A DNA stretch of 64,000 nt, taken from NCBI RefSeq assembly GCF_030539875.1, contig NZ_JAUNXI010000002.1:1-64000 (forward strand), read 5' to 3'. Position numbers and translations under genes: made by a program. The notes beneath the pieces were generated by a model that ran no database searches, was not told the DNA's origin, and saw only the letters and a list, made by a program, of their open reading frames with translations. The DNA comes from Methanobrevibacter sp. GTDB taxonomy: Archaea; Methanobacteriota; Methanobacteria; Methanobacteriales; Methanobacteriaceae. Positions 1 through 64,000 of this stretch are shown here, piece after piece (the first letter of the stretch is position 1; each line of letters starts with the position of its first letter).

Positions 1-51
<51 letters not shown>

Positions 52-211
52 ATGTTAATACCCATCACACTTAACCAAATACACCCATGCTTAAAAATCA
101 AAAGATTTTAAACAGTAATTATTACTTTGCAATACATAATATATAAACCTTTTGGTTTTTTCAACATAAAACTAAAAAAAATTAGTTATAATAATAAATT
201 AACCTAACTAG

Positions 212-219
212 TATATAAA
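212..219 (+). promoter_or_regulatory. TATA box of the radical SAM gene; likely leaderless transcript
   Basis: TATATAAA sits about 25-30 bases before the ATG at 243, which places the transcription start at or next to the start codon. No Shine-Dalgarno sequence is visible before this ATG, which agrees with a leaderless mRNA. A second TATA-like run lies at 229-237, too close to the ATG to serve it. Confidence 0.5.
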
Positions 220-242
220 CTTTAAGACCATATATAAAAAAC

Positions 243-1223
243 ATGGATTCTAACATATTCGACTTGATAAAAAAAGCTAATAAAACAACATTAAACAAAC
301 ATGGCGACTTAATTACACTGGAACGCGCCATATTTCTGTCTTGGTGGTGTGACAAGGGAGACTGTGCATTCTGTTATATGTCAACACAAAAAAATAAAAT
401 TAAAAATCCCCAAAAAGCCAGAAGAAATGTCAATAATATTTATGCTGAAGCCGAAATGTGCAAGCGTCTTGACTGGAATATTGAATTCTTATCCGGAGGA
501 TATGAATCTTTTACAACATCCGAAATTAAGAAAATAGCAACAACCATTAAAAACATAACTGGTGAGGGGGTTTGGCTAAATACAGGAATAACAGACGAAC
601 TGGAGGAATACGGTTCTGAAATAAAAGGAATTACCGGAGCTCTCGAAGTGGCAAATCCAAAAATCCATGAATCTGTTTGCCCTTCAAAAAAAATAGAGGA
701 TATAAGCAATATGTTAGATGTCGCAGGGGATTTGGGATTTAAAAAAGCGATAACAGTAATATTGGGTCTTGGTGAAACTTTATCTGATTTAGATTATCTG
801 ATAGATTATATTAAAGATCACAAGATCGATAGAGTAATCTTTTACTCATTGAATCCTCATAAAGATACAATATATGCCAATTCATCACAACCCGCTTCCC
901 TATATTACGCCCAGGTCGTAACACATGTCAGACTGGCATTTCCGGATATTGAGATAATCTGCGGAACTTGGATTGATAATCTTGCAAATATCGGCATTTT
1001 AATATTAAGCGGCGCAAATGGAATTACAAAATTCCCATTATTCAAAATGTTTGGAACCAAATATGGAAAAAGAGTTGAAGAAGAAGTGAAATGGAGCGGT
1101 AGAAAATTAAAGGGAACATTTACCGATAAAAATCAATTAGGTCCTCAAAAAAGTGAATTCACACCAGAATTAGATAAATTTATCAAAAGATATGTTAAAG
1201 AATCTTTAAAAAATAAATATTAA
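243..1223 (+). CDS. Radical SAM protein with unusual CX4CX2C cluster motif
   Basis: A 326-residue protein of the radical SAM superfamily. Cys36, Cys41 and Cys44 form a CX4CX2C motif that should bind the SAM-cleaving 4Fe-4S cluster; most family members have CX3CX2C. A GGYES segment at residues 85-89 matches the GGE-type SAM-binding motif after the second strand. The body resembles biotin-synthase-like TIM barrels. Known relatives with a changed spacing include HcgA/HmdB of the Hmd FeGP cofactor pathway (CX5CX2C), so a methanogen cofactor role is possible, but no hmd gene is near and I cannot assign a substrate. It appears to be a single leaderless gene between tRNA-Asn and gatB. Confidence 0.8.
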   Translation: MDSNIFDLIKKANKTTLNKHGDLITLERAIFLSWWCDKGDCAFCYMSTQKNKIKNPQKARRNVNNIYAEAEMCKRLDWNIEFLSGGYESFTTSEIKKIATTIKNITGEGVWLNTGITDELEEYGSEIKGITGALEVANPKIHESVCPSKKIEDISNMLDVAGDLGFKKAITVILGLGETLSDLDYLIDYIKDHKIDRVIFYSLNPHKDTIYANSSQPASLYYAQVVTHVRLAFPDIEIICGTWIDNLANIGILILSGANGITKFPLFKMFGTKYGKRVEEEVKWSGRKLKGTFTDKNQLGPQKSEFTPELDKFIKRYVKESLKNKY

Positions 1224-1304
1224 ATAATTTTTATTTTTACATGATGGTTTAAAGAATAAATTTATAATCTGAAAATTCATCAAAAAACTACTATTTTAAT
1301 AACC

Positions 1305-1313
1305 TTTATAAAT
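1305..1313 (+). promoter_or_regulatory. TATA box of gatB
   Basis: TTTATAAAT preceded by AACC (BRE-like) lies about 60 bases before the gatB ribosome binding site at 1365-1370. The expected transcription start is near 1335, giving a leader of about 30 nt before the GGAGGA. Confidence 0.45.
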
Positions 1314-1394
1314 CCAAGGCACTAAATATTATAATAATATATATTACTAAAAAATTATCAATATGGAGGAATTATTATTAGTGACGATGTCGAC

Positions 1395-2747
1395 ATGATG
1401 TGCGGACTTGAAATTCACGTACAACTAGAAACTGAATCAAAATTATTCTGTGATTGTCCTACAAATTATCAAGATGCTCCTGTAAATTCAAACATCTGCC
1501 CAGTTTGTCTTAATCAGCCAGGAGCCAAACCACAACCAACTAATAAAAAAGCGTTAGAAAATGCATTAATGATTGCTTTAATGCTCAACTGTGAAATCGA
1601 TAGAAATGTTATTTACTTTATGAGAAAACATTACAATTACCCTGACTTATCTTCCGGTTATCAAAGAACATCAGTACCTATAGGAATTAATGGAGAATTA
1701 AATGGGATTAGAATTAGAGAAATTCACGCAGAAGAAGACCCCGGCCAATATAAACCTGACAGAGGCACTGTTAACTTCAACCGTTCCGGAATTCCATTAG
1801 TTGAAATTGTTACAGAACCAGATATAAAATCTCCTGAAGAAGCAAGAAACTTCTTAAAAGAATTAATACGTGTTTTACAATATAGTGGAGGAGCACGCGG
1901 TGAAGGAACAATGAGAGCCGATGTAAACATCTCCATTAATGGTGGAAACAGAGTGGAAATGAAAAACGTTAATTCCATTAAAGGAGCTTATAAAGCATTG
2001 AAATTCGAACTCATCAGACAAAAAAATCTCATGAAAAGAGGAGTCGAAGTTAAACAAGAGACTCGTGCTTACTTAGAATCACAAATGATTACCGTGGGAA
2101 TGAGGATGAAAGAAGATGCTGATGATTATAGATTCATAACTGATCCTGATTTACCGCCGATGCAAATTTCTGATGAAACAATTCAAAGAATATTGGACAC
2201 AATGCCTGAAGCGCCACACAATAAGGTGAACAGGTTTATCGAAGACTATGGAATTGATGCAGAATCTGCAAAAGTTTTAACTTCAGAACTTGATTTAGCT
2301 ATTGCATATGAAGAGGTTGTAAAAGAAATTGACCCTAAATTTACATCCAAATGGATGAGAGATGAACTTAAAAGAGTATTATCTTATAATAAATTAGATT
2401 TCGCTGACAGCGGCATTACTGTTGAGGACTTAGTTGAATTTTTAAACATGCTCCAATCCAAAGAAATAACTACCAAAGCAGGACAAAGAATCATTGAACA
2501 AATGCCAAATAATGAAAAATCTCCTAAAGCTATTGCTGAAGAATTAGGGCTTCTTGGTGTTGTAAAAGATGATGAAGTAATCAAAGCTGTAAAGCAAGCT
2601 ATAGATGAAAATCCGAAAGCTGTTGAAGATTATCTGGCTGGACAAAAAGCTTCATTAAACTTCTTAGTAGGCCAAGTAATGAGGATAACACGTGGAAAAG
2701 CAGATCCTGGCGAAACTGTTAAAATATTAAAAGAAAATATCCAATAA
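1395..2747 (+). CDS. gatB: Aspartyl/glutamyl-tRNA amidotransferase subunit B (GatB)
   Basis: GatB is the kinase subunit of GatCAB, which converts Asp-tRNA(Asn) and/or Glu-tRNA(Gln) to the amide forms. The N-terminus GLEIHVQL, the zinc cysteines Cys19/Cys21 and Cys35/Cys38, the segment GTMRADVNIS and a C-terminal YqeY-like tail are all typical, and 450 residues is full length. The start is doubtful. The strong GGAGGA at 1365-1370 lies 24 bases before the ATG at 1395 but only a few bases before a run of in-frame ATT codons at 1371-1379, so translation may begin at ATT 1374 or 1377, adding 6-7 residues. It is followed 10 bases later by the CBS-domain gene. Confidence 0.95.
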   Translation: MMCGLEIHVQLETESKLFCDCPTNYQDAPVNSNICPVCLNQPGAKPQPTNKKALENALMIALMLNCEIDRNVIYFMRKHYNYPDLSSGYQRTSVPIGINGELNGIRIREIHAEEDPGQYKPDRGTVNFNRSGIPLVEIVTEPDIKSPEEARNFLKELIRVLQYSGGARGEGTMRADVNISINGGNRVEMKNVNSIKGAYKALKFELIRQKNLMKRGVEVKQETRAYLESQMITVGMRMKEDADDYRFITDPDLPPMQISDETIQRILDTMPEAPHNKVNRFIEDYGIDAESAKVLTSELDLAIAYEEVVKEIDPKFTSKWMRDELKRVLSYNKLDFADSGITVEDLVEFLNMLQSKEITTKAGQRIIEQMPNNEKSPKAIAEELGLLGVVKDDEVIKAVKQAIDENPKAVEDYLAGQKASLNFLVGQVMRITRGKADPGETVKILKENIQ

Positions 2748-2757
2748 CGGAGGAAAC

Positions 2758-3567
2758 ATGATGGTGGAAAAAAAATCTTATGTTAAAGATTACATGACAA
2801 AAGACGTTATTAATGTTTCCCCAGATACACCAACTGAAAATGTAATTGAATTAATGAAAGAAAGCCGTCACAACAGCTATCCTGTTGTGGAAAACGACAA
2901 ATTAGTTGGAATGATAACTGCATTTGATATTGTATCCAAAAAATGGGCAGATACAGTTAAAGGATTAATGAGTACAAAATTAGTAGTTGCTAACCAGGAA
3001 TTATCCATAAATGATGCATCCAGAGTAATGTTTAGAAGAGGCATATCCAGAATGCCCGTTGTTAATGAACAGGGAAAACTAGTAGGGATTATTACAAATA
3101 CCGATATGGTCAGATCACATATTGAAAGGTCAACTCCAAATAAAGTAGAATACTTTAAAAAAACCCTGGAACAGTTATATGACATTAAAACTACTTTAAA
3201 GCATATGCGTGTTGAAACAAATAAATTACGCCCAACACAAGATAGGGTTTATGCTGATGAACTTGAAGGAAGAACTTATGAATTAAAAAGAGGATTGGCG
3301 GAACCTGCAATTGTTGTAAAAGCAGGTGACAGATGGATTTTAGTTGATGGTCACCACAGAGCAGTTGCATCATCACAACAAGGTTACGAAACTGTAGATT
3401 CATATGTTATTGATTTAGGAAAAGACATCAAATTAGGTATGGAAAAAACTGCCGATAAGGCAGGAATCAGAACTTTTGACGATATTGAAATTATCGATGA
3501 TGATAAGCATCCGCTTATAGCCCTTACAGAAAGTCTTCAAGACCAAGAAGGAAAAGGTGATGATTAA
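2758..3567 (+). CDS. Two CBS domains fused to a ParB/SerK-like domain
   Basis: A 269-residue cytoplasmic protein. Residues 8-130 hold two CBS domains (VKDYMTKDVINV and VKGLMSTKLVV starts), which usually sense adenine nucleotides. Residues 150-240 hold a ParB-superfamily domain with VDGHHRAVA at its core. This fold is known from ParB nucleases but also from the free L-serine kinases SerK of Thermococcus and SbnI. No DNA-binding helix-turn-helix follows, so a small-molecule kinase regulated by CBS domains is more likely than a partition protein; this is inference. The ATG has GGAGG at 2750-2754 and the gene runs directly into hisE (stop TAA, then ATG). Confidence 0.75.
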   Translation: MMVEKKSYVKDYMTKDVINVSPDTPTENVIELMKESRHNSYPVVENDKLVGMITAFDIVSKKWADTVKGLMSTKLVVANQELSINDASRVMFRRGISRMPVVNEQGKLVGIITNTDMVRSHIERSTPNKVEYFKKTLEQLYDIKTTLKHMRVETNKLRPTQDRVYADELEGRTYELKRGLAEPAIVVKAGDRWILVDGHHRAVASSQQGYETVDSYVIDLGKDIKLGMEKTADKAGIRTFDDIEIIDDDKHPLIALTESLQDQEGKGDD

Positions 3568-3855
3568 ATGAATGATACCATTATAAGAGAATTGTATGAG
3601 GTTTTAGAATCTCGCCGCGACAATCCTATTGATTCTTATACATCAAATATAATGCAAGATAGTGATAAAAAAGCTGAAGATAAAATACTTGAAAAAATAG
3701 CTGAAGAAGCAGGTGAAGTATTAATCGCTTCTAAAAATAATGAAAATTTAGTTTATGAATCTGTCGACTTAATTTTCCATACATTACTACTTCTTGTTTA
3801 TAAAGGAGTAGAACTTGATGATGTATTTGATGAATTTAAAAGAAGAAGAAAATAA
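3568..3855 (+). CDS. hisE: Phosphoribosyl-ATP pyrophosphatase (HisE)
   Basis: A 95-residue MazG-like all-alpha pyrophosphatase that hydrolyses PR-ATP to PR-AMP in histidine synthesis. The helix [14 protein letters not shown] followed by [13 protein letters not shown] carries the acidic Mg-binding residues (EExxE...ESxD pattern) of the family, and the length is normal for a stand-alone HisE. The ATG begins directly after the stop codon of the CBS-ParB gene, so the two are probably translated from one mRNA. Another his gene in the window, hisH at 56244, is on the other strand and far away. Confidence 0.93.
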
Positions 3856-3875
3856 TAATTTAACTGGTTGAGAAA

Positions 3876-4643
3876 ATGTTTGATACATTCGCAGAAAAAA
3901 AATTTTTATTAAAGGAATTGGTTAAAAAAGATTTAACTTCAAAATATAAGGATTCCGTATTAGGCATACTTTGGAGTTTTTTTAACCCCCTTTTAATAAT
4001 GTTAGTATTTACAGCAATATTTTCCATGTTATTTGGTCGTCAAATTGAAAACTATCCGGTTTATTTCCTGACTGGAAGAGTAATATACGATTTTTATAAT
4101 ACCGGAACAAAAGGAGCAATGGGCTCAATTAAAAAGAATGGCAACCTGTTAAAAAAAATATATGTTCCGAAATATATGTTTTCCGTAAGTACAATCTGTT
4201 ATGAATTTATCAACTTTTTAATATCACTCGTGATTCTATTTATAGTAATGATAATAACAGGAGCATCATTCCATTGGACAATAATAGTTTCAGTTGTTCC
4301 AATGATATTTTTATTATGTTTAATCTTTGGTGTGGGATTGATATTGGCCGTATGCAACACTTATTTCTCAGACATCGGCCATTTATATAAGGTATTCACA
4401 CTTGTGTTAATGTATGCTTCAGCATTGTTTTATCCTATGGAAATTGTTCCTCCGCTTGTACAAAAGATATTTACATTAAATCCTGTTTATTCTGCGATTT
4501 CATGTTTTAGAGAATGTATCAGTTATGGTGTCCTGCCGAATGGATCCACATTATTATATTTGGCGGCATTTTCACTGACAACATTAGGAATTGGAATATG
4601 TTTATTTAAAATCTATGAAAAGAAATTAGTATTGGAAATATAA
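3876..4643 (+). CDS. ABC-2 type polysaccharide/teichoic-acid export permease
   Basis: A 255-residue integral membrane protein with about six predicted membrane helices. The N-terminus LLKELVKKDLTSKYKDSVLG followed by LWSFFNPLLIMLVF is the signature start of TagG/RfbA/Wzm permeases, which move lipid-linked polymers across the membrane together with an ATPase. The ATPase follows 9 bases downstream, then an anchored protein and a glycerophosphotransferase-like enzyme, so the substrate is probably a surface polymer. The start ATG at 3876 has only a weak ribosome binding site (GGTTGAG at 3864-3870). Confidence 0.9.
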   Translation: MFDTFAEKKFLLKELVKKDLTSKYKDSVLGILWSFFNPLLIMLVFTAIFSMLFGRQIENYPVYFLTGRVIYDFYNTGTKGAMGSIKKNGNLLKKIYVPKYMFSVSTICYEFINFLISLVILFIVMIITGASFHWTIIVSVVPMIFLLCLIFGVGLILAVCNTYFSDIGHLYKVFTLVLMYASALFYPMEIVPPLVQKIFTLNPVYSAISCFRECISYGVLPNGSTLLYLAAFSLTTLGIGICLFKIYEKKLVLEI

Positions 4644-4652
4644 GGTTTTATT

Positions 4653-6089
4653 ATGAGTTTACTTAAAAAAATAAAAGGATTGTTTAAAAATAAAGATCGG
4701 ACAGACATGGAAATAGGGACTTCTGTTGATCCTAAGTTTCAAAATAATAGATTTAAAAACATTAAAATATATGCTCCTGATGTGGAAATGGTGCATATGG
4801 ACGGAACTGATTTTACAGCCCGGATTTTAGATGGAAATAATAATCCTATTACAAATAAAAAAGTAATATTTGAAGTAAATGGGAAAAAATACGATAAATT
4901 AACCGACAGTGAAGGGTATGCCAGACTGGCAATTGAACTTGATGCTAAAACATATGAGATTACAACATCTTATCCTGCAGAAGAAGAATACTTCCCAAAA
5001 ATAAAATCAAAGTTGACTGTATTGAAATCAGATGAAGAACCTGCAGGCACTTCTGAAAATATAAATACTCGATTATATGCGCCAGACATGGTTCTTTTTT
5101 CCAATGACGAACCGGATTATACAGTTAGATTATACGATGAAAATGACAATCCGTTAACTGGTGAGAAACTTAAAATAGAAGTTAATGATGAAGTTTATGA
5201 AGAGACTAGTGATGAAATGGGATTTGTATGTTTGGATTTGAAACTAAAACCAGAAACTTACAATATAAAAACAACATTTGAAGGTTCAGATGACTATTCT
5301 CCAATATCCAAAAATTCAGAAATTGAAGTTAAAATAAGAGATGTTGATAGGGAAGTAATGATTGATGTTGAACATGTTGCAATGGAATTTAAAGTATCCA
5401 AGGATAAAATTGATACATTAAAAGAATATGCTATCAGAACAATAAAAAGAAACAAAAAACAGACAAAAAAGATTAGAATTTTAGATGACGTCACCTTCAA
5501 AATTTATCGCGGAGAGCGAGTGGGTATTTTAGGGTTTAACGGAGCTGGAAAAAGTACTCTCCTTAGAATAATAACTGGTATTTATGAGCCTACAGAAGGA
5601 AACATAAAAATCAATGGGAAAATCGCACCATTACTAGAATTAAGTGCCGGTTTTGACAAAAATTATACTGGAAAAAATAATATTTTCTTAAATGGAGCAC
5701 TATTAAGCATGGAAGAGAACTTCATTAAAGAAAAATATGATGAAATCGTTGAGTTTTCTGAACTTGGAGAACACATCAATTATCCCGTTAAAAACTATTC
5801 CAAAGGTATGAGAGCCAAATTAGGTTTTTCAATAGCTACACTTATAAATCCGGAAATCCTAATTATTGATGAAATTTTGGCTGTTGGAGATATTAAATTC
5901 AGAAAGAAAAGTTCTAAAAAAATAGAATCAATGATGAAAGAGGGAGTTACAGTCCTTCTTGTTTCACATTCCATAGGTCAGATAAGAAAAATATGTGACA
6001 GGTGCATCTGGATTGAAAACGGCCGCGTATATATGGAAGGAGAAACACAAAAAGTCTGTGATGCTTACGTTAAACGTGCTAAAAAATAA
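4653..6089 (+). CDS. Polymer-export ABC ATPase with two N-terminal Ig-like domains
   Basis: A 478-residue TagH/Wzt-type ATPase. Residues 235-478 form the ATPase: Walker A GFNGAGKST at 294-302, ABC signature SKGMRAK, Walker B ILIIDEILAVGD, switch histidine in LVSHS. Unusually, residues 36-125 and 137-228 are two related Ig-like repeats (each begins IYAPD/LYAPD, then NNPITNKK/DNPLTGEK, then TDSEGYA/SDEMGFV) of the type otherwise found in the secreted adhesins of this window. There is no signal peptide, so these repeats should be cytoplasmic. In Wzt proteins a C-terminal beta-sandwich domain recognises the polymer before export; these N-terminal domains may play that role (inference). The domains are rich in Asp and Glu. 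Confidence 0.92.
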   Translation: MSLLKKIKGLFKNKDRTDMEIGTSVDPKFQNNRFKNIKIYAPDVEMVHMDGTDFTARILDGNNNPITNKKVIFEVNGKKYDKLTDSEGYARLAIELDAKTYEITTSYPAEEEYFPKIKSKLTVLKSDEEPAGTSENINTRLYAPDMVLFSNDEPDYTVRLYDENDNPLTGEKLKIEVNDEVYEETSDEMGFVCLDLKLKPETYNIKTTFEGSDDYSPISKNSEIEVKIRDVDREVMIDVEHVAMEFKVSKDKIDTLKEYAIRTIKRNKKQTKKIRILDDVTFKIYRGERVGILGFNGAGKSTLLRIITGIYEPTEGNIKINGKIAPLLELSAGFDKNYTGKNNIFLNGALLSMEENFIKEKYDEIVEFSELGEHINYPVKNYSKGMRAKLGFSIATLINPEILIIDEILAVGDIKFRKKSSKKIESMMKEGVTVLLVSHSIGQIRKICDRCIWIENGRVYMEGETQKVCDAYVKRAKK

Positions 6090-6103
6090 TTTAAGGTTTT
6101 AAA

Positions 6104-6613
6104 ATGGACAAAAAATGGATTTTAATATTAATAATATTGATTGTAGGTTGCTTTTCCATGTATTTCATTGTGGAATCATCAAATACAGTCGGAACTGCAA
6201 TAACTGTTTTGAACAAAACTGTTGTAACAATTCCAGATGATTTGTCAATCAAAGCAAGTGAGAAAAATCATGTGGAACTATTTAATAAACACGGCACTGA
6301 AAAAATACATATTAAGGATATGGGAAAGAACGATACCTCTTTAAATTCCTTTAAAAACAATCTCAACAATCTCAAAAGTAAACCGGACATTAACATTATT
6401 TCAAATTCCACATATGACATTAACAACATTACTACTTACAGAATTGATTTTGAAAATACTACCAGTGGAAATATGACCTTTGCATATCTTTATACTGCAA
6501 ACCATACATTTACTATAAATATGAGCGGATATAATAATACTCAATCATTAAATAGCGATTTAGAGTTCATAGTTAGTACTTTAAAACCAGATTTCAAACA
6601 ATCCCAAGATTAG
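6104..6613 (+). CDS. Membrane-anchored hypothetical protein of the polymer cluster
   Basis: A 169-residue protein I cannot assign to a family. Residues 5-23 form one hydrophobic helix (ILILIILIVGCFSMYFIV) preceded by lysines, so the rest should face outside. The outer part has several NxS/NxT sequons (for example NKT, NDTS, NNTT, NHT) that fit archaeal N-glycosylation. It sits 14 bases after the ABC ATPase and 5 bases before the glycerophosphotransferase-like gene, in the same direction, so it belongs to the same transcription unit and may act at the outer face in polymer assembly or anchoring. Confidence 0.7.
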   Translation: MDKKWILILIILIVGCFSMYFIVESSNTVGTAITVLNKTVVTIPDDLSIKASEKNHVELFNKHGTEKIHIKDMGKNDTSLNSFKNNLNNLKSKPDINIISNSTYDINNITTYRIDFENTTSGNMTFAYLYTANHTFTINMSGYNNTQSLNSDLEFIVSTLKPDFKQSQD

Positions 6614-6618
6614 TTAGC

Positions 6619-9159
6619 GTGATGAAATTGGACAAAGTTGAATTTTCAATCATAATCCCAACTCATAATTCAGAACTGGGGATAAAAAAATCAATTGACT
6701 CCATAATCAATCAAACACTTGATTTTAAAAGAAATGTTGAAATAATTATTGTAGACATAAATAGTGAAGATAACGGAAAAGAGATCTGTTATGAGTACAT
6801 TAACAAGTACCCTGAAAACATTTTTTACCATCAGCTAGATGAATCAGATTCAATCAGCGCCAAAAATATTGCAATTGAAAATGCCTGCGGAAGATTCATC
6901 TGCTTTTTAGAGCCTCATGACTATTTTTCAAAAGATGCATTATTAAATCTTTTAAAATTCGCCAATAGGTATGAAGAGGTGGATTTAATCTCACTTCCGA
7001 TTTTTTATTATAAAAATGGCAGAAAAGAACGCTATCTCAACTATAATGTTAGAAATACAAAAAAAATAAATCTTATTGACAATCCCCAATATTCGCAGTT
7101 ATTGGGCATGTCAACTTTTTTTAAAAAAGAATCTGCTGCAAATATTGAATTTTTAAATGCTGCTAATGAAAACATTACATTTTTCAGTGAAATTTTAATC
7201 AGTAATCCCGTATTAGGGATTTGCAGTGCAGGAAGCTATTTTGCAAGCAATATAGATGAAAAAATTTATCCTTATGACAATACATTTTATCTAGAAGAAT
7301 ATGACTCGTTTATCCAATATAATTTCGATTATTTAAAAGAGAAATGTTTTAGCGAATTTAGAGAAATTCCATCTTTTATCCAGTTTAATTTTATTAATCA
7401 TTTAAGATGGCTTTTATCAGTGCAAAAAACATCCGAAAACGTTGACTTAAAAAGGTTAAGTGAAAATATAGGACATATTGATGATGACATACTATTGAAC
7501 AACATGCTGCTTAAAAGAGAACTTAAAATAGCTTCATTTTTAATAAAATATAATAACGAATTAAATAATGGATTAATGGAAAAATTAGGTTTAAATACTG
7601 TTTTCGTTGACATTTATGACATTGTTGATGACAAACTCCATATTTTAGCAAGCACAATAAATAGCACCGCTAGAAAGATCAATATTTTAATCAATAACGA
7701 ATCCGTTAACACTAAAGAGCTGAAATTTCCCCAAAAATATAATCCCATATTGGGTTATGACTTATTACATGATTACTCTCTTGAATGTGTCATTCCAATT
7801 GATACAAGCCATGAATTCAGATTAAAATTCGAACAAAACAATACCCAACTCCACATTGACTTTTCAAGACCTTGTAATTTTTCTAAGAAAGCAGGTTATG
7901 CAAAAACCAAACATTACCTGAGCATTTTAAAAAATGACACCATTATAATTGAAAAGAAAACCTCATTAAAATGGATCAGACAGGAGATGAAATCTTTAAT
8001 TAGTATGGTTAAAAATCATGAATCTGGGTTTATAAAAGCAATCCCGTTTAGAATGGCTTATATGTTAAGTTATCCTTTTTTGAAAAACAAAAAAATATGG
8101 TTTTTCATGGACCGTCCTGATGAAGCGGATGACAATGGTTTGGCATTGTTTAAATATGCCATTGGAAAAGATGAAGATATTGACAAATACTTCATTTTAG
8201 ACCGGGAAAACAAGGAATATGAAAATATTAAAAAAATTGGCAATGTGATTGCTTATAAATCCCTGAAACACCGATTTTTAGGACTGTATGCCGAAAATAT
8301 CATCACATCACATCCAGACAATGAAATCATTTATCCGTTTTGGGGAGGATACCCCTTTTTTGCAGGTCTTTTAAAATCCAATAATATGTTTCTGCAGCAC
8401 GGCGTCCTGAAAGATGATATTTCAAGTTGGTTAAATAAAGCATCCATGAATTTATCTTTATTTGTAACATCATCGACTAAAGAATATGAATCGATTTTTA
8501 AATATCCTTACAACTATGACAAAGATACTGTTCAAACACTAGGCTTGCCTAGATATGATACTCTCAAAAACCAAAAAAATAAAAAGCAAGTTATCATCAT
8601 GCCATCCTGGAGAAAAGATTTGAATCACAAATCCAAAGAATACATTAAAGAAAATGAATTTTTCAAAAGATTCAATTCATTAATAAACAACAAAAGATTA
8701 ATCGAAAATGCTCGTCAGAACAATTATGAAATAATTTTCAGACCACATCCGAATGTTTATAATTTTATAGATTTATTTGAAGAAAACGATTATGTTAAAA
8801 TCGACTATGATAAAACAAAATACCAAACATTGTTTGGCAACGGATCTTTAATGATTACGGACTATTCTTCAGTTGCATTTGATTTTGCATACCTATATAA
8901 ACCTGTCCTATATTATCACTATGGAAATGACTATCACTTCGATTTAGAAAATAGCTATTTTAATTACGAAACGATGGGTTTTGGAGAAGTTGCAAAAACA
9001 GAAGACGAATTAGTTAATCTGATTATTGATTATATTGAAAATGACTGTAATCTTAAAGATGAATACCATGCCAGAATCAGCGAATACTTCTTATATAATG
9101 ATAAAAATAACTGTAAAAGAGTGTATGATAGAATTAAGGAAATTAACCTAAAGGATTAA
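6619..9159 (+). CDS. GT2 glycosyltransferase fused to CDP-glycerol glycerophosphotransferase-like domain
   Basis: An 846-residue two-domain enzyme. Residues 8-110 are a GT-A family 2 glycosyltransferase (FSIIIPTHNSE, EIIIVDINSEDN, GRFICFLEPHDYF). Residues 490-846 match the TagB/TagF CDP-glycerol:polyglycerophosphate glycerophosphotransferase family (FFMDRPDEADDNG, FLQHGVLKDD, IIMPSWR, FRPHPN, MITDYSSVAFDFAY). In Firmicutes such fusions make wall teichoic acid. Together with the upstream export pair this suggests a teichoic-acid-like phosphodiester polymer on the archaeal wall; the real substrate is unknown. The start is GTG 6619 or ATG 6622, with no clear ribosome binding site, and translation may be coupled to the gene before. 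Its 3' end overlaps the convergent acetyltransferase by 12 bases. Confidence 0.9.
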   Translation: MMKLDKVEFSIIIPTHNSELGIKKSIDSIINQTLDFKRNVEIIIVDINSEDNGKEICYEYINKYPENIFYHQLDESDSISAKNIAIENACGRFICFLEPHDYFSKDALLNLLKFANRYEEVDLISLPIFYYKNGRKERYLNYNVRNTKKINLIDNPQYSQLLGMSTFFKKESAANIEFLNAANENITFFSEILISNPVLGICSAGSYFASNIDEKIYPYDNTFYLEEYDSFIQYNFDYLKEKCFSEFREIPSFIQFNFINHLRWLLSVQKTSENVDLKRLSENIGHIDDDILLNNMLLKRELKIASFLIKYNNELNNGLMEKLGLNTVFVDIYDIVDDKLHILASTINSTARKINILINNESVNTKELKFPQKYNPILGYDLLHDYSLECVIPIDTSHEFRLKFEQNNTQLHIDFSRPCNFSKKAGYAKTKHYLSILKNDTIIIEKKTSLKWIRQEMKSLISMVKNHESGFIKAIPFRMAYMLSYPFLKNKKIWFFMDRPDEADDNGLALFKYAIGKDEDIDKYFILDRENKEYENIKKIGNVIAYKSLKHRFLGLYAENIITSHPDNEIIYPFWGGYPFFAGLLKSNNMFLQHGVLKDDISSWLNKASMNLSLFVTSSTKEYESIFKYPYNYDKDTVQTLGLPRYDTLKNQKNKKQVIIMPSWRKDLNHKSKEYIKENEFFKRFNSLINNKRLIENARQNNYEIIFRPHPNVYNFIDLFEENDYVKIDYDKTKYQTLFGNGSLMITDYSSVAFDFAYLYKPVLYYHYGNDYHFDLENSYFNYETMGFGEVAKTEDELVNLIIDYIENDCNLKDEYHARISEYFLYNDKNNCKRVYDRIKEINLKD

Positions 9160-9708
9160 TTCCATATTATACATACCCCTTTCAAAACTTCCAATTTTAA
9201 TTCTTTTTTTATCAAAGACCTTAAAACCTAATTTTTCATAAAGTTTTCGGGCTCCAGTATTTCTAAAATCTGCATCCAGAGTGACCCTTTTTAAATTTTT
9301 AGACCGAGCATAATCAATAATTTCAGTCAAAACCTTGCTGCCCATTCCCTGACCTCTTAAAGAATTATCTATTGCAATTTCAGCAACATGAAAATCCCCT
9401 TTTTTAACGTCGGACAATACAAAATAATCTAGAATATCAACAATGATTAATCTTAATGATTTTAATCTTAAGTCATGGGGTTTTTCAGAAATATATGACA
9501 TCAATATTCCCATTATTTCACCATCATCATTTAAAATTACTTTAAAACTGCGTTCGGGCTCATGTTTTTTTAAATCATTAGCAATTGTTGAAACAGCCTT
9601 GTTTTCATCGCTAAATAATAAATCAAAAGTTCTAAAATCAACATCATAAACAAGTTTAGCAACCTTATTTATGTCATGAATCTGGGGATTGAAATTTTCA
9701 TATTTCAT
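9148..9708 (-). CDS. GNAT family N-acetyltransferase
   Basis: A 186-residue protein with a GNAT fold. The C-terminal half has the acetyl-CoA-binding motif A (AIDNSLRGQGMGSKVL, the R/Q-x-x-G-x-G/A pattern) and motif B (NTGARKLYEKLGFKVF). Substrate is not predictable; a protein N-terminus, amine or small metabolite is possible. It starts 2 bases after the larB stop, with GAGTGATT as ribosome binding site inside the end of larB, so the two are co-transcribed. Confidence 0.9.
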   Translation of the reverse strand: MKYENFNPQIHDINKVAKLVYDVDFRTFDLLFSDENKAVSTIANDLKKHEPERSFKVILNDDGEIMGILMSYISEKPHDLRLKSLRLIIVDILDYFVLSDVKKGDFHVAEIAIDNSLRGQGMGSKVLTEIIDYARSKNLKRVTLDADFRNTGARKLYEKLGFKVFDKKRIKIGSFERGMYNMELIL

Positions 9709-9710
9709 AA

Positions 9711-10472
9711 TTAATCACTCTTTACAATAGTTAAGGCAAATACTCCTGCGCCAAACCCATTATCAATATTTACAACTGCAATTCCTGGAGCGCATGACTG
9801 AAGCATTGCATCAAGTGCAACCCTTCCACCTTCGCCAACACCATATCCTACCGAAGTTGGAACCGCAATAACAGGAACATTTACAAGCCCTGCAACAACT
9901 GAAGGCAATGTTCCCTCCATCCCTGCACAAACAATAATTGCGCGAACGCTTTCTTCAAGCATATGTGCAATTTGAGGAAATAATCTGTGAATGCCTGCCA
10001 CTCCAACATCATATGAAGTGATGGCTTCACATCCTCCTTCTTCAACGATTACGCGGGCTTCTTCAGCAACATTAATATCTGAAGTGCCTGCAGTCATGAT
10101 GCCTATTTTTGCGATTGGCTCTTTTTTAACTATTTCCTTTCTAATAACTAAAATTTGAGCCTTTTTATTATAATCAAAAATAAAAGAATTATCGCCCAAA
10201 TCATTTAAAATTCTTTCATACTTCTCATTTGACAATTTAGTAATTATTAAATCATCATTATTAGATTGCATGTGTTTTTTAATAATTATGAGCAAATCAT
10301 CATAATCTTTGCTTAGTGAAAACACTGCCTCTGGAAAACCTGTCCTCTCTTTTCTATTGATATCAAATTTGACAACATCATCAATTTGCAAAATATTATC
10401 TGCATTGATTAATTTTTCTGCTTCATCAATATTAAGTTCTCCATCGACTAATCTTTTGAGAATATCTTTCAT
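9711..10472 (-). CDS. larB: LarB, nickel-pincer cofactor biosynthesis (pyridinium-3,5-biscarboxylic acid mononucleotide synthase)
   Basis: A 253-residue protein. The C-terminal half (about 120-250) is the PurE/AIR-carboxylase-like domain: KIGIMTAGTSD, VGVAGIHRL, VCAGMEGTLPSVVAG, VPTSVGYG. LarB carboxylates and hydrolyses nicotinic acid adenine dinucleotide in the first step of the nickel-pincer nucleotide made for lactate racemase-type enzymes. LarC, LarE and LarA are not in this window. It is divergent from hypF across a 56-base gap rich in TATA-like sequence, so both nickel genes share one promoter region. Confidence 0.92.
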   Translation of the reverse strand: MKDILKRLVDGELNIDEAEKLINADNILQIDDVVKFDINRKERTGFPEAVFSLSKDYDDLLIIIKKHMQSNNDDLIITKLSNEKYERILNDLGDNSFIFDYNKKAQILVIRKEIVKKEPIAKIGIMTAGTSDINVAEEARVIVEEGGCEAITSYDVGVAGIHRLFPQIAHMLEESVRAIIVCAGMEGTLPSVVAGLVNVPVIAVPTSVGYGVGEGGRVALDAMLQSCAPGIAVVNIDNGFGAGVFALTIVKSD

Positions 10473-10528
10473 AATATTATAATATAGAGGATAAAATTAT
10501 ATAAAATTTACTTACAATAATATAACTT

Positions 10529-12769
10529 ATGAATTCATTGAAGATTTTAACACAAGGAATAGTGCAAGGAGTGGGATTTAGGCCATATGTCTATAGATTG
10601 GCCAGCGAACTAAATCTCAAAGGATATGTTAGAAACCTCGGAAATGTTGTTGAAATCATTATTGAAGGTGAAAATGCCCAGTCATTTGTCGAAAGACTTC
10701 CAAAAGAACTGCCCCCAATAGCAAAAATCAATTCCATGAATGTGGAGGCTATTGAAAAGCATGATTATACTGATTTTGAAATAATTGAAAGCGGAGATTC
10801 CTATTCCGGAATTAGTGTAATACCTCCAGATATTGCAATATGTGATAAATGTCTTAGTGAAATAAGAAATCCTGAAGACAGACGTTATAAATATGCTTTT
10901 AATGCCTGTACCGACTGCGGACCAAGATTTACAGTAATTGAAAGTGTACCTTACGACAGGATAAGAACTTCAATGGATGAGTTTCCATTATGTGATGAGT
11001 GCTTAGCAGAATATGAGGAACCTTTAAACAGACGTTATCATGGAGAAGCAATATGCTGCAGCGAATGCGGACCTGAAATGGAACTATATGAAGGTATGCA
11101 CAAAATAAATACCGACAATCCTATAAAATCAGGTGCTCAAAAGCTGAAAGAAGGAAAAATATTGGCCATAAAAGGAATTGGCGGAACACACCTAGTTGTT
11201 GATGCCTATAACGATAAAGCCATAAAAGAACTGAGAAAACGCCTTAACCGCCCCAATCAGGCATTTGCCGTAATGTGCAGGGATTTGGAAAGTCTTCAAG
11301 ATTATGCTGAGTTAACCGAAAAGGAAATAGAAACCATCACTTCAAACAAAAGACCTATTGTTATTTTAAAGAAAAATAATGATTATGCATTTCCTGAAAG
11401 TTTATCACCGGGACTTCACAACATTGGAGTGATGCTCCCATACTCTCCGATGCACCATCTGCTATTTGATGAAGGAGACATTGATACTTATGTCATGACT
11501 TCGGCAAATACTCCTGGAGAACCAATGATGATTGCAAATGATGAGATTGTCAACGGAGTTAGCGATTATTCATTAGTTCATAACCGTCAAATTCTAAATA
11601 GATGCGACGATTCCGTTATCAGATTTAGAAACAATGAATTATCATTTATTAGAAGATCAAGAGGATATACTCCCGAACCATATACAATAAATTACGATGT
11701 AAATGATTTGAATGTGCTTGCCTTAGGCCCTGAACTTGATGTGACCTTTTCAGTTGCAAAAGACAATATCGTATATCCTTCTCAACACATCGGAAATACA
11801 AACAAACCGAAAACATTGGCTTTTTTAAAAGAAGCTATTGAAAATATGGAGAGAATAACCAAAATCAATGAATTTGACATGATTGCCTGTGATTTGCATC
11901 CCAATTTCTTTACAACAAGACTGGCTCATAATTTAGCTGAAAAATATGGTTGTGAAGTTCTTCAGGTGCAACACCATCATGCTCATTCTGTTGCTTTGGC
12001 CAATGACAGCGCAATAGAAGAAATGATTGTAATTGCTGCTGACGGAGTAGGTTATGGAAGTGACAAAACCAGCTGGGGAGGGGAAATTCTCTATACAAAT
12101 ATTAAAGACTTTGAAAGATTAGGACACCTGCAGCCTCAATTAATGCCCGGAGGAGATGTGGCTACAAGATATCCTGCCAGAATGCTTGCAAGTATTTTAA
12201 ATGATGAAGACCTAATTAAAAACTATTCAGATTACTTTAAATACGGAAATGTTGAAATAAAAAATATTTTCAAACAGATAGCTGCCGGAATTAATGTTGG
12301 CAAAACAACAAGTACCGGAAGAGTCCTTGATTCAATGGCAGTTGCTCTTGAAATATGCCATGAGCGAACTTACGAAGGAGAATGCTCAATGAAACTGGAA
12401 TCTGCAGCATATTACTCCACTAAAGATTTGGAAATTCCTATTGTTATTGAAAATGACACTCTGAATACCAGTGAAATCCTAAAAGAAGTTGTGAAGTTAT
12501 ATCAAAATGGTGAGAAAAAAGCAGACGTTGCAGCTGCAGGCCAAAATGCCATTGGAAAAGGATTAAGCGAACTTGCAATAAGTGCAGCAAATAAAAAAGG
12601 AATTAAAGAAATCGGAGCAACAGGAGGAGTATTTTACAACGAAGCCATTACAAACACTGTTAAAAATTCTATTGAAAATGAGGATTTTACATTTATCCAG
12701 CACAAAAATACATGTGCGGGAGACGGATCCGTATCTTTAGGCCAAGCAATTATTGCTAAAAAATTATAA
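10529..12769 (+). CDS. hypF: Carbamoyltransferase HypF, NiFe hydrogenase maturation
   Basis: A 746-residue cytoplasmic enzyme that makes the thiocarbamoyl group on HypE, the source of the cyanide ligands of NiFe hydrogenases. Domains in order: N-terminal acylphosphatase-like domain (QGIVQGVGFRPYVYRLA), two zinc fingers (CDKC...CTDC and CDEC...CSEC, about residues 105-185), a YrdC-like domain (about 200-380) and a Kae1-like carbamoyltransferase domain with HHHAHSVALAND. Length is normal. It serves the Frh hydrogenase at 34655-38151 and any others in the cell. hypC, hypD and hypE are not nearby. Confidence 0.96.
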   Translation: MNSLKILTQGIVQGVGFRPYVYRLASELNLKGYVRNLGNVVEIIIEGENAQSFVERLPKELPPIAKINSMNVEAIEKHDYTDFEIIESGDSYSGISVIPPDIAICDKCLSEIRNPEDRRYKYAFNACTDCGPRFTVIESVPYDRIRTSMDEFPLCDECLAEYEEPLNRRYHGEAICCSECGPEMELYEGMHKINTDNPIKSGAQKLKEGKILAIKGIGGTHLVVDAYNDKAIKELRKRLNRPNQAFAVMCRDLESLQDYAELTEKEIETITSNKRPIVILKKNNDYAFPESLSPGLHNIGVMLPYSPMHHLLFDEGDIDTYVMTSANTPGEPMMIANDEIVNGVSDYSLVHNRQILNRCDDSVIRFRNNELSFIRRSRGYTPEPYTINYDVNDLNVLALGPELDVTFSVAKDNIVYPSQHIGNTNKPKTLAFLKEAIENMERITKINEFDMIACDLHPNFFTTRLAHNLAEKYGCEVLQVQHHHAHSVALANDSAIEEMIVIAADGVGYGSDKTSWGGEILYTNIKDFERLGHLQPQLMPGGDVATRYPARMLASILNDEDLIKNYSDYFKYGNVEIKNIFKQIAAGINVGKTTSTGRVLDSMAVALEICHERTYEGECSMKLESAAYYSTKDLEIPIVIENDTLNTSEILKEVVKLYQNGEKKADVAAAGQNAIGKGLSELAISAANKKGIKEIGATGGVFYNEAITNTVKNSIENEDFTFIQHKNTCAGDGSVSLGQAIIAKKL

Positions 12770-12794
12770 AAAAGATGGTTTAAATAAAACCATC
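12765..12794 (-). terminator. Hairpin terminator after the ArsR-like regulator
   Basis: GATGGTTT (12774-12781) and AAACCATC (12787-12794) form an 8-bp stem with a 5-base loop. Read on the minus strand it is followed by a T-rich run at 12765-12773, so it fits termination of the regulator gene; it lies in the gap of the convergent pair hypF and the regulator. Confidence 0.55.
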
Positions 12795-12810
12795 AAATAA
12801 TGGCCAGTAA

Positions 12811-13386
12811 TTACCTATTTCTTAGAGTTCTCTCAAGAATATATTCCGCTCTTTCTTTAAGATTGCCATATAATCTTATTTGATTTTTCAACTCTTCAAT
12901 AGCTTCAAGTTGCCCATCATCTATTCTTTTTTCAATGTCTAATAATTTAGACCATTCATCACCTGACGGAAGCTGTAATGTATTAAGCATGTCGTCTGAC
13001 AAGTTAACATCAAAAGTATTTCTATTAATGGTAATGTGAATATTAACTTCGTTTTGCAAATCATAATATTTACGCGGACGACCCCTTACAATCTTTTTAT
13101 ATGAAGAATTTAATATCCCTATGTCTTCCATCGCTCGCAAATGAGCAATAATAGCTTTTTGACCAATAGCTAATTCATTTGAAATTTCACTAACAAACAT
13201 AGGTTCTTCCCTTAAAAGATTTATAATATCCCTTCTAGTCTTACAACCCATTACATCAAGGATGTCTTCTTTATCAATCCCTCCTTGTTGGTCATTATAG
13301 TTCCCTCTAATTTCTATACGGCCATTAGAAGAATTGACATTTCTATAACTTTTTTCATTTTTTTCAATGTCATTAATTCTGCTCAT
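12811..13386 (-). CDS. ArsR-like winged-helix transcriptional regulator, divergent from grpE
   Basis: A 191-residue regulator. Residues about 40-110 form an ArsR-type winged helix: DVMGCKTRRDIINLLREEPM, FVSEISNELAIGQKAIIAHLRAMEDIGIL, then a basic wing VRGRPRKYYDL. The C-terminal 70 residues are charged and helical and may dimerise. It is transcribed away from grpE-dnaK-dnaJ. Its TATA box (13412-13419 on the minus strand) is overlapped by one of two operator-like palindromes, so it probably represses itself and perhaps the chaperone genes, as the heat-shock regulators Phr and HSR1 do in other archaea (inference). The transcript is nearly leaderless. Confidence 0.85.
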   Translation of the reverse strand: MSRINDIEKNEKSYRNVNSSNGRIEIRGNYNDQQGGIDKEDILDVMGCKTRRDIINLLREEPMFVSEISNELAIGQKAIIAHLRAMEDIGILNSSYKKIVRGRPRKYYDLQNEVNIHITINRNTFDVNLSDDMLNTLQLPSGDEWSKLLDIEKRIDDGQLEAIEELKNQIRLYGNLKERAEYILERTLRNR

Positions 13387-13410
13387 AATTTATACTATTA
13401 TATCGAAACC

Positions 13411-13466
13411 TTTATATAACTTTTTGTTACTATAATAATGTAAGAGAAAGATAACTTTTGGTTACT
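13411..13466. promoter_or_regulatory. Two operator-like palindromes over the regulator promoter
   Basis: ATAACTTTTTGTTACT at 13416-13431 and ATAACTTTTGGTTACT at 13451-13466 differ by one base and are 35 bases apart. Each contains the palindrome TAAC-N5-GTTA. The first overlaps the TATA element TTATATAA (13412-13419) of the divergent regulator. This arrangement is that of an autoregulatory binding site. Confidence 0.6.
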
Positions 13467-13493
13467 TTAATATTTGGTTCAGAAAAACTTGAA

Positions 13494-13596
13494 GTAATAA
13501 CTCTCAGACAATGAACCATTTTCCTATATATCCATAAATTCCCAAAAACCAAAATTAAGTAATCAAACGTTCAAGTTCTCGAAGAAGAGTTATTAC
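13494..13596 (+). promoter_or_regulatory. grpE promoter and leader flanked by an 11-bp inverted repeat
   Basis: A TATA-like CTATATAT lies at 13524-13531, putting the grpE transcription start near 13553 and leaving a leader of about 80 nt. GTAATAACTCT (13494-13504) and its exact reverse complement AGAGTTATTAC (13586-13596) bracket this promoter; a second pair AACTTGAA (13486-13493) and TTCAAGTT (13570-13577) lies just outside/inside it. The ribosome binding site is AGGTG at 13624-13628. Confidence 0.5.
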
Positions 13597-13633
13597 AAAA
13601 GTTTTTCCAAAAACCTAAAAAAAAGGTGCAAAT

Positions 13634-14185
13634 ATGACTGACGAAAATAAAGGCGAAACTGAAGTTGAAGCTCAAGATATTCAAGAAAAATATGAAGAAC
13701 TTCTTGAAGAATTAACTCTTAAAGACGAAGAGTTAAATCAACTCAAAGAAAATCTTGAAAAGCAAGAAGCTGAAACTCAAGAATACATTTCACTTTCACA
13801 AAGACTTCAAGCAGATTTCGAAAACTTCAAAAAAATTACTGATAAAAGAAACAGCGAACTAATTAAGTTTGCAAATGAAGATATAATAAAAAAGTTTCTT
13901 GATTGCTATGAAGATTTCGCTAGAGCTTTGGAAATTGAAAATAATGAAGATTTAAGAGATGGTGTAGAACTTATCTATAATAAATTTAAAGACATTTTAA
14001 CAAAAGAAGGAATCGAAGAAATTCCTGCAAAAGGAGAAAAATTTGATTTGAACAAGCATGAAGCAATGATGGTTCAAAAGTCCGACGATGTTGAAAATGA
14101 CTATATTATAGAAGAGTTAATGAAAGGCTACATGTACAAAGATAAAGTCCTTAAATATTCAAAAGTTATTGTTTGTAAAAAATAA
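13634..14185 (+). CDS. grpE: GrpE, nucleotide exchange factor of DnaK
   Basis: A 183-residue protein with the GrpE layout: an acidic N-terminal tail, a long coiled coil at about residues 15-75 ([23 protein letters not shown]), and a C-terminal beta domain ([37 protein letters not shown]). It releases ADP from DnaK. It is the first gene of the chaperone operon grpE-dnaK-dnaJ, an operon many archaea lack and that methanogens are thought to have gained from bacteria. Confidence 0.95.
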
Positions 14186-14224
14186 AGTTTATTAAATTAT
14201 TTATAAAAAAAATAGGTGATAATT

Positions 14225-16099
14225 ATGTCTGATACTAAAAAAGAAAAAATAATCGGAATTGATTTAGGAACAAGTAACTCTGCTGCATCAGTGCTTGTAG
14301 GAGGTAAAGCAACTCCTATACCATCAGCAGAAGGAGCAAGCCAATATGGTAAATCATTCCCAAGTTACGTTGCATTTACCGATGATGGTCAAATGTTAGT
14401 AGGAGAACCGGCAAGAAGACAAGCTGTAACAAACCCTGAAAATACCATCAGTGCGATTAAAAGAAGTATGGGTACTGATCAAAAAGTTACAGTAAACGGA
14501 AAACAATATTCCCCACAAGAAATTTCTGCATTCATCTTGCAAAAAATCAAAAAAGACGCAGAAACATTCTTAGGCGAACCAATTGAAAAAGCCGTAATTA
14601 CAGTGCCTGCTTACTTTGACGACAACCAAAGGACTGCAACAAAAGACGCAGGAACTATTGCCGGACTTGATGTTGTAAGACTCGTAAACGAACCAACAGC
14701 AGCAAGCCTCGCATATGGTCTTGATAAAGCCGATGATGATGATATGAACATCATGGTTTACGATTTAGGTGGAGGTACCTTAGATGTAACCATTATGGAA
14801 TTCGGTGGAGGAGTATTTGAAGTAAAATCCACTAGCGGAGATACTCAACTTGGTGGTACTGATATGGATAACGTATTAATCAAATACTTGGCTGATGACT
14901 TCAAACAGCAAGAAGGTATTGATTTGATGGATAACGACCAAGCAGTACAAAGATTAAGAGAAGCTGCTGAAAAAGCAAAAATCGAATTATCCACTACCAC
15001 AACTACCCAAGTTAACTTACCATTTATTGGAATGGGCAGTGACGGAACTCCTAAAAACTTAATTATTGACCTTACAAGAGCAAAATTAGAAGAATTAGTC
15101 GACAGTATTGTGGAAAAATCCAGCAAACCAATGCAACAAGCATTGGATGATGCTAAAATGAGCAAATCTGAAATTGATAAAATCATTTTAGTTGGTGGAC
15201 CTACCAGAATGCCAATCGTGCAAAAATTCGTTGAAAACTTCATAGGCAAAAAAGTTGAACGTGGTATTGACCCGATGGAATGTGTATCAATGGGTGCTGC
15301 TATTCAAGGAGGAGTATTGGCCGGTGAGATTAAAGACATCGTTCTTTTAGACGTAACTCCATTATCATTAGGTATTGAAACTTTAGGTGGAGTATCAACT
15401 ACTTTAATTGAAAGAAACACTACCATTCCTGCTAAAAAAAGTCAAATTTTCTCCACAGCTGCAGATAACCAACCATCTGTAGACATTAACGTATTGCAAG
15501 GGGAAAGAAAAATGGCTGCAGATAACACTTCACTTGGACGTTTCCAACTTGTAGGAATCCCACCTGCACCAAGAGGCATCCCTCAAATTGAAGTAACATT
15601 TGATATTGACGCAAATGGTATTATTAATGTAACTGCTAAAGATAAAGGAACAGGTAAAGAGCAAGCTATTACCATTACTTCCTCAACTAAATTATCCGAT
15701 GAAGAAATTGAAGAAAAAATCAAAGAAGCAGAAATGAATGCTGAAGCTGATGCTAAAAGACAAGAAGAAATTGAAATTAGAAACAATGCTGATTCATTAA
15801 TTTATACTTCTGAAAAAACCTTAGAAGAACTTAAAGATCAAGTATCTGAAGACGAAAAAACAAAAGTTGAAGACCTTGTTAAAGAATTAAGAGAACTTAT
15901 AGCTGGCGATGACCTTGATGCCATTAAAGCAAAGTCTGATGAATTATCAAATATAATTCAAGAAATTGGTGCAAAAATTTACCAACAAGCACAAGCTGAA
16001 GCACAAGCACAACAGCAAGCAGGTGCTGATGCTAATGCAGGTGCTCAAGACAACGATGATGACACAATTGATGCAGACTATGAAGTAAAAGATGATTAG
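14225..16099 (+). CDS. dnaK: Molecular chaperone DnaK (Hsp70)
   Basis: A 624-residue Hsp70. The ATPase domain starts [16 protein letters not shown], with [17 protein letters not shown] and [12 protein letters not shown]; the substrate domain follows from about residue 375 ([16 protein letters not shown]). The C-terminal lid is rich in Gln and Ala and ends with [14 protein letters not shown], the usual acidic tail. The start is ATG 14225, because AGGTGAT at 14214-14220 is its ribosome binding site; the GTG at 14216 is inside that site. It follows grpE by 39 bases and precedes dnaJ. Confidence 0.97.
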
Positions 16100-16103
16100 A
16101 TCA

Positions 16104-16199
16104 AATAATAAAGTTTTATTAAATTGTTAGGTTATAACAAATCAGAATCAATCATAAACTAATGATTAATAAAACTATTATTTTTTCTATCTTTTTTTA
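16104..16199 (+). terminator. Long AT hairpin and T-tract between dnaK and dnaJ
   Basis: The 19 bases at 16104-16122 pair with the 17 bases at 16166-16182 (AATAATA..GTTTTATTAA arms with a 2-base bulge), followed by T-rich sequence to 16199. This could terminate or attenuate dnaK mRNA and so lower dnaJ expression, or it could be a chance product of high AT content. Confidence 0.4.
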
Positions 16200-16221
16200 A
16201 ATTATTTTATAAGGTGAATAA

Positions 16222-17367
16222 ATGGCAGACAAGCGTGATTACTATGAAGTTCTTGGAGTGGATAAATCTGCTGATGAAAAGACAATAAAAAAAGCTTATC
16301 GTAAATTAGCAAGAAAATACCATCCGGATGTTTGTGACAGACCTGATGCAGAAGATAAGTTTAAAGAAGTAAGTGAAGCTTACGCAGTCTTGTCTGATGA
16401 TGAAAAACGTCAAAGATATGATCAATTCGGCCATGCAGGAATGGATGGATTTACTGCAGAAGACTTCTATCAAAACGTAAACTTCGAAGATATTTTCCAA
16501 GGATTCGATATAGGAAACATTTTTGACATGTTTGGTTTTGGTGGAGGTTCACGTTCAAGAGGCGGAAGAGCTGGCCCTCAAAGAGGCTCAGACATCTACA
16601 CTGAAGTACCAATAACTTTAGAAGAAGCATTCAATGGATGCGAAAAAGAAATAAGAATTACTAGAAGTGAATTATGTCCTACATGTAACGGATCAAAGTC
16701 TAAACCCGGATCCTCTCCAGAAACATGTAAAGTATGTGGCGGAAGCGGACAGATTAAAGAAGTCAGCAACACATTTCTTGGACAAATGGTTAATGTAAGA
16801 CCATGTAGAGAATGTGGAGGCAGTGGAAAAATCATTACTGACCCATGTGATGAATGTCATGGAAGAGGCAGTATTAGAAAAACTAAAACAATCAAAATTG
16901 AAATTCCGGAAGGAGTTGATGAAGGAAACCACTTAAGAGTTTCAGGTGAAGGAAACTGTGGTGAAGCAGCAGGTCTGGAAGGAGATTTAATTGTTACAGT
17001 GCATATTAAAAAACACAAAAAATTTGTGCGTGAAGGACATCACTTATACCTAGATCAGCAAATTAGTTTCCCTCAGGCGGCACTTGGTGATTTAATTACC
17101 ATTCCTACTATTGAAGGAAAAGAAATTGAGTTTAAAGTTACACCCGGAACACAAAGTGAAACTGTTTATAAGTTAAGAGGCCAAGGTATGAACTCTGTTA
17201 GACATAATGGCAGGGGAAACCTTTATGTAACTGTAAAAGTGGTTGTTCCTAAAAAATTAAATTCAAAACAAAAAGATTTGCTTAAACAGTTCTCTGAAAT
17301 TAGCGGAGATGAAATTAAACATGTCGAAAAAGGGCTTTTCGACAGAGTAAAAGAAGCAATGAAGTAA
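16222..17367 (+). CDS. dnaJ: Chaperone DnaJ (Hsp40)
   Basis: A 381-residue full-length DnaJ. J domain at residues 5-70 with the HPD tripeptide (KYHPDVCD) that stimulates DnaK ATPase; a Gly/Phe-rich region ([15 protein letters not shown]); a zinc domain with four CxxCxGxG-type repeats ([30 protein letters not shown]), where the first has lost the final glycine; then the C-terminal substrate-binding domain. The ribosome binding site is AAGGTGA at 16211-16217. Confidence 0.96.
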
Positions 17368-17420
17368 ATTAGATAATACTAATTTACTTTCCCACATTTA
17401 TACTGACAATAGGTGATGAT

Positions 17421-17645
17421 ATGCCGATTGGTGATGGAATACCATTATATGATTTAAAAGAAATAGGTTATAAAGTAGCCATTATATTCGGAGCGTTAAT
17501 TGTAATTTATGGCGTTTTATGGTTACTTGCCGCGTTAAAAGTAATTCCAGCTATCGTATTTGCAATATTTCCCCAAATTGTTTTGATTTTAATTGGAATA
17601 TTTATAATTTACATGGCTGTAGACCGCAAAAAGAAATATTATTAA
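17421..17645 (+). CDS. Small two-helix membrane protein
   Basis: A 74-residue protein with two hydrophobic stretches (VAIIFGALIVIYGVLWLLAA and IVFAIFPQIVLILIGIFIIY) and a short charged end DRKKKYY. No family recognised. It follows dnaJ by 53 bases in the same direction with ribosome binding site AGGTGATG at 17411-17418, so it may be the last gene of the chaperone operon. T-rich sequence after 17645 could end the transcript. Confidence 0.7.
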   Translation: MPIGDGIPLYDLKEIGYKVAIIFGALIVIYGVLWLLAALKVIPAIVFAIFPQIVLILIGIFIIYMAVDRKKKYY

Positions 17646-17915
17646 TTTCTTAATTTTTAAACCATCTTAAACTTCATTTTTCTCTTTTTTATCTGAATTT
17701 GCACTACTTCTTGATTACACAATCCAAAACTATTTTAAAAAAAAATTGAAATTTGACTTGAAATTTAACTACCAAATAATTGAAAATAACTAAGATTAAA
17801 TTAATAGTTCTAAAAAACCATCCAAAATTAAGAAAAGAACATTCAAAATAATTAATAGCTATTTTGAAAATAACAAATATAAATTTAGTTATCTATATGA
17901 AAAAATAAAAAAATA

Positions 17916-17940
17916 ATAGAGATAAAAATCCCTATCTTTT
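17916..17940 (-). terminator. Terminator hairpin of the first adhesin gene
   Basis: On the minus strand ATAGGGAT-TTTT-ATCTCTAT forms an 8-bp stem with one mismatch overlapping the adhesin stop codon, followed by a T-rich run. The second adhesin and the CobN-like gene end in hairpins of the same design, with the stop codon inside the stem region. Confidence 0.5.
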
Positions 17941-20900
17941 AACTACAATTTTAACAGATTTTGAAGATGCAGAATAATAACCGTTACCTGCAAATTTAAC
18001 CACAGAAGTGTAAGATCCTTTTTTGGTTAATTTGGTAATCTTAAAAGTAGCTTTACCTTTAGAATTGGTAACTGCTTTGTAAGTTTTACCTTTAACTTTA
18101 ATAGTAACTTTGACTTTCTTAATAGCCTTACCCTTATTGTCTTTTAAAGTGACAGTGTAAGATTTGACTTTAGATTTAGCTTTGAAAGTCTTTTTAGCTG
18201 CGGTTAATTTGGTTGGTTGTTTGGTTATTTTTATTTTTGCATTTAAGCTAGAAGCTTTAAAGTTATTATCTCCTGCAAATTTCATTTTCAAAGTGTAAGT
18301 GCCCACTTTAGAAGCGGAAAGTTTGAATTTGATTACACCTGATGAATTTGTGGTGTAAGTTTTGGTTTTACCATTAAAGTTAATGGAAACTTTTTTGTTT
18401 GCCAAAGCTTTTCCGTTTGCATCTTTTAAAGCAATATTATAGTATGATCCGGATTTAACAGCAGTTAAGTAAACGCTTACTGAAGTTTTTGCAACAATTT
18501 TAGTTGCAGACGGTGCAACAGCAATAGAACTTTCTACAGATTTAGGACCGTATACCTCATCACCATTAAATGAAACTACAACATTATAAATTCCTGCTGC
18601 AGGATTAAGTTTGAATATGGCATGACCATTTGCATCGGTAGTTGAGTTATAAACAACACCATTAATTGTTAAAAAGAGAACAATGTTTGAAATCGGATCG
18701 CCATTTTCATCTACCACTCCCACAGAGAAATCAGCACCTTTAATATAATCGGTAGATATACTTGGTGCAAATATGATAGTTTTTAATGAAGGAGTGTTAT
18801 TGGTAGCTATAACCGCACCATCTGAAACAATTGAATTTGCCCCAACGCCTTTTTTAGATGCCAGATAATTTTTCTCTACAGTTAAATTAGATCCTGTGGC
18901 GTTAATTGCATAATCCCCAGTAGTTCTAATATCATTACCTGAGACAAGAACATTTCCTTTTAATGTTTTAAGACCTGTTCCTGATGTAACAACAGAATTG
19001 TTTTTAATTAATACATTGCCTTTAGTACTGATACCTAAAGAGTTTAAAGGCAATAAAGAATCTCCAGTACTGCTATTGCCCATTTCGGAACCTACAGTAT
19101 AAATATTGTTAGAAACAATAGTGCCGTTATTCTTGATACTTGCAACAATACCGTAAGTGTAATTACCGGTAGCCATAATTGTATTATTAGAAATATATGG
19201 GTTAGGTTCCAGTAATTCCATACCGCAAGCAGCATAAGCATTAATCTCAATATTATTACTATCATAAGTAATGTTTTCAATAGGGCCCATATAGCTTGCA
19301 GAATAAATACCATAAACGACATTTACGGCATTTACAGCAATATGATTATTTCTCAAAACACCATTACTTGACAATGCATCAATATTAACACCATTAGCAT
19401 AGTAATCATCAGAAGAAATATCTACGAAATTGTCACTGAGAGTAAAATTATCTGCAGAAACATAAACTCCATAAATATACTTGTGGCCTTCAGCATTAAT
19501 CGTATTATTAGAAATTAGAATATCTGAACTGACAATCGGATAAATCAGATTGTAATCCTCGTCAAATTCAAAACTGTAAGGATTGCTTCTTACACTTAAC
19601 ACATAAATTGTATCATAACTGCCGCTTATATTATTATACTTAAGATTGACACGATTATTTGTGAATTTTACATCTTCACAGTAATACAAAACAATACCTT
19701 CAGAATAAACTGTTGGTTCATAAGTTAAAGGGTCATATTTCACATCAGAAGAAGGAATGCCAATAACTATATTGTTATTATCAACAGTAATGTTTTTAGC
19801 AGCAATTTTTTTATTTTCATTACCATTTACACGGATAGCATTATTAACAAAACTTCCATTAGTATTTCCAATAAATAGAATATCATTATTAGAAATTGTC
19901 ATGTCACCTACATTGGAGTAAATCGCATAACTTTCAACATCACCAGCAGCACTAACATTAATCTTGTTATCAGTTATAGTAAACCTACCTTTTTCAACAA
20001 GATTAACACCAATACCTGTGGATTTAATATCATTTTTCTCGATTAACACATTACCTTTTACACTTACTCCTAAAGAGTTTAAAGGCAATAAAGGATCACC
20101 AGTACTATTGGCACCATTATTTGACCCCAAAGCAGATATTGAATTATTGGAAATAGTACCGTTATTTTTGATGCTTGCTACAATACCGTAAGTGTAATTA
20201 CCATCCATAACAAGATAATTATTTGAAATGTAAGGACTAGCCTCAACAACTTCAATACCGCATGCAGCATAAGATTTAACCATAATCATGTTATTTACAT
20301 AGGAAATGTTTTTAATAGCTCCATATAACTGGTAGGAATAAATTCCATATCCTGCAGAAGGGGAGTTTATGCTTATTACATTATTGCTTACAACACCATC
20401 AGATGAAGGGCCGTCTACGTTAATTGCATTTGCATAATATAAATCCGCTGAGGAATTAATCACATTATTTGAAATTTTAAAATCATCAGCAGAAACGTAA
20501 ATAGAGTAGATATAATTATGGCCTTTAGCAGTTATTGTGTTATTGATAATTTCAACATTAGAACAGACAATCGAATCTGCAAAATTATAAGGATTTCCCC
20601 TTACACTTAATGCATAAACTGTATCATAATCACCGTTAAACTTATTATATTTTAAATCAAGACGGTTATCTACAAATTTTACCCCTTCACAGTAATAAAA
20701 TACTATACCTTCAGAAAAAGTTTTTGCCGCATAAGTTGTAGGATCATAACCGACATTTACAGAAGGAATATCAATATTCATTATGTTGCCTTCAACAACA
20801 GTATTTTTAGAAGCAACAGCAGAACCTTCATCACCGGTTACTCGAATAGCATTATTAACAACAGTACCGTCGGTATTTCCAACATAGTTTATAGTATTGT

Positions 20901-21435
20901 TAATAATTTTTAAGTCATTTACAGCATTAGCAAAAATAGCATAACTGTCTACCCCTTCAAGAGTTTTGAAATTAATCATGTTATTGGATAAAGTTACACC
21001 ATTTACATTTTCTATATTAAATAAAAAAACATCAGAATGAGCAAGAGTAAAACCATCAATTACGACATTATTAGCTCCGATAATGAAACTAACATTATTA
21101 AGTGCAGTGCCGTTACCGGATAATTTAATGGTTTTACCAATTGTCATATAATTGACATCAAGTCCAGTAAAATCTCCTTCAAATATTAATTCATCACTTG
21201 TTACACTATCCAATAATGTTCCATCATTTCCAAAATAATCATGGAAATTATCTTTATTAACAACATTGGATTGTGTTTCTAGAACAGAAGGCTCTGATAA
21301 AACAGACTCATCAGAATCAACTTCCATAACTGCTTCATCAACAAGCCCCCCATTATCATTTACGGCAACATTCTCATCAGAAACAGCAAAAACCGCACTA
21401 GCAGACAATAGCATTACTGAAAACAACATTACCAA
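17932..21435 (-). CDS. Adhesin-like surface protein: duplicated beta-helix plus three Ig-like domains
   Basis: A secreted protein of 1167 residues from the TTG at 21435. That start leaves the signal peptide without its basic end; an in-frame ATT at 21459, five bases after GAGGTG, would give a proper one beginning with Lys-Leu-Lys, so the true start is probably 21459. Residues 90-880 are Asn-rich parallel beta-helix coils of the pectate-lyase/NosD type (many NNxI and SNNxI rungs). Residues 148-480 and 486-820 are two copies of one unit. Residues about 888-972, 980-1073 and 1076-1167 are Ig-like domains, increasingly lysine-rich towards the C-terminus. No LPxTG motif or C-terminal membrane helix is present, so the basic Ig domains may hold it to the wall. 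Adhesin-like proteins of this build are numerous in Methanobrevibacter. Confidence 0.92.
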   Translation of the reverse strand: MVMLFSVMLLSASAVFAVSDENVAVNDNGGLVDEAVMEVDSDESVLSEPSVLETQSNVVNKDNFHDYFGNDGTLLDSVTSDELIFEGDFTGLDVNYMTIGKTIKLSGNGTALNNVSFIIGANNVVIDGFTLAHSDVFLFNIENVNGVTLSNNMINFKTLEGVDSYAIFANAVNDLKIINNTINYVGNTDGTVVNNAIRVTGDEGSAVASKNTVVEGNIMNIDIPSVNVGYDPTTYAAKTFSEGIVFYYCEGVKFVDNRLDLKYNKFNGDYDTVYALSVRGNPYNFADSIVCSNVEIINNTITAKGHNYIYSIYVSADDFKISNNVINSSADLYYANAINVDGPSSDGVVSNNVISINSPSAGYGIYSYQLYGAIKNISYVNNMIMVKSYAACGIEVVEASPYISNNYLVMDGNYTYGIVASIKNNGTISNNSISALGSNNGANSTGDPLLPLNSLGVSVKGNVLIEKNDIKSTGIGVNLVEKGRFTITDNKINVSAAGDVESYAIYSNVGDMTISNNDILFIGNTNGSFVNNAIRVNGNENKKIAAKNITVDNNNIVIGIPSSDVKYDPLTYEPTVYSEGIVLYYCEDVKFTNNRVNLKYNNISGSYDTIYVLSVRSNPYSFEFDEDYNLIYPIVSSDILISNNTINAEGHKYIYGVYVSADNFTLSDNFVDISSDDYYANGVNIDALSSNGVLRNNHIAVNAVNVVYGIYSASYMGPIENITYDSNNIEINAYAACGMELLEPNPYISNNTIMATGNYTYGIVASIKNNGTIVSNNIYTVGSEMGNSSTGDSLLPLNSLGISTKGNVLIKNNSVVTSGTGLKTLKGNVLVSGNDIRTTGDYAINATGSNLTVEKNYLASKKGVGANSIVSDGAVIATNNTPSLKTIIFAPSISTDYIKGADFSVGVVDENGDPISNIVLFLTINGVVYNSTTDANGHAIFKLNPAAGIYNVVVSFNGDEVYGPKSVESSIAVAPSATKIVAKTSVSVYLTAVKSGSYYNIALKDANGKALANKKVSINFNGKTKTYTTNSSGVIKFKLSASKVGTYTLKMKFAGDNNFKASSLNAKIKITKQPTKLTAAKKTFKAKSKVKSYTVTLKDNKGKAIKKVKVTIKVKGKTYKAVTNSKGKATFKITKLTKKGSYTSVVKFAGNGYYSASSKSVKIVVKR
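18976..20994 (-). repeat. Tandem duplication of a 1-kb beta-helix unit inside the adhesin
   Basis: Protein residues 148-480 (DNA 19996-20994) and 486-820 (DNA 18976-19980) match along their whole length, sharing blocks such as VNNAIRV, YYCE, NYTYGIVASIKNNGTI and LLPLNSLG. The second copy carries a small insertion (FEFDEDYNLIYPI). The first copy has diverged clearly at DNA level, so the event is not recent. Confidence 0.85.
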
Positions 21436-21587
21436 GACGATTGAACACTTTAGTTTAATAATTCCACCTCATTTAATAATACTTAAATCAGACAATAGTC
21501 AAAATTATTTGATAAAAAATCCCAATATATTGACTATGATTAATATTTAGTAAATAAGAATATTTAAAATTTGTCAAATTAAAACTT

Positions 21588-21623
21588 AAAAAAAGAGATA
21601 AGAATAAAGGAAAAATCCTTTAT
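21588..21623 (-). terminator. Terminator hairpin of the second adhesin gene
   Basis: ATAAAGGA (21604-21611) and TCCTTTAT (21616-21623) form a perfect 8-bp stem with a 4-base loop. On the minus strand it is followed by a run of T at 21588-21594. The hairpin overlaps the stop codon. Confidence 0.65.
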
Positions 21624-24600
21624 CTTTTAATTGTAATTGTTTTTGATATAGTGCATCCGCCATAAGTCGATGTGACTGTATATTTACCTACTTTTAAATT
21701 TTTAATAGATAATGTGGCAATACCTTTACTGTTAGTTTTTACACTATATTTTTTACCTTTAATCTTAAAGACAACTTTTTTGCTCTTTAAGATTTTACCA
21801 TTCTTGTTCACCAATTTGACAGGGAATTTAATTGTTTTAGCTTTCTTTTTAACAACATTCTTAGCTATTAAAGTAGGTTTAAAAGTTATCTTGCTTAAAA
21901 CTTTAGTAGATTCATACTGAGCGGTTACTGTATAAGATCCAGCTTTTAGATTAATAGACTTATACGCCTTACCGGATTTATCTGTTTTAACCTTGTATGT
22001 TTTACCATTCACTTTAATAGTTACAATTTTGCCTGCACCAACATATTTACCGTCAATACCTTTAACACGGACAGTATATTTAATAGCATTTCCATAATAA
22101 ACCGGATTGTTTTTATATTGATAAATTGAAGGTTTATACTGAGCTATTAACTTAGCTTCACCACTTGATGATTCAAAGTTATCATTTTCAACAGCCTCTG
22201 CAAGCAATTTATAAGTACCATATGCAGGAACTTCAGCAACTAAAGTGGCTACGCCATTTTTATCAGTTTTTGCCTGACCGATATAAACGTATTTTACTTG
22301 GAACCTATAAAATTTAACTGTAATCCCAGGTATAGGATTTCCGAAGCCATCCTTTACAACAACAACAAATTTTCCATCAGAATTTGGAACTGCAGTTACA
22401 TCCTTATAGATAATATTAGAAATGCCCTTATCAATAGTTAAAATAGAATTGAACTGTTTAGTTAAATAATCCTCTTTAACTGCAACAGCAACAATAGAAT
22501 AATCGGCAGGAGTGTAAGAATCATCGAATTTATATCTTAATGTTGCTACACCATCTTTAGAAATTGCACTGCCGATTTCCTCATCCTCGTTGATATAAAA
22601 TTTAACCAGTACCCCATCAACACCAACATTCAAAACAATATCTGCAGTGCCCAAATAATTAAGAGTTATATCTGGAAGGATTCCCTCAAAAATATAGACA
22701 TAATTACCACTGACAACATTGTTATTTGTATTATTAATAGCTTTATCACCTATACCTTTTTCGGAATTTAAATAATTATCAATTAATGTGTTGTTGACAG
22801 CCAAATCACTAACAATAACCGCATAGCCTTTTGTAGAAGTTATATTATTATCGGAAATGATGTTACTGGAAGATTTGGATTTGAGATAAATGCCTGCCAA
22901 TCCAATACCAAATGAATCATAAACCGGATAGGTTATTTCCTCACCAGTTATATTATTGATCACCATATTTTTCACAATAGTATTATTTAAAGCATTTGAA
23001 AGTCCAATGCCGAATGCCTGTTTGGCTTTAATATCAAATATATTGTTATTTATAGTATTGCCATTTGAATTGAACGCTTCAAGCCCATAAACAATATCGG
23101 AATCCAATTTGAAAATATTTGATTTAACAATAGAATCATGAGAGATTTCTAAATTAATACCATATGAGAAATTATTAGATTTGGCATTGACAGTATTTCC
23201 GCTAAGAGTGGTATTTTGTGATGCATAACCAACTACCAAACCCTGAACAAAATAAGTTCCTTCTAAAACAATATTATTGTTAATGAACTTGTTATTAGTT
23301 GCACCTTTTCCTTCAGGAATAGGATGACCAGTATTGTGACCCAGTACCCCCATACCATAAATATAGGTATCATTAGCTTTTATATAAACCTCATTGTATG
23401 AAAAAGTATTATTGTGACTATTGAAATATAAATCTATGCCTACAGCAGAATTTGTAGACAAATTACTGTGGCCAGCAGAACTTGAATTAAATTCAACAGA
23501 TGTCTTATTAAGTTTGGAAGTTACAGTTACTTTATTTCTAGAAACATTACATTCAGAGGAATAAACCATTAAAATACCATAAGTCCTATACACTTCGGTT
23601 AAAACATGATTTCCAGCAATTGTATTGCCGCTTGTACAAACAGAATTGCCATCTACACATGAAGACCCATCCACACAAGACGAACCGTCAACACAAGTAG
23701 ATCCATCTACACAAGAAGAACCGTCAATACAAGTGGAATTACCATCAACGCAATGACTGCCTTCAAAAGCATGTTCAACTCCTGTTCCGACAGTATAGAT
23801 AGTATTATTAATAAAATTACAATTTTCAACACTTATAGCAAGTAATGTGTAAGTTAAATAATTACCATTAGAATAAAGTTTGTTGTTTAAAACATCAATA
23901 TCACTAGATTCTACAGCATAAATCGCATATGCTGCATTTGGATCTGTTACGTTAATGTTACAATTAGAAATTGTTGCGCCATAGGTATTGTATGCAAGAA
24001 TTCCCCATGCATTTATTCTTTCTGAATCTTTATTTTTAATTGTTAAATTTTCAATCCAAACACCGTCAGAAACCCTGAATGTTGTATTGTAAAAAATCGG
24101 GTTTTTTCCAGTTATTTTAACTGCAGAATTAATGTATAATACTCCCATATTCACAAAGGTGCCTTCGAAGTACAAAATATCTCCATTTTTGATTAAAGTC
24201 TTTAAAGTGCCCCCTACCTCAAAATAATCACTATAATTTTCAGGAGTGACTGTGTAGGTTGTTCCATCGAAAATGTATTTTGGTTTTGACGGGTCAAAAG
24301 AACCTTCAGGAGTTGCAATGAGCTTACCTTTCGGAATTGTATTATTTTCAATAGTCCATGTAGTGGATGCATTAATTTCCCTTGCATCAATTGCATATTT
24401 ATTTTCTGTGGAAATATTATTATCAACAATTGTTAAATTTCCAGGCATTCTTCTAGCACTTTCCTTGTTAATTAGGACGCCAATACCATTGCTGCAGGAA
24501 ATATTATTACCGGATACAACCAAACCATAATGTTCGCCTTTCCAGAAGATACCTGCACCGGAAGTGGTAGTTATATTATTGTTTTTGATAGAAATATTGC

Positions 24601-25732
24601 TTCCACTAGGTTGAATACCATATCCGGAGGATACAACTTCAATTTTGTTATTTTCAATGATTACATTATTAACCGCATAAATTGCACCATAACCATTAAT
24701 TATTTTTGCATTTTCAATGGAATTATTTCTTATTATTGAATTTGATGAACCTGCAATTGCATACTGTCCCCCAACCTCAATATTAGGATGGTTAAAATCT
24801 GCACCGGTAATATTGATAATTCTATTATTAACTATATAGTTAGGTGAAATAATTGAAGAAGATGAAATACCCATATATGCGCCAATTACTTTATTAGAGT
24901 CTATTCTATTGTATCCTCCCATTACTTGAATACCATAACCCCATGATGTTGGCAATACATTATATTTTACGGTGTTGTTATAAATTACATTATAATTAGA
25001 AACACCTCCGTCTAAAGGACCTCCTTCATAGCTAGATAAATATATTCCATTTGCATCATCACATTCAATATGATTGTTTGCAATATAATTATGATGGGCT
25101 CCACTAAGAACAACAGGTGAAGTTGACCTAGTTCCCTGACCTGCTCCGTAATTAATGCCGTAAGCACTAAATAAATTATTTGTTACATTATTGTAATTTG
25201 CATTATTAGCAATACAGATAGCGTAGGAAGACCTGCCAGTATTGTTAATAAAACAGTTTTTTACAGTACAGTTATTTACCCCGTTTAAAAAAATTCCATA
25301 ACTTTCATCTGCAGTATTAGCAATTTTTAAACCAACAATGGAACTTCCGGCAGCTCCATTATAAAATGTAAAAACACAATTTTGCATTGGTTTTGAACCG
25401 GAATAAACAATATTTAAAGATTTATTAAAATTAAATTTATTTCCTTTCCAATCTCCGGTGAAATTAATAGTGTCTCCCGCCTTAACATTAGGAGAAATTA
25501 AATTTCCATTTTTATTAAAATACGTAGAATAGCTAGCCGCATTTATCTCATGCGTAGTAGCTTCATTTGAATTACCCTCAGAAAGCGGAATGCTTTCTTC
25601 AGATAACGAATCATCTAAAATAGTTTCATCACTACTTAAAGTATCATTTACATCCTCACTAGCACAAACAGTGGCCATTGACAGGAAAAAAAGTAGCAAT
25701 AAAACCAATGATACCTTAGTTTTCTTAATCAT
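21620..25732 (-). CDS. Adhesin-like surface protein with beta-helix, cysteine ladder and Ig-like domains
   Basis: A secreted protein of 1370 residues. Signal peptide at residues 1-24 (basic MIKKTK, then LLLLFFLSMATVCA). An acidic Ser-rich stretch follows, then two beta-helix regions (about 85-470 and 520-1020), each introduced by a similar YSxYF...GG/GNLxxxxxxGDxxxFxG start. Residues 661-699 hold seven cysteines at spacings of 6 or 7 in a CVDGSS-type repeat, which is unusual. From about residue 1025 there are four Ig-like domains ending in a lysine-rich one (KGKKYSVKTNSKGIATLSIK). No C-terminal anchor is seen. It is a neighbour of a similar adhesin and probably separately transcribed, since each gene has its own hairpin. 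Confidence 0.92.
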   Translation of the reverse strand: MIKKTKVSLVLLLLFFLSMATVCASEDVNDTLSSDETILDDSLSEESIPLSEGNSNEATTHEINAASYSTYFNKNGNLISPNVKAGDTINFTGDWKGNKFNFNKSLNIVYSGSKPMQNCVFTFYNGAAGSSIVGLKIANTADESYGIFLNGVNNCTVKNCFINNTGRSSYAICIANNANYNNVTNNLFSAYGINYGAGQGTRSTSPVVLSGAHHNYIANNHIECDDANGIYLSSYEGGPLDGGVSNYNVIYNNTVKYNVLPTSWGYGIQVMGGYNRIDSNKVIGAYMGISSSSIISPNYIVNNRIINITGADFNHPNIEVGGQYAIAGSSNSIIRNNSIENAKIINGYGAIYAVNNVIIENNKIEVVSSGYGIQPSGSNISIKNNNITTTSGAGIFWKGEHYGLVVSGNNISCSNGIGVLINKESARRMPGNLTIVDNNISTENKYAIDAREINASTTWTIENNTIPKGKLIATPEGSFDPSKPKYIFDGTTYTVTPENYSDYFEVGGTLKTLIKNGDILYFEGTFVNMGVLYINSAVKITGKNPIFYNTTFRVSDGVWIENLTIKNKDSERINAWGILAYNTYGATISNCNINVTDPNAAYAIYAVESSDIDVLNNKLYSNGNYLTYTLLAISVENCNFINNTIYTVGTGVEHAFEGSHCVDGNSTCIDGSSCVDGSTCVDGSSCVDGSSCVDGNSVCTSGNTIAGNHVLTEVYRTYGILMVYSSECNVSRNKVTVTSKLNKTSVEFNSSSAGHSNLSTNSAVGIDLYFNSHNNTFSYNEVYIKANDTYIYGMGVLGHNTGHPIPEGKGATNNKFINNNIVLEGTYFVQGLVVGYASQNTTLSGNTVNAKSNNFSYGINLEISHDSIVKSNIFKLDSDIVYGLEAFNSNGNTINNNIFDIKAKQAFGIGLSNALNNTIVKNMVINNITGEEITYPVYDSFGIGLAGIYLKSKSSSNIISDNNITSTKGYAVIVSDLAVNNTLIDNYLNSEKGIGDKAINNTNNNVVSGNYVYIFEGILPDITLNYLGTADIVLNVGVDGVLVKFYINEDEEIGSAISKDGVATLRYKFDDSYTPADYSIVAVAVKEDYLTKQFNSILTIDKGISNIIYKDVTAVPNSDGKFVVVVKDGFGNPIPGITVKFYRFQVKYVYIGQAKTDKNGVATLVAEVPAYGTYKLLAEAVENDNFESSSGEAKLIAQYKPSIYQYKNNPVYYGNAIKYTVRVKGIDGKYVGAGKIVTIKVNGKTYKVKTDKSGKAYKSINLKAGSYTVTAQYESTKVLSKITFKPTLIAKNVVKKKAKTIKFPVKLVNKNGKILKSKKVVFKIKGKKYSVKTNSKGIATLSIKNLKVGKYTVTSTYGGCTISKTITIKR
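23636..23752 (-). repeat. Seven-copy 18-21 bp repeat coding for a cysteine ladder
   Basis: Minus-strand units of 18 bases (21 at the two ends) code for C-[VI]-D-G-[SN]-[ST], giving Cys at residues 661, 668, 674, 680, 686, 692 and 699 of the adhesin. Third codon positions vary among units, so the protein sequence rather than the DNA is being held constant. Confidence 0.9.
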
Positions 25733-25847
25733 AACACAACACTCACATTAAATTCGATTACAGCTTAAAATAAAATTAAATTAAACTTTAAGAATAATCT
25801 ATTAAGTATTATATTTATAATTAAAGTATATTTAAAAATTTCTAAAA

Positions 25848-25882
25848 ATAAAAAAAAGTTGATGATTAAATTAATAATCATC
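25848..25882 (-). terminator. Terminator hairpin of the CobN-like gene
   Basis: GATGATTA (25861-25868) and TAATCATC (25875-25882) form a perfect 8-bp stem containing the stop codon; on the minus strand AAC and then a T-run at 25848-25857 follow. Confidence 0.7.
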
Positions 25883-28800
25883 ATAGTCTTCGTCTTTCTG
25901 GTTTCTAACATATCCAACAAAGAAGATTGCAATTAAAATAATAATAGCAATTACAACAAATATCGGCATGCTAGATTCTGCTGAACTTGAAGATTTAGAA
26001 GTAGACTTCTGAGACAACTCATATGCAGCAGCACCTGAGTCTCCTGAAGAAGCTCCTGAACCCTGAGATTGAGAAACTGATTTTGCATTACCTTTCTCAG
26101 ACATATCCTGTCCAGCAGATGTTTTACCTGATTCACTATTTGATTGTTTTCTATCATTTGTTCCATTAACTAGTTCATGGGCATTTTTATTCCCATCATC
26201 AACATCAGAATTTTCATTCTTATACAATGGATCAGTATTAGTGGCCTGAGCCAATATCTCTGCAAATTTTTGTTTTAAATCAGGAGATAGTGAACTTGCT
26301 TGAATAATTTTCATATTGAATTCAAGGTTTTTACAGGTGTGGTGACAACATGCAACACCATACTTAATAACCTGATTCATGTATTCATTAGCAATCTTTT
26401 CAAGCATTTTGCTATCTGCATCCCAAACACCTTGAGTTCCCAAATAGAACATGTGCGCAAGGGAAGACTGTAAACCAACAGAAGTACTTGAACTGGTGAC
26501 ACTGCTGGCCAAACCTAAAAGAGTATCCGTCATTTGATTACCTAACTCTTTATTTAGCTTATTATTACTAATAGTTAAAATACCGAAAGTGTTTTGCATT
26601 CTTGCCGCAATCCAGTTCATACCCGCAGCTGTTCCTTTAAGAGGTCCAAGATATTTTGGATTTAAGAGAGTTGTTCTGATTTCAAACTCCATCTGTTCCT
26701 CATATGTTCTAGGAACATAACGATTTTTATCCCTAATATCTACAAATGCAGTATCAGGTCTGCTTAAACCTTCTCTTTCTCTTAAAATTGAAGCTGCATT
26801 ATACAAACCACCAAACCAATCATAATAATCATCGGAATCTAAAATTCTCCATGTACTATCAAGGTTTTGTGTAATCAATTCAGTTTTTGTAAGGAGATAT
26901 TTGAAAGTATCTTTTTGTTTATTGATAACAATATTATCCCCATCAATAGTCCATGCAAATGAAACAGCATCAAGATACCTATTCATTCCAACTACATTAA
27001 CAGTGGATTTATTCCAATCAGCAGTATTCGGAATAAGAGTGCTCATTCCGGTTCCTTCAAGAATGTTGCCCGGAAGACCGAATAATCTGTCAAGTGTAGG
27101 ATTTTCATTGTAATGTTTTATAACATAATTATCCTTTTCACTTTCACCGGAATCCGCTGCCAATCTAGTAGCGGTTACCATCCACCTAATCCAATCTTTA
27201 TTATTGGTAACTAAACTTGCAAATACGTCAATTCTAGGCCTTTTGACAATAGAACCATCATTTAATCGGATAGTCAAATTTTCCAATGGAATTAGTTTAA
27301 CACCTGAAACTTTACCGTTTTCAGCCCACTCAGGCATACATCCCAAGAAGTATAGGAATTCTGCAACACCAATTCCTTCAGTTCTTGATATTTCAGTACC
27401 CCATAAAATCAATGCAGTCATTTCAGGCCATTTACCATGTTTTTCATAATAATTGGCAAGCAGCAAATCAACAATTTTAACTGCAGACTCATATGCTGCA
27501 TGTGACGGCATTCTTGAAGGGTCTGAAGCATATCCGTTAGCACCTGTTGGAATTGAATCACCATATGCCGGGTCGGCAAACAAACCTGCTTTGACATATC
27601 CTCCGGATAATGCAGTAAGAATTGCGTTCCATTCATTATTATTTTGAATTTTGACAATTACTTCTTCTGCATACTTCAGGGAAGAATATAATGAACCGGT
27701 TTTATTTATTCCCAATAGTGAAGCAAATTTATCGGCAGAAGACCCGTTAACTAAAGCGTCAGTATAATATTTCAAAAATGATTCAATAGAATGACGTTCA
27801 TTTATGTATTTTAAATCACCCTGAACATCTTTATAGAAATCTTTACCCTTCAAATTCGGATATAAGAACTCCATTATCTGATTATAAATTTTAGTTTGAG
27901 AAGATACAATAGTGATAACTTCTTCGGATAATTCTTCACCGGTTAAGACTTTACCTAAAGTATGTAAACCATATGTCATTAAGTCATCAGCCATATTTTC
28001 AAGATAGAGATGTAATTCATCTACCCATTTATCAAATGATTCGCCTTTAGACATACTTCTAAAACCTAATGACGGAGCTAATTTGAGAATCTTTTCTTTA
28101 TATACTTCGGCATTAGAAGTAACATTAAGTTTTACCTGATCTTTATAATAGGTAATATAGTTATTTAAAAGAGTATAATTACCATGTAATCCAGAAGATA
28201 CAATAGCAGGAGTCATGTGTGTAATGACCATTGATGCAATTCTATCTCTTGCAACCATAGCCTCACCAGGATTAGAAACAATATACGGATATATTGTTGG
28301 GATTTTAGTTAATTCAAATGCCCAGTCACCAGCACTTACACCAAGATTTTTACCAGGCAACCATTCCAATGTTCCGTGAGTTCCCATATTGATGACTGCA
28401 TTAGCTTTTGCAACTTTCTCCAGCCATTCATAAAATGCAACATATTGTTGGTGAGGAGGCAATTTCCTATCATGGAAATTTTGAATAACTTCATTTAAAT
28501 CTGCTTCCTCCCATCCTCTACTAGGCTGGTAAGTGATGAAAACATTGCCGAACCAAACTCCAGGAATAACTAAATATTGTTGATTTTTATCTTTATAAAC
28601 CATTGATTTGCCTAAACCTGCTCCCCATTGAGTAACCATTTCTTCATATAACTCCTCAGGAAGGTCAGCAGTTAACTTAATAAAATCATCCATTGAAATT
28701 AATTGATTATGTTTGACTAATTCATTCCAGTTGTTTTTAACATACTTATTAAGCAATCCTCCAGCCCAAGAACCTTTATTCCCATTATCAAATAACAGTT

Positions 28801-30676
28801 CAGTGAACTCTTTAATACTCATCATTTTACTGATATTGCCAATGGAATAACCTTCTTCATGCAATTTAAGAAGTAAATCATAAGTACTTTGAATTACATC
28901 CAGATATGATGCACCAATTTCAGCCTTACCAGGCGGATAATTATAAAGAACAATAGCCACTACTTTTTCAGAATTATTCAACTCCTTTAAGTCAGCCCAT
29001 TTACTGCTGAGCTGAACCATTTTATCAATACCCGGTTGAATTACATGAGTTTTACCCTCCTCATCAAGATAAGATAAAATAACAGGACCGAACACTCCTT
29101 CAAAACTTGGATAGGTTACAGAATATGTCCATTCTACCTGAGGACCGAGTTCACTTTCATGACTATATTTGGAGATTTCATTTACACCTTTAAGAATTTC
29201 CAAATCAATATCAGATAGATCTTTTTCAGCAGACCCGTTAGCATAACTTAAAGACCAACTATATAATGAAGTAATAGCTGATATCCCAACTTTTGAAACA
29301 TTTTTAATTTTTTTCAATATTGAAGACATTGAAGGATTAGTAGAAAATTTAAAAACATTAAATGCAGGTCTACCAACCTTTTCATAACCTCTAATTAAAG
29401 AATCAACTACATCTCCACCACAATAGTAAGTAGCAATAGCTATGAACTTCTTGTCGGGACTAAATTTATTAATGAATTTATTTTCAAACTGAACAAATAA
29501 ATTAGTAGGATCTAAAATATTTGCAAACCAATCTTGATAGTTTTGAATCATCCAGTTTAAACTCCCAATACCGTCGCAATTATACCCCGGATTTGTACGA
29601 ATCCACTGGTTAATCAGTTTACCTTCAGGATATATTGTGAAAATACCTATATCAGGATGATAAAATCCACATTCAGGACCCATCTGAGGTGAATTAGAAT
29701 CATTGAGAGTCGGATTTGCATACTTTGATGGATTAATTAAATAATATATATATTTAAGATAGTTTTTCATATTATGCTGCAAAATATCTGAGGAATTGAT
29801 TTTTTCAGCCTGGAAATAAGAACCTACATATGTATTTTCAATAGTATGATAAGTATTGTTTTTCGGATCTGCACCAACAATGTGCAATCCTGTTGAATCT
29901 AAAATACCTCCATTATAAACACCAAAAGTATAAGCGACATTATATCTTGCATTAGCTGGAGAGACTGAAAGCAATTTCTTCAATTTTTCAGCAGTGAATG
30001 TGGCATATGCACCTTCAGCAAACATGTCGATATGGATAAACTGAGCATGTTCAGCCAGCCACTCTCTAGAGGTATCATACTTACCAGTATCGATATAAGC
30101 GATTCTTTTAGACATGTTCATCAAAACATTTATCTTTTCCTTGTGTGACTTATAATCAACCAGCAGCAGTATATCCGGAATGAAATCGAATACTCCATTT
30201 AAAGTTCCAGAGTTTTTAGAAAAGTCCAATATTTTAGATTTTTGCGGCTCATAATCAGCATAGCTAACTTCAACATAATATTTTATTGATTTTAAATTTT
30301 TAATAGAAACAAATCCTTTCGAATCGGTTTTATGTGTTGAAATTAGCTTATGATTAGAATCATATAGCTTAACTGTTGCTCCAGCTAAGTTATAGCCATC
30401 CTCATCCCAACTATTAGCAGTTTCATTATAATGGTGTTTAACATTAACATTGATTACATTCTTAGTTGAAGACAATACTGATCTGTTAACATGAGAACTT
30501 TGAACATCTGAAATAGCCGAACTTACCTGAACTTCATCAATATCGCAAGGAGCCGATATGACCTCATCAGCCGTTTCGTTTGTTTCGGCAAAAGCGAAAT
30601 TTAAAGAAAATAAAAGTAAGCCCACAGCAAACAATAGAACTAATAGCTTATTATCAATTTTTTTCGTGATTTTCAC
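25871..30676 (-). CDS. Secreted, membrane-anchored CobN / magnesium-chelatase-H family protein
   Basis: A 1601-residue protein of the large chelatase subunit family (CobN, BchH/ChlH), whose cytoplasmic members insert cobalt or magnesium into tetrapyrroles. Here residues 1-30 are a signal peptide, about 73-160 an Ig-like Cna-B-type domain (AGATVKLYDSNHKLIS, TDSKGFVSI), about 170-1490 the chelatase body with GTHGTLEWLPGK from residue 765, YPYIVSNPGEAMVARDR and LILWGTEISRTEGIG, then CCHHTC at 1443-1448, a Ser/Gly linker and a membrane helix at about 1570-1590. It is therefore outside the cell, with no ATP supply or CobST partners at hand. Metal or tetrapyrrole capture is a plausible role (inference). 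The listed GTG start lies inside the GAGGTG ribosome binding site; ATC or ACG 3-6 bases later may be used. Confidence 0.9.
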   Translation of the reverse strand: MKITKKIDNKLLVLLFAVGLLLFSLNFAFAETNETADEVISAPCDIDEVQVSSAISDVQSSHVNRSVLSSTKNVINVNVKHHYNETANSWDEDGYNLAGATVKLYDSNHKLISTHKTDSKGFVSIKNLKSIKYYVEVSYADYEPQKSKILDFSKNSGTLNGVFDFIPDILLLVDYKSHKEKINVLMNMSKRIAYIDTGKYDTSREWLAEHAQFIHIDMFAEGAYATFTAEKLKKLLSVSPANARYNVAYTFGVYNGGILDSTGLHIVGADPKNNTYHTIENTYVGSYFQAEKINSSDILQHNMKNYLKYIYYLINPSKYANPTLNDSNSPQMGPECGFYHPDIGIFTIYPEGKLINQWIRTNPGYNCDGIGSLNWMIQNYQDWFANILDPTNLFVQFENKFINKFSPDKKFIAIATYYCGGDVVDSLIRGYEKVGRPAFNVFKFSTNPSMSSILKKIKNVSKVGISAITSLYSWSLSYANGSAEKDLSDIDLEILKGVNEISKYSHESELGPQVEWTYSVTYPSFEGVFGPVILSYLDEEGKTHVIQPGIDKMVQLSSKWADLKELNNSEKVVAIVLYNYPPGKAEIGASYLDVIQSTYDLLLKLHEEGYSIGNISKMMSIKEFTELLFDNGNKGSWAGGLLNKYVKNNWNELVKHNQLISMDDFIKLTADLPEELYEEMVTQWGAGLGKSMVYKDKNQQYLVIPGVWFGNVFITYQPSRGWEEADLNEVIQNFHDRKLPPHQQYVAFYEWLEKVAKANAVINMGTHGTLEWLPGKNLGVSAGDWAFELTKIPTIYPYIVSNPGEAMVARDRIASMVITHMTPAIVSSGLHGNYTLLNNYITYYKDQVKLNVTSNAEVYKEKILKLAPSLGFRSMSKGESFDKWVDELHLYLENMADDLMTYGLHTLGKVLTGEELSEEVITIVSSQTKIYNQIMEFLYPNLKGKDFYKDVQGDLKYINERHSIESFLKYYTDALVNGSSADKFASLLGINKTGSLYSSLKYAEEVIVKIQNNNEWNAILTALSGGYVKAGLFADPAYGDSIPTGANGYASDPSRMPSHAAYESAVKIVDLLLANYYEKHGKWPEMTALILWGTEISRTEGIGVAEFLYFLGCMPEWAENGKVSGVKLIPLENLTIRLNDGSIVKRPRIDVFASLVTNNKDWIRWMVTATRLAADSGESEKDNYVIKHYNENPTLDRLFGLPGNILEGTGMSTLIPNTADWNKSTVNVVGMNRYLDAVSFAWTIDGDNIVINKQKDTFKYLLTKTELITQNLDSTWRILDSDDYYDWFGGLYNAASILREREGLSRPDTAFVDIRDKNRYVPRTYEEQMEFEIRTTLLNPKYLGPLKGTAAGMNWIAARMQNTFGILTISNNKLNKELGNQMTDTLLGLASSVTSSSTSVGLQSSLAHMFYLGTQGVWDADSKMLEKIANEYMNQVIKYGVACCHHTCKNLEFNMKIIQASSLSPDLKQKFAEILAQATNTDPLYKNENSDVDDGNKNAHELVNGTNDRKQSNSESGKTSAGQDMSEKGNAKSVSQSQGSGASSGDSGAAAYELSQKSTSKSSSSAESSMPIFVVIAIIILIAIFFVGYVRNQKDEDYDDY

Positions 30677-30869
30677 CTCTTTTTACATTTAATCACCATA
30701 GCAATGTAAAAATACCTTACTATAGTTTTAAGTTTAATTTGAAAATATATAAAGTTTATTAAAATTAAAATAACTTTAAAACCAATCATACAACTGTTAA
30801 CACAAATAAGATACATTTATAAAATATAACTACCTAATAAAATGTACCAATATTAAAGAGGTGACATTA
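30677..30869. promoter_or_regulatory. Shared promoter region of the CobN-like and DUF1002 genes
   Basis: A 190-base AT-rich gap between two divergent secreted-protein genes. A plus-strand TATA-like TTTATAAAAT lies at 30814-30823, about 45 bases before the AGGTG (30859-30863) of the DUF1002 gene. On the minus strand TTTATATATT-like sequence near 30745-30760 could serve the CobN-like gene. No clear operator repeat is visible. Confidence 0.4.
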
Positions 30870-31715
30870 ATGGGTAAGATTAACATTAAAATGATTATTT
30901 TATCAATAGCCATTATAGGAATGCTTATCCCTGCAGGATTTGCAGCTAATGATAAACAGGCCGTAATAACCTATGGTGAAACTACATACAAAAATGCAAA
31001 TTACAAGAATGCCGTTGATACATTCTTTGAAAATCAGGCACATATGGATTTAAAAGGAGTGAATTCAAAAATAATTACTGCAAAGGAAGTAAATAAAATC
31101 TCAAGTACAATAACCGGAAAGCAGTATAACTCAAATCAGATTTTCTCCTCAGCATTAGTTAATTTAAACGACAATGGAAACCTTAAGGTTACTGTAGATA
31201 AATCCAAAATCACTACAATAACCGGAAATATGTACTTATCTGCATTGAAATCCTCTGGAATCACAAGCGGACATGTTTACGTAACCAGCCCAGTTACAGC
31301 CACCGGCGAATCTGCATTGACCGGCATTATGAATTCCTATGAAGTTGTCACAGAAGTTGAAATACCTGATACTGTTAAAAAGGCAGCAAACAATGAAATT
31401 TACACACAGGCAGAAATTGTAAAAGAATCCAATGTTAGCGCTGATGACTTATCTAACTTAGTTGACGATGTTAAAGAAAAAGTTCAGGAGGAAAACATTA
31501 CCGATCAGCCAACTATCGTTAATATAATCAACAACTACACAATTAAATACAATATTAACATTACCGACAGTGACATTGAAAACCTTGCAGAAAGTATTGT
31601 ACAGCTACAAAATGCTCAGGAAGACATCGAAAATTACCAGACCGAACTGAATAATGCTTTAAACAGTACAAATGCTAACTTAAATACAGGATTTTTAGAA
31701 GGACTATTTAACTAA
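30870..31715 (+). CDS. Secreted DUF1002 protein
   Basis: A 281-residue protein counted from ATG 30870; the AGGTGA at 30859-30864 is its ribosome binding site, so the GTG at 30861 is not the start. Residues 1-25 are a signal peptide (INIKMIILSIAIIGMLIPAGFAA). The rest matches DUF1002, a family of secreted proteins mainly of Firmicutes, with the conserved YGETTYKNANYKNAV, the segment around TGKQYNSNQIFSSALV and VYVTSPVTATGESALTG. Function is unknown. It is divergent from the secreted CobN-like gene, which suggests a shared role at the cell surface. Confidence 0.85.
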   Translation: MGKINIKMIILSIAIIGMLIPAGFAANDKQAVITYGETTYKNANYKNAVDTFFENQAHMDLKGVNSKIITAKEVNKISSTITGKQYNSNQIFSSALVNLNDNGNLKVTVDKSKITTITGNMYLSALKSSGITSGHVYVTSPVTATGESALTGIMNSYEVVTEVEIPDTVKKAANNEIYTQAEIVKESNVSADDLSNLVDDVKEKVQEENITDQPTIVNIINNYTIKYNINITDSDIENLAESIVQLQNAQEDIENYQTELNNALNSTNANLNTGFLEGLFN

Positions 31716-31730
31716 TAGTCCTAATTCTTT

Positions 31731-32057
31731 TTAAATCAATTTTTTTAATTCATCAAGATTTAACTCAATAAACTCCCTGTGATTGGGATTTGACAATATC
31801 TTATACTGCTTTATATTTGTTTTTAAATAAGTTTCATAGAGAATTTCTTGCAAATCACAAACCTCACATGACAATACAACATTCAACTTGTTTTTTTCAT
31901 CATCGGTTAAATTAACAATATATGATTGAATTGTTGATTTGAATTTAGCCACCAAATTTGAATTCTTTTTAGCTACTCTTTCAAGCAAAAAAGGTGGCGC
32001 CAGTAAAAATAGCTTGTTATACTCAATAACATCATTGCATGTGATTTTTTCGACCAC
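31731..32057 (-). CDS. Hypothetical protein, 108 residues
   Basis: A soluble protein without signal peptide or membrane helix and with no family that I recognise. It is helical and charged, with two cysteines in a CEVC pattern near residues 64-67. The GTG start is supported by AAGGTGAT five bases upstream. It converges with the DUF1002 gene (15-base gap) and precedes the RNase P RNA region. Confidence 0.6.
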   Translation of the reverse strand: MVEKITCNDVIEYNKLFLLAPPFLLERVAKKNSNLVAKFKSTIQSYIVNLTDDEKNKLNVVLSCEVCDLQEILYETYLKTNIKQYKILSNPNHREFIELNLDELKKLI

Positions 32058-32144
32058 AATATCACCTTTAAAATATTGCTAAAGTAAATTACAGAAACTA
32101 AGAAAATAGAATATTTGTCCTTTTAAATATAAATAATTAATTTT

Positions 32145-32431
32145 CATGGCCTGTTAAGAGTAACCCACCTTCTGTTTAACAGCATTCATCTAAGCGTGCT
32201 ACCTTGCCTACTCAAGAGATTATCGGCAACTTTGCTCTTGCATCCTATGGAATGGCCGTTTCACCAATTCTTTTAATGTCCTCAATTAAATATCATCGTC
32301 TACCATTAAAAGCTGTATCGTTTCTGCTCCAGTGTCATGCTTCTCAGCATGCGTCTTTCAACGCCATAGTCTTGTTTGATGGGCGGAGTTTCCTTAGTTA
32401 ATTAACCAGCAGCTGCCTTTAACTTGCCATG
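32145..32431 (-). ncRNA. rnpB: RNase P RNA, archaeal type A
   Basis: On the minus strand this 287-base region has the conserved RNase P core: GGAAACTCCGCC (CR-I) near the 5' end, GAAACGGCC in the middle, and ACAGAAGGTGGGTTA (CR-V) near the 3' end. The ends pair as helix P1 (CATGGC at 32431-32426 with GCCATG at 32150-32145). It is the catalytic RNA that cuts tRNA 5' leaders. It lies only 22 bases after tRNA-iMet on the same strand, with no room for a normal promoter, so the two are probably one transcript. An open frame on the plus strand here is not a gene. Confidence 0.93.
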
Positions 32432-32453
32432 AAAAAATAATTAATATAAATAG

Positions 32454-32528
<75 letters not shown>

Positions 32529-32622
32529 ATACACATAAAAACAGTAGTTACCTACACTATAAATTATGGAAAATATAATATATATAGTTTTCGGAAAAAA
32601 GGTGAAAATCAAAGAAAATAAG

Positions 32623-33144
32623 TTATTTATTTTCTAATGATTCAATTCTTTTATCCAAACTGTCCATTCTTTCTTCAGTAACTTTTTGGAATTCTTTAGA
32701 TGATTTTTTAAATTCATTAAAACTTTTCTCTAAGTCATCAACATTAGATATAGTTTCATCAAATTTATCCTGAAGAGCATCCAATTCTTCTGTAGTAGCC
32801 AAGGACCATTCCTTAATTAACTGATCACTTTTTTCATCTAAAAATGCATCAAGTTTATGTGAAAATGCATCAGCATTAAGGCTGGAAACATCAATATCGC
32901 TTAATTTAACTTTGATTCTATTACCCATTGATTTAGATTCTTTATCATCGGAATCTTCTTTAGACAAATCTGCATATTCAGAAGACTTTCTATTTAAAAC
33001 CTCATCCATATGCGCATCTGCACTTTCAGGAACAATGTCTCGCAATTTATCCATAGTCTTCGGACTATTTAATAAATAATAATAAACTAAAATAACAATC
33101 GCAACGATTAAAATTAAAATTGCAACTGCTTCAATAAGATCCAT
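32623..33144 (-). CDS. Membrane-anchored coiled-coil protein, 173 residues
   Basis: No family recognised. Residues 4-26 are one membrane helix (AVAILILIVAIVILVYYYLL); the rest is acidic with a predicted coiled coil from about 115 to 172 (heptads such as LDALQDKFDETISNVDDLEKSFNEF is split here for length: LDALQDKF, VDDLEKSF, MDSLDKRIESLENK). It starts 8 bases after the gene at 33153-33563, which has the same build, so the two form an operon and may form a complex. Confidence 0.65.
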   Translation of the reverse strand: MDLIEAVAILILIVAIVILVYYYLLNSPKTMDKLRDIVPESADAHMDEVLNRKSSEYADLSKEDSDDKESKSMGNRIKVKLSDIDVSSLNADAFSHKLDAFLDEKSDQLIKEWSLATTEELDALQDKFDETISNVDDLEKSFNEFKKSSKEFQKVTEERMDSLDKRIESLENK

Positions 33145-33152
33145 ATTACCAC

Positions 33153-33563
33153 CTATTTGTTTAATTTATTGAGTTTTTTCTCTTTTGCTTCAATTTCTTT
33201 AAGCATTTTTTCTAATTTTCTCTGTTCAGTTTCAGCTTCAAGTCTGGCCAATCTTTCATTGATTTCTGAGTGAAGATAACCAACATTACTCCTTACTTCA
33301 GTAGTGGATTTTCTAATAGCTGAGAGACTGTCCTGTTGCTCCTGAGGTAACGGAATCGGATTGTCCATTAATCTTTTAGATTCAATGTCTTTTTCTACCA
33401 TGGACATTTTTTTAAGTTCAATTTCCTTTTCAAGCAATAAAATTGAATTTTTTGATTCAGCAACCTTTTTCCATTGGAAAACAATAATAATCAACACAAT
33501 AGCAACAATTATCAGAACAATCAAAAGAAAAATTTGATTTGGAATTGCAGTAATAGCATCCAT
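33153..33563 (-). CDS. Membrane-anchored coiled-coil protein, 136 residues
   Basis: No family recognised. One membrane helix at residues 10-30 (IFLLIVLIIVAIVLIIIVF), then a coiled coil over nearly the whole remainder (LLEKEIELKKMSMVEKDIESKR and LARLEAETEQRKLEKMLKEI in separate segments). GGAGGTTAAAAA precedes the ATG. It is first in a two-gene unit with the similar protein at 32623-33144, divergent from methionine aminopeptidase. Confidence 0.65.
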   Translation of the reverse strand: MDAITAIPNQIFLLIVLIIVAIVLIIIVFQWKKVAESKNSILLLEKEIELKKMSMVEKDIESKRLMDNPIPLPQEQQDSLSAIRKSTTEVRSNVGYLHSEINERLARLEAETEQRKLEKMLKEIEAKEKKLNKLNK

Positions 33564-33663
33564 TTTTTAACCTCCAATTTATATTTATAGAGTAAAGTAA
33601 TATAAATATAATATAAATCTTATTTATTAAATAATTAATTATTATCAAAAGAAGGAATAATGC

Positions 33664-34581
33664 ATGATAGAGTCTTATATTAAAGCTGGAAAGATTGTTT
33701 CAAACATTCGTGAAGAAGCTTCAAAGATGATTGAAGATGGAAATTTAGTTATTGATCTTGTAAAGTATGTAGAAAGCGAAATATTAAATAATGGCGCTGA
33801 AATCGCATTTCCGTGTAATGTATCAATAAATGAAATAGCAGCACATTATACATCACCTCTCGGTGATGCGACTGCATTTAAAGCAGGAGACATGGTGAAA
33901 TTAGATTTGGGTGCAATGGTCGATGGCTGTATTGCCGATTCAGCAGTTACAATTATCGCTGGCGGAAACATTGATGAAAATTATACCCAAGACGAGATTA
34001 ATCTCCATGAAGAAATTAAAGATGCATCAGCAGCAGGTCTTGAAGCTGCAATTGCCACAGCCAGAGCAGGAGTAGAAGTTTCAAAAATAGGAGCTGCAGT
34101 TCATGAAGCCATTTCACAGTATCATCTAAATCCGATTTTCAATTTGACAGGCCATAGCCTGGAACAGTATAATCTGCATGCAGGAATTTCAATTCCAAAC
34201 TATGACAATCATGACAATTATGTTTTAGAAGAAGGCCAGGCCATTGCAATCGAACCATTTGCAACAAATGGAGAAGGGATTGTAAATGATGCTCCAGGGC
34301 ATTATATTTTTTCATATATGGCGAACAAACCATTCAGGATGAAAACAACACAAAAAGTTTTAAAATACATTCAGCACAACCACCAATACGTTCCTTTTTC
34401 AGGAAGATGGATTAGTGAAGAATTTGGAGAACGAAAAGGAGGAATTGGTTTAAAGCAATTATCAGAAGCAATGGCCATTTATCCTTATGCGCCGCTTCGT
34501 GAAAAAGAAGGCTGTTTTGTAAGTCAAAAAGAACATACAGTCATTATAGAAAAAGAAGGTTGCACCGTTACAACTATTTAG
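33664..34581 (+). CDS. map: Methionine aminopeptidase, type II
   Basis: A 305-residue dinuclear metal peptidase that removes N-terminal Met. The pita-bread fold ligands are visible: VKLDLGAMVDG (first Asp), IADSAVTI (second Asp), TGHSLEQYNLHAG (His), AIEPFATNG (Glu) and the C-terminal QKEHTVII (Glu). The insert between the last histidine and glutamates marks type II, the archaeal/eukaryotic class. GAAGGA precedes the ATG. Confidence 0.95.
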   Translation: MIESYIKAGKIVSNIREEASKMIEDGNLVIDLVKYVESEILNNGAEIAFPCNVSINEIAAHYTSPLGDATAFKAGDMVKLDLGAMVDGCIADSAVTIIAGGNIDENYTQDEINLHEEIKDASAAGLEAAIATARAGVEVSKIGAAVHEAISQYHLNPIFNLTGHSLEQYNLHAGISIPNYDNHDNYVLEEGQAIAIEPFATNGEGIVNDAPGHYIFSYMANKPFRMKTTQKVLKYIQHNHQYVPFSGRWISEEFGERKGGIGLKQLSEAMAIYPYAPLREKEGCFVSQKEHTVIIEKEGCTVTTI

Positions 34582-34627
34582 AAGAAGTTATATTTTCCCC
34601 ATCTATTTTTTATCTAAACCGGAATTA

Positions 34628-34650
34628 AAAAAAAAAGAAAAAAAGAAAGA
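34628..34650 (-). terminator. Poly-T terminator of the frh operon
   Basis: Minus-strand sequence just after the frhB stop is a long pyrimidine run of mostly T (CTTTTTTTCTTTTTTTTTT-like), the usual intrinsic stop signal of archaeal RNA polymerase. No strong hairpin is needed or seen. Confidence 0.5.
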
Positions 34651-34654
34651 AGAT

Positions 34655-35506
34655 TTAATAAATAGCTGGGATTTTAACTCCCATTTTTGCTCTTCTTTCA
34701 CGTTCTGCATTGTTTTTGTCTTTTTTATCTTTAGCTAATTTTTCAAGCAAAGGAAGACCAGGTTTTACTTCATCGATTGGTTTTGTTTCAATTAAACCAG
34801 CAGAAACTGCAGCTTTAAATATGTTGTTACCATCGTCAGTTCTGGTTAAAACAGTAGACCATCCGTCTGGAGATCCTACAGAACCGGTGGATACATCAGC
34901 CCATTCAGCAACATAGTCATTACAAATGTTACATCCTGCTTGTTCGTAACCGTGAGTTTCTTTAATAGCTAAACCAGAGTCTTCGCCGTCTTTGGTTAAC
35001 CAGAATTTTCCTTTACCGATGTCCATTTTAGTAGCATCGGTTAAGCTGTCAAATCCTAATTTTGCAGTAGCAAAGGTATCAAGAGAAGCCATAGGGAAGT
35101 TTTCCATACAGTAGATTCCGACGATTAATTTAATTTTATCGGCGACAAATCTAGTGAATGGGTAAGCTTGTGCTTTTCTTAAACCTTGGACCTGACATGG
35201 TGTTGCTACAACTCCAAGTTTTTCAAGACCGTATTGACGGGTTGCTTCTTTTAAAGCAGATAAAGTAGGAGACATTGAATATTTAGTTCCAGCAGCAGCA
35301 ATTACTTCATCAGAAGAAGTTACTACAGTAGGAATAGGTCTCCAATCATCATCAGGAGTTCCAGCTACAACTGCACCTTCGATTATTCCCTCATCAAGTG
35401 CATAACAGAGCAATGCAGATACAATTCCTCCGTCTTGTGATACATCTAGAATTTTTTTCTCAGTAGATCTAGCTGAGATTGCTTCTTTATAAGTACCTAA
35501 TGGCAT
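34655..35506 (-). CDS. frhB: F420-reducing hydrogenase beta subunit (FrhB)
   Basis: A 283-residue FAD and 4Fe-4S protein that passes electrons from the hydrogenase core to coenzyme F420. It has the FrhB/FdhB family marks: [48 protein letters not shown], the cysteines in [19 protein letters not shown] and [12 protein letters not shown]. The start is ATG 35506 ([11 protein letters not shown]) because AGGAGG at 35515-35520 is only one base from the ATG at 35512. Last gene of frhADGB. Confidence 0.97.
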
Positions 35507-35517
35507 ATTCATTCCTC

Positions 35518-36351
35518 CTAAAGTCCTGTTTCCTTTTTGATTCTTCCTTCAGGTAACCATGACCTTGGACACATCATGTAACAAGATCCGCATTTGATAC
35601 ATCTGTCTTTATCACAGCTAGGTCTACCTTCTGCGAAGCCCATTGCTCTAGTTGGACAAGCAAGAGCGCAAGTTCCACAACCAGTACATAATCCTTGTCT
35701 AATAACATTGGTTAATACGTCACAACCGCATCCTTTATCACATGCAGCCCAATCCATTGCCGGTTTTAAGTAGTCTAAGTCACCTTCACATAATGCAACA
35801 ACAGCTTTTGCAATCATTTCAGGAGCTACAGGACAACCTGGAAGTGCAAGGTCAACTTTAACTAATGAATTAATTGGTAAGAAAGATTCATGTTTAGGTT
35901 GAGCTTGTTGTCCACCGCGAGAGTATGTGGTGAAACAACCGGTAATCGCACAAGATCCGAATGCTGCGATTAAACCGGATTTTTTCCTAGCTTCTAAAAG
36001 TTCGTGTACACTGTGTTCATCTTGTAAACAAACTGATCCTTCAATTAAACATAAGTCCATTTCAGGCATTTCTTCAGCAAAGGTTCCGTGAATCCATTTA
36101 TCAACTAAAGTTTGTCCGTATACGATGTCAACCATATCTGTTAAAACTGTGGATAGGATGTCATAATTTTCGGTTAAAGACATTGCATCCCCAGTACAAC
36201 CACTTAAGTGTATGTAACCAATACGTGGTTTTGATGAAGCTGCTTTAGGTTCTTCTGCAGGTGCAGGAACAACTTCTTCAACTTTTTCCTCTACTTTTGG
36301 AGCTTTAGGTTCGGATGAACCACCAAAAGCCTTTTTTAATTTATCAAACAT
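35518..36351 (-). CDS. frhG: F420-reducing hydrogenase gamma (small) subunit (FrhG)
   Basis: A 277-residue iron-sulfur subunit. The proximal-cluster cysteines sit in [18 protein letters not shown] and LPGCPVAPE; a cysteine-rich CDKGCGCD segment and two 4Fe-4S motifs [12 protein letters not shown] and [12 protein letters not shown] follow. Residues 1-42 form a low-complexity Lys/Glu/Pro tail. The ATG overlaps the frhD stop codon, which indicates translational coupling. Confidence 0.97.
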
Positions 36352-36920
36352 TATTTTACCCCAATTTCATTTAAAATAATATCAATAGCTTCAGGAATTG
36401 CCTTTTCAACAGATTCAGATAACCCTACTTCAACATCAGGTGTTGGAATACATTCGGGTTTACAACCAACAATTACGACTTCACATTTTTCAGCGATTTT
36501 CTGAAGAGGTTCTTCAACAGTCATACCATGAGGATTATCATATTTGCCCACCTGCATAGCATTAGGGTCAAATACACCTACTGTGCCGGGTTCAGCATTG
36601 GATTCAACTACATCAATAACAATTAATTTTTTCCAGTCATATTCATTATACAAAGGGAAGAAATTCATTGGTGCAGCAGTTCCCCCATCAATAAACTGAA
36701 CTCCATCCGGTAAAGTTAAACCATTAAATTTTCCTTTAATAATGTTTAGAACATCACCATCAAATTCTTCTTCAACATACGAAGTAACTGCCGGATCATA
36801 ATAATCATTTTTATCATTAAAGTATTTCTGTAAAAGATTAATTAAAATTGGACCGAAACCGTCATCCTTAAATAAGATATTTCCGCATCCAATAACTATT
36901 ATGTCCGAATCATAAGGCAT
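36351..36920 (-). CDS. frhD: F420-hydrogenase maturation protease (FrhD)
   Basis: A 189-residue endopeptidase of the HyaD/HycI family that removes the C-terminal peptide of FrhA after nickel insertion. [14 protein letters not shown] at the N-terminus and [18 protein letters not shown] carry the conserved acidic nickel-sensing residues. It lies between frhA and frhG as is usual for methanogen frh operons, 16 bases after frhA. Confidence 0.96.
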
Positions 36921-36936
36921 TATTTATCCTCCACAA

Positions 36937-38151
36937 TTATATTCTCACCATTTCATTTTTAAGAATGGATTTATCTTCATCATCAACAACCATTACGTGA
37001 GTAGCACATGATAAACAAGGGTCGTATGCTCTGATAACGTGTGGTCCGTACTCATGATGGAATCCTTCTATTGCAGGACCCATGGTTGGAATGTTCCAGG
37101 TAGTTGGTACAATAGCAGAGTAGAATTTGGTTTTGCCGTCAACGACTTTAGCCATGTGAACGTTTGTTCCTCTAGGACCTTCGATTACACCGAAACCAAG
37201 TTCACCAGTTCCTCTTTTATCATAACTTACATTAGCTGGAGCAGCAGGATCAATTGCATCTAAAGCTTCCATACATGCATCATAGTTTAATAACATTTCA
37301 TCAGCACGAGCTACGTGTTGTGCGTTTACACCTTTACCTTTGAATCCGGCGAATTTTTCCATTCTTGCCCTAGGACCGGTTTCAACATGCTCACCATTAA
37401 GTAATGGAATTGTAGTACAAGCTTTTTTACCAATCTCAGGATCGTCATACCAAGCTTCAGGCAAACATTCGGAGAAAATATCCATATCAAATTCATTTAC
37501 ACCATAAGATGCATCTGTTGCCAATAACGGTCTGTCAACTACACCTAAATCATCAGGTAAACCTTTTTCTACAACACAGTTTTTGATTAATTCAACGTGT
37601 TCTTCGAGTTTTGGTCTAAGCGCAGTCATTCTTTCAATTAATCTTTCTTTAGTGAAAGGAGTGATGTTTCTAGCCATTCCCCCAACTCTAACATCTGATG
37701 GGTGGATACCTTCACCAGCAATCATATCCACAACATATTGTACTGTTTTTCTTACTTCACTTACACTGTCAACAGCAGTGGTGAATAAGTTATCAGGTAC
37801 AAAATCAGGTGCGATTAAGAAGTGGTGAATAGCTGCACTGTTAATACCATGTGCTGCTAAAGTAGCTCTTCTTAACAATTTAGCAGTTTTAGGAATTTCG
37901 ATTCCTAATGCCATGTCCATTGCTTCTGCAGAAGCCAAAGTGTGTGGAATCGGACAAACACCACAAATTCTTTGACATAAAACAGGAGCAGATTCAGGAG
38001 CTTTGTCAAGAACCATCTTTTCTAAACCCCTAACAGGAGTTATACTTAAATACATACCTTTTGTAACTATCCCCTTGTCATCTACTTCCATGACTAATTC
38101 GGCATGGCCCTCTTGACGAGATGTAGGAGATATAACAACTCTATCTTTCAA
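36937..38151 (-). CDS. frhA: F420-reducing hydrogenase alpha (large) subunit (FrhA)
   Basis: A 404-residue NiFe active-site subunit that splits H2 to supply reduced F420 for methanogenesis. Nickel ligands are in [10 protein letters not shown] and DPCLSCATH; 19 further residues follow the latter and are the peptide FrhD should remove. The start is read as TTG 38151 ([16 protein letters not shown]), six bases after GAGGTG; the upstream GTG at 38160 is part of that ribosome binding site. Confidence 0.97.
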
Positions 38152-38192
38152 ATATGTCACCTCAATTATAGAAATTAGAAACTAACAAATGT

Positions 38193-38210
38193 ATTTATAT
38201 ACATATAAAT
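38193..38210 (-). promoter_or_regulatory. Palindromic TATA region of the frh operon
   Basis: ATTTATAT and ATATAAAT flank a 2-base spacer, a perfect palindrome that includes the TATA element about 45-60 bases before the frhA start. Being symmetric it could bind TBP in both directions, or be an operator over the promoter. Confidence 0.45.
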
Positions 38211-38314
38211 ATTTAAAATTATAGTTAGAAAAAATATAGAAATATATATATTCTATAATTTACCAAACATTATATTATTATTTTTAATCTCATTAATTAT
38301 AAGGAGGAAAAACC

Positions 38315-38830
38315 TTGGATAAATCAAACATAATTATCTCAATTATTATCGTTTTATGTGTTGCAGCAGCAGTAGCTGCTTACGGCATCACAAATAGTGA
38401 TAATCCAATCTTCTCTGGATTATCAAGCATACCGAGCGATAGTAATGTAGGAGACGGAATAGGAAATACTACTCCTGGAAATAATAGTAACAGTCCAATA
38501 TCAGCTGACACATCCGGCGGTTCTAGTGCAGGATCCAGTTCAGGAAGCGGAACTGGAAGTGGCTCAGGAAGCGGATCCGGCAGTGGCTCAGGTGGTGGAT
38601 CTGGAAGCGGCGGGTCTGGAAGCGGATCTGGTGGTGGTAGCAGTAGAACACATTTATCTCATTCAGAAGCTAAAAATATTGCAAGCAATGCTGTTCAAGA
38701 AGCAGGATGTTATGTTGGAAATGGAAAATATTCCGATGGATACTGGTATTTCACAGTTTATGACCAATCAGGCAATAACGTTGATACCATAAGTGTAAAT
38801 GATAAAACTGGAGCTACTGGAAGAGGTTAA
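38315..38830 (+). CDS. Secreted or membrane-anchored protein with Gly/Ser linker and PepSY-like domain
   Basis: A 171-residue protein. Residues 5-24 are a signal anchor (IIISIIIVLCVAAAVAAYGI), about 67-110 an almost pure Gly/Ser linker, and 113-171 a small domain (LSHSEAKNIASNAVQ, GYWYFTVYDQSGN, TISVNDKTGA) that resembles PepSY. The DNA of the linker (about 38510-38645) is much richer in GC than its surroundings. The TTG start is supported by AGGAGG at 38301-38306. It is divergent from frhA. Confidence 0.75.
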   Translation: MDKSNIIISIIIVLCVAAAVAAYGITNSDNPIFSGLSSIPSDSNVGDGIGNTTPGNNSNSPISADTSGGSSAGSSSGSGTGSGSGSGSGSGSGGGSGSGGSGSGSGGGSSRTHLSHSEAKNIASNAVQEAGCYVGNGKYSDGYWYFTVYDQSGNNVDTISVNDKTGATGRG

Positions 38831-38862
38831 AGGATTAAAATTAATCCTTTTTAATTTTTTTA
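38831..38862 (+). terminator. Hairpin terminator of the Gly/Ser-linker gene
   Basis: AGGATTA (38831-38837) and TAATCCT (38842-38848) form a 7-bp stem with a 4-base loop directly after the stop codon, followed by a T-rich run to 38861. Confidence 0.7.
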
Positions 38863-39023
38863 TGGCATTGTTCAGAAGTAAACTTCACATGCCAAATTTT
38901 CATTTTGACAAAAAAGTATTATCAGCTTTTTTTAAAAATTAATTTTTGAGTTTTGGCGAAGATATTAAAAAAATAGATAAATATATATAATAAAAAAAAT
39001 AAAGTAATAATTGTTATGTGTGA

Positions 39024-39097
39024 GGGCCCGTAGCCTAGCTGGATAGGGCGTCGGACTTCTAATCCGAAGACCCCGGGTTCAAATCCCGGCGGGTCCG
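39024..39097 (+). tRNA. tRNA-Arg (anticodon TCT)
   Basis: Acceptor GGGCCCG/CGGGTCC with discriminator G, anticodon stem TCGGA/TCCGA around loop CTTCTAA, T arm CCGGG/CCCGG. The anticodon TCT reads AGA. A TATA-like run lies at about 38981-38992. No CCA is encoded. Confidence 0.95.
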
Positions 39098-39149
39098 CTT
39101 CCATATTCTCTTTTTTCAAAAACTGTTTAATATTAATTTATGAATTTTT

Positions 39150-39223
39150 GGGCTTGTAGCCTAGTCTGGAAGGGCGTAAGACTCCTAATCTTAAGATCGA
39201 GGGTTCAAATCCCTCCAAGTCCG
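39150..39223 (+). tRNA. tRNA-Arg (anticodon CCT)
   Basis: Acceptor GGGCTTG/CAAGTCC with discriminator G, anticodon stem TAAGA/TCTTA, loop CTCCTAA, so the anticodon is CCT (AGG). It is 52 bases after tRNA-Arg(TCT), similar along its length, and probably arose from it by duplication. The 3' end nearly touches the convergent endonuclease Q gene. Confidence 0.94.
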
Positions 39224-39228
39224 TGTTT

Positions 39229-40413
39229 TTAAAAATTATCCAAAGTAACAATATTGGAGTTATTTTCTTTTTTTAACTTTTCAAATGAAATCTGACCATA
39301 TCTGCCTCCTCCACCGGGAATAATGTCAATCTCATTATTTCTAAATGATTTAATAGCTGAAGCGACATTTGAATCTGTTTTTTCAATATTTTCTAATGGA
39401 GCATTTATTAAAACATCGATTTCACTGCCAAACCCATCTATTAATTCCTGCCATTTGCCCTGAACGGTTTTGGTAGTAACTCCCTTTTCATAAATAGTGG
39501 AAATAATCTCTGCTAATGGCATTAAATGAATGTATTCTGCCCTAAAATCCGGGTGTTTCGGATAATTATAATCGGCAATTTCAGAAATTCGATAATCCAC
39601 ACCCTTTTTAATTGTTCCTCCGCAACTACATTTCATCTTGTTTTCATGAGCCATTAAAGGATCAACCAATTTATAGCATTTAGTACATGCAGTCATGTGA
39701 TACTTTCCCAAGTTTGGAACCAGCCCATAATTTGCTTTAATTTTATTATGTTTAAATGCATGTTTTATTGAAGAAAATGAAATATCTTTAAGCTTAATTT
39801 GATTAAATTCCCTGCCCAGTCTATGAGGCCATGGAGAATGGGCATCAGAATTAGAAAGAAAAGAAAAGTCTTTAAGTTCAGAGATTCTATCGGCCATAAA
39901 TGTATCAGCAGACAAACCCAACTCTACAAAATCCACTTTTTTCTCATAACAATCATAAATACTGTTATATGATTTATACATTCCAGTCCATGGAGTAAAG
40001 GCATGTGCCGGACCAATCAAACAGTCATATTCACGAACCAACTCTAAAAGTTCGGCACCGGATAAATTTGTTTTGGGCCTTCCGTCAATTTCCTTATTTT
40101 TTGATGGAAGCCTCTGCGATAGCTCACGGGCAGCATCAATATTTGGAATAATGATTAAATGATGAATTCTGTTTTTCCCTTCAACTTCACTTGTCAAAAC
40201 AAAATCCATACCCTCTGCACTGTAAATTCCATCACCGGAATAGATAGTGCTTTCTTCAACAATATCCAGCCAGCCTGGATGAAAAGCATCTCCGGTTCCT
40301 AAAAGATTTAAACCTTTCAATTTAGATTTGGGAGCCATATTCTTTATCAGCATGTCTTTTGAAGATGCCATTGAAAAACAGCTATGAACATGAAAATCAG
40401 CATTAACTAACAT
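39229..40413 (-). CDS. Endonuclease Q (PHP-domain DNA repair nuclease)
   Basis: A 394-residue protein of the TIGR00375/EndoQ family, which cuts DNA 5' of deaminated bases and abasic sites in Thermococcales, some methanogens and a few bacteria. PHP metal ligands: NADFHVHSCFS at the N-terminus, GTGDAFHPGW, GPAHAFTPW, FLSNSDAHSPWPHRLG. A zinc site follows at about residues 235-265 (CTKC and CSCG). Length matches the family. Confidence 0.9.
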   Translation of the reverse strand: MLVNADFHVHSCFSMASSKDMLIKNMAPKSKLKGLNLLGTGDAFHPGWLDIVEESTIYSGDGIYSAEGMDFVLTSEVEGKNRIHHLIIIPNIDAARELSQRLPSKNKEIDGRPKTNLSGAELLELVREYDCLIGPAHAFTPWTGMYKSYNSIYDCYEKKVDFVELGLSADTFMADRISELKDFSFLSNSDAHSPWPHRLGREFNQIKLKDISFSSIKHAFKHNKIKANYGLVPNLGKYHMTACTKCYKLVDPLMAHENKMKCSCGGTIKKGVDYRISEIADYNYPKHPDFRAEYIHLMPLAEIISTIYEKGVTTKTVQGKWQELIDGFGSEIDVLINAPLENIEKTDSNVASAIKSFRNNEIDIIPGGGGRYGQISFEKLKKENNSNIVTLDNF

Positions 40414-40491
40414 GATTAAATGTTAGAAATTAAAATTATATTAAATTATCAATTAAAAAAAGTAAATAAAAATAGTAAAATATATTGAAAT

Positions 40492-41262
40492 TTATCCAAT
40501 ATATCTCAAATCGTCAGCATTTCCAGCATTAGCTTTAGCAATCATATCCTGTTCCATTTGTTGAGCTTTAGCAATCATTTGTCTGGTTTCTTCAGCTCTT
40601 TCGTCTAATTTATCAGTATTAATCTCAAAGTTAAGCAATAATGATAATTTTTTCAAAATAGCTTCGGCAGACTCTGCATCAATGAAATATCCTGGAGTTT
40701 CACCCATAAGGCAACATCCCTGAATTCCCTGACGGACTCCCAAACCTAAAAATAAGCCAGAAGCACCAACAATACCTCCATCATTAGACCTGATTTCGAT
40801 TTCAGCTTCTTTTAATAATTCAACATTTGCCTCATCAGTAGCCGCACCGAAGATTTTAGGATTTTCAACAGGCTGAGGAACAGCCATTCCACCAAGAGTG
40901 AAAATTCTATTTACTCCATAACCTTTGATAAATTCTAAAATATCATTACAAATCATGTATTGTCCTTCTGGAGACAAAGCCTGAGTGTTACCAACAAGAA
41001 TAATTAAATCAAAATTATCCTCACCAACATCTTTTAAATAATATAGCTCATTGACCATATTGCCGATTATTCCATCTTCTTGAATAAGAACTTGAGGCGG
41101 AAAAGTTGGAGAATAGATTTCAGCAAATTTAGTTGCATTTAATTCGTCAATCATATGATCAGCAGCTAATTTACCAACGTGTCCAAGACCAGGTAATGCT
41201 TCAATGAAAATAGGATTTTCAAGTTCGATTTCTTCTAAAACATTTATTTCAGCAACATTCAC
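40492..41262 (-). CDS. Proteasome assembly chaperone (PAC2) family protein
   Basis: A 256-residue protein of the archaeal PAC2/PbaB family ([52 protein letters not shown]). Such proteins may assist proteasome assembly. A coiled coil ends the protein. The GTG start has AAGGAG overlapping the end of nop10, so it is translated from the same mRNA as the ribosomal block upstream. Confidence 0.9.
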
Positions 41263-41275
41263 GTATATTTCTCCT

Positions 41276-41434
41276 TCATTGATTTTTTTTCAATATACGA
41301 CGATATTTCCCATATTTATCTTCAACAGAAAATTTAGGCGGATAAATTACTTTAAGTCCACCGCCACATTTAGGGCAGGAATCCTTTAAAGTATAAATTC
41401 CGCATTCAGGACATTTCTTCATTTTCATATTCAT
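41276..41434 (-). CDS. nop10: Nop10, H/ACA ribonucleoprotein protein
   Basis: A 52-residue protein: [25 protein letters not shown], then [20 protein letters not shown]. The zinc ribbon CPEC...CPKC and the PPxFSxxDxYxxYR tail are those of archaeal Nop10, which works with Cbf5, Gar1 and L7Ae in RNA-guided pseudouridylation. The gene is short and easily missed. In-frame ATGs are at 41434, 41428 and 41422; none has a clear ribosome binding site. It lies between aIF2-alpha and PAC2, the usual order in archaea. Confidence 0.93.
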
Positions 41435-41440
41435 AAGAAT

Positions 41441-42238
41441 CTAATTATCTAACTCTCTTAGGAAAGAACCGTTACCACCAGATTCTTCAACAACTGCAAT
41501 ACATCTATCAGCTGCAGCTTTAAGAGCTTTTTCAGCCAATATATAATCAGTAGATTTTACAGTAATCCTATATCTAGGAGCACCAACACATTGGACTTTA
41601 ATTTCTTCCTCTTCATCACCATTATCTTCAGCTGCTTTAAGAGCTGCAATGATAATTTCGACACCATTTGATACAAAAGTTTCAATGTCGACATAACCAC
41701 TAATGTGAACTTCAGGAGGAGTAATATTTCTTTTAGCTACTTCAGTTATAGCATCAGCCCAATCCTGAGGAATTCCTTCTTCAGTAAGTGGTTCTGGACC
41801 TTCTTCAGAAGCGGTTTCAAAAGCACCATAAACATCACCAAAGATGTCCATAAGTTCGTAACCTACCTCATCATATGCATCATTTAAACTTTTATCTAAT
41901 GATTTTGCAGATAATTCTAAGAATTTTTCAGCTTTTTGCTCGATTTTCCAATGTTGGATTTTTTTAGTTCTTTGGTCTTCACGGATTCTTTTTAAAGAAG
42001 CATCCACATGCCCTTTTTTAGGGTTAACTCTGAGAACACGACAAACAATCTTTTGATTTTCCCTTACATGATCTCTAATATTCTTTACCCAACCAGAAGA
42101 TACTTCAGAGATATGAATAAAAGCTTCCTTGCCCTGATATTCTTCTAATTTAGCAAAAGCCCCATAATTAAGAACTTTGTAAACAGTACCGACAATAAGT
42201 TCTCCTTCATCAGGCCATTCTTGACTTTTTCTTACCAT
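41441..42238 (-). CDS. Translation initiation factor aIF2 subunit alpha
   Basis: A 265-residue subunit of the aIF2 trimer that brings initiator Met-tRNA to the ribosome. N-terminal S1 domain ([29 protein letters not shown] is the start of it, written [15 protein letters not shown] for length), a helical middle domain, and the C-terminal alpha-beta domain that binds the gamma subunit ([17 protein letters not shown]). Part of the block L44e-S27e-aIF2alpha-Nop10-PAC2. Confidence 0.96.
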
Positions 42239-42299
42239 ACTCTCACCAACATTATTAAAAAGTATAAAAAATAGTAAAAAAGAAGTTAAAACTAAAAAT

Positions 42300-42479
42300 T
42301 TAGTTTAAAACTTTTTCAATATGTGCAGTGATTTTAGCTTTAGCCCCACGAGATTTGACGAGGGTTTTGCCACAAATAATACATTTTACATCAGAAGCTG
42401 CACGATCAAATATAACTTGTTCATTATCACAATCTAAACATTTAACTTTTAAAAAGTTTCCTCTACCATTACTAACCAT
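42300..42479 (-). CDS. Ribosomal protein S27e
   Basis: A 59-residue zinc ribosomal protein of the small subunit, with CLDC and CIIC as the zinc-binding pairs. The start is ATG 42479 ([12 protein letters not shown]); the AGGTGATT just upstream is the ribosome binding site and contains the GTG at 42488. Confidence 0.96.
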
Positions 42480-42488
42480 GTTAATCAC

Positions 42489-42767
42489 CTATTTAGCTAC
42501 AAATTCAGGTTTTCCAGTTCTGAATGATTGTTTAATGTGAGATTTTCCACATTCTTTACATTTGAGTCTTAAATCTAATTTTTTAACTGGTTTGTTTCCA
42601 GCAGGCAAAGGTCTTGGGTAACCTCTATAACCAGCAGTTACACGTCTAAATTGTCTTTGTCCCCAGGTTAATTCACTAGCTTTTCTTTTTTTGGAAGTGT
42701 GAACTTCGTGCATAGTGTGTCTTTTACAGTGAGGACAGTATGTTCTTTTTTCTTTTGGTATTTTCAT
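42489..42767 (-). CDS. Ribosomal protein L44e
   Basis: A 92-residue large-subunit protein with zinc pairs CPHC and CKEC and the conserved [17 protein letters not shown] segment. GGTGAAATT precedes the ATG. First gene of the block that continues with S27e and aIF2-alpha. Confidence 0.97.
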
Positions 42768-42982
42768 AATTTCACCGTAATTAATAAATCATTGTAAACC
42801 TATCCATGAATTTATCCAAATCTAATTTATATTAAAAAACGTAGAGATTGAAACTGTACTGTAACGCATCAAGTCTACACACAGCAAAAATCCAAATTAT
42901 ATAAAAATATAATTTTTTATTATCACAAATAGATACATATAATATGTATATTTATTTAGTTATTTAAAGGTAATGGAAAAAG

Positions 42983-43822
42983 TTAAATTTTAACTAGGCG
43001 ACCCTTTCTATTTTTGAAAAACACTTTTGCATTTATCAAAGGCAAGGTTACCAGATCCTGAGGTCTAAAAGGACCGTAAATCTTTTCATCAACACCAACA
43101 ATAGCATTAATTTCATCAAAGACCAGCATTGTAACAAGTTCTGTGTCTTTAGCCAATTTTGCAGATTCAAAATCATAAACTTCATCTTGCTCATCAAAAG
43201 CATTAGGATTATCTTCGATATTTTTCTTGGGAACTTTTTTTGCTTCGGGTTTTGGAGTTGGAGTTACTTTAGGCTCAGCAACACTAATCTGTTCTTTTTT
43301 AACAGGTTTTTCTTTACTGATTTTGTTCAAACCACTGCCTTTTTCTTGTTCAGGTTTTGAAATAAGGGTATTGGCCTGAGTTTCTTTTGGTTTAATAACC
43401 TTTTTACTACGCTCTTTTTCATCATCTGATAATTTTTCTAAAGAGATACCTTCCCTATGATTTTTCAATGTATCAATTAATGAAAAATAAAATTTTTCCT
43501 CCTCTGGAGTTAAATTAAGAGGAGTGGTGTCTATTAAATCAAATTTAGGTTTGCCGGTAAATAAATGATATGATCTCTGAATGTTTACAACTGCAGCATC
43601 AGTGATTTTGTGTTCTCTCCTCTCGCAAATCTCTGTTGCAATCCTCTGAGCTTCTTTAAGCATACCATGAATATTGGAAAATGGATCCCTAATTGCTTCT
43701 TGTCTTAGCCCATCTAAAAACTCATGAATTGTGGTATAAAAATCCTCATCTACACGGGCTAAAATAGCATTATTACGCTCTTTCTTTTGAATTTTCCGCA
43801 ATTCCTGATAAAACTGATCCAC
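42983..43822 (-). CDS. GINS complex subunit Gins51-like
   Basis: A 279-residue replication protein. Residues 1-130 form the helical A domain (MDQFYQELRKIQKKERN, then NIQRSYHLFTG, LNLTPEEEKFYFSLIDTLK), residues about 130-220 are a charged Lys/Glu/Pro linker, and the last 55 residues are the small beta B domain (VFDEINAIVGVDEKIYGPFRPQDLVTLP). GINS with MCM and a RecJ-like nuclease forms the archaeal replicative helicase. Start is GTG. It is next to PCNA, a replisome partner. Confidence 0.85.
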   Translation of the reverse strand: MDQFYQELRKIQKKERNNAILARVDEDFYTTIHEFLDGLRQEAIRDPFSNIHGMLKEAQRIATEICERREHKITDAAVVNIQRSYHLFTGKPKFDLIDTTPLNLTPEEEKFYFSLIDTLKNHREGISLEKLSDDEKERSKKVIKPKETQANTLISKPEQEKGSGLNKISKEKPVKKEQISVAEPKVTPTPKPEAKKVPKKNIEDNPNAFDEQDEVYDFESAKLAKDTELVTMLVFDEINAIVGVDEKIYGPFRPQDLVTLPLINAKVFFKNRKGRLVKI

Positions 43823-43880
43823 TTAATACCATCTCTAAAATTGTCTTTTTAAAAATAAAAAAAGGATAGGACAAATGAAA

Positions 43881-44615
43881 TTAATCATCTGTTTCCAATC
43901 TAGGAGCAAGCAAGAAACTGAGTTTACCATCACCAGTAACCATATTAAGAGTTAAATTTAAAGGCATATCGGTACCTAAACTAATTTCAGCTTCCTCTGA
44001 AAATTTATCTGCTTTAAGCATTTCTCTAATCTTGTCTAATGAGAATAGAGATTTTGCATGTTCTTGAATATTTTCGCCATGAAGATATTTGATACTTGCA
44101 TCACCGAATTCGCCATCAGCAGATGCCATAAAGTAATCTTCATCAACTTGCAAAGCAATTTTGTCTGAGAAAATATCAATATCATTAATACAATCTTTTA
44201 GGATTGAAAAACGAACTTTAAAAGAAGTCGGATGATTAATTTGAGGTGGAACTGGATTATCATATTCTATATCAATTAATCTTATTTTAAAAGTTCTTGT
44301 AGCGTCACCTTCAAAAGTAATGATGAAATTACCTTCATCTACAGACAGCAGTACCCTGTCCTGTGATTTGGCTCTTTTAAGAATTTTCATAAATTCATCA
44401 GTATCGATATTAATCTTTTCAGGAACATCACAAACATATTCATCAAATAAACTAGATTTAAGTTCTAAATGAACAAAAGTTATGTGACTACGGTCTAAGG
44501 CATCTAATCTCATACCTTCACTATCAGTTTGAATTTGTACTTCATCAACAATTGAAGAAATAGCATCAAAACTGGTTTTTAATATACTAGAATCACTTAA
44601 TTCTGCTTTAAACAT
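43881..44615 (-). CDS. pcn: DNA polymerase sliding clamp (PCNA)
   Basis: A 244-residue clamp subunit ([36 protein letters not shown], ending [12 protein letters not shown]). The clamp encircles DNA and tethers polymerase, ligase and Fen1. The start is ATG 44615, preceded by AGGATT; the longer frame that begins at 44633 would add six residues not seen in the family. Confidence 0.96.
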
Positions 44616-44760
44616 AAATAATCCTCTTATCAATAATACACATATATTTGTTTTTAATATATAATAAGTTTATCTTTTTATACAATATTTTTTAAAATCA
44701 CATATGTTCTTCAGTTATGAAATACCGGCAAGGACATCATCATATTAATTTTAAAATAAA

Positions 44761-45750
44761 TTAGCTGTTTGTAAACTCAATGAATTTTTCAAGCTGTTTT
44801 AATGCTCTTTTCGAATCGATTAGCTCTACAGCCAGTTCAACACCTTTCCTTAATGATTCGACTTTATCTGCAACATATAAACCAATTGCAGAATTCAGAA
44901 CAACTGCATTTCTTTTTGGTCCTTTTTGACCATTTAATATTGATAATGCAATTTCAGCATTTTTGTGCGGATTTTCAACTTCAAGGTCTTTTCTAGATGC
45001 AGATTCCATTCCAAAATATTCTGGCGAAATTTCATAAGTTATTGTTTTACCTCCCTTGAGTTCGCATACAAAAGTTTCATCATCAAGTAAAATCTCATCC
45101 ATTCCATAAATTGCCACAGCAGAATCAACATCCGAATACTTCAATGCATTTATTATCGGTTCGGCAACGTTTTTTTCACTAACCCCCAACATCAACATTC
45201 TGGCTCCGGAGGGATTTGTTAAAGGAGCAAGAGTGTCAAATATTGTTTTTATCGGAAGTTCTTTAGAAATGTTATCAATATATCTCATTGCCAGATGATA
45301 GTTTTGAGGAAACAAAAAGCACAAATCAATTTCATCTAAGCATCTTAAGCATTTTTCAGGTTCAATGTGAATATTTGCACCCAATTCCTCTAAAACATTT
45401 CCGGAGTCATAGCTGTTTGAATCCAGAATGCCATGTTTTGCAACGGGAACCCCTGCAGCAGATATGACGATTGATGAAATAGTTGAAATATCAAAAAGAG
45501 ATTCACTGCCTGCTTTAACAATTTCTAAAACTTTCCTATCATCCAGCAACCTTACACAATGAGCCCTCAAAGCTTTAAGAGAAGCAGTCATTTCATCTAT
45601 TGTTTCTCTTTTCATAGACATTGCAGTTAAATAAGCTCCGATTTGGGTTTCACTCACCTCACCACTTATGATTTCATCCATAACCATATATGCTTCATCA
45701 TAAGTTAAATCCTGATGATCACATACTTTTAAAATAGCTTCTTTTATCAT
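44761..45750 (-). CDS. TrpD-like phosphoribosyltransferase paralogue lacking the PRPP loop
   Basis: A 329-residue protein with the fold of anthranilate phosphoribosyltransferase: the N-terminal helical domain (VSETQIGAYLTAMSMKRET), then FDISTISSIVISAAGVPVAKHG, APLTNP and the metal-binding pair in YGMDEILL. The PRPP-binding GTGGD of true TrpD is replaced by KAGSESL and KHGNR by KHGILD. It is therefore unlikely to use PRPP and anthranilate in the normal way. No other trp gene is near. The reaction is unknown. AAGGAGAT precedes the ATG. Confidence 0.8.
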   Translation of the reverse strand: MIKEAILKVCDHQDLTYDEAYMVMDEIISGEVSETQIGAYLTAMSMKRETIDEMTASLKALRAHCVRLLDDRKVLEIVKAGSESLFDISTISSIVISAAGVPVAKHGILDSNSYDSGNVLEELGANIHIEPEKCLRCLDEIDLCFLFPQNYHLAMRYIDNISKELPIKTIFDTLAPLTNPSGARMLMLGVSEKNVAEPIINALKYSDVDSAVAIYGMDEILLDDETFVCELKGGKTITYEISPEYFGMESASRKDLEVENPHKNAEIALSILNGQKGPKRNAVVLNSAIGLYVADKVESLRKGVELAVELIDSKRALKQLEKFIEFTNS

Positions 45751-45857
45751 GATATCTCCTTTTTGTAGAATTACCTGAGCAATATATTATTCTTTACAAT
45801 GCACCATCATAACCTTTGTTGTAATAAAATGTACATTTTGTTTCGGTTTAAAAAAAA

Positions 45858-46259
45858 TTAATTCATTTTGTCTTGTTGTTGACTAAACTGAATTACGATT
45901 TTTTTAATTTCCCTGTTTTCCAAATAAGGTAATTTTTCAGCGATTTCTTTTTCCAAATCCCTATTTAACTGAAACCTTTTTTTATCATATTCTTCCCCTT
46001 CAAATTCACGGCTGTACTGCTGATTTAAATTTGAATATTTTGTAATTAACGGCTGGAGAACCAAACTGATATCCTTATCCAATTTATCATTTTTAACTTT
46101 TTGTTTTCTAACTTCAATAACAAAACCTACAACAGTTACAAAAAATCCCAAAACAGTTACAGTTAGCGCAGGAACAAAAATCTTATCATTATTTACAAAA
46201 AGAACAGTAATAAAAATTCCGACAAATATTAAAATAATACCCACTTTTCTTAAGTCCAT
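45858..46259 (-). CDS. Hypothetical two-helix membrane protein with coiled-coil tail
   Basis: A 133-residue protein with two membrane helices (VGIILIFVGIFITVLFV and VPALTVTVLGFFVTVVGFVI) and a charged, helical cytoplasmic tail. No family recognised. AAAGGAG precedes the ATG. It follows the CPBP protease gene by 23 bases and the XRE regulator gene lies beyond that, all on the minus strand. Confidence 0.65.
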   Translation of the reverse strand: MDLRKVGIILIFVGIFITVLFVNNDKIFVPALTVTVLGFFVTVVGFVIEVRKQKVKNDKLDKDISLVLQPLITKYSNLNQQYSREFEGEEYDKKRFQLNRDLEKEIAEKLPYLENREIKKIVIQFSQQQDKMN

Positions 46260-46282
46260 AATAAAACTCCTTTAGAAATATT

Positions 46283-47068
46283 CTATATTTCATTATTATT
46301 TAAAATATCCCATTGATGCTTTATTGAAATTGAAATGAAAATAAAGCAGAGAACAGCCAGAAGAGACATTATCAGCATAACAATGCCGTTGGTAAACAGA
46401 ATGTTGTTAATATCCAAAATAACAATGCATTCAGCTATCAAATTATTTAAAAAGTGTGCAAAAATCGGGACAAGTATATTGCCCGTTTTTAAGTATAAAA
46501 TCGCCATACAAATTGCAAAAATAAATGCTGATGTGACAGATCCAAAACTATGTAAAAATGCAAATAATAATGAAGAAATTACTATTGAAAATGAAATAGA
46601 TGTAAATGCACTTAACTTATTTAACAAAACTCCTCTAAAAATCAACTCTTCTAAAATTGGTGAAAAAAACACTGTAGTTATAAAACCTCCAAAAATAAAT
46701 AAAGAGTTATTTATATAAAGCGATGAGAACTGTAAATTCACTAATTGATTTAAAAATGGAAATGCGTGTAAACTGAAATTTGATATGTAAAGCATCCCAT
46801 AAGAAATAAAAACATTCAGAACTACAAACCATAGGATTTCCCTTAATGAATTTTTTGTAAAGACCTTAAAAAAGTCCTGTTTGAAACTGTTAAAGTCTCC
46901 ACCCAACTTAAATATGAAAAATAAAATTAAAAAAATATAAATCCAGATTACATCTATTCTGGCAACGCTGAAATAATCAAAAGAAACTTGAATTACTGCC
47001 AAAAATATAACAAGAATTAATAAATCTTTTAAACTAATATCTTTAAGTTTATCGTTGAACAAAGACAT
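46283..47068 (-). CDS. CPBP family intramembrane metalloprotease
   Basis: A 261-residue protein with about eight membrane helices. The CPBP (Abi, Rce1-like) motifs are present: EELIFRGVLLNKL, FAFLHSFGS, and the late HFLNNLIAE. Such proteases process prenylated proteins or, in bacteria, protect against self-made bacteriocins. It lies between a small XRE regulator (67 bases upstream) and a small membrane protein, a module often linked to peptide defence; a role here is not shown by sequence. Confidence 0.85.
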   Translation of the reverse strand: MSLFNDKLKDISLKDLLILVIFLAVIQVSFDYFSVARIDVIWIYIFLILFFIFKLGGDFNSFKQDFFKVFTKNSLREILWFVVLNVFISYGMLYISNFSLHAFPFLNQLVNLQFSSLYINNSLFIFGGFITTVFFSPILEELIFRGVLLNKLSAFTSISFSIVISSLLFAFLHSFGSVTSAFIFAICMAILYLKTGNILVPIFAHFLNNLIAECIVILDINNILFTNGIVMLIMSLLAVLCFIFISISIKHQWDILNNNEI

Positions 47069-47135
47069 GCTATCAAAATAAAAAAATTTTTTATAAAATA
47101 GGCTATAACATAAAAATAACAGAACATATATTTAC

Positions 47136-47339
47136 TTAATCATCCTCATTGAAGATAAAGACATCTTCAATGCTTTTTTTATCCAATGATTTAGTTATAT
47201 GATATGCTAATAATAAGGATGGATTGTATCGTGCATTTTCCAAAGCATTTATCGTCTGACGAGTTACACCAACCAAATCGGCCAGTTGTTGTTGAGTTAT
47301 GCCTTTTTTCTGGCGCAACTGCCGTATTTTAGTATCCAA
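47136..47339 (-). CDS. XRE-family helix-turn-helix regulator, 67 residues
   Basis: A compact HTH protein: [44 protein letters not shown] is the full HTH (shown in parts: [10 protein letters not shown] is the first helix pair, TRQTINALE the recognition helix). The TTG start is supported by AGGTGATT seven bases upstream. Its size matches regulators that sit before small membrane-protein genes. It probably controls itself and the downstream CPBP gene. Confidence 0.88.
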
Positions 47340-47481
47340 ATAATCACCTATTAAAATACTAATAGTGTTTTTTATTTCTTTATATGGAACATATATAAAT
47401 TTTTCTTATAAAATACTTAAATATAATACTATTAAAAGTAAAATTATATATTGTTACTTAACTAATGTGAGATGATAAAAA

Positions 47482-48831
47482 ATGGCTATACACCCTATTG
47501 AATTTAGATATGGGACTCCTGAAATGAAAGAGATTTGGGAAGAAGAAAACAAATTGCAAAGAATGTTGGATGTGGAATCTGCATTGGCTCAAGCTGAAGG
47601 TAAACTCGGAATAATCCCTCAAGAAGTTGCTGATGAAATTTCTGCAAAAGCTAACACAAAATACGTTAAGCTGGAAAGAGTGAAAGCTATTGAAGCTGAA
47701 ACTAATCACGATATTGCTGCATTATCAAAAGGAATCACTGAAGTTTGTGAAAATGGTGCCGGAGAATATGTGCACTTTGGAGCAACATCCAATGATATTG
47801 TCGACAGTTCAAATTCATTATTACTTAAAGATTCAATTACAGTATTAAAAGAAAAATTAGAAAGATTGACAAAAATAATGCTGGATTTAGCTAGTGAAAA
47901 TAAAATGAAAGTCTGCATTGGACGTACACACGGACAGCACGCACTTCCAACAACCTACGGAATGAAATTCGGATTATGGGCAGATGAACTCCACAGACAA
48001 TACGACAGACTAGAAAATGCCGAGACAAATGTTTGTATCGGAATGATGGACGGAGCCGTTGGTACTACAGCTGCATTAGGAGAACAAGGATGGGAAATCC
48101 ACAAGACCGTTGCTGAAATATTGGGTTTGCCTGCAGCAACAATCACAAACCAGGTTGTTCAAAGAGACAACCACGTTGAATTCATGAGCGTATTGGCCAA
48201 TATTGCAAGTACTTTAGATAAAATTGCATTAGAAATCAGAAGCTTGCAAAGAACTGAAATTATGGAATTGGGAGAGTACTTCGATCCTGAAAAACAAGTG
48301 GGAAGCAGTACCATGCCTCACAAAATGAATCCTATTACTGCTGAGAGAATTTGTGGTGTTGCAAGAATAATCAAATCCTATGTAAATGCAGCATTAGACA
48401 ACAACCCTCTTTGGCATGAAAGAGATTTGACAAATTCCTCTTGTGAGAGAATAATGTTTCCGGAAAGCTGTATTTTAACCGATTATATCTTAAATTTAAC
48501 AATCAAATTAATGAGCAATCTTGTATTCTATGATGAAAATATTGAAAGAAACTTGAACTTCACCAACGGTTTAATTATGGCTGAAAGATTGATGGCCGAA
48601 CTTACCCGTGCAGGAATGGGAAAACAAACTGCATACGGAATTGTAAGAAAAAACGCTATTAAAGCCAATAAAGAAAAATTATTACTTGGTGAGTTGATTT
48701 TAGAAGACGAAGAAGTTAAAAAATACTTGACTAAAGAAGATGTTGACAAAATAATGGACCCTCACACATATATTGGATCCATACCAACCATTATTGATGA
48801 ATTAATTGAAAAATCAGAAGAATGGTTTTAA
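47482..48831 (+). CDS. purB: Adenylosuccinate lyase (PurB)
   Basis: A 449-residue fumarase-superfamily enzyme acting twice in purine synthesis (SAICAR to AICAR, and adenylosuccinate to AMP). The signature GSSTMPHKMNP, the TSNDIVDS segment and GRTHGQHALPTTYG with the catalytic histidine are all present, and the length is normal. GAGATGA precedes the ATG. Confidence 0.97.
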   Translation: MAIHPIEFRYGTPEMKEIWEEENKLQRMLDVESALAQAEGKLGIIPQEVADEISAKANTKYVKLERVKAIEAETNHDIAALSKGITEVCENGAGEYVHFGATSNDIVDSSNSLLLKDSITVLKEKLERLTKIMLDLASENKMKVCIGRTHGQHALPTTYGMKFGLWADELHRQYDRLENAETNVCIGMMDGAVGTTAALGEQGWEIHKTVAEILGLPAATITNQVVQRDNHVEFMSVLANIASTLDKIALEIRSLQRTEIMELGEYFDPEKQVGSSTMPHKMNPITAERICGVARIIKSYVNAALDNNPLWHERDLTNSSCERIMFPESCILTDYILNLTIKLMSNLVFYDENIERNLNFTNGLIMAERLMAELTRAGMGKQTAYGIVRKNAIKANKEKLLLGELILEDEEVKKYLTKEDVDKIMDPHTYIGSIPTIIDELIEKSEEWF

Positions 48832-48840
48832 AATTTAAAA

Positions 48841-48880
48841 TTAATTGATTGAAATCAATTAATTACTTTTTTTCTTTTTA
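48841..48880 (+). terminator. Terminator between convergent purB and copA
   Basis: TTAATTGAT (48841-48849) and ATCAATTAA (48854-48862) form a 9-bp stem with a 4-base loop, followed on the plus strand by ACTTTTTTTCTTTTTA. The right arm contains the copA stop codon. The AT stem plus T-run fits purB termination. Confidence 0.6.
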
Positions 48881-51347
48881 TTTCCGGAACATATCTTTTA
48901 AGCAATAATGAAAGAGAAACAACAGTTACGGAACTTAATGCCATTGCAAGACCTGCTAATGCCGGTTTGAATGTTATTCCAAATGCAGGATATAAAACGC
49001 CTGCTGCAACTGGAATCAGAATTGAATTGTATGCAAATGCCCAAAAAATATTTTCTTTAATTCTCTTCATTACTTTTTTAGAAAATTGAATAGCAGCAAC
49101 AACATTTTCCAAGTCTCCTTCCATAACAACAATATCCCCACTTTCCATAGCAATATCAGTGCCGTTTCCCATGGCTACACCAATATCTGCTTGTGTAAGT
49201 GCAGGAGCATCATTAATACCGTCTCCAACAAATAAAACTTTTTTATTGTTATTCTGAATTTCTCTAACAATTTCCAATTTGTTTTCAGGCAAAACATTTG
49301 CTTTTACATTAGAAATTCCAACATCCCCAGCAACATTTAATGCAGTATTTTCGTTATCCCCAGTTAGCATATATGTTTCAATGCCCATATGGTGCAATTC
49401 TTCAATTGTCCTTTTAGAAGTTGATTTAACCTTATCAGACAGACTTATAATACCTTTAACAACTTTATCTTCAGCAAAAAAGATAATGGTTTTAGATAAT
49501 TTTTCAAGTTCACAATACTTGTCAAGCACGTTGGAAGGAACTTCGACATTTTCAAGCTCCATTAATGAAAGATTACCTGCAAGAACTTCTTTAGAATTAA
49601 TTTTAGCCTTTATGCCCTTTCCAGTTATATTTTCAAAATCGGCAGTTTGTTCCAATTCCATTTTCATCTCTTTGGACTTGTTTACAATGGCTTTAGCAAT
49701 TGGATGAGTAGAATTTTGCTCAATGCTTGCAGCTAGTCTGATTAAATCTTCATTTGAACTATCATACGAAATAACATCATCGATTTCAGGTTTTCCTTCA
49801 GTTATAGTTCCGGTTTTATCAAATGCAGCCACATTAATTTTTCCTGCATTTTCTAAAGTATCTCCGTTTTTAATCAAAATACCAAATTCTGCAGCTCTTC
49901 CAACACCTACAGTAACTGCAGTTGGAGTTGCAAGACCTAATGCACATGGACATGCCACTACCAAAATAGAAATCAAACATGTTAATGAGAACAGTAATGT
50001 TTCATCTAACAGGAAATACCAAATTAGGAAAACTGCAACAGCTATTGTTAAGATGGTCGGAATAAAGTATGTAACGACTGTGTCTGCGAATTTTTGAACA
50101 GGAGGTCTTGAAGATTGTGCTTTTTCGACTAGACGAATAATATTTGATAAAACTGTTTCTTTTCCAATCTTTTTAGCTTTAATATATAAAACTCCATCCT
50201 GATTGATTGTTCCTGCAAAGACTTCTTCACCATCTTTTTTAGCTTTGGGAATTGGTTCACCATTAATCATTGATTCATCAACATAAGAGTTTCCACCAAC
50301 AACATCACCATCAACAGGAATCTTTTCACCGGGTTTTACAAGCAATAAATCATCTAAAACAATATCTGAAATAGATACTTCTTTTTGAGATGTAATCTCA
50401 CCATTTTTATCAACATCAATTGATGTTGCAACAGTTGGCTGAAGACCAATCAATTCACGAATTGAATCCGATGTTCTTTTTTTAGCCCTTGCTTCCAAAT
50501 ATCTTCCAATCATTAAAAAAGAAGGAAGCATTACAGCAGAATCATAAAACATGAAAGTGTGATTAAGAACAATTCCAAATGTTCCAAAAATACTTGAAGC
50601 ATAAGCGACAAGAATTCCCATAGAATACATTACATCCATGTTCAGATTTTTATGAACCAGTCCATTAAATCCTGCTTTTAGGATAGGCATGGAAATGTAT
50701 AAAAATGGTCCGATACTCACAATTAGGGAAATTAATCCCATTGATGAAATATTAAACCCGTTTGACTCATTAAAACTGGCAATAATTCCCATTAAAGGAT
50801 CCCAAGAGCTGAACATTAAAATCATTAAAATAGCTGAAAATGTTAAACCAACAACCACTCTAATGAGCTTATCCTTTAAATCCTTTTGATAATTAGCCTC
50901 TTCATCGATTACAGTTTGTCCTTCAATACCTAAAAGTTCAAATCCCAAAGATTTAATTACTTTTTCAATTTCAGCAATATCTATTTTAGATGAGTCATAT
51001 TTTATTTTAGCACTTTGAGATATTAAATCAGCTTTAACATCAAAAATGCCGTTTAATCTAATTAAAAAATTTTCAACATTCATTGTGCATGATGCACAAT
51101 GCATACCCTGAATTTTTAAAGTCATTTCGTCACAGCGAAGTTCAAAACCTAAGTTTTTAACAAGTTTTTCTATTTCTTCATAAGAAATTTTTTTAGGATT
51201 TACAATGATATGTAACTTATTTGATGCCAGATCAGCATCTGCTTCCTCCACACCTTCGATTCCGGCTAATGTTTTATTTACACTTAACACACAAGAAGCA
51301 CAATGCATTCCTTCAATTGGTAAATCCATGCTTTTCAGTCTTGCCAT
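48855..51347 (-). CDS. copA: Copper-exporting P1B-type ATPase (CopA)
   Basis: An 830-residue membrane pump. Two N-terminal heavy-metal domains each carry GMHCASC (first at residues 13-19, second about 80 residues on). Eight membrane helices, the CPC motif in VVACPCALGLATP, DKTGTITEGKP with the phosphorylated Asp, HP locus STHPIAKAI, and GDGINDAPAL are all present. Metal choice is copper(I) or silver by the CPC plus later motifs (AYNSILIPVAAG, ALSSVTVVSLSLLL). It protects the cell from copper. Confidence 0.95.
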   Translation of the reverse strand: MARLKSMDLPIEGMHCASCVLSVNKTLAGIEGVEEADADLASNKLHIIVNPKKISYEEIEKLVKNLGFELRCDEMTLKIQGMHCASCTMNVENFLIRLNGIFDVKADLISQSAKIKYDSSKIDIAEIEKVIKSLGFELLGIEGQTVIDEEANYQKDLKDKLIRVVVGLTFSAILMILMFSSWDPLMGIIASFNESNGFNISSMGLISLIVSIGPFLYISMPILKAGFNGLVHKNLNMDVMYSMGILVAYASSIFGTFGIVLNHTFMFYDSAVMLPSFLMIGRYLEARAKKRTSDSIRELIGLQPTVATSIDVDKNGEITSQKEVSISDIVLDDLLLVKPGEKIPVDGDVVGGNSYVDESMINGEPIPKAKKDGEEVFAGTINQDGVLYIKAKKIGKETVLSNIIRLVEKAQSSRPPVQKFADTVVTYFIPTILTIAVAVFLIWYFLLDETLLFSLTCLISILVVACPCALGLATPTAVTVGVGRAAEFGILIKNGDTLENAGKINVAAFDKTGTITEGKPEIDDVISYDSSNEDLIRLAASIEQNSTHPIAKAIVNKSKEMKMELEQTADFENITGKGIKAKINSKEVLAGNLSLMELENVEVPSNVLDKYCELEKLSKTIIFFAEDKVVKGIISLSDKVKSTSKRTIEELHHMGIETYMLTGDNENTALNVAGDVGISNVKANVLPENKLEIVREIQNNNKKVLFVGDGINDAPALTQADIGVAMGNGTDIAMESGDIVVMEGDLENVVAAIQFSKKVMKRIKENIFWAFAYNSILIPVAAGVLYPAFGITFKPALAGLAMALSSVTVVSLSLLLKRYVPEIKRKKVIN

Positions 51348-51366
51348 ATTATCACGAACCCGAAAG

Positions 51367-52578
51367 TTATTTAACTACATTACCATCCTGCAAAACACGC
51401 AAAACATTACTATTATCACTTAAAATAGAAACATCATCTAACGGGTTAGAATTAACAATGATTAAATCGGCAACATAATTTTCCTTAATTTGGCCCAAAT
51501 TATTTTTTCCCAAGAATTCAGCTGCTTTAACAGTTCCACTAGCTATTGCTTCTGATTCTGACATTCCAATATCAGTTAAAAGAGACAACTCTTCCAAATT
51601 GTGTCCGTGAGGAATAACTCCGCTGTCAGTTCCCATTAGGATATTAACTCCTTCCTGATATGCAACAGAAATGTTTTCTTTGTGAACTTTAACTATTTCC
51701 TTTAATTTAGCTGTTTTTTCACCGGCATAGTTGTCCCATTTTGGAAAACCGTTTTCATATAGGAACTGATGAACCAAAAGTGTTGGAACAAGACTGACTT
51801 TATTTTTAGCCATTTTACAGGCAGTTTTTTTATCAATGAAAGTACCGTGTTCTATTGATGAAAATCCCGCATCAATACAATTATTCATACCTTTTAAACT
51901 ATGACAATGTGCTGAAACTTCCATATTATTTGTATTAGCTTCTTTTACAATAGTTTTAAGTTCTTTTTTATTAAATTGTGAAAATTCAGGCGAGTTATTT
52001 GTTGTTAAAACACCACCACTGGCCATTACCTTGATAAAATCAGCCCCTGCTCTTTTTATTTCACGAGTCTTTTTTAAAACTTCTTCAACACCATCACATC
52101 TTCCTTTCGGAAATCCGGGATATGTTATTTCCATATCCCATCCTGAAGGCAGGAACAAATCAAAATGTCCTCCAGTCATTACAAGAGGAGAAACTGACAA
52201 ATGAACTTTAGGGGCAATGAATAACTTTCTCTGCTGAGCTAATTTAAAGCTTAAATCGGCAGAACCGCAATCTCTAATTGTAGTAACACCAGCATTAATT
52301 GTCTGTAATGAATGAGGAACAGCGTTAAAAAAATGAATTCCTAAAGGATTTACCATGTTTTCTTCTTTGTGAAATCCTTTTGCAAAAATGTGACTGTGAC
52401 AGTCAATAAAACCCGCAAGCAAATAATTATCTTCCCCATCAATAACTTCAACATCACCTGCAGATATTTTCTTTGATGAAATTTCTTTAATTGTGCCATT
52501 TTCAATTAAAACATTCTGATGAGTTCTAATATCCTCTCCAGGATTGATGATATTTACATCTTTAATTAGAGTTTGCAT
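51367..52578 (-). CDS. Amidohydrolase family metalloenzyme (Xaa-Pro/imidazolonepropionase-like)
   Basis: A 403-residue TIM-barrel hydrolase with metal ligands in FIDCHSHIFAKG (HxH), the lysine in DFIKVMASGG, SAHCHSLKG, IEHGTF and the late aspartate in LMGTDSGVIPHGHN. Closest in style to the prolidase/imidazolonepropionase-like group. The substrate is not clear. It starts 8 bases after the DUF126 gene and may share its mRNA. Confidence 0.88.
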   Translation of the reverse strand: MQTLIKDVNIINPGEDIRTHQNVLIENGTIKEISSKKISAGDVEVIDGEDNYLLAGFIDCHSHIFAKGFHKEENMVNPLGIHFFNAVPHSLQTINAGVTTIRDCGSADLSFKLAQQRKLFIAPKVHLSVSPLVMTGGHFDLFLPSGWDMEITYPGFPKGRCDGVEEVLKKTREIKRAGADFIKVMASGGVLTTNNSPEFSQFNKKELKTIVKEANTNNMEVSAHCHSLKGMNNCIDAGFSSIEHGTFIDKKTACKMAKNKVSLVPTLLVHQFLYENGFPKWDNYAGEKTAKLKEIVKVHKENISVAYQEGVNILMGTDSGVIPHGHNLEELSLLTDIGMSESEAIASGTVKAAEFLGKNNLGQIKENYVADLIIVNSNPLDDVSILSDNSNVLRVLQDGNVVK

Positions 52579-52586
52579 ATTACCAC

Positions 52587-52976
52587 TTACAATATTTCAA
52601 TTGTTCCGACGTTCCCATCAACTTCAACAAGAACTCCATTGGTTAAATCTTCAGTTCTGGCAGGTGAATCAACCATCGGAATATCAGACATGATAGCTCC
52701 AGTTGCAATAATCGGCTCTGCATTAAGACATATGATGGCTTTTGGAGCAGTATTATTCTTCATCATTTGAAAAATAACATAAGAGCCAACAGTAGACCCT
52801 TTTCCACCAGGTATAAACAGTACTTTATCTTTAATACATTCTCCTTTCAATTCATGAGTAGGATCAATTATTACACCAGTTTTAGGATCAACACCACCAA
52901 GAAAACTAATCGGTTCTGATGAAACAATTAATTCCCCTTTTCCTTTTCCTTTTGCAATACTTCTACAATCAATCAT
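52587..52976 (-). CDS. Aconitase-X swivel domain, phosphomevalonate dehydratase small subunit (DUF126)
   Basis: A 129-residue protein of the aconitase-X swivel family ([65 protein letters not shown]). In archaea the small and large AcnX subunits dehydrate mevalonate 5-phosphate in the modified mevalonate pathway for isoprenoid lipids. The large subunit is not in this window. GTGAT at 52981-52985 acts as the ribosome binding site, so ATG 52976 is the likely start; the GTG at 52985 overlaps the truD stop by one base. Confidence 0.88.
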
Positions 52977-52984
52977 ATACATCA

Positions 52985-54241
52985 CTAAATAACATCTTTT
53001 TTCATTATTTCTCTTAAAACAGCAGTAGCATAAGAACCTTTATCAATTGAAAATTCGCATAAAACACCCTCGTCAGTTGGAATAGCTGATGCATCCCATA
53101 CCTGGAACCTCATGGATCTTCTAAGACCATGGCTTCCCAAACGAGGCATTTTTGAAACTTCAAAGTCTTCTTTTGTAATATTATAATTTTTTAAAATATC
53201 TTTTTCCATCTCGCCAACATCACCATCAGCAAAAGGAACTTTTGTACCGTATAATGGACAAGTGGGACTGGCTTTGAAGTTATCTATCAATTCCTGAAAT
53301 TCTTCAGAAGTTTTATCACGGACAATATGGTCTTCTGTGTCAATTACAATATCCCCTTCAACATACTTGTTGATTCCCATTTCAACCCTTTTGCTTACAG
53401 CTTCATTGAATAAATAAGATTGATAAGCATGAACAAACATTCTTTGTAATGGTTTTGGAAGTGCATGCAATGCATTCATGTAAGATTTGTCTGTTAATTC
53501 TCCTCTTTTTGACTCCCTAACCAATTCTTTAAGCATCATTTTTTCATAACGCATTCCTTTACCCATTAAATTAAGGGATTCTTCATAATTTCCATCATCA
53601 TAGGCCTGTCTTGCCAACCGGTTTTCATCTGATTCATCCCCCTGAGGATTGCCAATATAAACTCCAACAGCTTTTTCGAGATTGTTTTCAACAAGGGCCT
53701 CCCCAACTAAATGAGTTATTGTTCTTGGTTTTCCAAATCTTTGCCATCCGAAGTAATTAGGAACCCCGGTTGATTGAAGCTCTTTTAAAACCTCATTTGC
53801 AATATCTACACTTTTTTCAATGTCATCCAAATCCTTAACAAGAATTTTGAATTTATTCCCTTTAAGCTGACCCATTCTGAGTTTTTTACGACCCCGAACA
53901 ACTTTTAAAAAATCAGTTTTATAAATATCCAGGTTTTCAACTTGCTGGAATTGCTCCTCGGAATCCATATTTGCAATACAAATCCACTGGCGAGTAATGG
54001 CTTTTTTATCTTTCATTCCTGCAAAGCCCATTCTTTTTCTTGAAATATGCAAATCACGGGCAATATCTAAAACAACATCCAGAGTGGTTCTTCCTAACTT
54101 TTCAATCCACACATAAACATTAGGTCCTTCACCATCAGGAACGATTTCAGGAATTTCTTCAACGTAAAAATCTTCATATTGGTTTCTAATTGAGCCACCA
54201 ATACCTTTTTGAGCTGTAACATAAGCATTAGCATTCAACAT
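52985..54241 (-). CDS. truD: tRNA pseudouridine synthase TruD
   Basis: A 418-residue TruD that makes pseudouridine 13 in tRNA. Catalytic region [15 protein letters not shown] with the essential aspartate, NYFGWQRFG, and [22 protein letters not shown] are conserved. The start is ATG 54241 ([16 protein letters not shown]); the GTG at 54250 lies in the GTGATT ribosome binding site. Confidence 0.95.
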
Positions 54242-54262
54242 ATTAATCACGGAAAATAATAA

Positions 54263-54336
54263 TGCCCTGGCCGGGATTTGAACCCGGGGAATGGGATCCG
54301 CAGTCCCATGTGTTATCCAAACTACACCACCAGGGC
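54263..54336 (-). tRNA. tRNA-Arg (anticodon GCG)
   Basis: On the minus strand: acceptor GCCCTGG/CCAGGGC with discriminator A, anticodon stem TGGGA/TCCCA, loop CTGCGGA, so the anticodon is GCG (reads CGC/CGT). T arm CCGGG/CCCGG. It lies 22 bases before truD, a tRNA-modifying enzyme, on the same strand. Confidence 0.95.
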
Positions 54337-54387
54337 TAAATAAAATAAGATAACATCTAACTATTTGCTTTTAATAGTATTTAATAA

Positions 54388-54825
54388 TTACCATACCGAT
54401 AAGGTATATGAATACTTGCCATATTCTCTTGTAGCTACTGAAACGTTATCTGCCTTAGCGTAATCTCCTGATTGAGATAATATTTCACCTTTTAATACGT
54501 TATTCTCACTAAATCTGTAATTATTTAAATCAAAGCTTTTAAATTTTTCTTTGGAAATTCCTGAAACTTCCTTAATTGATTTTTTTGAATTATTATTTTT
54601 TTCCAGGGTTTTAGAAATAGACCCAAGAAATGACCTGTCGGTGAAATTCACTTTCCCACTTAAAATTTCCATTATATCCTGAGCATTTCTGATGTTATGT
54701 GAATCATAAGAATAATCTGGACCAGGAATAGAAATGGCCGCATTCACAATTAAAAATACAATCAAAAGTAGAATTACGGCAAGAACAGCATCAATAATGT
54801 AGAAATATCCTTTTTCATCTAACAT
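54388..54825 (-). CDS. Pilin-like membrane-anchored protein
   Basis: A 145-residue protein whose N-terminus (LDEKGYFYIIDAVLAVILLL then IVFLIVNAAI) resembles archaeal type IV pilin-like proteins: a short charged lead, KGY/DA before an uninterrupted hydrophobic helix. The rest would be outside the cell and contains NxS/T sequons. No cleavage motif of the strict QXSXEXXXL type is present, so it could be just a signal anchor. No ribosome binding site is visible. Confidence 0.6.
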   Translation of the reverse strand: MLDEKGYFYIIDAVLAVILLLIVFLIVNAAISIPGPDYSYDSHNIRNAQDIMEILSGKVNFTDRSFLGSISKTLEKNNNSKKSIKEVSGISKEKFKSFDLNNYRFSENNVLKGEILSQSGDYAKADNVSVATREYGKYSYTLSVW

Positions 54826-54876
54826 GAATGAAAATAGAATTTTGAAATATTAAAAAAATAGGGAAGAGTGCAAATA

Positions 54877-56241
54877 TTAATTTGCACGAATATGATTAAT
54901 CACTTTTTCTTTTTTAGCAATAGCTGCATCAGAAGCCTTTTGAACTTTTTCTTTCATCTCTTCAAAGTCTTCAGGAGTTGTCTCGCCAACCAACTTTTTA
55001 ATTTTAGTATATGCTGCTTCTCTGAATAATGGAACGAGTTTTTCCTCACTGGAGTCTTCTTTAATTAAAATCGGTTCGCCAGAATTATTAACAACACCTA
55101 TTTCAGATATTGCCACATTATATTTGGAAACGGCCTTTTTGATATCGCCGATAATTTCCGGAGGTGCTATTAACATTAATGAATCGGTTGAAACACCTAA
55201 AGGATCAATGTTTAAAGTTTCAAGCATATTTAATACATTTGGAGCAACCATGTCCCTGATTTCTTTTTCATAAAACTCCAATCCGACACCGGTCGTATTT
55301 GATATTTCATGAGCATCTCCTCTAAGCCCCCCATTTGTCACATCAGTCATTGCATGAATATCCTTTACCAAATCTGCTTCAAATAGAGCATGTGATGCCT
55401 GAACAAAGTTTACATTCATAGTATCCCATACAACATCAAAAAATCCATTGTATAGAGCAGTTGTTGTAATAGTTCCTCCACCGGAACCTTCAGTTAAAAG
55501 AATAACGTCCCCTTCCGTTGCTCCTTTCCTTGCAGTTGGAGGATAGTTTGAAACACCAACACTTCCCACGGCAGAAACAAATCTATCACCTAAAACCATG
55601 TCACCGCCGACACGCAATGTGCTTCCGGCCACAATAGGAACATCGACCAGTTCGGATACTGCCGCAACACCTGCTGTAAAGTCAAATATTTTAGCAACAT
55701 CCCCGTCATCAGCCAAATGAACATCACTTAAAATTGCAACAGGATCTGCACCCATAACACAAACATCCCTAAGTGTTGCTCTTGTTACGTGAAAACCTCC
55801 TAAAAATGGATATTCGCTTAAACGTGAATGGATTCCATCAACAGCTGTCGTAATATAAACTTCATCATTGTTTGCTTTGGCTTTAACAACCCCTCCATCA
55901 TCCTGTTCTGACGGATTTACAAGTGATGCTGTGTTGGTTGAAGAAACTATTTCTGCAATTTTTCTGTGAACAAAAAAGTCACCGGCTCCACGGGACCCTA
56001 CTCCCATTTCACCCATTAAAACATCCGCCTTGTTAACATTGGCTATTTCTTTTAAAAATTCATCATTGCTTTCCTGCAATTTAAGAGTTGTTGAAACCTC
56101 ATCAATAACAGCTTTTGCCATTTCAACAGAGTTTTCTTCAGAAATTTTCTTATATTCCCTAATTCTTACAGATAAAATACTCGCTAACTCATCATAATCA
56201 TAATCATTAATTCTAGACCTTACAAAACCTTCAATATCCAT
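54877..56241 (-). CDS. AIR-synthase-related (PurM/HypE/SelD superfamily) protein
   Basis: A 454-residue protein with the two domains of the PurM superfamily, which use ATP to activate amide, carbamoyl or selenide oxygen. Conserved parts: GVGSRGAGDFF near residue 82, EQDDGGVVKA, AVDGIHSRLS, RDVCVMGADPVAIL, GSGGGTITTTAL and DVTNGGLRGDAHEIS. It has extra N- and C-terminal helices compared with PurM or HypE (about 340 residues). The target is unknown. It is 3 bases downstream of hisH, which overlaps cfbD, so all three are one operon. Confidence 0.85.
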   Translation of the reverse strand: MDIEGFVRSRINDYDYDELASILSVRIREYKKISEENSVEMAKAVIDEVSTTLKLQESNDEFLKEIANVNKADVLMGEMGVGSRGAGDFFVHRKIAEIVSSTNTASLVNPSEQDDGGVVKAKANNDEVYITTAVDGIHSRLSEYPFLGGFHVTRATLRDVCVMGADPVAILSDVHLADDGDVAKIFDFTAGVAAVSELVDVPIVAGSTLRVGGDMVLGDRFVSAVGSVGVSNYPPTARKGATEGDVILLTEGSGGGTITTTALYNGFFDVVWDTMNVNFVQASHALFEADLVKDIHAMTDVTNGGLRGDAHEISNTTGVGLEFYEKEIRDMVAPNVLNMLETLNIDPLGVSTDSLMLIAPPEIIGDIKKAVSKYNVAISEIGVVNNSGEPILIKEDSSEEKLVPLFREAAYTKIKKLVGETTPEDFEEMKEKVQKASDAAIAKKEKVINHIRAN

Positions 56242-56243
56242 GG

Positions 56244-56840
56244 TTATATCTCCAAATTAGTAAAATTCTTTAAAATTTTAAGACCAGCACTTCCACTTTT
56301 TTCTGGGTGGAACTGTGTTGAAAACAAGTTGTTCTGACTTAAACTAGCTACAATGTCTCCACCATAGTCACAAATACCTGCAATGATGCTTTCATCATCC
56401 GGAACAACATGATAAGAGTGTACAAAATAGAAAAATTCACCATCGGTTCCCTCCAATATTGGAGAATCATTAACTACCTTCAACTTATTCCAGCCCATAT
56501 GAGGAATCTTAACATCCCCTGACAATAACTTGACATGACCTTTAAATAAATCCAGTCCTTTAATACCAATTGCTTCTTCACTTGAACTCATTAAAACTTG
56601 TTGGCCAAGACAAATTCCTAAAAACGGTTTGTCATCTGCAACATGTTCATGAATTACACCTTCAAATGGTCTTAAATTTTCCATTGCGCTTCCAAATGCA
56701 CCTACACCCGGCAAAACCAGATAGTCACTATCTGAAATGACCTCCTCATCATCTGTAATCTGGTAATCAACGCCAATTTTTTTAAATCCGTTTGAAATAC
56801 TTTTTAAATTTCCGCTTTTATAATCAATAATCGTAATCAT
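56244..56840 (-). CDS. hisH: Imidazole glycerol phosphate synthase glutaminase subunit HisH
   Basis: A 198-residue class I glutamine amidotransferase that feeds ammonia to HisF in histidine synthesis. Triad: the cysteine in [11 protein letters not shown], and the histidine/glutamate in [18 protein letters not shown] forms the oxyanion strand. The ATG at 56840 overlaps the cfbD stop (ATGA), so the two are translationally coupled; the in-frame GTG/ATG codons further up lie inside cfbD. Confidence 0.95.
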
Positions 56841-57907
56841 TCGTCCAACCATCCAATTGTTGATCTAATCATACCACCAAAGTCAGAAAATACAATTTCA
56901 TCAGTTCCTAGAGTTTTTGAGTGTGCATCGAGTTCTGCAACAACATGAGTAAATCCCAATTCTTTTAAAGGTTCCACTAAACGAGGCCCGTCAGTAATTG
57001 CAATGGATTCTGTGTCAAATTCTTCAATCGGAAATGCATGAGGAACGCCAAATACAACAATCAAATCCAAATCCTTATCTTTTAAGTATTCAGCCGCAAT
57101 ATTTCCTGTAATCGGATATTCATCAAGCCCGCCAGTAATATAATCAATATCCATTGGCAAGGCCTCCTTGATATTTCTTGCATGACCTCTGATTCTTTCA
57201 AGACCAATATTTTCATCAAGATTTGCAACAATAATAGGTTTATTATCCCCAATTTCTTTATAATCAAAATTGATAATATCTGCAAATAAAAATGAAGTTT
57301 CTTTTTTGGCGTTGTGAACAAAAGCTACATTTTTACCATCCCTAATAGCTTCGACGACGATTTTAGCAACTTTTTCTTTGGAGTCGCCAAAGTCAGGTTT
57401 AATGTATTTCCCTTGTGCCATTCCACGAGTTTTTTCAACTTCAGTAGCTTTTTCAAGCATTCTAATTTGTCTATCAGCTTCTTCCTGTAGGATAACACCA
57501 CATTCTACTGCCGATTCTAAAACCATAATTGCACCAACAGTATTATCCCCTTCACCAGATCCTCCGTGAGATTCAACAGGTATGACAGTACATGGCAAAT
57601 CAGCATTAGAAATAGCTTCTTTTAAATCTTCACCAATAATCATACTTGCACAAGTGCCTACAACACCCATTAAATCTGGATTGAACATGTCATAAGCTTT
57701 AATTAAAGTTTCTTCAAGCTTTTCGCCGGCTCCTAAAATAAAATCATTTTCAGCCATTGCAGTTGTTAAGACTCTCACCCCGTCACTTTCTAAAAGTCTT
57801 CCTGTTCTAAAACAACAACCATTAGGCCCGTGCATAATTATAACATCAACATTCATGTCTCTTAAAGTATAAAGAGATGCTGCAATTGGACTTGGTCTTG
57901 GATGCAT
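56837..57907 (-). CDS. cfbD: Ni-sirohydrochlorin a,c-diamide reductive cyclase subunit CfbD
   Basis: A 356-residue nitrogenase-NifD-like protein that, with the NifH-like CfbC, reduces and cyclises the nickel tetrapyrrole on the way to coenzyme F430 of methyl-coenzyme M reductase. The N-terminus [20 protein letters not shown], the cysteines in [14 protein letters not shown] and [12 protein letters not shown] that bind the 4Fe-4S cluster, and [11 protein letters not shown] are typical. Start ATG 57907 has AGGTGA seven bases upstream; the frame could extend to 57937 but without support. cfbC is not in the window. Confidence 0.95.
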
Positions 57908-57996
57908 ATCTTTTTCACCTAATAATAAATTTAACAAATAATTATTTAAAATTCTTAATTAATATAATTATACAATTGACAGAAAAGGGATTTAAT

Positions 57997-58395
57997 ATGA
58001 AACTTGACAAAAAAATTTTAGAGGAAAAAATCAGGCAGTATAGGGAATCTAAAAGCTGTTCTGAATCAACATTAACAGGCCTGTGTGAAGTGGCGGAACT
58101 CCCTATAAGTCAGGGCGAAATGACCACAATAGCTTGCGGGTTTGCAGGAGGAATCGGAGGAACATTTGATGAAGGAACATGCGGTGCCCTTACCGGTGCT
58201 TTAATGGCAAACGGATTGGCTTTAGATGACTGTGAAAAAATAAAAAATAATGCAAAAGAAATATTCAAGACATTTAAAGAAGAATATGGAAGCGTGTGCT
58301 GCGGTACAATAACCAGCAATGGAGAAGATAAATCCCAATGCGTTGACTGCTGTGTATTCATTGCAAATAAGCTTGCAGATTTGTGGGGCGAATAA
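57997..58395 (+). CDS. C_GCAxxG_C_C family putative redox protein
   Basis: A 132-residue protein of the C_GCAxxG_C_C family. Cysteines sit in KSCSESTLTGLC, IACGFAGGIGG, GTCGALTGA, GSVCCGTI and CVDCCVFI. The usual GCAxxG reads CGFAGG here. Members are thought to be redox-active or metal-binding; function is not established. It is divergent from cfbD across 89 bases and may share its control. The start is ATG 57997, after GAAAAGGG at 57982-57989; the longer open frame reaches back over the cfbD start and is not credible. Confidence 0.85.
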   Translation: MKLDKKILEEKIRQYRESKSCSESTLTGLCEVAELPISQGEMTTIACGFAGGIGGTFDEGTCGALTGALMANGLALDDCEKIKNNAKEIFKTFKEEYGSVCCGTITSNGEDKSQCVDCCVFIANKLADLWGE

Positions 58396-58491
58396 GAAAA
58401 ACCTCCATAATGATTAAATAATGCAACAAATACTATTTTCTATAAGTTTTCTAATATAAGTTTTAAAAGTGTAGTTTTCAATTTTTTTAAA

Positions 58492-58522
58492 TTGCACATT
58501 GATTTAAAAAAGCAATGTGTAA
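58492..58522. other. Hairpin in the gap after the C_GCAxxG gene
   Basis: TTGCACATTG (58492-58501) pairs with CAATGTGTAA (58513-58522), ten base pairs with one G-T, around an 11-base loop. It lies about 100 bases after the C_GCAxxG stop and 125 before the TPR gene. No T-run follows, so a terminator role is uncertain; the rest of this 250-base gap shows only AT-rich promoter-like sequence near 58590-58630. Confidence 0.4.
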
Positions 58523-58647
58523 TAACATAATTTTTAATGATATTTTGAATATTTTATACAAAAGCTGTTGAAAATATCCAATAATTACAGATTTATAAAT
58601 AGGATGAAGTTAATAACAAAATATATATAACATAGGATGTGTTATTT

Positions 58648-59829
58648 ATGGATGCCGTTACCAAAGAAAAATTGAAATTAGCTCAAAGATTCAGAAAAGA
58701 AAACCGGAATGATGAAGCAGAAGATATTTTCAGAGAATTTTGGCAAACTTCACCTAAAGATTTCTCTGAATTTAATAAAACTACTTTTAGTTGGATTTTA
58801 TACAACAAATACATTAAAAATAATGAAAATATTGATGAAATTGTTGAAAATGGAGAGTTAATTACAAAGCTTAAAAAACAAGAAGACCAAACAAAAAACA
58901 GCAAATATCCATGCCCATACACTTTGGCTGTTTTAAAAGTCCTTGAAGCATTAAATAAAAATAATGACTTTGAAGAAGTGATGATGTGGGCCGAAACACT
59001 TAATCCTGATTATTTAAGTTCAAAAGCCATTGATTTTAATGGTAGAAAATACCCTTCCAATAAAGAGAAATATTACAGTCAATTAACCAAAGCTCTTTTA
59101 AAGCTTGATGATGTTGATGCCTGTTATGAATTATCAAAAGAGGCACTCCAATTAGATGAGTTAACTGATGAGATTTGGTTTAAATGGAGATTGGCAAAGT
59201 GTGCAAATGAAATTGGAGAATATGACGAGGCAATCGGATATCTTAAAGAAATTATAACCAAAAAGCAAGATTGGTATATTAAAGCTGAAATTGCAAATAG
59301 CTATTATTTCAAAGGAGATTTTGAAAACTCATTATCTTATGCAATTGATGCTGCTCTAACCACTGCTCCAAGTGAAAGTAAAGTAAACGTTTATTCATTG
59401 ATTGCTGATTTAATTGAAGATGAATATCCCGAAGAGGCCATGCAGAACAGATATTTGGAATACAGCATTAGACTTAAAAAACAATGGAAAATCGATGACA
59501 GGCTAACTGAAAAAATTGAAAATGCAGGTCTCGATACTGAAAATAAGGAATATCTAAAAATTGAAAACAATCTTAAAAATTTCTGGAATGATTTAAAATA
59601 TAAAAATCAGGAAATCCATTATGGAATAATAAGTAAAATATTGCCTCATGGAAAAGCAGGATTCATCCAAAGTGAAGAGGGCAACTCTTATTTCTTTAAA
59701 AAATATGAATTTAAAGGGAATATGAATCAGTTTAGAGAAATGACAAGCGTTAGTTTCTACCTTAAAGAAGGATATGACAAATCCAAAAACGAAGTAAAAA
59801 TGAATGCCGTAAACATCAATACCATTTAA
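58648..59829 (+). CDS. TPR protein with C-terminal cold-shock-like domain
   Basis: A 393-residue cytoplasmic protein. Residues about 5-290 are tetratricopeptide-like helices (AKCANEIGEYDEAIGYLKEI and AEIANSYYFKGDFENSLSYA are the clearest repeats). The last 70 residues (about 325-393) look like a cold-shock/OB nucleic-acid-binding fold: YGIISKILPHGKAGFIQSEE, NSYFFKKYEF, SVSFYLKEGYDKS. A protein-binding scaffold joined to an RNA/DNA-binding domain is the simplest reading. Start ATG 58648; the GTG at 58639 lacks a site. Sequence after the stop continues as a broken gene. Confidence 0.75.
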   Translation: MDAVTKEKLKLAQRFRKENRNDEAEDIFREFWQTSPKDFSEFNKTTFSWILYNKYIKNNENIDEIVENGELITKLKKQEDQTKNSKYPCPYTLAVLKVLEALNKNNDFEEVMMWAETLNPDYLSSKAIDFNGRKYPSNKEKYYSQLTKALLKLDDVDACYELSKEALQLDELTDEIWFKWRLAKCANEIGEYDEAIGYLKEIITKKQDWYIKAEIANSYYFKGDFENSLSYAIDAALTTAPSESKVNVYSLIADLIEDEYPEEAMQNRYLEYSIRLKKQWKIDDRLTEKIENAGLDTENKEYLKIENNLKNFWNDLKYKNQEIHYGIISKILPHGKAGFIQSEEGNSYFFKKYEFKGNMNQFREMTSVSFYLKEGYDKSKNEVKMNAVNINTI

Positions 59830-60093
59830 GAATGTACTGTTTGTCTAAAAAAACAAATAGATAATGCAAAAATAGATTATGCTGAAGATTACTGCAGTAC
59901 CCATAACGATAGCATATATATGCTTAAAGCTTATAAATTAAATCTGAAAAGTGGTTTTGTGTTTTTATATTTAATTATAATTTTTATAACACTTTTAATT
60001 CCAGTTATAATTTATTTAATGTACGGTCGTGAAGAATTCCATGAAACCGGCATAATCTATCAAGGGAATTGCCAACACATGACAATCCAGTAA
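59830..60093 (+). pseudogene. Remnant of a zinc-ribbon membrane protein gene
   Basis: In the same frame as the TPR gene and directly after its stop, 87 open codons give ECTVCLKKQIDNAK, DYCSTHNDSIYMLKAY, a membrane helix (SGFVFLYLIIIFITLLIPV) and end at TAA 60091-60093. CxxC...CxxH is a zinc-ribbon start, but no start codon precedes it; the only ATG is at 59920, after the zinc part. So it is a gene that lost its 5' end, or possibly a readthrough extension of the TPR protein. A separate 57-residue protein from 59920 is also possible. Confidence 0.45.
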
Positions 60094-60500
60094 TTGTTAA
60101 TGCAATATGTTGTGATGATGAAATCATAGTTGGAATACCCCATTTGTATGGATTTAATGCCGGAATGTATGAATTAGTTCGAAAAGGTTTTTTGGAGTTT
60201 GTCGAATATGAGAAAAATATTATTTTTAAAATTAATTATAAATATCTTGAGCTTCACAAATCCGAATTATCAAGCTTTGAAATAGAAATGATAGAAATAT
60301 TTGAAGAATTTGGTGAAAACTGCATTGTTCAGTTTGAAAATGTTAAGAAAAATCAATTCCAAATTCACTTTAGAAGTTGGCAGTTATCAGTATATAACTA
60401 TTTAAATGACACCAATGAATTAAAAAAATATTACATATCCAAAGGTACAGATATCGCATTAGGAGAAATGAACAGGACGGCACCTCCAAAGTTATTCTAG
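60069..60500 (+). CDS. Hypothetical protein, possibly the frameshifted 3' part of the preceding remnant
   Basis: An open frame of 143 codons from TTG 60069 (with AAGGGA just upstream). It overlaps the zinc-ribbon remnant by 25 bases in another frame. The protein (THDNPVIVNAICCDDEIIVG, GFNAGMYELVRKGFLEFVEY) has no family I recognise, no signal peptide and no membrane helix. It may be an intact small gene or the end of a longer gene broken by a frameshift near 60060-60090. Confidence 0.5.
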   Translation: MPTHDNPVIVNAICCDDEIIVGIPHLYGFNAGMYELVRKGFLEFVEYEKNIIFKINYKYLELHKSELSSFEIEMIEIFEEFGENCIVQFENVKKNQFQIHFRSWQLSVYNYLNDTNELKKYYISKGTDIALGEMNRTAPPKLF

Positions 60501-60616
60501 TCAGAAATGGGCAAATTAATGGATTAATAAAAAGTTTAAACTGAAAATCTAAACTCCATCAAAAATAAACAATAAAAGCAAAGATTAAAATGCCGCAGGA
60601 TAATTAATTAATCTGA

Positions 60617-60931
60617 TTATTCTGCATCTTCATCTAAAGTTTCTAAAAGAAAACTTACCGGCCTAAATCCGTCATTACATGAAATCATTGCAGATTTTTT
60701 ATTCTTCATCCAACCATCATAAAAATCACTGGCTCCGTTAGCTAGAGCCATTACAAAAGGTGAAAGACTCTCCCATGCACTATCACAGAAATTATCCGGT
60801 TTTAACCAACCGTTTGCAATGAAAACTTGCCCTTCTTCAACATCACATTCATGTTCCAGAGGATTTTCATATTCCTCAATTAAATCATCATGCCTAACTT
60901 TTCTCATGACTGTAATCCTTACCTTTTTCAT
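60617..60931 (-). CDS. TIGR04076 family protein
   Basis: A 104-residue protein: VRITVMRKVRHDDLIEEY, CDVEEGQVFIANGWLKPDNFCDSAWESL and ISCNDGFRPVSFLLE are the family's features, with three conserved cysteines. The function is unknown. ATG 60931 (MKKVRITV) preceded by GGGGAT is the likely start; the frame can extend to 60973 but the added residues do not look like the family. Confidence 0.8.
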   Translation of the reverse strand: MKKVRITVMRKVRHDDLIEEYENPLEHECDVEEGQVFIANGWLKPDNFCDSAWESLSPFVMALANGASDFYDGWMKNKKSAMISCNDGFRPVSFLLETLDEDAE

Positions 60932-61140
60932 GACAAATCCCCGTTTGCCTTTAATATTTTTTATATTCGGCATTGCATCTCATAATTCTTATCATGACAT
61001 GATTTAATCCGTTGCTGAAATTTAACTTTAAATCTTTTTGCCTTCTTTTTAAAAATTTAAGAAAAGTTTCAGTTGTAGGTAAAACTCTTTTTAAAATAGA
61101 AAAAATGAAGTATACTTAAAATATTTTCCTAAAAAAGAAT

Positions 61141-62331
61141 TTAACCTCTTGTTACAATACTGATTATATCCCCGTCTTTTAGTTCATAATCACTAGCTAC
61201 ACGCATTTTTTTTCTTGCATCAACTGCATGCATGAATTTATCACCAATATCAGTGTGTACAATGTATGCAAGTTCCCTTGGAGTTGTTCCGCTTGGAACT
61301 AAAAAACCATCCGGCAAAACATTGCCTTTTTGATCTGTGTATTTGTTTTCGTCCTGAACTGGATAAACAACTATTCTATTCAATAATTCGAAAATACCAT
61401 AATTTAGAGCATCCTGAACTCCAGTACTTCCATATTTATCTAAAATGCTGGTTTGAATATATTCAAGTGCTTTAAGCTGATTAGGATTTAACTTATCAGA
61501 CTGTAAAATTTCAAAATGGTCATCACCTGAAACATATGAAATTAAACCTGCTTCTGCTGCTTTAACAAGTGCTATTTCAGATTCTGCTGAAGTCGGAATC
61601 ACATTAGGATATTTTTCTTTAATTCTTTCAATATTTTTAGCTGAGGTTGGCAGATCTGCTTTGTTTGCAATAATCATCATTGGTTTGGCAATTTTTAAAA
61701 TATTCCTTGTTAAGTCAATTAAATCTTGTTCTTCCCATTTATTATAATCAGGTTCAATATTTCTTTTAGCCTCAATAATATCTTCAATAGCTATTCCAGT
61801 ACCTGACAGTTGGTCAAATAATACTTTTGCAATATCCAAATGTTCTGCACCAACCTTTCTTACAAGCCTTACCCAATTTCTTGATAAAATTCCATACATC
61901 CACATTACAATTTCCTCTTCCAAAAATTGAATGTCTTCTAATGGATCATGACTTCCGGCATCAACAGGATTTCCTTCAATATCTGTTGAACCTGAAGCAT
62001 CGATAACATGGATAAATACTTTAGCTTGCATTAAATCATCTAAAAATTTGTTACCTAATCCTTTTCCTTCATGAGCCCCAGGAACTAGTCCCGCAACATC
62101 AATTAATTCAATAGGCAACAATCTTTTCCCATCTATACAGATTGAATTGTGAGGATTACAGGTAACTTCTAACTCTTTACATGGACAATCCTTAATTACA
62201 TGAGCAACAGCTTTATTGGCATCGATTGTTGTAAATGGATAATTCGCCATTTCTACTGCAGATGCTGTTGCTGAATTAAAAAAAGAGGATTTTCCTACAT
62301 TCGGTTTTCCACAAACTGCAATTTGAAGCAT
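61141..62331 (-). CDS. YchF/OLA1-like Obg-family GTPase with TGS domain
   Basis: A 396-residue protein. G1 GKPNVGKSS, switch PFTTIDAN, G3 [19 protein letters not shown]4 NKADLP and a C-terminal TGS domain ([16 protein letters not shown]...DGDIISIVT). Bacterial YchF and human OLA1 have NxxE at G4 and prefer ATP; NKAD here points to GTP. A cysteine cluster ([16 protein letters not shown]) follows the switch region. Such proteins associate with ribosomes. Start ATG 62331 after GTGATT; the longer frame to 62340 begins in that site. Confidence 0.9.
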
Positions 62332-62411
62332 AATAATCACTTAATAATTAATAACATCTTAATGTTTGTATTTAAAATTATAAATAGTTTCAGAGTGCAA
62401 TATACTATTCA

Positions 62412-63281
62412 ATGAATAATGATGATATTGACCGCCCGCAGGCTATGAAAATCCGTCAAGGAATTCAGGACGCAATAACCTATTCCCTTCCGGATAAAAA
62501 GTTTAAACCTGAAAAAATCGATTTAGTGGAAATTGATTTGGAAGTGGACAATCTCGGTTGGAATTTTCATAATTTCAGGGTTTTGAATTTAACGGACATT
62601 CATTTAGGCCAATGGATTAATCCGGAATACCTTGATGAACTTGTCAATTATGTCAATAGCTTAAATATCGATTTAATTACATTGACCGGAGATTATTTTT
62701 CATATGTGACAGATGGCTATGAAAAATCCTTAGAAAATTCATTTAAAAAATTAAAGGCAAAAAATGGCAAATTTGGCGTTTTGGGAAATCATGACCATTG
62801 GATGGGTGCTTCAAAGGTCAGAAGAATTTTTAAAGAGTCAGAAGTTGTGGATTTAAGCAATGATGTCCACACCCTTGAAAAAAATGGTGATTTTTTAAAC
62901 ATGTGTGGTGTTGATTCCTGTACTGTTTGTGCAGATAATCTGAATAAGGTAATATCTAAAATAAAAGATGATACTCCAAGCATTTTGCTTTCCCACGAAC
63001 CGGATTTTGCAACAGAATCATCCAAAACAAATAAATTTGATCTGCAAATTTCAGGCCATTCACATGGAGGGCAGTTCATAATTCCAAAAGTTGAAACAAC
63101 ACCTTTTAGAGGTCCGAACTCTAGAAAATTCCCTGTTGGCCTTTATAAAGTTGGAAATATGATGCAATATACAAGTAAAGGACTTGGAACCAATTCGTTT
63201 AGAATGAGGATTAACTGTAAACCTGAAATTACAATAATCACATTAAAAACAAATAAAAAGCAGAAAATAGAGATAGAATGA
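62412..63281 (+). CDS. Calcineurin-like metallophosphoesterase
   Basis: A 289-residue two-metal phosphoesterase of the YkuE/YaeI-like type. Motifs in order: NLTDIHLGQW, TLTGDYFSY, LGNHDHWMG, LLSHEPDFA and GHSHGGQF. No signal peptide or membrane helix is present, unlike many YkuE proteins. Lipid or nucleotide substrates are possible. The ATG lacks a clear ribosome binding site. Its stop overlaps the next start (ATGA), so the two genes are coupled. Confidence 0.92.
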   Translation: MNNDDIDRPQAMKIRQGIQDAITYSLPDKKFKPEKIDLVEIDLEVDNLGWNFHNFRVLNLTDIHLGQWINPEYLDELVNYVNSLNIDLITLTGDYFSYVTDGYEKSLENSFKKLKAKNGKFGVLGNHDHWMGASKVRRIFKESEVVDLSNDVHTLEKNGDFLNMCGVDSCTVCADNLNKVISKIKDDTPSILLSHEPDFATESSKTNKFDLQISGHSHGGQFIIPKVETTPFRGPNSRKFPVGLYKVGNMMQYTSKGLGTNSFRMRINCKPEITIITLKTNKKQKIEIE

Positions 63282-64000
63282 AAAAATATGACTTTACATC
63301 CTATATAAAATCCACAACAACATTGATTTTACTTATTATAACCAACATTATAGTCATTATAGGAATGACTTACTTATGTGGAGATTTCACCATTGGGAAA
63401 TGGTATAATGCATTTTTTATTGTAATAGCAATAACAATAACCAATACCCTCCTCTGGCCTGTTTTTCAAAAATTTTTCATGAAATTCATGATTATGACAT
63501 TAGGCATTGGTGCATTATTCATCAATGCTTTAATCTTTTATATTGCCTGCTATTTTATTCCAAATGTAAGTGTTGGATTTTACGCAGCAGTTGAAGTTCC
63601 AATAGTTCTCTCAATTGCCATTACTTTTGTCATGAACATAACACACACAAACTATTACAACAGATATGTCAGAAATATTTTAAAATATGTCGGTGATGAA
63701 AAGAGAGACGGGAAAAAATATTCCGGAGTCATAATGCTTGAAATCGACGGATTATCCATAAATATTTTAAAAAAAGCCATCGATAAAAATATCATGCCGA
63801 CAATAAAAAGCTGGATAGATACAAATTCCCATTGTCTAAAAGAATGGGAAACTGATTTGTCTTCGCAAACAGGAGCAAGTCAGGCAGGAATATTGCACGG
63901 AAATAATGAAGATATTGTGGCGTATAGATGGGTTGAAAAAGAAAACAACAATCGCATTCTTGTATCTGGAAAATTAAGTCATGCCCCGTTAATAGAAAAA
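63278..64000 (+). CDS. Membrane protein with type I phosphodiesterase domain, cut by the window end
   Basis: The first 241 codons of a longer gene. Four membrane helices at about residues 12-125 (TTLILLIITNIIVIIGMTYL is the first) resemble the holin-like family 4 domain, followed from about 145 by the start of an alkaline-phosphatase/type I phosphodiesterase domain (YSGVIMLEIDGLSINIL, KNIMPTIKSW, SSQTGASQAGILHG with a possible catalytic Thr). This build is typical of large membrane phosphodiesterase/sulfatase-like proteins of unknown substrate. It overlaps the metallophosphoesterase stop by four bases. Confidence 0.85.
   Translation, partial: MKKYDFTSYIKSTTTLILLIITNIIVIIGMTYLCGDFTIGKWYNAFFIVIAITITNTLLWPVFQKFFMKFMIMTLGIGALFINALIFYIACYFIPNVSVGFYAAVEVPIVLSIAITFVMNITHTNYYNRYVRNILKYVGDEKRDGKKYSGVIMLEIDGLSINILKKAIDKNIMPTIKSWIDTNSHCLKEWETDLSSQTGASQAGILHGNNEDIVAYRWVEKENNNRILVSGKLSHAPLIEK

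Follow-up and report, generated by a model that had tools for sequence, protein, structure and literature searches.

A chelatase-family protein of Methanobrevibacter, predicted to lie outside the cell, groups with HmuS among exported class I chelatases

RESULTS

Sequence comparison gives good support for placing a predicted protein of Methanobrevibacter sp. in a clade of class I chelatases that are exported and anchored in the membrane, among them HmuS, the periplasmic heme dechelatase of Bacteroides thetaiotaomicron. Its gene lies in a 64,000-nucleotide stretch (assembly GCF_030539875.1, contig NZ_JAUNXI010000002.1, positions 1 to 64,000), which we call the window. The open reading frame (ORF) occupies positions 25871 to 30676 on the minus strand, as do all features of the gene given below. 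It starts with GTG downstream of a Shine-Dalgarno-like GAGGTGA, is intact with zero internal stops, and encodes a 1,601-residue protein of the CobN/ChlH superfamily, which we assign to type A of the HmuS-containing clade. We read the N terminus, MKITKKIDNKLLVLLFAVGLLLFSLNFAFA followed by ET, as a Sec-type signal peptide (residues 1 to 30, ending AFA/ET; 30587 to 30676), and the N-terminal hydropathy is 3.0, versus about 1.0 for cytoplasmic homologues. Residues 91 to 151 (30224 to 30406) form a probable Ig-like domain with weak CarboxypepD_reg, SpaA, and SdrD_B matches (E values of 3e-6 to 6e-5), of which SpaA exceeds its cut-off. The CobN/Mg-chelatase core follows at residues 301 to 1365 (26582 to 29776), where the CobN-Mg_chel family (PF02514) matches with an E value of 5.2e-184 and 614 bits; the Foldseek result given below agrees. 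A Ser/Gly-rich stalk (25970 to 26224) carries a juxtamembrane AYELS motif, in which Glu1553 is conserved to at least 90%, and leads to a single predicted transmembrane (TM) helix at about residues 1570 to 1590 (25907 to 25969) and a short charged tail. Orthologues across Methanobrevibacter have the same architecture. The protein is thus predicted to be a membrane-anchored chelatase-family protein on the outside of the cell, as the preliminary description had proposed, and it does not appear to share the cytoplasmic location of CobN.

The phylogeny was based on an alignment of 65 sequences, including HmuS, ChlH, and CobN, whose letters came from structure-search output. The exported members formed one clade, with a FastTree support of 1.0 and an ultrafast bootstrap of 100 in a 23-taxon IQ-TREE analysis. 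This clade held type A, a second Methanobrevibacter type that we call type B, other archaeal types, sequences of Nitrospirota/Deltaproteobacteria type, and HmuS, so that the exported class is present in both archaea and bacteria. Outside it were CobN and ChlH, as well as three archaeal proteins that have neither a signal peptide nor a TM helix. The type A clade, which included members of other families in the order, had supports of 0.998 and 99, and the branching of HmuS within the exported clade had supports of 35 to 63. The main groups were unchanged in the best tree, calculated without supports, of a full-taxon IQ-TREE run. When a profile of 19 exported members was compared with the PDB, HmuS ranked first with 771 bits, followed by ChlH (751) and CobN (727); a single-sequence search with the window protein placed ChlH slightly above HmuS. 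A structure model built from 23 distant sequences had a mean pLDDT of 58, adequate for the fold but not for active-site geometry, and the top Foldseek match of this low-confidence model was HmuS (9d26; E value of 1e-39). The NCBIfam CobN equivalogs scored 268 to 485 against cut-offs of 822 to 1926 (the best, 484.5 bits against 1619), and the BchH equivalog scored 413.7 bits against a cut-off of 829.

The core retains GTHGTLEWLPGK at residues 765 to 776 (28349 to 28384) and ACCHHTC at residues 1442 to 1448 (26333 to 26353), and the preliminary description was right that conserved core motifs had been kept. His767, in the GTHG of the first motif, aligns with the catalytic His538 of HmuS, and an H538A substitution abolished HmuS turnover (PMC12583661). 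His767 was invariant in 19 exported members, as were Glu771, Glu805, Asp1280, and Asp1282. CCHHTC had been singled out as an addition peculiar to this protein, but a Cys motif at that place turned out to be class-wide: nearly all exported relatives and HmuS have ACCHHTC, ACCDCSC, ACCDHTC, or SCSGFVC (the HmuS version) there. Cys1443 was invariant and Cys1448 at least 90% conserved among the exported members, and the motif was absent from the cytoplasmic CobN and ChlH sequences in the 65-sequence alignment. We note separately that in three exported CobN paralogues of other genomes (loci L131, L138 at 9873 to 14129, and L142), either the catalytic His or the motif of domain V has been lost, which suggests that these paralogues are non-enzymatic.

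HmuS (PDB 9d26 and 9p4s; BtuS1/2 in Bacteroides fragilis) shares with the window protein the exported, anchored class I chelatase fold, the GTHG catalytic His, the position of the C-terminal Cys motif, and, at the level of the class, linkage to hmuT-U-V-type genes. The window protein differs in having an extra Ig-like domain and Ser stalk, and its lineage differs in having no HmuY or HmuR and no adjacent module. Met79 of HmuS is replaced by Phe (Val in the profile alignment) and His254 by Ser, and His1209, within LSLDHxxEFMGG, corresponds to Asp1283 in LDSDDYYDWFGG (26807 to 26842), a place where CobN also has Asp. The Met-rich insertion of about 120 residues in HmuS contrasts with an 89-residue spacer containing one Met. 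The absence of Met79, His254, His1209, and the Met-rich insert rules out that the window protein is HmuS itself, and because these heme ligands, the insert, and His1209 are not conserved, heme may not be the substrate, a point that counts against the reading we prefer below. As judged from these alignments, the active site has the residues for carrying out metal chemistry on a macrocycle, and the protein lies outside the HmuS family as defined.

The gene is no isolated oddity. PF02514 genes occurred in 56 of 60 Methanobrevibacter genomes and in 98 of the 115 genomes of our phylum sample. The paralogue count that had been suggested as a check gave exactly two PF02514 genes in the genome, and the second is also predicted to be exported: type B, a 1,704-residue protein on contig C12, has a signal peptide and a C-terminal TM helix, and its close relatives are found in Methanobrevibacter, many from rumen and gut samples. 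Directly downstream of the window gene on the same strand is a 1,370-residue beta-helix/Big_1 surface protein (21620 to 25732, minus strand), a possible operon partner, which is 36 to 73% identical across neighborhoods of the genus. A secreted DUF1002 protein, encoded divergently upstream (30861 to 31715, plus strand), is a neighbor in most genomes of the genus examined. One other genome has two tandem type A genes (L055, 2382 to 7235 and 11437 to 16371), and a separate beta-helix protein gene follows each of them. The window also contains a coenzyme F420-reducing hydrogenase cluster at 34655 to 38160 (FrhB-type subunit, small Fe-S subunit, maturation protease, and large subunit). That the downstream surface protein adjoins the gene across the genus would fit a catalytically idle scaffold or adhesin partner, as would some distant paralogues without catalytic motifs (X_L131 and X_L142). 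We consider this very unlikely, since every type A orthologue examined retains GTHG, both Glu residues, and the domain V motif Asp residues.

Near the likely transcription start of the window gene is a TAGTAA-N12-TTGCTA dyad (30699 to 30722, minus strand), and a similar inverted repeat is present at the promoter of the paralogue (G000:C12:23602-23630), a weak lead. The TAGTAA/TTRCTA pattern, which was derived from the two chelatase promoters themselves, has no more than four occurrences in the genome, including these two promoters. The third is a tRNA promoter at which the dyad is not conserved and the fourth lies inside an ORF. A link to an iron-sulfur regulon was dropped. The dyad may tentatively be regarded as a shared operator, a common repressor site for both chelatase genes.

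Two groups of better-known relatives, CobN and ChlH/BchH, work with ATPase partners. CobN has the same PF02514 core, GxHG His, and LDSDDYY motif as the window protein but is cytoplasmic, has no signal peptide or TM helix, and requires the CobS/CobT ATPase. ChlH/BchH has the same core and fold but is cytoplasmic, acts with ChlI/ChlD, and has no C-terminal CCxxxC. A PF01078 search of the Methanobrevibacter genome found no CobST or ChlID partners; its five matches were LonB, an McrB-like protein, MCM, replication factor C, and an AAA ATPase. Of the three non-exported archaeal CobN-like genes, those at L130 and L134 adjoin a gene for a cobaltochelatase subunit in which AAA+ and VWA parts are fused (TIGR02442). 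Genes for cobalt-type transport are adjacent at L134 and L139. Metal insertion is the reaction of CobN and ChlH, and the Asp at the His1209 position is CobN-like, so a forward chelatase might work outside the cell, for example by inactivating or sequestering free porphyrin or a toxic metal. The missing ATPase partner and the fact that the closest characterized exported relative removes metal make this highly improbable.

The exported class is linked instead to a three-gene module. The type B gene is followed by genes for DUF2162, a MotA/TolQ/ExbB protein, and DUF2149, which is the order of hmuT-U-V. The hmu operon of Bacteroidota is annotated as HmuY, TonB receptor, CobN, hypothetical, MotA/TolQ/ExbB, and DUF2149 (PMC10434189), and HmuT of Bacteroides may be a DUF2162 protein. 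In two genomes of another genus (L152 and L161), a type A gene is directly upstream of the same three genes. No such module adjoins the window gene, but its genome has four DUF2162/ExbB/DUF2149 sets, and a complete module was present away from the chelatase gene in all eight genomes with type A only. Of the four sets, one is at the type B locus, one stands alone on contig C3, one on C2 accompanies a secreted protein with two FmdE domains, and one on C1 accompanies an ABC transporter and a beta-helix protein. A module tree put the solo C3 set with type B-linked sets of other species and not with type A sets, so that pairing it with type A by phylogeny is not supported; this and the lack of a module beside the window gene count against the reading we prefer below. 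Among the 115 genomes, strong DUF2162 matches (E value below 1e-50) occurred in 95 of 98 with PF02514 and in 3 of 17 without (Fisher P of about 1e-12, ignoring relatedness); modules without any CobN-like gene in those three genomes also count against it.

Conserved residues of the module are as expected of an ion-driven stator. Asp26 in the TM segment of DUF2149 (NLVDAMLV) was kept in 47 of 47 sequences, and in the ExbB-like protein, Thr143 (GT143) was present in 61 of 61 and Thr172 in 98%. We take these Asp and Thr residues to be equivalent to functional residues of Escherichia coli ExbD and ExbB. On the chelatase side, 33 of 38 type A-like proteins, as selected by a crude signal/TM filter, have a Y[ED][VILM] motif in the juxtamembrane position ahead of the TM helix. 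This motif is also present in several further surface proteins whose genes adjoin the module, was absent from all 49 unclassified signal-plus-TM ORFs of the same loci, and is a candidate docking site.

Other gene associations of the module were also seen. In the C2 set (L098, 9904 to 12753 and 7536 to 9248; about 105 kb), a small secreted protein and the DUF2162/ExbB/DUF2149 module lie downstream of a secreted 949-residue protein, which has two FmdE-type matches and a TM helix at its C terminus; a homologue of this large protein adjoins the CobN-like gene in Methanothermobacter-like genomes. In the C1 set (L099, 5521 to 12965; about 122 kb), the DUF2162-like, ExbB, and DUF2149 genes have the beta-helix surface protein on one side and, on the other, a metal-type ABC transporter together with an FmdE protein. 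At another locus (L149; G131:C1, 978 to 995 kb), a CobN-like gene with several stops and a split nicotianamine synthase (NAS) gene adjoin an intact module, so the system appears to be decaying there. The window protein might instead release metal from a metallophore of the nicotianamine type and not from a tetrapyrrole. This idea is favored by a one-strand row of NAS, an FmdE-domain surface protein, a CobN-like protein, and the module in Methanothermobacter-like genomes (L144), by a similar row without the FmdE protein in G118 (L137), and by an NAS gene on contig C13 of the genome studied here. We think this quite unlikely: the NAS-linked CobN-like proteins belong to subclades other than that of the window protein, the fold is built for macrocycles, and NAS occurs in 10 of 17 genomes without PF02514, with no clear co-occurrence. 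An association of NAS with CobN-like genes was accordingly set aside as weak, being limited to adjacency in some genomes.

DISCUSSION

A surface location for such a protein is already on record. In 2010, BchH of Methanobrevibacter ruminantium (mru2047) was described as having N- and C-terminal TM helices and was chosen as a surface peptide-vaccine target (PMC2812497). Its locus number is next to those of the adhesin-like mru2048/2049, and it is probably the orthologue of the window gene, judging by description and gene order. In the parts of that report available to us, no function was proposed, and antisera to four adhesin-like proteins were said to bind cells, with no such statement for BchH (PMC2812497). 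CobN-like genes also lie with ExbB/ExbD genes in the cobN-exbB-exbD-tonB cluster of Geobacter lovleyi, which has no CobST (PMC3403914), and in Pseudomonas aeruginosa PA1922-1925 (PMC4542158). These clusters differ from the archaeal loci in having TonB receptors and an outer membrane, and because of these the energy module there is assigned to the receptor. The HmuS report observed that Methanobacteriota proteins annotated as CobN cluster apart with unclear function, and it left the role of HmuT open (PMC12583661). In the papers that we searched, we did not find the combination of one exported clade, linkage to the module in organisms that have no outer membrane, and a missing ATPase.

We prefer the reading, to which we give about an even chance, that the protein acts at the surface as a (de)chelatase, stripping tetrapyrroles, other metal complexes, or metallophores of their metal with energy from the ExbB/DUF2149 stator. 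A metal-loaded tetrapyrrole or other metal complex would reach the cell and enter the cleft at the surface, where His767 and Asp/Glu side chains would protonate the ring and take the metal. A stator driven by the membrane potential (an ExbB-like channel with ExbD-like DUF2149, together with DUF2162) would supply force or ions in place of the AAA+ ATPase; in this lineage the module, encoded elsewhere, would be used in trans. The freed ion would be imported by separate, ordinary metal transporters, and none adjoins the window gene. Removal of iron from heme by HmuS was demonstrated in 2025. The enzyme worked in vitro with NADH in the absence of a stator (PMC12583661), which makes energy coupling the least certain step of this chain. 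The authors of a Porphyromonas gingivalis study left an effect of HmuTUV on HmuS activity possible (PMC13227078).

To our knowledge, these archaea have no outer membrane. The archaeal module therefore cannot be there only for powering a TonB receptor, which is why we give coupling to the chelatase more weight than it has in the HmuS report. A wider proposal, tentative and to our minds somewhat improbable as a whole, is that an extracytoplasmic chelatase class swapped the AAA+ ATPase for an ion-gradient ExbB/DUF2149 stator acting on the chelatase through the juxtamembrane motif. HmuU/HmuV of Bacteroides would thus power HmuS in addition to the TonB receptor, and Methanobrevibacter would use two such enzymes at its surface to mine tetrapyrroles for metals.

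The protein might also be a receptor that binds metallotetrapyrroles or cobamides and passes them intact, metal included, to an importer. The head and neck of HmuS bind heme away from the catalytic cleft (PMC12583661), transfer of heme from HmuS to HmuTUV has been proposed in P. gingivalis (PMC13227078), and the large surface-anchored design and beta-helix neighbor would suit a receptor. It is nevertheless unlikely, as the invariance of the cleft residues, with the catalytic His among them, goes beyond the requirements of a pure binder, no dedicated importer adjoins the gene, and the head/neck heme ligands are not retained.

There are several leads to the metal and substrate. Two CobN-like BtuS proteins of Methanosarcina barkeri change with the iron source (PMC10846266), Pseudomonas PA1923 responds to zinc depletion (PMC4542158), and the Methanothermobacter-like loci include NAS. 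The Methanobacteriales have been described as devoid of heme proteins (PMC3087415), with some catalase-type exceptions (PMC8351635), so that heme would be mainly a metal source and not a cofactor. A role in handling metals or tetrapyrroles, as the preliminary description had it, remains the best explanation; its suggestion that the protein feeds F430 or corrinoid supply found no support, since genes for corrinoid or F430 synthesis do not lie near the gene and the closest characterized relative removes metal rather than supplying tetrapyrrole (PMC12583661). A CbiX-type class II chelatase encoded in the same genome can do cytoplasmic metal insertion.

Methanogens without an outer membrane or TonB receptor thus carry an exported chelatase together with HmuT-U-V-type genes, which makes the role of the module testable: with neither structure present, its expected target is either the chelatase or transport across the inner membrane. 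If the surface (de)chelatase reading is true, gut methanogens would harvest iron, nickel, or cobalt, each of which methanogenesis requires, from the tetrapyrroles of hosts, plants, or bacteria. The surface protein that they would use for this is of a type that has already been considered for vaccines against methanogens.
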